A stretch of DNA of 24,937 nt from a virus: IMG/VR virus record IMGVR_UViG_3300014827_000298, positions 1 through 24,937 of that record; one strand, 5' to 3'. Positions within the stretch are counted from its first letter, which is position 1. Each line of letters opens with the position of its first letter. The notes below the pieces were generated by a model that saw only the letters and a list, made by a program, of their open reading frames with translations, was not told the DNA's origin and searched no databases. The translations under genes and the position numbers were made by a program. Positions 1-24,937 of this stretch are shown here, piece by piece.

Positions 1-2
1 TA

Positions 3-644
3 AACAACGTTGAACCGGGAGGCTATTGGGATAGAATTTCTCAGTACATGGTAACGGATCCGGCCTTGTTTTTTAGAGCCCTTGAAATCAGGTACGTGGG
101 TAAGAAACGGCTAGAGAAGTTACTGGTAGCAATGACTTATGAAGTAAAGGGAAAAGAAGACAATAGCATTGAGGTTTTTTTGCATAAACAAATATCCAAT
201 TTGCTTAACGATCGTGTAGCATTGTTTACAGTTGGCTATGAGTCTATGGAAATTGAAAAATTCGTGGAAAAGCTTCTTCGCAATGGAGTAAAAGCGCTTA
301 TTGACGTGCGAGAGAAACCAATCAGTCGCAAAAAAGGTTTTGCAAAAACTGCACTGAGTGGTGCTTTGGAAAGCGCAGGAATCAAATATATTCATATTCG
401 TGAATTAGGTAGTCCGGGAGATGCTAGAAAAGGGTTGCACGATAATAACAACTGGGTAGAATTTTCCGAAAAATATTTACATCATTTGGCAGGTCAAAGG
501 GATATCCTTGTCGAATTGTCAACAACAATAAAGAAAGGGTTATTTTGTCTCATGTGCTTTGAGAGGGACTTTAACCAATGCCATCGTAGCCTGTTGGCAA
601 AAGAACTGCAAAAACTATGTAATATTGAGGTGATTCATTTGTGA
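3..644 (+). CDS. DUF488 family protein, 5' end probably outside the window
   Basis: The C-terminal two thirds match DUF488: a beta-strand start reading FTVGYES, then GVKALIDVRE, and a Cys-rich end reading CLMCFERDFNQCHRS, the family's conserved CFE-D-CHR signature. The frame is open to the left edge; the first ATG is at 48, but the 15 codons before it read like protein and no Shine-Dalgarno site sits near that ATG, so the true start is probably upstream. The N-terminal ~57 residues precede the DUF488 core and are unassigned. The stop overlaps the GTG start of the next gene (GTGA), so the two are translationally coupled. DUF488 proteins are compact Rossmann-like proteins of unclear biochemistry, often in two-gene accessory modules. 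Family assignment is firm; function is not known. Confidence 0.82.
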   Translation, partial: NNVEPGGYWDRISQYMVTDPALFFRALEIRYVGKKRLEKLLVAMTYEVKGKEDNSIEVFLHKQISNLLNDRVALFTVGYESMEIEKFVEKLLRNGVKALIDVREKPISRKKGFAKTALSGALESAGIKYIHIRELGSPGDARKGLHDNNNWVEFSEKYLHHLAGQRDILVELSTTIKKGLFCLMCFERDFNQCHRSLLAKELQKLCNIEVIHL

Positions 645-1468
645 CTATCACAGTTGGATGGAAACGTGAACGGATTTTGGTATTAGTAAAGGCATACCCA
701 CAACCTAGCAAAAAGTATGGTGAATCAGTATGTACGGCTGGGATAACTTCAACAGGCGAGTGGATAAGATTATTCCCAGTGGAATTTAGAACTTTGCCCA
801 TAGAAAGTACTTTTGAAAAGTGGACTTGGATTGAAGCGAATATCATTAAATCCAGCGATCCTCGACCAGAGTCGCATAAAATTGATCATGATTCGATAAT
901 TAGCTTACATAAAGTCGAAACGAGTGGACAATGGAGACTAAGAAAGAAAATTCTATTGCCATTATGCATTAGTTCACTTGAAGAACTAAAGACGTTGCAT
1001 GATTTAAATAAAACCTCACTAGGTATTTTTAAACCAAAGCATGTTGAAGGACTTGTTATAGAGCCGACGTCTCAAGAGTGGAATACAAAGAAACAAGAGG
1101 CATTGAATCGTGCCATAAGCCAACCATCGCTATTCGATAGGCGAAAAGTATCATTAAAGCCAATAGAAAAAGTGCCATATAAGTTCTCTTACAAATTTAC
1201 TTGTGATAACCCTAATTGCAAAGGACACACACTTCAAATACTCGACTGGGAGATAAATCAGTCTTATAGAAAATGGAAAATCTACTATGGTTCAGAAGAA
1301 ATCGCCCTAGAAATGATTCGTAAAAAATACTTTGAGGAATTTACTGAGAAATGTGACTTATACTTCATAATGGGGACATTGAAGTCGATGGATAAATTCC
1401 GCCAGTTTTCTATTATTGGATTAGTCTATCCACCTAAAGTGAAGTACGAACAGTTTTCATTATTCTAG
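641..1468 (+). CDS. Probable dual-OB domain protein, partner of the DUF488 gene
   Basis: This 275-residue protein starts at GTG, overlapping the previous stop by 4 bases, with GAGGTG 8 bases upstream of the start. The N-terminus (ILVLVKAYPQPSKKYGE, then VCTAGI and GEWIRLFPV) resembles proteins annotated as dual-OB-fold (DuOB) domains, which often sit beside DUF488-type genes. A second conserved block near residues 185-205 reads CDNPNCKGH followed by ILDWE, with two cysteines and a histidine that could bind a metal. No catalytic motif is visible. OB folds bind nucleic acid, so a sensor or DNA-binding role next to a DUF488 effector is a reasonable inference but is not shown by the sequence. The gene ends just before a hairpin terminator. 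Confidence 0.7.
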   Translation: MTITVGWKRERILVLVKAYPQPSKKYGESVCTAGITSTGEWIRLFPVEFRTLPIESTFEKWTWIEANIIKSSDPRPESHKIDHDSIISLHKVETSGQWRLRKKILLPLCISSLEELKTLHDLNKTSLGIFKPKHVEGLVIEPTSQEWNTKKQEALNRAISQPSLFDRRKVSLKPIEKVPYKFSYKFTCDNPNCKGHTLQILDWEINQSYRKWKIYYGSEEIALEMIRKKYFEEFTEKCDLYFIMGTLKSMDKFRQFSIIGLVYPPKVKYEQFSLF

Positions 1469-1494
1469 GATCAACACTCAAACAATTGGTGCTA

Positions 1495-1527
1495 AAGTCC
1501 TTACAATTACTGTAGGGGCTTTTTTAT
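1495..1527 (+). terminator. Rho-independent terminator after the DUF488 pair
   Basis: An 11-bp stem (AAGTCCTTACA with TGTAGGGGCTT, two G-T pairs) and a 5-base loop are followed by a run of six T. It closes the DUF488/dual-OB transcription unit. Confidence 0.75.
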
Positions 1528-1532
1528 TATAT

Positions 1533-1570
1533 GAGACAGGTTTCCCCTAATTTCGCAAGGTAGTTATAAT
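1533..1570 (+). promoter_or_regulatory. Promoter with GACAGGTTTCCCC box
   Basis: A GAGACAGGTTTCCCC box (1533-1547) lies 17 bases before a perfect TATAAT (1565-1570). TTTCCC at 18-bp spacing could act as a poor -35. Almost the same 24-base block recurs at 3991, and related boxes occur at 2888, 3193 and 5961. The box is therefore either a shared operator or part of a copied promoter cassette. The next gene starts about 200 bases downstream. Confidence 0.5.
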
Positions 1571-1724
1571 ATAATATATCTCTGTGATAAGGTGTGTTCT
1601 CTTGAGTGTTATTCATATATTGCGAGTCATTATTTGGTGCAGTTACCTAGATTGAGAGGAACGAATCAATATCGCTCTTAAATAGAAATAATACCTATAA
1701 CTATAATAGGGAGATGTAGATAAT

Positions 1725-1769
1725 ATGTTCACAAATAAAATAGGGGCAAAGGAGGAGGAGGAAGAATAA
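1725..1769 (+). CDS. Possible 14-residue leader peptide, coupled to the TIR-like gene
   Basis: The short reading frame MFTNKIGAKEEEEE ends in TAA, whose last base is the A of the ATG of the next gene (TAATG). Its poly-Glu tail is simply the translation of the long GGAGGAGGAGG ribosome-binding site. A TATAAT at 1702-1707 lies just upstream. It may serve only to bring ribosomes to the next start, or it may be chance. Its own ribosome-binding site is weak. Confidence 0.2.
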   Translation: MFTNKIGAKEEEEE

Positions 1770-2659
1770 TGAATGTTAAAGATAGCAAGTTTTTGACCAC
1801 TGATGCCCAAGTAGAGGGGTTGAATAAAGAATGTTTTGTTATAATGCCTATCGCCGATCCAGAAGGTTATGATAAAGGACATTTTGAACGTGTCTATAAA
1901 GATATATTTATCCCTGCAATCCAAAGTGCAGGTTTTATCCCGAGAAGAGCGGATGAAGAAAAAGGAACTAATTTAATACATATTGAAATTCTACGAAAGC
2001 TTGTTGAATGTCCGCTAGTCATATGTGATCTAAGCTCACGAAATCCAAATGTCTTATTTGAACTTGGGATTAGACAAGCTTTTGATAAGCCAGTTATTTT
2101 AGTACAAGAGGTAGGTACCCCGAGGATATTTGATATATCTTCTATAAGGTGCGTTGACTACTGTAAAGAACGTATTTACCATAAGGTAATTGAGGATCAA
2201 AAAAACATATGTGACGCATTACTGAAAACTGCTCAAGAGTGGGAAAAGGGCACATCCGTTAACTCAATTGTAAAGCTTTTATCTATTACCAAACCTGCGA
2301 GTCTACCTGATTCTAGTGAAACCCAACTCGATCCGATGATGCAAGTAATCTTAGCTGAACTCTCTCAGATAAAGGAAGAAGTTAGAAATACTCATATTCC
2401 TAGGTCTAGTAATGAGCGAGACTTTATGCTTGATAGTAATTTGAAAGAATATAATAATTATGAAGTACTTATGCATGATATGCTTAAGTTGGGTGTCGCA
2501 GATCAAGACATTGTAAATGAGATAAGAAGACAGGCAAAAAGATACAGAATGGCTGAAAGAAGAACTAATAAACCGGATGCAGGAGATTTAGCAGGTCGTT
2601 TCGAATCGTTGTATCAGATGGCATCTTTGTTGCCTAATCAGCTTAAAGAGGTTGATTAA
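1769..2659 (+). CDS. Nucleoside 2-deoxyribosyltransferase / TIR-like protein
   Basis: This 296-residue protein follows an excellent GGAGGAGG site. Residues 23-112 carry the hallmarks of the deoxyribosyltransferase/TIR-like Rossmann fold: FVIMPI (23-28), GFIPRRADE (55-63), then CPLVICDLSSRNPNVLFELG (81-100) with the conserved Glu in FELG (E98), and KPVILV. Family members cleave N-glycosidic bonds of nucleosides, or of NAD in TIR-type immune effectors. The C-terminal half has no recognised domain; it contains a helical, Glu-rich segment around 190-215 and a basic helix around 250-265, possibly a sensing or oligomerisation part. It stands alone between its own promoters and a gene-free stretch, inside what looks like a defence island. 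An anti-phage NADase-like effector is inference; a housekeeping nucleoside enzyme is less likely given the extra domain and context. Confidence 0.75.
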   Translation: MNVKDSKFLTTDAQVEGLNKECFVIMPIADPEGYDKGHFERVYKDIFIPAIQSAGFIPRRADEEKGTNLIHIEILRKLVECPLVICDLSSRNPNVLFELGIRQAFDKPVILVQEVGTPRIFDISSIRCVDYCKERIYHKVIEDQKNICDALLKTAQEWEKGTSVNSIVKLLSITKPASLPDSSETQLDPMMQVILAELSQIKEEVRNTHIPRSSNERDFMLDSNLKEYNNYEVLMHDMLKLGVADQDIVNEIRRQAKRYRMAERRTNKPDAGDLAGRFESLYQMASLLPNQLKEVD

Positions 2660-2840
2660 AAACAACTGACAGTACTTCACTAACAAATATTGCTGGCTAC
2701 GCTGGCACCCAACATAAACCCAGCCCCATAAGAGTTATGCAAGGCCCAGTCGCTATGGCAATATAGGAATATTAAAGGGGATATGGAGCACTAGACCATG
2801 GAAATCCTAATGACTCCCATTTAAGTCTTTGTTCACTTAT

Positions 2841-2873
2841 GACTCTCATCGGAAACGATCGGAGATTTTTTAC
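2841..2873 (+). terminator. Repeated hairpin, copy 1 (CTCATCG-GAAA-CGATCGGAG)
   Basis: The stem CTCATCG/CGATCGGAG with a GAAA tetraloop is followed by a T tract. This is the first of five dispersed hairpins of the same design in 2.8-9.4 kb. It lies about 70 bases before the XRE gene start and about 180 bases after the stop of the TIR-like gene, so it may end that unit or attenuate something read into the XRE gene. Confidence 0.6.
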
Positions 2874-2887
2874 TAACCTCTATTTCA

Positions 2888-2919
2888 TGACACGGTTTGT
2901 TCAAATAATGTGAGATAAT
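2888..2919 (+). promoter_or_regulatory. Promoter region of the small XRE gene
   Basis: A TGACACGGTTTGTTC box at 2888-2902 is followed by a -10-like GATAAT at 2914-2919, with GAGAGGAG just before the start codon. The layout is copied at 5961-5991 in front of a decayed second copy of the gene. Confidence 0.45.
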
Positions 2920-2943
2920 TAGGGCTAGAGAGGAGTGACCCCG

Positions 2944-3156
2944 ATGCTCTTAACCAACGAATCCCTCTGCCAACTAGTAGCCCAATACAGAAAAGATCGA
3001 CAGCTAACCCAAGTAGAACTAGCCACTATTATTGGGATCCGCCCTAGACATCTCAGTGATATAGAAACTGGGAGAAAGGTTCCCCGGATCCATACGCTTG
3101 CACGGTTAGCAGACGCCTTTGGAGTTTCGATCGATGAGTTGAGTGGAATACGTTAA
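2944..3156 (+). CDS. Small XRE-family helix-turn-helix regulator
   Basis: This is a 70-residue protein, almost entirely a Cro/C1-type HTH. The segment from LTQVELATIIGIRPRHLSDI gives helices 2 and 3, followed by GRKVPRIHTLARLADAFGVSIDEL, the standard end of the fold. The start is placed at ATG 2944 because AGAGGAG is spaced correctly for it and because the decayed copy at 6018 begins with the same MLLTNE; an upstream in-frame GTG is too close to the ribosome-binding site. It binds DNA, presumably as a dimer. It sits between its own promoter and terminator, and candidate targets are the GACACGTTTnCCC boxes around it. That regulatory link is inference. Confidence 0.85.
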   Translation: MLLTNESLCQLVAQYRKDRQLTQVELATIIGIRPRHLSDIETGRKVPRIHTLARLADAFGVSIDELSGIR

Positions 3157-3190
3157 AGTCCTTACTGTGGGGTAAGGGCTTTTTATTTTT
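3156..3190 (+). terminator. Terminator of the XRE gene
   Basis: A 10-bp stem (AAGTCCTTAC with GTAAGGGCTT) and a 5-base loop are followed by TTTTTATTTTT. It begins at the last base of the stop codon and resembles the terminator at 1495, suggesting a common origin. Confidence 0.75.
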
Positions 3191-3192
3191 GT

Positions 3193-3236
3193 GGGACACG
3201 TTTCCCCTTACTTTTCGTTTTTGGTATGCCATAATA
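3193..3236 (+). promoter_or_regulatory. GACACGTTTCCCC box and promoter of the GIY-YIG fusion gene
   Basis: The box GGGACACGTTTCCCC lies at 3193-3207, with a -10-like CATAAT at 3230-3235 before the gene at 3271. It belongs to the same motif family as 1533 and 3991. Confidence 0.45.
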
Positions 3237-3270
3237 AGGTAGTATTTCCTAAAAAGGGAGTGACGTACCA

Positions 3271-3933
3271 ATGTCGTTAGATATTTCCTTTGATAGGGTC
3301 TTCAGTGTAGATCAACTAATAAACGAAGAAAAAGGTAAAATTTCAAAACTTGTTGATGATACAAGTGAGAGCGGTCTCTTTTTTCTGTATTCCAAAAATA
3401 ACAACCTATTATATATTGGATGGTCAATTAATATTCGTGGAAATATAAAGGAATATATCATGGGACGAGCAAGCAATGTGAAAAAATTCCGTTCAGACAT
3501 TTACGCAGTTAAAATATTATATTATCATTCCTTTGATGCATTTAGGGATACTCATCAGGATTGTAATGATATTCAATTCTATTTAATTGACAAGCTTAAT
3601 CCTAGATTCAACGGCATAGAGTCAGTTAAAAAAGCTTATATTGATTCGGAGCGGTATATTAACAATCAGTGCAAGGAGTGGGAAGACATGAAAACTAAAA
3701 TGACCCCCGTCGAAGTCCTAGCCTGGTTCGAGAACGGCAAACCTCATCCACTGCGCTTCAAGTTCGACGGAGAAACCATCAAGATAGACCAGGTCCTATC
3801 TGTAACCGAAGAGAAGCTGGCCGGCAATAAGATGCTGTACTTCAGGTGCCAAAGCGAGATTGACGGAGTGCTGAAGCCGTCTGAAATTAAGTTCGAGCTA
3901 AGTACCTGCAAGTGGTTTTTGTGGAAGATGTGA
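3271..3933 (+). CDS. GIY-YIG-like nuclease domain fused to an ~80-residue module
   Basis: The protein has 220 residues. Residues 34-115 follow the GIY-YIG plan: SGLFFLY, LLYIGWSINIRGN with YIG at 48-50 and Arg56, then IQFYLIDKLNPRFN ending in Asn114. Against the UvrC pattern, the catalytic Glu position is Gln102 and the first GIY tyrosine is Phe, so cleavage activity is doubtful. Residues 140-220 are a separate module ending CKWFLWKM that also exists alone at 5606. Met140 (base 3688) has its own AAGGAG site 9 bases upstream and starts MKT like the stand-alone gene, so a short 81-residue product may also be made. Codon use shifts at the joint: the first part is AT-rich, the second clearly richer in GC. 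This points to a fairly recent fusion. The function of the module is unknown. Confidence 0.68.
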   Translation: MSLDISFDRVFSVDQLINEEKGKISKLVDDTSESGLFFLYSKNNNLLYIGWSINIRGNIKEYIMGRASNVKKFRSDIYAVKILYYHSFDAFRDTHQDCNDIQFYLIDKLNPRFNGIESVKKAYIDSERYINNQCKEWEDMKTKMTPVEVLAWFENGKPHPLRFKFDGETIKIDQVLSVTEEKLAGNKMLYFRCQSEIDGVLKPSEIKFELSTCKWFLWKM

Positions 3934-3951
3934 GGATATAACGACATAACG

Positions 3952-3984
3952 AAAGGCCTCAGCTTAATTGCTGGGGCCTTTTTC
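3952..3984 (+). terminator. Terminator of the GIY-YIG fusion gene
   Basis: A 12-bp stem (AAAGGCCTCAGC with GCTGGGGCCTTT) and a 6-base loop are followed by T residues. Confidence 0.8.
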
Positions 3985-3990
3985 ATTCAT

Positions 3991-4028
3991 GAGACAGGTT
4001 TCCCCTAATTTCGCGAGGAAGTTATGAG
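3991..4028 (+). promoter_or_regulatory. GACAGGTTTCCCC box before the AAA ATPase gene
   Basis: GAGACAGGTTTCCCC at 3991-4005 continues as TAATTTCGC, nearly identical to the block at 1533. The -10 position carries TATGAG, a weaker match than at 1565. Confidence 0.45.
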
Positions 4029-4059
4029 ATGATTAAATCATCTTGAGGGGGTAATTGTG

Positions 4060-5352
4060 ATGATCGATCCAGAAATGGGTTTTACTTCGGATGTAATTAA
4101 GGATCCAAATAGATTCGTAGGTAGAACGGATTTAATAAGGAAATGCGTGAAGGCTCTTAATACTACATTAGGATTAATTGCGGTATATGGTAAAAGAGGT
4201 GTCGGAAAATCTTCTTTGCTTCGCCAAATTCAACAAATTGCACTTGGAGATTATACGCTTGCTAACAGGGCAGGATTGAGTGGCGAGATTCCGAAACGCT
4301 CGCGTAGTTATTTAACTGTCTACTATTCATGTGATTCAATGATTAAGAACGCACAGGATCTCTTAATTCGTCTATGTAACGACCAAGACTCAGAAGATGG
4401 GCTACTTCGACTTGTTCCTGATGATGGCAAAGAAATTGTTGAATTTTCCAGAGCAAAAGAGGTTTCAGCAGGAGCTGATCTTAAAGTTGTAAAATGGGGT
4501 GCAAAAGGGGTTGAAACATCAAAGTACGCTCGTGTTGTCCCAGGAGATGTAGTGCAGACATTCCGAAATCTTGTTAACTCAATTGTCACTCATCAAGTAA
4601 AAGGTAGGATGAAACGTGATGGATTGCTCATAATATTAGATGAATTTGATGTTATAGATAATAAAGAGGGCATTGGTTCTTTGATCAAATCACTGAGCAG
4701 TGACACAGTTAAATTTGCAATCTGCGGTATTGGTCGGGACTTAAATGATTTAGTTTACGATCATGCCTCCGTGGAACGACTATTGGAAGAAGGCTCTATT
4801 CATGTTAGACCGATGGCTTATGATGAGTCTGAACAGGTATTATTTACTGCCGAAGCTTTATTTGATGGCGAAGTTGAGTTCGATAGAGATGTAATAACGG
4901 AAATAGCAACTCTGTCACAAGGCTATCCTTATGTCATTCAACTTTTGGGTAAAGAGTGTGTAAACCACCTTAATATTTCTAATACTACTTACATATCTAA
5001 AGATGTATTTGCAGAAGTCTTAAGGGAAGTGAAAAGTGGAGATGCCTTTCCTACGCTGGAAAGTCAGTATCAAAGAGCTATCGGTTATGCTTCAGGACGT
5101 CAAATCATACTCCACCTACTAGCAGAACAGCCTGAGGACAACACCTTATTTAATGATGAAGTTGGTAGGGTTGTGCTAATGGCAGCTCGGTCCGAGGCAG
5201 AGGAATTGGAAGTTGACCATGTTGACCAACTGTTACCACGACTAGTTGATAAGAAATATGGTCCTGCATTAGTTCGTGTTTCAGAGAGGCCCGGTCTATA
5301 TGAATTTGTTAATCCAGTATTCCGAATATATGTTAGTCTAAGAAACTTCTAA
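4060..5352 (+). CDS. AAA/STAND-type ATPase
   Basis: This is a 430-residue P-loop ATPase. The N-terminal RFVGRTDLIRKC is the sensor-like lead-in typical of Orc1/Cdc6-like and STAND ATPases. Walker A is GKRGVGKS at about 44-51, Walker B is LLIILDEFD at about 189-197, and a following strand, KFAICGIGRD, is in the sensor-1 position. The C-terminal ~130 residues look like winged-helix or helical repeat DNA- or partner-binding segments. ATG 4060 is preferred to the adjacent GTG 4057 because GAGGGGG is better spaced for it. There is no effector domain and no immediate partner gene. In this setting a role in phage or plasmid defence, or in element maintenance, is possible, but family membership is all the sequence shows. 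Confidence 0.78.
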   Translation: MIDPEMGFTSDVIKDPNRFVGRTDLIRKCVKALNTTLGLIAVYGKRGVGKSSLLRQIQQIALGDYTLANRAGLSGEIPKRSRSYLTVYYSCDSMIKNAQDLLIRLCNDQDSEDGLLRLVPDDGKEIVEFSRAKEVSAGADLKVVKWGAKGVETSKYARVVPGDVVQTFRNLVNSIVTHQVKGRMKRDGLLIILDEFDVIDNKEGIGSLIKSLSSDTVKFAICGIGRDLNDLVYDHASVERLLEEGSIHVRPMAYDESEQVLFTAEALFDGEVEFDRDVITEIATLSQGYPYVIQLLGKECVNHLNISNTTYISKDVFAEVLREVKSGDAFPTLESQYQRAIGYASGRQIILHLLAEQPEDNTLFNDEVGRVVLMAARSEAEELEVDHVDQLLPRLVDKKYGPALVRVSERPGLYEFVNPVFRIYVSLRNF

Positions 5353-5563
5353 AAGATAATCCAAAGTGCATAATCCATAGATTGGCAATTTAGTAACTGC
5401 CCATTATCCTATTGCTAAAGGAAGCGTAAACCATAAAAATCCTCTCAACCCCCATCACAGTCCTAGCTCACTTCTAAACCGACGACACACCCACTCCACT
5501 TTACATGGTGGCAGGACTCCATTGCCCCCAAGATTTACTTCTACTAATTTTCCAATCTCTAGA

Positions 5564-5605
5564 TTATAATAAGAACAAACGTTCCTAGAGAGGGCGAATG
5601 TACGT
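5564..5605 (+). promoter_or_regulatory. Promoter and ribosome-binding site of the stand-alone module gene
   Basis: A TATAAT-like hexamer in AGATTATAATAAG (about 5564-5576) is followed by AGAGAGGGCG before the ATG at 5606. The 250 bases between the ATPase gene and this gene otherwise hold nothing recognisable. Confidence 0.4.
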
Positions 5606-5854
5606 ATGAAAACAATTGCGGCACCTGTGGAAATGGTCTGTTGGTTCGATCTGAATGGTAAGCCTCACCCAGTACGATTTCGGCATATGGGGTCTGTTGT
5701 CAGGGTTCAACAGATTATCCACACAGCCGAAGAGAAACTCGCAGGGAATAGCATGAAAGTCTTTCGATGTCAAAGTGAAGTGGATGGGGTAATGAAGGTG
5801 TTTGAGTTGAAGTACGAACTGCAGACCTGTAAGTGGTTATTGTGGAAGATTTAG
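5606..5854 (+). CDS. Stand-alone ~80-residue module, paralogue of the GIY-YIG fusion C-terminus
   Basis: This 82-residue protein is colinear with residues 140-220 of the GIY-YIG fusion. Shared landmarks are GKPHP near residue 18, AEEKLAGN or TEEKLAGN in the middle, FRCQSE and DGV, and the end TCKW(F/L)LWK. The conserved Cys in FRCQSE and in TCKW could form a pair. It looks like a small beta-rich domain. No function is known to me. A third, truncated copy lies at 6992-7030, so the module has been duplicated within 3.5 kb. Confidence 0.75.
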   Translation: MKTIAAPVEMVCWFDLNGKPHPVRFRHMGSVVRVQQIIHTAEEKLAGNSMKVFRCQSEVDGVMKVFELKYELQTCKWLLWKI

Positions 5855-5882
5855 AGTTCCCAACCTTTCCGTACAAGCATAT

Positions 5883-5888
5883 TATAAT
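5883..5888 (+). promoter_or_regulatory. -10-like TATAAT followed closely by a hairpin
   Basis: A perfect TATAAT is followed about 25 bases later by the repeated hairpin at 5912. If active, it would give an RNA of only ~50 bases. No convincing -35 is visible. Confidence 0.3.
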
Positions 5889-5911
5889 AAGGGTTCTCTC
5901 TTAAAATACTT

Positions 5912-5940
5912 TGCCTTCATCGGAAACGATGGGGGTCTTT
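5912..5940 (+). terminator. Repeated hairpin, copy 2
   Basis: The stem CTTCATCG with CGATGGGGG around a GAAA loop is followed by TCTTT. It lies about 100 bases before the decayed XRE copy, mirroring copy 1 in front of the intact XRE gene, so hairpin, promoter and gene appear to have been duplicated together. Confidence 0.6.
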
Positions 5941-5960
5941 ATGTTTGCCCTGACTATATA

Positions 5961-5991
5961 TGACACGTTTTACCCAAGACATGTGTAATAA
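5961..5991 (+). promoter_or_regulatory. Duplicated promoter of the decayed XRE gene
   Basis: The box TGACACGTTTTACCC at 5961-5975 and TAATAA at 5986-5991 match the layout at 2888-2919, followed by the same GAGAGGAGCG ribosome-binding site. Confidence 0.4.
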
Positions 5992-6017
5992 TTAGCGCAA
6001 GAGAGGAGCGAACAAAT

Positions 6018-6104
6018 ATGCTTTTAACCAACGAAACTCTAGGCAAAAGGGTAGCTTGCTTTGTTTAGTATAAAACCGGCTAAACCTCTACCGAAGGTTA
6101 AATA
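6018..6104 (+). pseudogene. Decayed second copy of the small XRE gene
   Basis: The reading frame starts MLLTNETLGKRVACFV and stops after 16 codons. In the same frame, past two stops, YKTG and TSTE continue to align with the region YRKDRQLTQVE of the intact gene at 2944. The upstream promoter, ribosome-binding site and hairpin are also copied. The HTH core is lost, so no functional regulator is expected. Confidence 0.65.
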
Positions 6105-6114
6105 TGAGGAGCAA

Positions 6115-6141
6115 AGAGCCAGGTGCTTATGCCTGGCTCTG
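6115..6141 (-). terminator. Strong hairpin downstream of the Phe-rich peptide gene
   Basis: A perfect 9-bp stem (AGAGCCAGG with CCTGGCTCT) has an 8- to 9-base loop. On the minus strand it lies 15 bases after the stop of the Phe-rich gene and is followed by TTTGCTCCTC, only a partial T tract. It is best read as that gene's terminator. Confidence 0.5.
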
Positions 6142-6155
6142 CATATAAATATAAA

Positions 6156-6263
6156 TTAAAACCGCCGCCGTCGAAAGAAGAATGGATCAAAAAATGGAAA
6201 GAAAAACGGGAAAAAGAACGGGAAAAAGAAATCATCTCTATTAGAACGCCTTAAGCCAACCAT
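6156..6263 (-). CDS. Phe-rich 35-residue micro-protein
   Basis: The minus strand encodes MVGLRRSNRDD, then four blocks of two or three Phe separated by Pro, closing with FFFRRRRF; 15 of 35 residues are Phe. An AAAGGAGG site stands 9 bases before the ATG, as good as any ribosome-binding site here, and a hairpin follows the stop. The two neighbouring minus-strand genes are likewise spore-type micro-proteins with perfect ribosome-binding sites. The opposite strand is also open in the mirrored frame (Lys/Glu-rich), but its ribosome-binding site is poor. Function is unknown; a hydrophobic surface or membrane-coating peptide made during sporulation is a guess. Confidence 0.6.
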   Translation of the reverse strand: MVGLRRSNRDDFFFPFFFPFFFPFFDPFFFRRRRF

Positions 6264-6497
6264 AATAACTATCCTCCTTTCTCGTAGTGAAGATGGAAAA
6301 TGGTAATTTATAGTGTCTGTACAAAGTATGCAGCTTGTTCTGTAAAGGTTCGGCTATAGTGATACTGGACAATCGGGGAATACAGAGATTTTATATGATT
6401 ATGGACAATCAAGGAGTGAGAATGAAATGAATTAGTTAACGCATATGATTGGTTAGACCAGAGCTGAGCCTAGCATGATAATGAATGCGCTTAGTCT

Positions 6498-6518
6498 ACG
6501 GTGGGGGCCTTTTTTGTT
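6498..6518 (+). repeat. Half copy of the GATGGGGGCC-T hairpin arm
   Basis: The sequence ACGGTGGGGGCCTTTTTT matches the 3' arm and T tract of the hairpins at 7132 and 8096. A convincing 5' arm is missing, so termination is doubtful. Confidence 0.4.
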
Positions 6519-6551
6519 TTCAAGGATCATCAAGCTGCCCAGCGACATTCT

Positions 6552-6581
6552 AATAATTAAAGGCTACCACCTTTTTGGATG
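6552..6581 (-). terminator. Terminator of the first YjcZ-like gene
   Basis: On the minus strand AAGGCTATCATCC pairs with GGTGGTAGCCTT around an A-rich loop, then TTAATTATT. It lies about 25 bases after the stop at 6604. Confidence 0.6.
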
Positions 6582-6603
6582 ATAGCCTTATTGGTGGATT
6601 CTT

Positions 6604-6771
6604 TTAGAAAATAACTCCTAAAGCGATAAGGATCAAAATAGCAATTGCGATAATTGCTACACCAACGCCAGGACCAACGCCGCCGGTGACAGGGGGGCAA
6701 CATACAGGGGGACGACAACATGATCCACTCATTCCGCCGTAACCCATTCCACCATAACCCATTCCGAACAT
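6604..6771 (-). CDS. YjcZ-like small sporulation-type membrane peptide
   Basis: The 55-residue protein opens MFGMGYGGMGYGGMSG, has CCRPPVCCPPV at 18-28, and ends in a hydrophobic helix, VAIIAIAILILIALGVIF. This Gly/Tyr head, Cys-rich middle and terminal membrane helix are typical of YjcZ-family micro-proteins of spore formers. The start is fixed by AAGGAGG 9 bases upstream. Its neighbour at 6794 has the same terminal helix (LLIALGIVF compared with LILIALGVIF) and probably arose by duplication. Such peptides are usually made in sporulation; no sporulation promoter was identified with certainty. Confidence 0.78.
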   Translation of the reverse strand: MFGMGYGGMGYGGMSGSCCRPPVCCPPVTGGVGPGVGVAIIAIAILILIALGVIF

Positions 6772-6793
6772 TAGCAAGTTCCTCCTTCCTAAA

Positions 6794-6916
6794 TTAGAAT
6801 ACGATTCCCAGTGCGATAAGCAGAAGAATAATTACGACAACAATTGCGATTCCTTCTCCAAAACGGTTTCTTTCGGGCCGACAACAATCATCACGATCAA
6901 CACCGCCGAATGCCAT
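6794..6916 (-). CDS. Second YjcZ-like membrane peptide
   Basis: The 40-residue protein MAFGGVDRDDCCRPERNRFG ends in the helix IAIVVVIILLLIALGIVF. The start is the ATG 8 bases after AAAGGAGG; an in-frame ATG two codons earlier is too close to that site. The CCRP pair and C-terminal helix match the 55-residue neighbour, 22 bases downstream on the same strand. It probably inserts in a membrane of the developing spore. The assignment rests on overall design, since proteins this short carry few diagnostic residues. Confidence 0.72.
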   Translation of the reverse strand: MAFGGVDRDDCCRPERNRFGEGIAIVVVIILLLIALGIVF

Positions 6917-6991
6917 TTGCATTTCCTCCTTTGCCAAGAGATAGTACATGATATGCACAGGCTTGAACAAATGGAACAATATGGAATGTCT

Positions 6992-7030
6992 GAGTTGAGT
7001 ACCTGCAAGTGGTTTTTGCATAAGATGTAG
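6992..7030 (+). pseudogene. 3' remnant of a third copy of the ~80-residue module
   Basis: The last 13 codons read ELSTCKWFLHKM then stop, against ELSTCKWFLWKM at the end of the GIY-YIG fusion gene, with about 20 consecutive identical bases between them. Nothing upstream in the frame matches the module, and the YjcZ-like gene lies immediately to the left, so this is the scar of a deleted or displaced copy. Confidence 0.7.
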
Positions 7031-7055
7031 AGGGAGAGTTGACCACGCTCTCCCT
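7031..7055 (+). terminator. Hairpin after the module remnant
   Basis: An 8-bp stem AGGGAGAG/CTCTCCCT with a 9-base loop is followed by only a weak T tract. It starts right after the remnant stop codon and was probably the lost gene's terminator. Confidence 0.5.
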
Positions 7056-7131
7056 ATCTATATTAAATGGCCGTCACACTATACAATATGTTTGCTCGTC
7101 CAAAAAGGTTACGAACTTGTCCTGCTCATTT

Positions 7132-7170
7132 GGCTCTCATCGGAAACGGTGGGGGCCTTTTTTTTATTTT
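7132..7170 (+). terminator. Repeated hairpin, copy 3
   Basis: GGCTCTCATCG and CGGTGGGGGCC pair around a GAAA loop, followed by nine T. It lies about 75 bases before the LysM gene start. Confidence 0.65.
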
Positions 7171-7239
7171 TTTAGCAAAAGCACAAGAAACTCCCTTTGG
7201 CATAATTTGGAGTGTAGACGAAAAGGGGGAATTTAGACA

Positions 7240-7383
7240 ATGTACCATCATGTTCGCAAAGGTCAAACCTTGCATCATATAGCTAAACATTACAGGACGC
7301 ACGTTCATCTTCTAATAATTTTAAATCCACACATTCATAATCCACATTTGATTTATCCTGGCCAAAGAATTAGAGTTCGTTAG
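7240..7383 (+). CDS. His-rich single-LysM micro-protein
   Basis: The 47-residue protein is one LysM domain: YHHVRKGQTLHHIAKHYRTH is the first strand-helix, and NPHLIYPGQRIRV the closing helix-strand. LysM domains bind N-acetylglucosamine polymers such as peptidoglycan. AAAGGGGGAA lies 8 bases before the ATG. No signal peptide is present, so it resembles small spore-coat or cortex LysM peptides made in the mother cell. It has 10 histidines, unusual for the family and able to bind metal. A terminator follows 20 bases later. Confidence 0.78.
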   Translation: MYHHVRKGQTLHHIAKHYRTHVHLLIILNPHIHNPHLIYPGQRIRVR

Positions 7384-7400
7384 CCAGTTCTTATAATAGC

Positions 7401-7430
7401 AAAAAGGAGAGCTTAACTGCTCTCCTTTTT
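7401..7430. terminator. Bidirectional terminator between LysM and the 121-residue gene
   Basis: AAAAAGGAGAGC pairs with GCTCTCCTTTTT around TTAACT, with A and T tracts on either side, so it can serve both converging genes. The same core sequence recurs at 9628-9657. Confidence 0.8.
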
Positions 7431-7449
7431 GCGGCTCTCCTAAGTTGGT

Positions 7450-7815
7450 TTAATTAGCCAAACTGAGGATCGGTGTAAATTCACTGTTTAAAACACGCTG
7501 GGCTGCAACGAGATTACCATTTGCGTCTTTACTAAAAACGCTAACTAATGCGCCCTGTCGATTTACATCATACTGAACTTCATACTCGAAAATATTGTTT
7601 GCAAGTGGAATTACTCTGCGTTGGGATGTTCCAGGGTTAACGGTGAGCTGAGCCTGTGCAATTAAAGTTCTTGTGCCATCTAAACGGAATACCCTCAACC
7701 TGACTATTACATTCCCACTGCTTCTATTATTTTCAACCTTAATCCAAACGCTTTTAGCTATTGTCCCAGCATTGTCGAGCTGGTTTTCTAGAGGTCCAGT
7801 TGAGAAAGCAGACAT
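7450..7815 (-). CDS. Conserved 121-residue beta-rich protein, possibly spore-associated
   Basis: The protein is made of alternating beta strands: MSAFSTGPLENQLDNAGTIA, SVWIKVENN, NVIVRLRVFRLDGT, QLTVNPGTSQRRVIPL, FEYEVQYDVNRQGALVSVF, then AAQRVLNSEFTPI. It has no cysteine, membrane helix or signal peptide. The pattern suggests a single small beta-sandwich. Similar proteins, as far as I recall, occur as uncharacterised proteins in spore formers, which fits the neighbouring spore-type micro-genes, but I cannot name a family. The start is supported by GGGAGATGGAG upstream. Confidence 0.6.
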   Translation of the reverse strand: MSAFSTGPLENQLDNAGTIAKSVWIKVENNRSSGNVIVRLRVFRLDGTRTLIAQAQLTVNPGTSQRRVIPLANNIFEYEVQYDVNRQGALVSVFSKDANGNLVAAQRVLNSEFTPILSLAN

Positions 7816-8210
7816 TACTCCATCTCCCTATTCATTCTATTGGTCAGATGTATTTATCCGTCCTCGTACAAGCTATGCTTGGCCATTTCAGATTGTTACA
7901 GTTGCCACGAGCAGATCAGGCTTTGGGTAAGAAATTCTGTGATATATTCCTGGATAAATTAACCCTTCAACTTGCGCATAAAGAAATATTTTAATATATT
8001 GAATAGTAGAATAAATGACAAAAATTTACAGTGCCTTTACCGTAACATTGTAATAGAATAAACATATGATCAATGTCTTTTCTCCCAAAATACTTGGCCC
8101 TCATCGTTTTCGATGGGGGCCATTTTTACGCTCGTAAGTACAGTAAACCCAATACTTCCCACCTGACTGTAAGCATTTCCCATGCTAGACTTGTCTTAGA
8201 GGTGGGATTT
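7816..8210. other. Divergent gene-free region
   Basis: This lies between the minus-strand 121-residue gene and the ligase gene. It must hold the promoter of the former. A weak TAGAAT (8054-8059) precedes the hairpin at 8096. No gene is supported. Confidence 0.45.
8096..8128 (+). terminator. Repeated hairpin, copy 4, ahead of the ligase gene
   Basis: GGCCCTCATCG pairs with CGATGGGGGCC (one mismatch) around TTTT, then ATTTTTA. There is no + strand gene in the 700 bases upstream, so the hairpin has no obvious transcript to end; it may attenuate the ligase leader, whose start is 83 bases further on. Confidence 0.6.
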
Positions 8211-9062
8211 ATGTTTGTTAGCCCAATGTTACTACACAAAGTTGAGGAACCCTTCGATCACGATGATTGGGTGAGCGAATTGAAGCTGGACGGAATTCGC
8301 TTTCTTTACTCTACAATGAACGATGTGAGCTTTTATACCAGGCATGAGAATAAAGTAACTGAACGCTTTCCCGAGCTTATTACAAATCAAATATCCAAAG
8401 GTACGATTCTCGATGGTGAACTAATTATCACTGACGAAAATGGCAAACCTGATTTTGAAGCATTGATGAGTAGGTTTCAAGTTAGTAAACCGAGGAGAAT
8501 ACCCATTCTATCTAAGAGAAATCCGGTAACCTTCTGTGCGTTCGATGTGCTCTATTTCGAAGGAAAGAAAGTAAGTCACCTACCCCTTATGGAACGCAAG
8601 GCTCTACTTACTGAAATCTTGCCGGAGGATTTGCCGAGGATTACGAAAACTCTCTCTATTAATAGCAGTGGCCAAGCGCTATTTGATTTAGTTAAGCAGC
8701 AAGACCTTGAGGGAATCGTCCTTAAAAAGAAAGACTCTAGATATGAAGTGGGGAAACGCTCTAAGAATTGGCTTAAGGTGATTAACAATAAATACATGAC
8801 AGTGTCGATCATGGGATTTAGGAAATCCGAGTTTGGTTGGTTACTTGCGTTTCCGGATGGTAACCCAGCAGGAGTAATGGAGCTGGGCGTGCCGGCTGAT
8901 GCACGGAAGGCCATTTATGAGTTAGCGAAGACGGTAGGGGCTAAAGAAATAAACGACTATGTTTATTTCCCGAATGATTCGCTTAAGTGTAAGATCAAAT
9001 ATAGAACATTAACAAAGTCGGGACTTTTAAGATTGCCCTCGTTTATTGAGTTTGCTAGTTAA
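8211..9062 (+). CDS. Stand-alone ATP-dependent DNA ligase
   Basis: The 283-residue protein has the nucleotidyltransferase motif I as ELKLDGIRF, with the AMP-accepting lysine at residue 25, then ILDGELI, FCAFDVLYFEGK, EGIVLKKKDSRY and the final NWLKV. The C-terminal ~80 residues form the OB domain, ending CKIKYRTLTKSGLLRLPSF. This is the size of a minimal LigD-type ligase without polymerase or nuclease domains. It seals nicks or breaks in DNA, perhaps with a Ku protein encoded elsewhere. The start is ATG 8211 because GAGGTGGGA is correctly placed; the open frame before it contains the hairpin at 8096. Confidence 0.88.
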   Translation: MFVSPMLLHKVEEPFDHDDWVSELKLDGIRFLYSTMNDVSFYTRHENKVTERFPELITNQISKGTILDGELIITDENGKPDFEALMSRFQVSKPRRIPILSKRNPVTFCAFDVLYFEGKKVSHLPLMERKALLTEILPEDLPRITKTLSINSSGQALFDLVKQQDLEGIVLKKKDSRYEVGKRSKNWLKVINNKYMTVSIMGFRKSEFGWLLAFPDGNPAGVMELGVPADARKAIYELAKTVGAKEINDYVYFPNDSLKCKIKYRTLTKSGLLRLPSFIEFAS

Positions 9063-9083
9063 AGCGGATTCGTGGAAAATATA

Positions 9084-9113
9084 AAGGAGAACCCCAAAGG
9101 GCTCTCCTTGTGT
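9084..9113 (+). terminator. Terminator of the ligase gene
   Basis: AAGGAGA pairs with TCTCCTT, with inner CCC and GGG around AAA. It stands about 20 bases after the stop; the T tract is short. Confidence 0.55.
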
Positions 9114-9210
9114 CTTAGATTGTAACGCCTCTTGAAGTTGGTGGCATTATTTCTTCAAGAAGCTAATAACTACTACGATCTTATTATGTCCAAGTAGTAT
9201 TACAATAAGC

Positions 9211-9243
9211 TGGCATGTTTTGTCTATTCCACCGGCGTATAAT
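9211..9243 (+). promoter_or_regulatory. Promoter-like site before a short hairpin transcript
   Basis: TGGCATGTTTT at 9211-9221 resembles the TGACACGTTTT box at 5961, and TATAAT (9238-9243) is at a similar distance. The hairpin at 9284 would end a transcript of ~65 bases. Confidence 0.35.
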
Positions 9244-9283
9244 AAAGTGAATTCACGGAATAATATCAGTAGTCTCCTGAGCA

Positions 9284-9318
9284 AGGCTCCTATCTAGACA
9301 GAGGGTGGGGGCCTTTGT
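9284..9318 (+). terminator. Divergent relative of the repeated hairpin
   Basis: GGCTCC pairs with GGGGCC-type bases of GGGTGGGGGCC, followed by TTTGTT. The stem is imperfect. Confidence 0.35.
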
Positions 9319-9394
9319 TCACAGTATCGGATGATTAACCACGATTAAGGGTATGTTAATCCTTGTCTCCAATTTATTTTCCTCCAATTGCAAA

Positions 9395-9432
9395 AGCCCT
9401 CATCGCAGTAACGGTGGGGGACATTTTTTTTT
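9395..9432 (+). terminator. Repeated hairpin, copy 5
   Basis: CCCTCATCG and CGGTGGGGG enclose CAGTAA, followed by ACATTTTTTTTT. No gene is seen on either side on the + strand. Confidence 0.55.
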
Positions 9433-9574
9433 GTGCGTACGAGTCTTGGGCGAACTTATTTGTAATATATTACCGCAGGATAAACCAAGGATATTGTTCG
9501 ATAATATACTGAAAGGTTTTTTATCTTTCTTCATGTAGTTTTCTCTGTATTATTTTGTAATCCCAAGATTAGGA

Positions 9575-9609
9575 CAAAAAAGACTTCCGGACGCGGAGGT
9601 TCTTTTTTT
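9575..9609 (+). terminator. Strong hairpin terminator
   Basis: AAGACTTCCG pairs with CGGAGGTTCTT around GACG, followed by seven T. Confidence 0.7.
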
Positions 9610-9627
9610 GTATTTTAATGATAACGA

Positions 9628-9657
9628 GAAAGGAGAGCTTAACTGCTCTCCTTTTTG
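9628..9657. terminator. Terminator at the end of the minus-strand operon
   Basis: GGAGAGC/GCTCTCC around TTAACT with flanking A and T tracts duplicates the core of 7401-7430. The stop codon of the minus-strand gene at 9639 lies in the loop. Confidence 0.7.
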
Positions 9658-9842
9658 CTTGTTTCAATTTTGATTTCGTGGACAGACTTCTCGATCTCCC
9701 GCATCGACTCGGTTAATCTGGATGTTGCCTGCTCTACTCCATTTCGCACAGCCGCCTTGATCATGTAGTAGAAGAGAGCGAGGGAGAGGAACCAGAAGAT
9801 CAGAAAAAGGAGAGTATTGGGGAGGAGAAATGTATCGCGCAT
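9639..9842 (-). CDS. Small membrane protein with helical tail
   Basis: The 67-residue protein MRDTFLLPNTLLFLIFWFLS... has one membrane helix at about 8-28, then a charged amphipathic helix (VEQATSRLTESMREIEKSVH) likely to form a coiled coil. ATG 9842 is chosen because AAAGGATG is correctly spaced; an upstream in-frame ATG lacks such a site. It is the last gene before the terminator in a minus-strand run of mostly membrane or exported proteins. A structural role in the membrane complex of this element is inference. Confidence 0.62.
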   Translation of the reverse strand: MRDTFLLPNTLLFLIFWFLSLALFYYMIKAAVRNGVEQATSRLTESMREIEKSVHEIKIETSKKESS

Positions 9843-9898
9843 TGGATCATCCTTTCGATGGAATTGGCCCACGGTTTTGCGCCGGGGTCAATTTGCGT

Positions 9899-10615
9899 TT
9901 AGTTGAGTACAACTAATTTTGCACTCAGTTCAGAATTTCCTTCTGGATCAGAATAAATCTGGAAACTTGGTGATTCCACTTGGATAATACTCTCATAAGT
10001 GCCAGGTGTGTTAGCTTGCGCAACGATTTGATAAGATCTTTTTCCTTTTGGAGGAATATTGGTAGCTTCGCTTTTCCAATTAAAAGCGCGACCATCCTGG
10101 ACACCGCCACTCATAACATTTACAATGATAAGCCCTTGTTCTAGAAATTTCTTATCACTAAATAACAACTTAATTCCATCAATCGATTTGCTCTCATCGA
10201 GGTTTTCGACATCAACTTTTATTAATACCTTGTCACCTTTTTGCGCTATGGCTGGATCTACGGAACCGGAAAAGTTTACTTTTGGCAGATTCTTGGCTTC
10301 TTCTTCCGCTTTAATCTTGGCATCAGCATCGGCTTTTTCTTTAGACAGAGCGGCTACTCTCGCTGCATCATCTTGTTTGACTTTCGAATTTTCCGTAGCT
10401 ATTTGTTCGGGAGTTTTCTGCGGGGAGGATACTACGGCCGGTGAGGTAACTGGAGCATTCGGCATAAAGATCCCCCCGATAAAAACAACAAAACAAATAG
10501 CGGTACCTATCGACCACTTCTTCATCTTTCCGTTATTCTTAATAGCTGAAAAAATTATCATTGCTAATGATACGAAAAATGCCGCGAACGAAGAGAGGAC
10601 TAGTAACAATTTCAT
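9899..10615 (-). CDS. Two-helix membrane protein with coiled coil and exported beta domain
   Basis: The 238-residue protein has hydrophobic segments at about 4-22 and 33-51, a Lys/Glu/Ala-rich coiled-coil region at about 75-110, then a beta-rich domain (VNFSGSVDPAIAQKGDKVLI through SAKLVVLN) resembling an Ig-like or CARDB-type sandwich that would lie outside the membrane. ATG 10615 is used because AAGGAG is 8 bases upstream; the GTG three codons earlier is too close. It looks like a surface or channel-associated component. Family unknown. Confidence 0.62.
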   Translation of the reverse strand: MKLLLVLSSFAAFFVSLAMIIFSAIKNNGKMKKWSIGTAICFVVFIGGIFMPNAPVTSPAVVSSPQKTPEQIATENSKVKQDDAARVAALSKEKADADAKIKAEEEAKNLPKVNFSGSVDPAIAQKGDKVLIKVDVENLDESKSIDGIKLLFSDKKFLEQGLIIVNVMSGGVQDGRAFNWKSEATNIPPKGKRSYQIVAQANTPGTYESIIQVESPSFQIYSDPEGNSELSAKLVVLN

Positions 10616-10722
10616 TTTTTTCACTCCTTAACAGATTTAATAAAAACACTTTATATGTTCCACGACGGTTAAGGCATTCCCTGCCATGCGACATAATTAA
10701 TGGTTTTGCGACTATTAAGCGG

Positions 10723-10779
10723 ATTGGTCGTTAGTTTAGTCACTTTCTTGATCGTTTACTTGGTCGCCAATACGACCAA
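10723..10779. promoter_or_regulatory. TTGGTCG/CGACCAA repeats upstream of the exported-protein gene
   Basis: A perfect inverted repeat TTGGTCG - 6 bases - CGACCAA lies at 10760-10779, and a third copy, ATTGGTCG, at 10723-10730. They lie 110-165 bases upstream of the minus-strand gene starting at 10615, a plausible operator array; no bound factor is known. Confidence 0.4.
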
Positions 10780-10820
10780 TGTACAAGCTAAAACGCGCAT
10801 GAATCAAAGAAATATTTTCA

Positions 10821-10885
10821 GAAAGAGAGGGTAAGGGGGAGAGGATCAAGGATTCCAAAGGACAAGGAGCGGGGACGGGGGAGAG
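10821..10885 (+). other. Purine-rich tract with repeated G runs
   Basis: About 65 bases are strongly purine-biased on the + strand, with GGG, GGGGG, GGGG and GGGGG runs. It lies just after the stop of the M23 gene on the minus strand. The spacing between runs is long, so a stable quadruplex is uncertain. Confidence 0.35.
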
Positions 10886-10886
10886 A

Positions 10887-11471
10887 TTATTTTAGATAAC
10901 TTGAGGGATCGATGCATGTGCCATTATTCCTTATCTCAAAATGCAAGTGTGGACCAGTGCTATTCCCCGTGCTCCCACAACTCCCTATATTGGTGCCGGA
11001 AATCACCGGATAGCCGACCTTTACTGATATCCCGCTTAAGTGCCCATACAGTGATTCCATGCCTCCTCCGTGGTTTATGATGACCACGTTACCATATATG
11101 TCATTCCACTCTACGCTAGTCACCTCACCTTTCCTAGTGGCTTCCACGATTGTTCCAAGTGGTGCGGCTATATCAATGCCGTGGTGATCCTTACCCTTGA
11201 ATTTCTGAGATATTTCGCCCTTCATTGGCATTCGCCAGCTACCTTGACCGATACCGGCTACTCTATCAGCGGTGTTCTGGAGGGAATCAATTCGAGCATT
11301 CCAACGCTGGATCACCGGCGCGAGATCCTGCATTGTAGTCAGCAACCCCAGCATCACAGCAACCATAAGGACTAGGTTTGCGATCTGCTTTCTTTCGAAC
11401 CCGACTAATATCGAATATCCGACGAATGTGATGACGGCGATAAGTAGGAGATCGGCAATCCACTTGATCAT
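10887..11471 (-). CDS. M23 (LytM-type) peptidase with SpoIIIAC/AD-like membrane segment
   Basis: The 194-residue protein has two hydrophobic helices at 5-24 and 29-55 joined by FERKQ, then a linker, and an M23 domain from about 80. The zinc and catalytic residues are all present: His96 and Asp100 (HHGID), His144 (YGHL), His175 and His177 (HLHFE). M23 enzymes cut peptidoglycan cross-bridges. The N-terminal pair (residues ~18-60) resembles the first half of SpoIIIAD: a helix, a charged Gln-containing turn, a Gly-containing helix, then an amphipathic stretch. In sporulation, SpoIIIA proteins pair with SpoIIQ, a LytM-fold protein, to form a channel. The gene starts 6 bases after the stop of the next small membrane protein. 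The similarity is by eye and not proven. Confidence 0.78.
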   Translation of the reverse strand: MIKWIADLLLIAVITFVGYSILVGFERKQIANLVLMVAVMLGLLTTMQDLAPVIQRWNARIDSLQNTADRVAGIGQGSWRMPMKGEISQKFKGKDHHGIDIAAPLGTIVEATRKGEVTSVEWNDIYGNVVIINHGGGMESLYGHLSGISVKVGYPVISGTNIGSCGSTGNSTGPHLHFEIRNNGTCIDPSSYLK

Positions 11472-11477
11472 GGCACG

Positions 11478-11714
11478 TCACATCGTTCCAACGGTGAAAT
11501 TGAAGAATTTCTCAAGAAGTTGCCAAGCGACCTTGATAACACAAAGGATAGCTGCAATCGTTGTCGCTGTTTTAATAAATGATGAGATTTGCCCCTTGCC
11601 AACAGCAGAAGTAATCATTTCTGCTAACCACGATCCAACTCCTAACATAACTAAGATATCAATAACGAATCCGGGGGAACTAGGCCCGAAGGCGGCGCTT
11701 GCTGCTGTTACCAT
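11478..11714 (-). CDS. Small membrane protein resembling the C-terminal half of SpoIIIAD
   Basis: The 78-residue protein has two membrane helices, ILVMLGVGSWLAEMI and TATTIAAILCVIKVAWQLL, joined by a short loop GKGQISSFIK. B. subtilis SpoIIIAD, as I recall it, has in its C-terminal half IL-x3-G-(I/V)-x-x-(I/L)-AE, then a Gly/Gln loop, an Ile-x-Ser element, an Ala-rich helix and a closing Glu, in the same order. The preceding gene overlaps it by 35 bases, and AAGGAGG lies 9 bases before this ATG. A pore- or ring-forming membrane subunit is a reasonable inference. Confidence 0.6.
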   Translation of the reverse strand: MVTAASAAFGPSSPGFVIDILVMLGVGSWLAEMITSAVGKGQISSFIKTATTIAAILCVIKVAWQLLEKFFNFTVGTM

Positions 11715-12357
11715 TTAAACATTCCTCCTTAATTTGTTTTAGGCTGAATACTTGGAATTCCAGGTTATTAACGTTTGCTTTAGAAATCTTTAACGTAATG
11801 GATTCCACCTTCCCAGTAGTAACAACCCTGATAACAGGAAACCTCTTTGCCAGTGGAACCCACCATTGTTTTAGGTATTCGCCAGAGCTGTAGAAATCGT
11901 TATAGCGTTTGACCTTATCGGCGAAGTCGTGACCACTTTCCGCGATGTCTAATTCGCCATAAAAAAATGACAATGAGTCTGTCCAGGTGCCTTTAATGCA
12001 TATGAGTGTATCGGGGCGGAGAGTTTTATGAGTCACTTCTCGCTCGAAGCTATGCAATCTCATCGAATTTGAGAGGGATGAGCATACCCACGTATAGATC
12101 CAAGATACTCCTAAGACGTGCTCCAGTTGTCCTGGCTTTTTATTGGCATAGTAGTAATATGGTTCGTCGATTGATAATCTGCCACGCTTGATCTTTCCGG
12201 TATCAGTGAGCTTTTTGAGTCTGCGCTGAACAATGCGGAGGACGTTGTCAGGGAAGAGTAGGAGCCTGATCTGATCGGTATTTAAAGCGCCCTGAGATTC
12301 TAAGAGCCTGAATAACTCTCTATCGCGGTGGGAGCATTTTGCGTGGTTGTTCAACAA
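11680..12357 (-). CDS. Replication-relaxation family protein
   Basis: This 225-residue protein starts at TTG, 7 bases after GAGGTG, within the end of the FtsK gene (38-base overlap). Residues 10-60 form a winged helix (RELFRLLESQGALNTDQIRLLLF, then RIVQRRLKKLTDTGKIKR). The rest, with PDTLICIK and FFYGELDIAESGHDFADKVKRY, follows the replication-relaxation family found on plasmids and integrative elements of Gram-positive bacteria. The acidic GELD-type motif and a following Lys recall a nuclease-like fold, not proven to cut. Pairing with an FtsK-type pump is typical of mobile elements. Expected role: starting replication or processing DNA for transfer. Confidence 0.75.
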   Translation of the reverse strand: MLNNHAKCSHRDRELFRLLESQGALNTDQIRLLLFPDNVLRIVQRRLKKLTDTGKIKRGRLSIDEPYYYYANKKPGQLEHVLGVSWIYTWVCSSLSNSMRLHSFEREVTHKTLRPDTLICIKGTWTDSLSFFYGELDIAESGHDFADKVKRYNDFYSSGEYLKQWWVPLAKRFPVIRVVTTGKVESITLKISKANVNNLEFQVFSLKQIKEECLNGNSSKRRLRA

Positions 12358-13447
12358 AGTTCATCACCTCGCATCGGTCAATATCCTTCAAGAGTTGGCG
12401 AGCTTTCTTAACTGGTAAGAACATTCCCTGAGTTTCCAGCTCGGTATCCCACTGATATATTCCCCGGCCAGGGATAGAGGGGATCAAGGAGGCGTTCTCG
12501 TTATCGAGGAGCATACGCGAGTTAATGGCATCGCGAACATGGAAGCACATCGTTCCTGCAAACATGGCCTTGGAATCTCCGAACGACTTCATCATCGTGC
12601 TGGATGGGCGTTGTGTTGCGCAGGGTATACAAAATCCGGCGGCTCTACCAAGTCTAAGAAGCCTATTTAATTCTTCTTGGCAATCCTCATCTTTCATTTC
12701 TGCTAACTCATCTATTACAACAACGTAAAAGGGCATTTCTCCACCTTGATCTAGGTATTCTTTAATATTGACGCAACCTGCAGACTCTAGGATATTAAGG
12801 TTTTCATCCAACTTTTTGTTTAACTCCTTGAACACCTTTATGGCGACTTCTTGTTTGGTTACTAAAAAGACATGTTCTTTGAGGTAAGAGTATTCGAGCT
12901 TTTTAAAGTCAAAGACGACGGTCCGGATATCGGTTTTCTTGTTTAGTAATAGCCCCATAATTAGCCCATGGAGGAAATTGCTTTTCCCCGCCCCTGGGTG
13001 ACCTGCGATAATAAGGTTCGGCATATCTGATAAATCCTTGACGACCTCACCAATAGCTGAGTATCCGAAGTGGATCGGGAGGAAGCCTTTGTGCTGGGAC
13101 GGATCGAAGGAGTATGGGTATTCGCGCTTGATCTCTGTTGTTGATGCTTGCATAGTCACGACTTTCCCGCGTTTTTCGACTTGCACCGTTCCACCCATGG
13201 CATCGGCAAAGAGTTGTTCTTTGGCTTTGAATTCTTTATATCCTAGTCCGGCACCGAGGGAAATGAGGAACTTATACGCATCACCTGAGAGTTTAATCTT
13301 CTTTTCGATCTTAGGCCTTGGTGCCTTGGGCCATATGGCATCGATCACATCCTGGACGGCTGCGTGAGTATCGTTGCCTTTCCGATGCAGAAAGAGATAC
13401 TTAAGTTGATCACGGACCTCCTCAATCACATTCTGTTTCTGACTCAT
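12320..13447 (-). CDS. Soluble FtsK/SpoIIIE-type DNA translocase
   Basis: The 375-residue protein has Walker A as GHPGAGKS (149-156), Walker B as VVVIDELAE (242-250) and the ATQRPSS motif (277-283) of the FtsK/HerA family. LPIHFGYSAIGEVV before Walker A matches the FtsK lead-in, and GRGIYQW occupies the usual loop near 327. No membrane segment precedes the motor and no gamma domain follows, so it is a short motor of the kind used as a coupling protein or pump in mobile elements. AAGGAG lies 10 bases before the ATG. It overlaps the replication-relaxation gene. It would pump double-stranded DNA using ATP. Confidence 0.9.
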   Translation of the reverse strand: MSQKQNVIEEVRDQLKYLFLHRKGNDTHAAVQDVIDAIWPKAPRPKIEKKIKLSGDAYKFLISLGAGLGYKEFKAKEQLFADAMGGTVQVEKRGKVVTMQASTTEIKREYPYSFDPSQHKGFLPIHFGYSAIGEVVKDLSDMPNLIIAGHPGAGKSNFLHGLIMGLLLNKKTDIRTVVFDFKKLEYSYLKEHVFLVTKQEVAIKVFKELNKKLDENLNILESAGCVNIKEYLDQGGEMPFYVVVIDELAEMKDEDCQEELNRLLRLGRAAGFCIPCATQRPSSTMMKSFGDSKAMFAGTMCFHVRDAINSRMLLDNENASLIPSIPGRGIYQWDTELETQGMFLPVKKARQLLKDIDRCEVMNFVEQPRKMLPPR

Positions 13448-13453
13448 GAGATT

Positions 13454-13690
13454 TTAGCTCCTTTCAGCTTTTAGACTGAGCATTAACTCCCTGGCCATCA
13501 GTCGTGCGGCATCCGGTGTAATGGGTCCCACTGGTGGTCGCATGGCACCCATCTCCGTCAATTTCAGTCTGAATCCGTCCCGGAGCATATCAGCCATCTC
13601 GCCTTCTTCCAGGTTTAATCGTTGTACTGCCTGCTGAATGTCCTTGTCTCGCTTGCGAAGTCTTGCCCTTAAGACTAATATGTCGCCCAT
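13454..13690 (-). CDS. Small helical protein, first gene of the FtsK operon
   Basis: The 78-residue protein is predicted to be mostly helical and charged: ARLRKRDKDIQQAVQRLNLE, then ADMLRDGFRLKLTEMG, a Pro-rich turn MRPPVGPITP, and a last helix ARLMARELMLSLK. The internal part GEMADMLRDGFRLKL resembles ribbon-helix-helix or plasmid-type accessory proteins, but this is not secure. An AGGAGG site stands 8 bases before the ATG, and the FtsK gene begins 6 bases after its stop. A DNA-binding accessory to the pump is one possibility. Confidence 0.65.
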   Translation of the reverse strand: MGDILVLRARLRKRDKDIQQAVQRLNLEEGEMADMLRDGFRLKLTEMGAMRPPVGPITPDAARLMARELMLSLKAERS

Positions 13691-13792
13691 ATGTGTACCT
13701 CCTGTGCTTTGGTTGTAGTTCGTGTGTGCTACATGATAAATAATATGAGCGATTGCTAATAATATGCGTAACTACTAATAATTTTGAATAAA

Positions 13793-13815
13793 AAAATAAC
13801 CCGACTTAGTCGGGC
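13793..13815 (-). terminator. Terminator of the first XRE gene
   Basis: CCCGACT and AGTCGGG form a perfect stem around one to three bases, followed on the minus strand by TTATTTTTTTA. The stop codon TAA lies in the hairpin itself, so translation to the end would melt it. Confidence 0.75.
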
Positions 13816-13997
13816 CAGATTTGTTCAATATTGCAATCGAGCGCTTTTGCTATTCGTTTTGCTACTGCTAATGACAAGCTTGGTTTACGATCGTTAATAA
13901 TTCTACTTATCTCAGACTGAGCAATGCCGGTTATCGACTCTAATTCTTTCTGTGTCATTCCTTTTTCCCTTAGGATCTCTCGTATCCTATTATCCAT
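13806..13997 (-). CDS. XRE-family repressor-like protein
   Basis: The 63-residue protein MDNRIREILREKGMTQKELE... is a full Cro/C1-type HTH: MTQKELESITGIAQSEISRI supplies helices 2-3, and SLAVAKRIAKALDCNIEQIW closes the fold. Two in-frame GTG codons lie upstream (up to 14024), but ATG 13997 has GGGTGAAG in reasonable position. A perfect palindrome at 14018-14034 is immediately upstream, the usual place for an autoregulatory operator. The gene probably controls the leftward FtsK operon or itself. Confidence 0.82.
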   Translation of the reverse strand: MDNRIREILREKGMTQKELESITGIAQSEISRIINDRKPSLSLAVAKRIAKALDCNIEQIWPD

Positions 13998-14017
13998 ATT
14001 CTTCACCCAAGGTAAAT

Positions 14018-14034
14018 ATTCCACATTGTGGAAT
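14018..14034. promoter_or_regulatory. Palindromic operator ATTCCAC-ATT-GTGGAAT
   Basis: Perfect 7-base arms surround a 3-base centre, just upstream of the start of the XRE gene at 13997 and downstream of the next XRE stop. It is likely a dimer-binding operator for one of the two repressors. Confidence 0.5.
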
Positions 14035-14044
14035 AAAAATCCTT

Positions 14045-14236
14045 TTAATAGTCTGGAAAAACATACTCCACTGGGCGTCCTAGCCCACGCGCGATCTTAA
14101 TCCCAGTCCCTAGTTCTATTTTTGGCTTCTTGCCGTTAGCTATTCGGCTAATTTCTGGTTGCGGCACCCCAGAACGGAGGGCGAGCTCTTCTTGACTGAT
14201 ATCTAATTCCTTTAAGATTTCTTTGATTCTATTCAC
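14045..14236 (-). CDS. Second XRE-family repressor-like protein
   Basis: The 63-residue product MNRIKEILKELDISQEELAL... is built like its neighbour: ISQEELALRSGVPQPEISRI then ELGTGIKIARGLGRPVEYVF. It is clearly a paralogue of the 13806 gene. The start is taken at GTG 14236, where AGGTG is 6 bases upstream; ATG 14242 is also possible. Two similar repressors in tandem suggest duplication of a control gene, perhaps with different operators. Confidence 0.8.
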   Translation of the reverse strand: MNRIKEILKELDISQEELALRSGVPQPEISRIANGKKPKIELGTGIKIARGLGRPVEYVFPDY

Positions 14237-14330
14237 ACACATCACCTGCGACATTACCCTGTTAATCAACCTATGGTAATTAACAGAAATATTTACCAAA
14301 TTAATAATGTCACATTTAAGGTTATAATCA

Positions 14331-14346
14331 ATGTACGTGCATACAT
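14331..14346. promoter_or_regulatory. Inverted repeat in the divergent control region
   Basis: ATGTA - CGTGCA - TACAT lies between the leftward repressor genes and the rightward XRE gene. On the minus strand, TTGATT followed 17 bases later by ATTATT may be a promoter. This ~220-base region should hold the divergent promoters of the left module. Confidence 0.35.
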
Positions 14347-14456
14347 AAAATATAATTTTGGGTGAATTGTCTTAATTTGTCGCGCAATGAGTAGTCGGGC
14401 AGTACATAATTCCCCTAAATTCCGACTCCATAATAGGTATATCCTAAAGATAGGAC

Positions 14457-14657
14457 TTGGCAGAATTGAGGACAGGCAGAAAAATAGCGAAATTGCGTCA
14501 GGCTAAAAATCTGACGCAAAGGGAATTAGCAGAGAGAGCGGGGGTAAGTGTTAATTATCTTAGTAGGATAGAGGAAGGTATTTGGACGAGTCCACATGCA
14601 AAAACATTGAGTAGGATTGCGTTTGCGTTAAATGTTCAGATCTGCGAATTAGATTAA
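14457..14657 (+). CDS. XRE-family regulator, divergent from the repressor pair
   Basis: The 66-residue protein is a compact HTH: RTGRKIAKLRQAKNLTQREL, then AGVSVNYLSRIEEG and AKTLSRIAFALNVQICELD. It starts at TTG 14457 with a weak AGGA-containing site; a second TTG at 14466 is possible. Its placement, reading away from two leftward repressors, is the classic arrangement of a genetic switch. The upstream TTCCCCTAAATTCCG resembles the boxes at 1541 and 3998 in part. Confidence 0.78.
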   Translation: MAELRTGRKIAKLRQAKNLTQRELAERAGVSVNYLSRIEEGIWTSPHAKTLSRIAFALNVQICELD

Positions 14658-14741
14658 TAGGTATTCGACAAATTACCCCTTGTGCAATAAAAGAACGTGT
14701 GTTCTAATAATGAGAGATTAAACGTTCGAGGGGGAATTGCT

Positions 14742-15122
14742 GTGGGGAAGCAAGCAGCGGAAAAAGATCAGTTTTCAAATGAATTTCTAGACGAGGCTAA
14801 TGTGCTGATCGAAATTAAGGTCAGCGATGACGAGGGAGAGACCTGGCATAGGCGCAAGATTAGCATGGTCTCAAGTCTGGACGAGTCGGGGCTGCTGGCG
14901 GGAGAAATATTCCAGTTCAGTGGCGAGAAGTATACGGTGTTAAATGGAGAAGATGGGTTGATGGCGAAGCCGCTAAAGCTGCGAGACGAAAGTAAAAACA
15001 AGGAAGCCCGTTCCCCCGACAAGAGTTACGGACTTCCCACCACAAATACCCCAGCAATAGGGAATATTTGTAATGCAATTATACTTTACTTTTCCCTATT
15101 ACCACAAGGGGCAAAATTATAA
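14742..15122 (+). CDS. Hypothetical protein, 126 residues
   Basis: The start is GTG 14742, six bases after GAGGGGGA. The product has an acidic beta-rich core, ANVLIEIKVSDDEGETWHRRKI, then FQFSGEKYTVLNGEDGLMAKPL, which looks like a small SH3-like or beta-barrel fold. The last ~35 residues are of different character (hydrophobic after a polar linker) and overlap an inverted repeat in the DNA at 15056-15100, so the protein may end less conservatively than it begins. I recognise no family. Confidence 0.55.
   Translation: MGKQAAEKDQFSNEFLDEANVLIEIKVSDDEGETWHRRKISMVSSLDESGLLAGEIFQFSGEKYTVLNGEDGLMAKPLKLRDESKNKEARSPDKSYGLPTTNTPAIGNICNAIILYFSLLPQGAKL
15056..15100. repeat. Long-loop inverted repeat in the 3' end of the hypothetical gene
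   Basis: AATAGGGAA (15056-15064) and TTCCCTATT (15092-15100) are perfect 9-base arms 27 bases apart. It could form an RNA stem or bind a protein; no T tract follows. Confidence 0.4.
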
Positions 15123-15162
15123 TTATTGCGTTTCGTGATATCTATAGAAGGGAAATGATTTT

Positions 15163-15384
15163 ATGTTTCAGGTGACGTTAAGATCAGCTAGAGAAATTAA
15201 TGGATACTCTATGGAAGACATTGCGGTAGTTTGTGGTATTTCAGTAGAGGACGTAAAGATGTATGAAGAGGACACAAGGAAGATGCCTTTTGACTTAGCA
15301 AGAAAGGCGAAGCGATTATTCCGCATCAATATTGAGCAAATTTTTGTAGGACTAGAGTCGGAATATACTAAGGATCATAGCTGA
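15163..15384 (+). CDS. Small XRE-like HTH protein
   Basis: The 73-residue protein has a divergent HTH: SAREINGYSMEDIAVVCGIS, then EDVKMYEEDTRKMPFDLARKAKRLFRINIEQIF. AGAAGGGA precedes the ATG. It is the last gene before the attachment-site region; the ACGTGCC array begins within 3 bases of its stop codon. It could be an accessory control or recombination-directionality factor, given the position, but the sequence shows only a DNA-binding fold. Confidence 0.72.
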   Translation: MFQVTLRSAREINGYSMEDIAVVCGISVEDVKMYEEDTRKMPFDLARKAKRLFRINIEQIFVGLESEYTKDHS

Positions 15385-15386
15385 AA

Positions 15387-15433
15387 ACGTGCCTAAAACG
15401 TGCCCAACGCGTCCAGCGTGCCCAATACGTGCC
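15387..15433 (+). repeat. Array of ACGTGCC repeats, left of the attachment site
   Basis: ACGTGCC stands at 15387, 15398 and 15427, GCGTGCC at 15416, and a degraded ACGCGTCC at 15407, all in the same direction at steps of 11, 9, 9 and 11 bases, close to one helical turn. Matching copies exist inside the integrase gene at 15669-15709. This is the design of integrase arm-type binding sites. Confidence 0.6.
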
Positions 15434-15498
15434 TAAAAAATAACCATGATCGGTTAAAATATGCAATACTTTATCACTAAACGGTTAGGCTGAAAACA

Positions 15499-15530
15499 AA
15501 AATGAGAGGGTATAAAACCCTCTCATTTCC
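15499..15530. terminator. Terminator between the XRE gene and the attachment site
   Basis: AAATGAGAGGG pairs with CCCTCTCATTT across TATAAAA, a perfect 11-bp stem. T-rich sequence follows on the + strand and A-rich on the other side, so it may work in both directions. Confidence 0.75.
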
Positions 15531-15563
15531 TTTATTCATGGGCATTTCTGCCTTGTTTTTAAT

Positions 15564-15612
15564 TGGCAGGGGATGAGAGAGTCGAACTCCCATCAGCGGT
15601 TTTGGAGACCGC
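15564..15612 (-). other. tRNA-Trp 3' fragment, attachment site core
   Basis: On the minus strand the 49 bases form the anticodon stem GCGGT/ACCGC with loop CTCCAAA (anticodon CCA, Trp), a 4-base variable loop, a T arm GGGAG-TTCGACT-CTCTC, the acceptor 3' strand ATCCCCT, discriminator G and CCA. The D arm and 5' acceptor strand are absent; the sequence beyond the anticodon stem is unrelated and reaches the integrase stop 9 bases on. Elements that integrate in tRNA genes carry exactly such a 3' piece so that the target gene stays intact. The symmetric anticodon stem-loop would be the crossover core. Confidence 0.85.
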
Positions 15613-15620
15613 TTGTAAAA

Positions 15621-16820
15621 TTATTTCGCAACCTTTGAGATGCTTCTCCTGACCAGCTTGTGGCCTTTCGTGCCCGAAAAGACCGCAGTTTTTGTGCCTG
15701 AAACGTGCCCGGCGTTAAACATGTCTCCATTTAAACCGGATATAACATCACCTTGCATGTTGGGGATAAGGTGGCTATATGTATTAAGGGTTATTACTAT
15801 GCTAGAGTGTCCTAATCTCTCCTGCACGACCTTTGGATGTATGCCTTGCATCAATAACCAACTTGCGTGATAGTGCCTTAAGCTATGAAAACTCAGTCTC
15901 TCGTCAAGCTCTAACTCTCTTATTATTCCCTTGAATAGCTTACTTACATTCGATGGGTTAAGAGGGTACCCAAACCTATTAACAAGGAAGTATGTAGGTT
16001 TTTCATTATATTTCTTAGCCTTTAATTGGCGTTCGCTTCTTTGCTTGATGTACTTCTTTAGCATTTCATCAGTCCCTGGTAGGAATGTGACTGATCGTCG
16101 ACTTCCCTTAGTCTTTGGTTGCTTTAGAATGAATTTTCCCTCAAGGTAGTTTAGGCTAAACTTAACATGATAGACTTTATCTTTTATATCCACGGTTGTT
16201 TCATGTAGCCCTAATATTTCACCGAGTCTCATACCAGTGGTACTAGCTATAAAAACGGGCATATAGATGGACATATTACTTTCTGCTTTCTGAAGTATTA
16301 ATTTCATTTCTGTGTCGGTCGGTATTACTATCTCTGTTTTTGCCAGAGAAGGAGCCTTTATGCCATCGCAGGGGTTATACCTAATATACCCCCAAGATAT
16401 CGCATACCTAAAAGCCAAGTGTAAGAACCTATGTACCTTCAAAGCGGTAGTAGAAGACAGTTTCTTTTTAACAATCATCTGAGTATAGAGATTCTGCAGC
16501 TCTACAGGCCTAATTTTTTGAAGCTTTATGTTGCCTAATTCGGGCACAATATGGAGTGCGATAAATTCATCGTATCTTTTGGCCGTGGATCGTTCAACAT
16601 TATGCTCAACGTAGTCATTGTAAAACTTATCCAAGAATCCGGCTATAGTAATCTCCTTATCTTCAACAAACCCCATCTTTTGGCGATACTCGACCATGGC
16701 CTCTTCGGCGTCCTCCTGTGTCCATCCCTTCTCATAAAGATAGATGCGCTCTTTTTTCCCATTCCGCTCAACATAGAAGCGTACTCCGATACCGTTAGCT
16801 TTTGGGACAAATTGAGCCAT
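15621..16820 (-). CDS. int: Tyrosine integrase
   Basis: The 399-residue protein has an N-terminal arm-binding segment (AQFVPKANGIGVRFYVERNGKKERIYLYEKG), a SAM-like core-binding domain (FLDKFYNDYVEHNVERSTAKRYDEFI), and the catalytic domain with Arg in TTGMRLGEIL, HSLRH, and LGHSSIVITLNTYSH carrying the nucleophilic Tyr. It recombines the element's attachment site with tRNA-Trp. ATG 16820 is preferred over GTG 16829, which is too close to GGAAGG. The C-terminal tail contains SGTKTAVFSGTKG, which is encoded by copies of the ACGTGCC repeat, so the gene end doubles as binding sites. The stop is 9 bases from the tRNA fragment. The CI-type repressor gene lies just upstream. Confidence 0.93.
   Translation of the reverse strand: MAQFVPKANGIGVRFYVERNGKKERIYLYEKGWTQEDAEEAMVEYRQKMGFVEDKEITIAGFLDKFYNDYVEHNVERSTAKRYDEFIALHIVPELGNIKLQKIRPVELQNLYTQMIVKKKLSSTTALKVHRFLHLAFRYAISWGYIRYNPCDGIKAPSLAKTEIVIPTDTEMKLILQKAESNMSIYMPVFIASTTGMRLGEILGLHETTVDIKDKVYHVKFSLNYLEGKFILKQPKTKGSRRSVTFLPGTDEMLKKYIKQRSERQLKAKKYNEKPTYFLVNRFGYPLNPSNVSKLFKGIIRELELDERLSFHSLRHYHASWLLMQGIHPKVVQERLGHSSIVITLNTYSHLIPNMQGDVISGLNGDMFNAGHVSGTKTAVFSGTKGHKLVRRSISKVAK
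15668..15709 (+). repeat. ACGTGCC-type repeats, right of the attachment site
   Basis: TCGTGCC (15668), TGTGCC (15693) and ACGTGCC (15703) lie within the last codons of the integrase gene in the same direction as the left array. They make the tRNA-Trp core flanked on both sides by candidate arm sites. Confidence 0.5.
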
Positions 16821-16850
16821 ATTGTTCACGTTCCTTCCGTTTGATGGTGT

Positions 16851-17186
16851 TTATTCTTCCTGTTCTGATAATTTTATGTCAATCATGCCCGTAATTTTTA
16901 GCTTATTTTCAGTTGATAGCTTGTCCCACTTAGATATTAAATTTTGAATTTCTTCAGGCATTCCTGCAATAGGATTGTCTTTTTTTATTGTGTCTTCATC
17001 GTCAAAATCATCAGCAGAGCATCCTAATGCGTGAGCTAAAGCAAATACTGTTTCAAGGGATGGATTTTTAGTTTGACCATTCAATATTTTATTTAGTGTT
17101 CCAATAGGAACGCCAGACATTTGCGCTAATTCCTCTGTCTTCAATCCTCGTTCTTGTTTCATTTTGCTTATTAATTCTAATCCCAC
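16851..17186 (-). CDS. CI-type phage repressor (XRE)
   Basis: The 111-residue protein has an HTH in the first 65 residues (LKTEELAQMSGVPIGTLNKI, NPSLETVFALAHALGCSADD) followed by a short helical tail (MPEEIQNLISKWDKLSTENK, then ITGMIDIKL) that could dimerise. No LexA-type peptidase domain is present, so induction must differ from lambda. GTG 17186 is preferred because GGAGG is 8 bases upstream; GTG 17195 overlaps that site. It reads away from the Cro-like gene across a 180-base operator region and lies beside the integrase, the standard lysogeny cassette. Confidence 0.87.
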   Translation of the reverse strand: MGLELISKMKQERGLKTEELAQMSGVPIGTLNKILNGQTKNPSLETVFALAHALGCSADDFDDEDTIKKDNPIAGMPEEIQNLISKWDKLSTENKLKITGMIDIKLSEQEE

Positions 17187-17205
17187 AGTCGACACCTCCG
17201 TTTAA

Positions 17206-17234
17206 AATATATTATATTGTCTAAATTTAGTCAA
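17206..17234 (-). promoter_or_regulatory. Repressor-maintenance promoter
   Basis: On the minus strand TTGACT (17229-17234) and TATATT (17206-17211) are separated by exactly 17 bases, just upstream of the GGAGG of the CI-type gene. It should drive repressor and integrase. Confidence 0.6.
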
Positions 17235-17240
17235 CAAAGA

Positions 17241-17351
17241 TTAACCGAAAACGGAAAATATTTTCCATCAAAGGGTAATTTTTATTAAATTTTGCTTGAC
17301 ATTAACCGTGTTTGGATTAGTATTATACCTAAAGATAACCGTAAAGGGTTA
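17241..17351. promoter_or_regulatory. Three operator-like TAACC...GGTTA sites
   Basis: TTAACCG-AAAA-CGGAAA starts at 17241; TTAACCG...GGATTA lies at 17302-17319, inside the rightward promoter; and the perfect TAACC-GTAAAG-GGTTA lies at 17336-17351. Three related, imperfectly palindromic sites between divergent repressor and Cro-like genes fit a lambda-like operator set. Confidence 0.55.
17296..17326 (+). promoter_or_regulatory. Rightward early promoter
   Basis: The consensus -35 TTGACA (17296-17301) is followed by TATTAT (17321-17326), 19 bases apart, or TAGTAT at 16. The middle operator fills the spacer, so repressor binding would block polymerase. It drives the Cro-like gene and probably the whole early run to SSB. 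Confidence 0.6.
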
Positions 17352-17367
17352 AGTGAGGGGTGATGGT

Positions 17368-17583
17368 ATGTTTAAAAATTTAGAAGCAGAAATGGCAAGA
17401 TATGATATTGCGCCTAAGGACCTTGCTGCATGTATCGGTGTTAGTGAAAGAACGTTTAGAAGTTATCTCACAGGCACTTCGAGGATAGCTTGGGAAGATG
17501 CCCGGAAAATTAAGCATAAGTATTTTCCGCAGTTTGAAATCGAGTATCTATTCTATTTTGTTAGAGAAGATGCTGCTAGTTAA
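17368..17583 (+). CDS. Cro-like DNA-binding protein
   Basis: The 71-residue protein MFKNLEAEMARYDIAPKDLA... has an HTH centred on DLAACIGVSERTFRSYLTG and ends in a hydrophobic helix. It is the first gene of the rightward run and stands opposite the CI-type gene. ATG 17368 is taken with GAGGGGTGATG upstream. By position it should antagonise the repressor. Confidence 0.75.
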   Translation: MFKNLEAEMARYDIAPKDLAACIGVSERTFRSYLTGTSRIAWEDARKIKHKYFPQFEIEYLFYFVREDAAS

Positions 17584-17601
17584 GAAAGGGGTGAGGAATA
17601 G

Positions 17602-17811
17602 GTGCAGTTCTTCACAATAACGGAAGTAGCTAAGCGGCTTAATATTGCAAAATCAACTATTTACCACAATGGACCACTCAATTATGGCGGTATTAAAATT
17701 GGCGGGGCGTGGCGATTCCCAGAGGACAAAATAGGCACTGGTCCGGAGGCGAATCCTAAGCCGATTAATACTGGATACGTCAGGCGCTTCGGTAAAAATA
17801 AGTCAACCTAA
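17602..17811 (+). CDS. Excisionase-like winged HTH protein
   Basis: The 69-residue protein starts FFTITEVAKRLNIAKSTIYH and continues GGIKIGGAWRFPEDKI, the pattern of MerR-related excisionases and HTH_17 proteins. The GTG start has AAAGGGGTGAGG upstream. It likely helps the integrase excise the element or acts as a second early regulator. The residues after 50 are Pro/Asn-rich and basic. Confidence 0.72.
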   Translation: MQFFTITEVAKRLNIAKSTIYHNGPLNYGGIKIGGAWRFPEDKIGTGPEANPKPINTGYVRRFGKNKST

Positions 17812-18019
17812 TTTGTGAAAAAGTTGGTTAACAAAATGAGTAGACAAGCCGTGTTAACTTCGACAAGTGGACAAGCAATTATCAACGAACCTGGCCTGAA
17901 ATTTCCCCAACTGCTACCGAACTGACGCTCAAAACTACGAGGGACGTCTTTAGAAATAGGCCAGTCACCCATCACCGATTACCTTGTTAAAAGTATCTCA
18001 TAAAAGGCAGGTGTAATAA

Positions 18020-18499
18020 ATGTCAAGAAAAGCCACGAAAGCAGCAGAAAATACGTTCTATTTAGCACGAATGGAGGCTTCTTCGTTCAATGACAATCTA
18101 AATAGCCGCGAAGGTGCTGCAGAAATTACAGGTATTGATCGAACACGGTTGGCTCGTATTGAACTGGGAAGCCTTATCCCATATCCCGAGGAAGTGTTAC
18201 TTATGTCCGATGTTTATAACTCTCCAGAACTTTGCAATCACTTCTGCTCCAATGAGTGTGCACTTGGCAAACAAACAATACGGCAAATTGAAGTCGCAGA
18301 TTTAGATCGCTTGACCTTACAGGTGCTATCCGCATTTCAGAGGATTTTACCGATTAAAGATGCTCTTCTTGAAATCGCTGGTGATGGCGTGATCAGTTCT
18401 GATGAAAGACCAAAGTTTAACCAAATTCTCGAGGTTCTTAACATGATTTCTGACAGCACTCAATCGCTTAGGTTATGGGCTGAGAAAAATCTTAAATAA
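18020..18499 (+). CDS. HTH protein with Cys-rich segment, phage early region
   Basis: The 159-residue protein has an HTH at about 25-70 (NLNSREGAAEITGIDRTRLA, then GSLIPYPEEVLLMSDVY), a CNHFCSNECALG motif at about 76-87 that could bind zinc or iron, and a helical C-terminal part. This architecture is common in phages and integrative elements of clostridia; the role is not known. AAAAGGCAGGTG precedes the start. The 208 bases before it hold no gene. Confidence 0.7.
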   Translation: MSRKATKAAENTFYLARMEASSFNDNLNSREGAAEITGIDRTRLARIELGSLIPYPEEVLLMSDVYNSPELCNHFCSNECALGKQTIRQIEVADLDRLTLQVLSAFQRILPIKDALLEIAGDGVISSDERPKFNQILEVLNMISDSTQSLRLWAEKNLK

Positions 18500-18546
18500 A
18501 GGAAAAATAGTTTATGAGGGAGGGCAAAAGGGAGGAGGTGAAACCA

Positions 18547-18738
18547 ATGCTCAGAACAATCCTCGAATCTCGTACGGGACAACTAACTAACTCCCAATTC
18601 GCGGAAGTGATGGATCTGGCGACAACGGACATAAAAGGAAACCACGTCGCCAGTAAACACAACCGGTTGATTCTTACTTATGTCGTTGATATCGCGGTTA
18701 GGTGCTTTATTACACTGGGCCGGGGCAAGGTCGCTTAA
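18547..18738 (+). CDS. Small hypothetical protein, 63 residues
   Basis: ATG 18547 is selected because GGGAGGAGGTG is 8 bases upstream; an earlier in-frame ATG has no such site. The protein MLRTILESRTGQLTNSQFAE is followed by a polar middle and ends with IAVRCFITLGRGKVA. No motif is recognised. It belongs to the tightly packed early run. Confidence 0.55.
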   Translation: MLRTILESRTGQLTNSQFAEVMDLATTDIKGNHVASKHNRLILTYVVDIAVRCFITLGRGKVA

Positions 18739-18761
18739 AAATTTGAGAGGTGGAAAATTCT

Positions 18762-19370
18762 TTGAAAAAACAACCTGAAAACTCAAGGCTAATTCATGAA
18801 TTCGAAGGTGGGCCAATTTATCTGTTTTGGCAAAATTCTTTGTTCTTTGGACCAGAGTATAAAAATGATGAAATGAGACCTCTGATTTTACACGATTGTA
18901 GGTATCATTCAGTTTTTGTTGATTTCAAAATAACTCCGACATTAGACTCCGTCGTGTGGGAAAAGGTAGAACTTGCTGTCGAGTGCGAGGAGTGTGAAGA
19001 ATGCGTTGCAGATACCTGTCCTAAGTCGATTGAAGAGGTTGGACAGAAAGGATCAGGGATGCAGATAAGTGAGACACTGGAAGGCTGGTTCATTGATCTG
19101 GGACGATGCACACCTTGGGATGATAGGAATCTAAGACCAATTGTTAAGTCATTCGCCATGAAAATGGAGAAGCAGCTTAGTTCGAATGAGGATAAAGGTG
19201 GGTGGGAGGGAACCTCAGCAGGTTTTCTACTTGAAGAAATCCATGGTAATCTGCGCAGATTGAGAGAAGCAATCAACTCGGGAGCTCCAGAAGAGGTAAT
19301 CAGACGAGCGGCCAACGTGGCAAACTTCGCCATGATGCTGGCTGAGAACGAAGGAAAGCTAGAGAGCTAA
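18762..19370 (+). CDS. Phage early protein with Cys-rich centre and ANVANFAMML tail
   Basis: The start is TTG 18762, 8 bases after GAGAGGTGG; a GTG at 18750 overlaps that site. About 202 residues. The middle holds CEECEECVADTC, four clustered cysteines plus one, a possible metal site. The C-terminal ~55 residues, from GWEGTSAGFLLEEIHGNL to RRAANVANFAMMLAENEG, match a tail common in phage proteins near dNTP-pyrophosphohydrolase-type genes; the tail on its own does not prove that activity. Confidence 0.62.
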   Translation: MKKQPENSRLIHEFEGGPIYLFWQNSLFFGPEYKNDEMRPLILHDCRYHSVFVDFKITPTLDSVVWEKVELAVECEECEECVADTCPKSIEEVGQKGSGMQISETLEGWFIDLGRCTPWDDRNLRPIVKSFAMKMEKQLSSNEDKGGWEGTSAGFLLEEIHGNLRRLREAINSGAPEEVIRRAANVANFAMMLAENEGKLES

Positions 19371-19385
19371 GGGAGGGTCAAAGCC

Positions 19386-19706
19386 TTGGATTACAAGAAG
19401 CTTACCGAGGACTTAATTAAAGCTAGGATAGCTGCAGAAGAAGCTGGTAAAGGTGAAGACGGAGGAACGGCAAACCGCGACATAATGACCATTAAGCTCC
19501 CGTCAGCGAATGAAAAGAAAGTGATCGAAGCTGTCAATGCTGCAGGGCTTTATACCAGAGGACGAACCCGCTGGATTGGATCGCGGTACTTTATCACTCC
19601 CCCGGTATGCGGTCAAGCAAATTCAAGGGTCAGAGCAACGAGAGCCATGGAAAAGATTATGGAGGATGCTGGTTATCATGTGTTGATGTATTGCCGGATG
19701 GATTAA
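19386..19706 (+). CDS. Hypothetical phage protein, 106 residues
   Basis: The start is TTG after GGGAGGG. The first 35 residues are helical and charged (LTEDLIKARIAAEEAGKGED), then ANEKKVIEAVNAAGLYTRGR and a basic stretch TRWIGSRYFITPP follow. The basic, aromatic middle could bind nucleic acid. No family is recognised. Confidence 0.55.
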   Translation: MDYKKLTEDLIKARIAAEEAGKGEDGGTANRDIMTIKLPSANEKKVIEAVNAAGLYTRGRTRWIGSRYFITPPVCGQANSRVRATRAMEKIMEDAGYHVLMYCRMD

Positions 19707-19726
19707 GTAAAGGAGCGGATTGGTTA

Positions 19727-20479
19727 ATGAACGACAAGGAACCGAACTTTGACAGAGTTTCCTTAACACCTGACCAAAAGGTTGTGACATTGAAGGGTGC
19801 TAAAGATCTAGTGCATGGGGCTAGTTATATCTATGAAATGGTTGAAAACGATACCTTAACCGTTGAGATGAGAGACAACATGTGTAGTCTCCTGGATCAT
19901 TATCTCAAGGAGCTTTGTGAGCCGATTGGATATGCATCTCAAGCAGCTGCACGAATCGAAGAAAAGCACGCTGATATACGAAAACTTAACGGCAGGATTC
20001 ATGAGCTAGAACGTAAGTTAGGGGAAGCTGCGCCAATTGATACTGTTCCCAACTTGCTTCGTAACCTCCATGACAGTATCGGAAAGTGGTGGAAGAACGA
20101 GGGCTTTGGCTGGATTCATGAATATGAATATGGTCCATACGGTACAGTCCATCTGAAATTCAGCTTCTCATTTGATCGCATTTTTTCAATGTCAAATACA
20201 CCAGTGAGTGACAAAAAGACCAAAGAAGATGAGCGTAACGACTTGGAGAAACAAGGCTATATTTTTGTTATCGATGAGAGTGAACATCGTTTGATGGACT
20301 GTGATACTAATCGAATCTTACTTCAACATCTCTTAACCAAGCGTTTCCCGTCAATAACAATTCGTTACTGGGAGAATCGGCACGTTCACAAGAGTGATCT
20401 ATTCGCCCTTTGGGGAATCAAAGCTGTTATTCAAGACATAAAGGATCTGGAGACATTCAGCGGAGGAGGTGAGACCTAA
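19727..20479 (+). CDS. Hypothetical phage protein, 250 residues
   Basis: ATG 19727 follows AAAGGAGCGG by 8 bases. The first ~75 residues are helical (NDTLTVEMRDNMCSLLDHYL), followed by a coiled coil at about 85-105 (RIEEKHADIRKLNGRIHELE). A mixed domain with GFGWIHEYEYGPYGTVHLKF ends the protein. The role is unknown; the overall build is a coiled-coil N-terminus with a globular end. It ends 1 base before the next ATG. Confidence 0.58.
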   Translation: MNDKEPNFDRVSLTPDQKVVTLKGAKDLVHGASYIYEMVENDTLTVEMRDNMCSLLDHYLKELCEPIGYASQAAARIEEKHADIRKLNGRIHELERKLGEAAPIDTVPNLLRNLHDSIGKWWKNEGFGWIHEYEYGPYGTVHLKFSFSFDRIFSMSNTPVSDKKTKEDERNDLEKQGYIFVIDESEHRLMDCDTNRILLQHLLTKRFPSITIRYWENRHVHKSDLFALWGIKAVIQDIKDLETFSGGGET

Positions 20480-20480
20480 A

Positions 20481-20729
20481 ATGCATATCAAAGAAATTAA
20501 CCTAGCCAAAGAAGGAAGGTTGCTACCATGTGCTCCTGATGTATGCCAAGAATGCGCAGTGAAGCACGATCCCGAAATGCCGCACAACCAGCAAAGCCTT
20601 TATTACCAGTACAAGTTTTATCAGCAGCACGGCCGCTGGCCAACGTGGGAAGACGCTCTGGCACATTGTACATCCGAAATGCAGGATCTATGGAAAGAAG
20701 CGCTCAAGAAGCAAGGAATCATGATATAG
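20481..20729 (+). CDS. Small Cys-containing phage protein
   Basis: The 82-residue protein has LLPCAPDVCQECAVKHDPEM near the N-terminus: three Cys and one His that may bind zinc. Then LYYQYKFYQQHGRWPTWEDA follows, an aromatic segment seen in many small phage proteins. ATG 20481 lies 9 bases after AGGAGGTG. Tight spacing suggests translational coupling with its neighbours. Confidence 0.6.
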   Translation: MHIKEINLAKEGRLLPCAPDVCQECAVKHDPEMPHNQQSLYYQYKFYQQHGRWPTWEDALAHCTSEMQDLWKEALKKQGIMI

Positions 20730-20739
20730 GGAGGGTCCT

Positions 20740-20985
20740 ATGAAGTACGAACCTGAAGTAGGGGCTGGATTAAACCTCCAAAAGATGTATGACGACTTAG
20801 GAATATACATCGAAAGCCTTGAGGCTCAACGAGCGGCCATCGGTGCCAATCCAAATATTTGCACACATCCGTTAAGTTTGCAGCAAAAGACAGACTTCGA
20901 AGGAGGAAAGTCCATAACACATTGCAAGCATTGTCGGAGAGTTATCCATGCCGTAGGTTTTGACTGTGTACCAATGAGATCGTAA
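20740..20985 (+). CDS. Small zinc-finger-like phage protein
   Basis: The 81-residue protein has a helical front (GLNLQKMYDDLGIYIESLEA) and a C-terminal ICTHPLS ... HCKHCRRVIHAVGFDC region with several Cys and His residues, which could form one zinc site. AGGGAGGG precedes the ATG. Function unknown. Confidence 0.58.
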   Translation: MKYEPEVGAGLNLQKMYDDLGIYIESLEAQRAAIGANPNICTHPLSLQQKTDFEGGKSITHCKHCRRVIHAVGFDCVPMRS

Positions 20986-20998
20986 GGAGGTCTAACTC

Positions 20999-21250
20999 GT
21001 GGAACAACTCAAACCACGTTGCAAATGTGGACAAGCTATGGAATTTAAACCCGGTCAAACCAAAGCCAGGTGCTCGAATAGTAGATGCGGTATGCGCTGG
21101 GAAGTTGGTCCTGAAGGATACTGGGCTACTGGACTCTTCACTCTATCGTTTACCCCGATTTTCACGGAGGCAGTGAAAATCAAACTTAACCACTACGACA
21201 AGTACATGAATTGGAGGAAGAAAAACAGAGGAAGGAGGGCACTGTCATGA
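20999..21250 (+). CDS. Small zinc-ribbon-like phage protein
   Basis: The 83-residue protein opens PRCKCGQAMEFKPGQTKARC and SNSRCGMRW, giving a CxC and CxxxxC zinc-ribbon pattern. The remainder is less structured and ends in a basic tail, NWRKKNRGRR. The GTG start lies after AAGGAGG. The stop overlaps the next ATG (ATGA). Confidence 0.6.
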   Translation: MEQLKPRCKCGQAMEFKPGQTKARCSNSRCGMRWEVGPEGYWATGLFTLSFTPIFTEAVKIKLNHYDKYMNWRKKNRGRRALS

Positions 21251-21513
21251 TTTACAAAAGCTTTCTCGATCACCTAGAAACATGCGGTGGGTGCATTGAC
21301 CTTCGCGACCAAAACAAATGCCAGTATGCATTAGTATGCTCCCATGTCGAGGGAATGGCGAAGAGGAGGGAAATAAGAAATTCGCAGGACCTAATACATC
21401 GTGGTGTTTTATTATCCATGGACATGGAAAAAGCTCCCGCGCCAACGGAAGCTCAAAAGAAAATTACTCAAGTTGATTATACCACACGGAGCGGTGCTTT
21501 ATGCTCCTATTAA
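21247..21513 (+). CDS. Small Cys-rich phage protein
   Basis: The 88-residue protein has [20 protein letters not shown] and [12 protein letters not shown], with four Cys and a His likely forming a metal site. GGAGGG is spaced correctly for ATG 21247. It follows two other zinc-type small proteins, a local clustering of metal-binding micro-proteins. Confidence 0.58.
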
Positions 21514-21538
21514 ATCAAAGGGAGGGAGTTCAGCTGAT

Positions 21539-21793
21539 ATGAAAAACTCATTAGGTGATTTAAATAATCATTTATTTGCTCAGTTAGAGCGTTTAGGAGA
21601 TGAAGAGCTTAAGGGAGAGAAACTGGTAGAAGAAATCGACAGGGCGAAGGCGATAAATCAGGTTGCTGTGCAAATTATTTCTAATGGCAAGTTAGTACTC
21701 GATGCAATAAAAATAAAAGATGAATATTTGGGCGGTGACAGTAAAAAAATGCCGGTCATGTTACGGGAATCGTTTCTGTCGCCAGAGAAATGA
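21539..21793 (+). CDS. Phage protein paired with HNH endonuclease
   Basis: The 84-residue protein [20 protein letters not shown]..., with [20 protein letters not shown] and [15 protein letters not shown], is a helical protein that repeatedly sits directly before HNH genes in phages and integrated elements of clostridia and bacilli. It overlaps the next gene by 4 bases. Function unknown; the pairing suggests that both act together. Confidence 0.68.
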
Positions 21794-22377
21794 TTATGGC
21801 CCATAAATTTACGCAAGATGAGGATGAATTTCTGAAGGAGCATGTTTGCGGACGTGGAAATGTCGAACTTACCGAGATATTAAATGCTCACTTTGGCTTA
21901 AATCTAGGACTTAACCAAATCAAGGCCTACAAGAAAAATCATAAGTTAAGCAGTGGGCTAGATGGTAGGTTTCTTCCGGAACATACACCATTTAATAAGG
22001 GCAAAAAAGGTACCGGCGGATGGGAGCCTACGCAATTCAAAGATGGTAATAGACCGTGGAACTATCTACCGGTTGGTACTGAGAGAATTAATGGTGACGA
22101 CTACGTAGATATCAAGGTAGCTGATCCAAACAAGTGGAAAGGCAAACACATATTGGTCTGGGAGAACGCAAACGGACCTGTGCCAAAAGGGAGTGTGGTA
22201 ATTTTCGGGGATGGGAATAAGCGTCATTTTGAACTTGATAATCTAATTTTAGTTTCTAGAAAACAGCTTGTTAGATTAAATCAGAACCATCTTATTCAAA
22301 ATGACGCCAATCTGACTAGGACAGGGATCATTGTTGTAGATATTCAAAGCAAAATCGGGGAGAGAAAGAAAAAGTAA
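21790..22377 (+). CDS. HNH endonuclease, phage type
   Basis: The 195-residue protein begins [20 protein letters not shown]; a second start at 21796 is possible. The front half is a DNA-binding, HTH-like domain ([20 protein letters not shown]). The rear half contains [38 protein letters not shown] and DNLILVS, the HNH_3 layout with His, Asp/Asn and His/Asn metal ligands. Such proteins cut DNA, either as homing-type nucleases or in packaging and replication control. The window offers no intron or split gene that would explain homing. Confidence 0.85.
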
Positions 22378-22404
22378 GTTAAACGGCTGGAAAGGATAAA
22401 TATC

Positions 22405-22650
22405 ATGACCAACATACACGACCTGATAGGTTGCGTAGTTCACACTCATTACGGTACCGGAGGGAAGGTGATTTATGTCGGTCAGCCTTACAAAGATAAA
22501 TTATTTTTTAATCTTAATTATACCGACCCCAGAGACGGTCACAGATGTATTCTCAACAACCTGAAACTCGTTGAAGGTCAGGTTCTTTGTGAAGGGATTC
22601 CACTAGAAATATTTGGGACACCGGCACCAAGACAATTAACTTTGTTTTAG
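22405..22650 (+). CDS. Small beta-rich phage protein
   Basis: The 81-residue protein MTNIHDLIGCVVHTHYGTGG, then KVIYVGQPYKDKLFFNL and a closing PAPRQLTLF, has the strand pattern of a small SH3-like barrel. GGAAAGGA is upstream. No family is recognised. Confidence 0.58.
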   Translation: MTNIHDLIGCVVHTHYGTGGKVIYVGQPYKDKLFFNLNYTDPRDGHRCILNNLKLVEGQVLCEGIPLEIFGTPAPRQLTLF

Positions 22651-22678
22651 AGATATACAAAGGCGAGGTGATAAATCT

Positions 22679-22837
22679 GTGAGCCATTACTTTTACATTA
22701 CACCTGAGGAGTATCAAATCGCAGAGCAAAACGGTATCAGTGCGGCAACCTTGGAGGCGCGGGTCCGATCGTTGGCTTGGAAAAAGGAAAGGGCGATTTA
22801 TACCCCGCCTCACGAAAAACACCGTCTTGGCCCCTGA
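22679..22837 (+). CDS. Small HTH-like phage protein, 52 residues
   Basis: The protein MSHYFYITPEEYQIAEQNGI, followed by SAATLEARVRSLAWKKERAI and TPP, has the design of small phage DNA-binding proteins: an entry helix, then a turn and helix with NGIS-x-x-TL and a W-x-x-ERAI ending. GAGGTG is 8 bases before the GTG start. It is too short for many gene-calling cut-offs but fits exactly between its neighbours. Confidence 0.7.
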   Translation: MSHYFYITPEEYQIAEQNGISAATLEARVRSLAWKKERAIYTPPHEKHRLGP

Positions 22838-22909
22838 GTAGTAAGTGGTACATCAATCATTGATTTCCGGTTAACTTTAACGAAAGCACAATTATGAGAA
22901 GGTGAAAAA

Positions 22910-23899
22910 GTGGGTAGGAAAGTTTTTGTCACCAGTGATATAAGCGTTGATGAGAGGTTACTTACGGTTGCGGAGAGGGATCCCTTGGCAGCCCTAATCT
23001 GGCCTTGGATATTAACAACATTGGATGATTGGGGAAGAGCTGAAGCTAAATCCAGAATGCTTAAGGCTAAAGTCTTTCCCTGTAATGACATTATCACAGC
23101 TGAATCAATCGCAGCAGCATTGCACTTGTATCACGAAGTTGGACTCATTGAACTATATGAGGTAACTGGCAGGCCTTACTTGTCAGTTCCTCATGATAAG
23201 TGGTTCAAATATCAAACTCATATTCACGGAAGTAAAAGAATAAAGGATGACTCAAAATTTCCACCGCCTCCATTGCCAAATGAAGATAATGCGCGAGAAG
23301 TCGCGGAGTCGCGCGATTCCTCGCGGGAATTCATACCTTCACCTTCACCTACTCCTACGCCTTCAATTACTAACAACAATAATAACGCGCGTGAGGAAAT
23401 TGAGATAACTGTGAACGAATCAGTGGAAATCGTAACCAAAACCGCTCAGATCGTCAACGAATTGAGTGAAACCGTATTCAAAACCGAAGAAACCCGCTCC
23501 ATGGCCATCGGAACACGAGCGGTTTACTGGGCTGAAAAGAACTGGGGAAGGATGATTTCTCCAGGGGAGGCTGAGGATATCATTGCTTGGTGTGATGAAT
23601 TCTCATCCAGAGGAAGCCCTGACCCTGACGGGGTAGTCATTGAGGGCCTGAATGAATGTGATGCAGCTGGTCCAGACGCTCGAAACAAAAGGTATTTAGA
23701 GGGGATTCTTGTCAAATGGCGAGAGGCCGGTGTTCTAACCGTCGATCACGCCAAAGCCCGTAATGCTGAACATAAGAGTAAAAGCTCAAAAGTGCACAAG
23801 CGCAATAAGGGCTCAGGGGACAATCCTCCTAGAATACTTAAAGTCCCATCGGATAAGTACGAGAAATTTTATCTCACGGGGGTGAATGAACCGCTATGA
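22910..23899 (+). CDS. DnaD-type phage replication protein
   Basis: The 329-residue protein starts at GTG after GAAGGTG. Residues ~1-100 form the winged-helix N-terminal domain of phage replisome organisers (MGRKVFVTSDISVDERLL, PWILTTLDDWGR, GLIELYEVTGRPYLSVPH). A low-complexity Pro/Ser/Asn linker (PSPSPTPTPS, TNNNNN) follows at ~140-160, then a DnaD-like C-terminal domain at ~200-290 (YWAEKNWGRMISPGEAEDII, IEGLNECD, YLEGILVKWREAGVLT). These proteins open the origin and help load the helicase. No helicase or loader gene is visible before the window edge; SSB follows two genes later. Confidence 0.8.
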   Translation: MGRKVFVTSDISVDERLLTVAERDPLAALIWPWILTTLDDWGRAEAKSRMLKAKVFPCNDIITAESIAAALHLYHEVGLIELYEVTGRPYLSVPHDKWFKYQTHIHGSKRIKDDSKFPPPPLPNEDNAREVAESRDSSREFIPSPSPTPTPSITNNNNNAREEIEITVNESVEIVTKTAQIVNELSETVFKTEETRSMAIGTRAVYWAEKNWGRMISPGEAEDIIAWCDEFSSRGSPDPDGVVIEGLNECDAAGPDARNKRYLEGILVKWREAGVLTVDHAKARNAEHKSKSSKVHKRNKGSGDNPPRILKVPSDKYEKFYLTGVNEPL

Positions 23900-24663
23900 A
23901 AGGCATTGTTAGCCCGAGAAGTTATGGAACGAAGCTCCTAGAACCAAATAATCACGCAAAAGTGGAATCTCCTGTTACAACGCGGATGTACGATGTTGAA
24001 CATTATGAACGGACTGGAGAACTTGAATATCTAGACGAGGAGGGAACAACTATGCAGCTGATCAGTGCAGTGGAAAAAACAAAAATCATGAGAGCAGAGA
24101 TCACAACTATCGAGCAGTTTGAAGCCATTGGAAATACATCTGATGTGTCTAGGAAATATGACGTCAATAAAGGTACGGTTCAAGGTTTGAAAATATCCTT
24201 GCAGGTCAAGAAAGCAAGGGAGGAAGCGGAGAAGAGTTTAGAGACTCAGGAAGGGTCAAGCGCAGATCAGGCAGATCAGGCAGATCAGGTATTTCTAGAA
24301 CCTGAGGCTCAAGAGCTGCTAGAAGTAGAGGGTGAAGAAACAGTTAACGTCGTACCGGATGAGACAGGGGAATGCCAACCGGAAAATATAGAACAGGCCG
24401 CTCTCAATCACATAGGTGATCGCGAAGTCGCTAGTAAATCCGAACCTTGTTATTTGATCGATGGAGATCCAATCAAATTATCAGAGGATACGCTCGGAAT
24501 AATCATTGATGCCCTTGAAGAGCATTGGGAAAAGCCAGAGAAAGACATAGAGGAACTATGGAAATCAATATCGACCGGCATAAGGACTCTCCACAAAATG
24601 CATTTAAATCGCGCTGAAATTGAGTTCCAGGAGCGGTTAACGGGGGTAATTGCTGAATGTTAA
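23896..24663 (+). CDS. Hypothetical phage replication-region protein
   Basis: The 255-residue protein overlaps the previous gene by 4 bases (ATGA). The part around 85-115 ([20 protein letters not shown]) looks like an HTH. Then comes an acidic low-complexity linker including an ADQ triplet repeat at ~123-131 (9 bases repeated three times). The C-terminal ~60 residues are helical ([20 protein letters not shown]). No enzyme motif is seen. It may connect the DnaD-type protein with other replication factors. Confidence 0.6.
24262..24288 (+). repeat. Three exact copies of GCAGATCAG
   Basis: A 9-base unit is repeated three times in frame (Ala-Asp-Gln). It is a slippage-prone short tandem repeat in a coding linker. 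Confidence 0.85.
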
Positions 24664-24937
24664 ATCGAGTCGTATTGATTGGCCGCCTCACGAAGGATCC
24701 AGAGCTCCGCTACTCACCGAGTGGTGTAGCCGTAACAAACTTCACCTTGGCCATTGATCGTAAATACAAGAACGCTCAAGGCGAAAAGGAAACCGATTTC
24801 ATCCCTTGTGTAATGTTTAAACAACTTGCTGAACTTTGTGCCAACTATCTGGCCAAAGGAAAGCTTGCTTCAGTCGATGGACGACTCCAAGTTAGAACAT
24901 ACAACGATAAGGACGGCCAAAAACACTGGGTTACAGA
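24657..24937 (+). CDS. ssb: Single-stranded DNA-binding protein, 3' end cut by the window
   Basis: The first 93 codons read [45 protein letters not shown] and [16 protein letters not shown], the conserved OB-fold core of bacterial SSB. The ATG overlaps the previous stop by 7 bases. The acidic C-terminal tip lies outside the window. It binds single-stranded DNA of the element during replication; a second, chromosomal copy is expected elsewhere. Confidence 0.95.

Follow-up and report, generated by a model that had tools for sequence, protein, structure and literature searches.

The minus-strand operon at 9639-13690 of the window (the whole stretch of viral DNA analysed, 24,937 nucleotides) comprises seven genes, including one at 13454-13690, and its conserved core is read here, with roughly even confidence, as a phage-borne DNA-processing and transfer module of the mobilisation type, equipped with SpoIIIAC-like membrane parts, in spore-forming Bacillota. 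The core is made up of five genes, which encode a small basic protein, an FtsK/TcpA-type ATPase, a replication-relaxation protein (RR), a 78-aa membrane hairpin and a hairpin-M23 protein. What is shown directly is the family membership of the proteins, the order of the genes, the folds and membrane topology predicted for the products, the active-site residues and the phage setting. An earlier note on this DNA had located FtsK-type, RR, 78-aa and M23 genes on the minus strand, and all of them are found at those places.

RR (11680-12357, minus strand) is a MOBC-like member of the relaxase family PF13814 (6.3e-10; 39.9 bits against a cut-off of 25.3 bits), so that it was wrong to state that no relaxase-type gene could be seen. 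PF13814 corresponds to the MobC superfamily in Table 1 of PMC5357655, and the PD-(D/E)XK superfamily includes the MOBC relaxases (PMC12857230). In its AF2 model (pLDDT 91.3), RR combines a winged helix with a PD-(D/E)XK-like core; residues H80, D116, E135, K148 and Y152 are invariant, and in the model D116 starts strand 2 and E135 lies within strand 3. The protein is accordingly predicted to adopt a PD-(D/E)XK-type fold that includes catalytic acidic residues; among the catalytic positions of the motif, the third (D137) is not invariant. The top Foldseek matches of RR are nicking endonucleases (Nt.BspD6I, E 2.2e-3), but all matches are weak: E is never better than 2e-3, and the TM-scores lie around 0.4. 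Plasmid pAM373, whose type is MOBC, carries a relaxase-family gene that also matches PF13814 (27.1 bits), and the RR profile aligns to this relaxase at 18.9 bits with the His and Asp kept and the Glu-bearing strand aligned. RR shares its Pfam family with the MOBC relaxases (pAD1 TraX, CloDF13 MobC, pAM373) and, as modelled, their succession of a winged helix and a PD-(D/E)XK-type domain, beside a coupling-type ATPase; unlike the known members, it is distant in sequence, phage-borne and accompanied by no oriT that could be found. Repeat searches returned no oriT-like repeat array in the intervals covered, and nothing convincing as an oriT or as iterons. A triplicate repeat at 15384-15438 adjoins the integrase. 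Mob02281 was considered as a relative of RR and set aside, the portions of the literature consulted making no such statement.

The FtsK/SpoIIIE/HerA-superfamily ATPase (375 aa; 12320-13447, minus strand; PF01580 7.9e-16, 58.6 bits) has no TM segment by TM prediction and lacks the TcpA-type N-terminal TM domain, in agreement with the soluble FtsK/SpoIIIE-type motor proposed previously. Its closest solved structure by sequence is the 'DNA translocase coupling protein' 6o1w (PDB phmmer 8.7e-16), a conjugative coupling protein, with FtsK itself ranking behind (3.7e-14), and the arrangement that marks a coupling ATPase, an FtsK_SpoIIIE motor domain adjoining a relaxase gene, is seen in 57 non-redundant FtsK-RR loci. 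TcpA resembles FtsK and may move double-stranded DNA (PMC12857230). As with the TcpA-type coupling proteins of pCW3 and many ICEs/IMEs, the window motor is FtsK-like and its gene lies next to a relaxase; unlike those proteins, it has no TM domain of its own, membrane hairpins being encoded by separate genes, and the cassette has no nearby VirB4 or other Tcp gene. With actinomycete TraB conjugation it shares one FtsK-family motor and the lack of VirB4; TraB systems are not known to need a relaxase, whereas in the window cassette the motor gene has a relaxase-family gene as its fixed neighbour. Because a relaxase and a coupling ATPase are both present, the core resembles a mobilisation module and not only the actinomycete-type single-FtsK system, with which a loose parallel had been drawn.

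The 78-aa protein (11478-11714, minus strand) is a two-TM membrane hairpin (TM segments 13-31 and 45-63) with an N-terminal FGPxxPG motif, and a further two-TM hairpin (11301-11471, minus strand; AF2 helices 2-24 and 28-71) forms the N-terminal part of the M23 protein. The latter is SpoIIIAC-like by hhalign (90%, score 34.5, in a gapless alignment of 58 columns), and its score exceeds 100/100 column shuffles (maximum 25.8) and every control. The profile of the 78-aa protein matches the M23-fused hairpin at 90% in profile-profile comparison, matches SpoIIIAC weakly (23-40%, score 22-24 against shuffle maxima of 24.4 and 20.9) and gives no signal with the C-terminal half of SpoIIIAD (0.5%). On these alignments the 78-aa hairpin is probably a sibling of the M23-fused hairpin and would be tied to SpoIIIAC mainly through it. 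The SpoIIIAD resemblance once noted by eye is thus supported, as one to the SpoIIIAC/AD family, in the case of the M23-fused hairpin, which gave a significant match in the profile search that had been proposed as a check, and only indirectly in that of the 78-aa protein; the assignment of the two to the first and second halves of SpoIIIAD does not hold, the M23-fused hairpin being closest to SpoIIIAC.

Against PF06686 (SpoIIIAC/SpoIIIAD; Pfam cut-off 24 bits), the window 78-aa and M23 proteins give no match at E<=1; the best cassette relatives reach a sub-threshold 14-19 bits, several relatives matching directly, and a true member (49.8 bits) is encoded in the vicinity of FtsK-RR on plasmid pMU3262. 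Like SpoIIIAC and SpoIIIAD, the M23-fused hairpin has two helices with a short basic loop; unlike them, the window proteins fall below the PF06686 cut-off, one hairpin is joined to M23, and the hairpin genes lie next to FtsK-RR in phage contigs, outside any spoIIIA operon. Other candidates were rejected: TrbC/VirB2, with no PF04956 match at E<=10 and no hhalign signal (the TrbC control comprising four sequences, two of them apparently mis-framed); ATP-synthase c, with no hhalign signal; and a full SpoIIIAD fusion in the 129-aa L168 protein, whose N-terminal part is a signal-like segment. A 99% score of the 'MNx' profile was discarded as circular, the profile having taken in chromosomal SpoIIIAC sequences, and the match of the 78-aa profile to its own reversal was discounted as a short palindrome.

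The whole hairpin-M23 protein (194 aa; 10887-11471, minus strand) has two N-terminal TM helices followed by an M23 peptidase domain (residues 95-189; 10905-11189, minus strand; PF01551 6.1e-33), which is predicted to lie outside the membrane and has a complete active site (H96, D100, H144, H175 and H177 all present). The earlier description of an M23 peptidase with a membrane segment is thereby upheld; membership of SpoIIQ is not, NCBIfam NF053738 giving 60.1 bits against a cut-off of 250 bits in a match that covers the M23 domain only. A role as phage endolysin was rejected, since next to the core L003-L005 encode an amidase and a holin that are distinct from M23.

A nicking activity, a membrane complex and DNA transfer to another cell may be inferred from these parts. 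The winged helix of RR would bind a site on the element, and the PD-(D/E)XK-like domain of RR would nick or cut that site in the manner of MOBC relaxases; the soluble FtsK/TcpA-like motor, as a hexamer, would pump the nicked or cut DNA; the SpoIIIAC-like hairpins would supply the membrane anchor or pore that the motor is missing; and the tethered M23 enzyme would open the peptidoglycan at the site. Such a module might feed a helper secretion system, like mobilisable elements, or work alone on double-stranded DNA. Of the DNA-transfer machine with sporulation-channel parts envisaged previously, the cassette of motor, SpoIIIAC-like hairpins and M23 stands, and SpoIIQ does not. It is rather improbable that the cassette is a self-sufficient, VirB4-less conjugation machine for double-stranded DNA with a SpoIIIAC-type hairpin pore, and that sporulation SpoIIIAC/AD were recruited from such modules. 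If the mobilisation-type reading is true, temperate phages own relaxase-type and coupling-type proteins together with envelope parts, and a phage genome could also spread through cell contact or mobilisation; SpoIIIAC/AD, whose part in the sporulation channel is ill defined, would be tied to a DNA-motor module of mobile elements, and the origin of that channel would thereby become testable.

Prophage and viral contigs from Bacillota repeatedly show the core gene order, and the conserved order sought as a check is kept in many relatives. Among the 57 loci, a hairpin gene is present in 40 and an M23 domain in 14, the hairpin profiles having been partly trained on loci also counted in this survey; since many FtsK-RR loci have no M23 and some have no detected hairpin, these parts are not always needed. 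Of 24 viral records, 8 have portal and terminase genes, the close relatives G003 and G004 among them; holin and amidase genes adjoin the core on the opposite strand in relatives, and in close relatives portal, terminase, holin, amidase and tail genes share a contig with the cassette. The carriers are therefore temperate phages. No position was found for the left prophage border of the window, and the integrase at 15621-16829 is thus only putatively part of the same element as the cassette. As noted earlier, no VirB4 is visible: PF12846 has no match over the cut-off in the 24 viral records, which may be fragments, and sub-threshold matches in only two of them (G004 and G461); pMU3262 has sub-threshold PF12846 pieces inside a 647-aa frame. 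The cassette lacks a pilus or adhesin through which mating pairs could form, and the phage contigs did not yield the full conjugation gene set that was to count against the proposal.

A possible, distinctly less probable explanation is prophage maintenance, in which FtsK and RR would replicate, resolve or segregate a plasmid-form phage genome and the hairpin would serve as a membrane tether. Hairpin-FtsK-RR sets do occur on small plasmids of 15-16 kb, RR lies near ParM in Thrax phages (PMC9703825), and, in the part of PMC9658697 consulted, the TrbC/VirB2, Replic_Relax and FtsK genes of Bacillus pumilus phages are read as plasmid-prophage segregation remnants. Those sets likewise unite a small membrane protein, FtsK and Replic_Relax in phages; unlike them, the window hairpins give no TrbC/VirB2 profile signal, and that part of the paper mentions neither M23 nor a SpoIIIAC link. 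Maintenance, however, leaves no role for an M23 peptidase that is predicted to be exported and has all its active-site residues; among solved structures, it is a coupling protein that comes nearest to the motor; and integrases or serine recombinases, which make partition unnecessary for stable inheritance, are encoded by the window as well as by close relatives.

Defence or superinfection exclusion, with a membrane ATPase and a PD-(D/E)XK nuclease cutting incoming DNA, is unlikely. The site between lysis genes and repressor/integrase is typical of accessory genes, a candidate defence pair lies at 48-1468 of the window, and Foldseek also likens RR to nuclease domains found in Hachiman HamA and in Shedu; PADLOC, however, has no match for RR, hairpin or M23 and only weak motor-domain matches for FtsK, PF13814 membership favours relaxases, and the M23 peptidase is left without explanation. 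Equally unlikely is a sporulation-linked device that would cooperate with the SpoIIIA-SpoIIQ channel of the host or block it, for instance for forespore DNA entry: the hairpins are SpoIIIAC-like, one relative of the 78-aa-hairpin class has a sub-threshold Spore_III_AE match and the host genome of one relative (G001) encodes three consecutive PF06686 domains of its own, yet the cassette has no SpoIIIAA, AB, AE-AH or SpoIIQ orthologue (the promoter scan covered sigma-70 only).

Within the operon, FtsK and RR overlap by 38 bases and RR and the 78-aa gene by 35 bases. The dN/dS of core genes is ~0.04-0.15 where computable, dS being saturated in several comparisons, and these low values indicate purifying selection on all four core genes concerned. 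The first core gene (13454-13690, minus strand), which falls inside the coordinates of the earlier note without description there, encodes a small basic conserved protein of 78 aa; an iterated HMM search recovered 16 distinct relatives, most ending beside the FtsK start, and ten members of the family are without any Pfam match. A ribbon-helix-helix (RHH) fold was not adopted for it, the likeness being by eye and without Pfam support. The two further membrane or exported proteins described previously do have TM segments and lie outside the conserved core: the position of the 241-aa variable accessory membrane protein (9899-10624, minus strand; phrog_7237 1.5e-7) is taken by different genes in L003-L005, and the 77-aa variable small single-TM protein (9639-9872, minus strand; TM prediction) has a counterpart only in L002 (61 aa). 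Upstream of the core lie two small Cro/C1-type regulators (13806-14299, minus strand; HTH_3 1.1e-13 and 1.5e-12), and similar regulators precede the core in L002 and L004.

The core of the minus-strand cassette, in a window that is a complete IMG/VR record of 24,937 bases, comprises a small protein (78 aa, 13454-13690) preceding an FtsK-type ATPase (375 aa, 12320-13447), a replication-relaxation protein (RR; 225 aa, 11680-12357, PF13814), a predicted two-transmembrane hairpin protein (78 aa, 11478-11714), and a protein with two transmembrane segments in which such a hairpin is fused to an M23 peptidase (194 aa, 10887-11471); the FtsK and RR genes overlap, as do those of RR and the 78-aa hairpin. 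Four core genes compared with close relatives gave dN/dS of 0.04–0.15 where computable, dS being saturated in many comparisons. The FtsK-RR-hairpin-M23 order is the same in all four carriers of an FtsK at 82–84% identity (three IMG/VR contigs and one Bacillota MAG) and recurs in Bacillota genomes and viral contigs, so the expected conservation of gene order is borne out. The first gene belongs to a small family that directly precedes FtsK in most relatives, whereas the last two membrane genes (9899-10624 and 9639-9872, both minus strand), counted as operon parts in the earlier note, fall outside the core, being replaced by other genes in the relative loci L003-L005. Among 57 non-redundant FtsK-RR loci, profiles found the hairpin gene in 40 and the M23 domain in 14, counts that describe the group rather than a population frequency, since the loci were picked for their resemblance to the window, and part of the material for the hairpin profiles came from them. 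Some relatives (L173, L175, L176, L276) carry a free-standing second hairpin lacking M23, which is thus a separable unit. Locus L169 (G207:C1:2567091-2567306) is its genome's second hairpin copy; neither FtsK nor RR was detected across the 13 kb of this locus.

RR exceeds the Pfam cut-off for PF13814, listed as the MobC relaxase superfamily (PMC5357655), which overturns the earlier statement that no relaxase-type gene was visible. Its AlphaFold2 model (23 sequences, pLDDT 91.3) combines a winged helix with an alpha-beta core of PD-(D/E)XK-type topology, in which D116 opens the second strand, E135 lies in the third, and K148 and Y152 lie in the next helix; these residues and H80 are invariant in 23 of 23 sequences. 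The best PDB matches by Foldseek, with modest scores, were PD-(D/E)XK nucleases led by Nt.BspD6I, a nicking endonuclease (E 2.2e-3); MOBC relaxases are kin to this group of nucleases (PMC12857230). The 'replication-relaxation' protein of pAM373, a plasmid typed MOBC, matches PF13814, and the alignment of the RR profile to it spans 126 profile columns (18.9 bits). RR thus belongs to the relaxase family.

The FtsK protein has no predicted transmembrane helix, and its best PDB sequence matches were 'DNA translocase coupling protein' entries (8.7e-16, versus 3.7e-14 for FtsK), taken to be pCW3 TcpA from the entry name and PMC12857230, where TcpA structures are cited under a different code. The M23 protein retains H96, D100, H144, H175 and H177, position 96 being Asn in two relatives; in its AF2 model, helices 2-24 and 28-71 lead into the M23 fold, and the positive-inside pattern would place the peptidase outside the membrane.

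No window protein matched Pfam SpoIIIAC at E<=1. By profile-profile comparison, the M23-fused hairpin matched chromosomal SpoIIIAC at 90% (score 34.5, 58 gapless columns), against 39.5 and 29.4 for known SpoIIIAC-to-SpoIIIAD comparisons, and above reversed profiles (about 20 at most), ATP-synthase c and TrbC (<=13) and 100 class-preserving column shuffles (<=25.8). The 78-aa profile matched the M23-fused hairpin at 90% and SpoIIIAC weakly (22-24; shuffle maxima 24.4 for the small and 20.9 for the larger profile). Relatives gave sub-threshold direct PF06686 matches (L276, 0.0017; L364, 0.0092; L290, 0.014), and pMU3262 encodes a true PF06686 protein (49.8 bits) within its FtsK-RR neighbourhood. 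The proposed SpoIIIAC/AD likeness therefore holds above all controls for the M23-fused hairpin and is weak for its sibling, neither having a Pfam match: by profile, the former is SpoIIIAC-like and the latter probably so, though neither is a formal family member. Membership of SpoIIQ was dropped, as the M23 protein falls short of the SpoIIQ model's cut-off. Separately, pMU3262 (L006, NC_017998.1), a 110-kb Thermoanaerobacterium plasmid with this SpoIIIAC-family gene near FtsK-RR, also has genes for a T2SS/T4P-type ATPase, CpaB and an AAA ATPase, present as two sets, and one of the relatives classed with the 78-aa hairpin (L280:6719-7078) gives a Spore_III_AE match below threshold (E 0.0027).

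DNA mobilisation or transfer is the reading that best suits the combination of relaxase-family nuclease, coupling-type motor, membrane hairpins and wall hydrolase, with about even confidence; no oriT turned up in the intervals searched and no helper system is at hand, so transfer itself is something we infer. Of 24 viral records, 8 carry portal and terminase genes, close relatives G003 and G004 among them, and in L003-L005 holin and amidase genes adjoin the core, encoded on the opposite strand. The window itself has neither portal nor terminase, and its phage nature therefore rests on relatives together with its DnaD-like, HNH and integrase genes. No VirB4-type match over cut-off appeared in the viral records examined, which may be fragments. 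Bacillus phages and one Paenibacillus phage-plasmid carry a small two-transmembrane protein, FtsK and RR together in the same place, with lysis genes on one side and an integrase or repressor on the other. Related phage genes have been interpreted in print as what is left of plasmid-prophage segregation (PMC9658697), a view that seems rather unlikely for the cassette. Roles of the cassette in defence or linked to sporulation are less likely still.

Adjoining the integrase 3' end, a 15-base repeat, AAAACGTGCCTAAAA, occurs three times (15384-15438), possibly as arm-type or att-region sites, and a conserved gene, KVSDDEGETWHRRKIS, lies near cassette and recombinase in the window (14697-15122), L002:5155-5433 and L004:6385-6663. 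Elsewhere in the window, a DUF488 protein and a second gene (48-1468) match the PADLOC defence candidates PDC-M19A (1.7e-41) and PDC-M19B (1.5e-76); a module of ~80 aa is present twice (3271-3933 and 5606-5854), one copy GIY-YIG-fused, and again at L002:13543-13791; and two small Gly-rich, hydrophobic-tailed proteins (6557-7021) look, by eye, similar to small spore proteins or those of the YjcZ type. Beside the cassette in L005, genes for a reverse transcriptase (4680-5804), a small protein resembling Avd (6134-6502) and a protein of the variable-region type (6569-7792) look by eye like a diversity-generating retroelement (L005:4680-7792).
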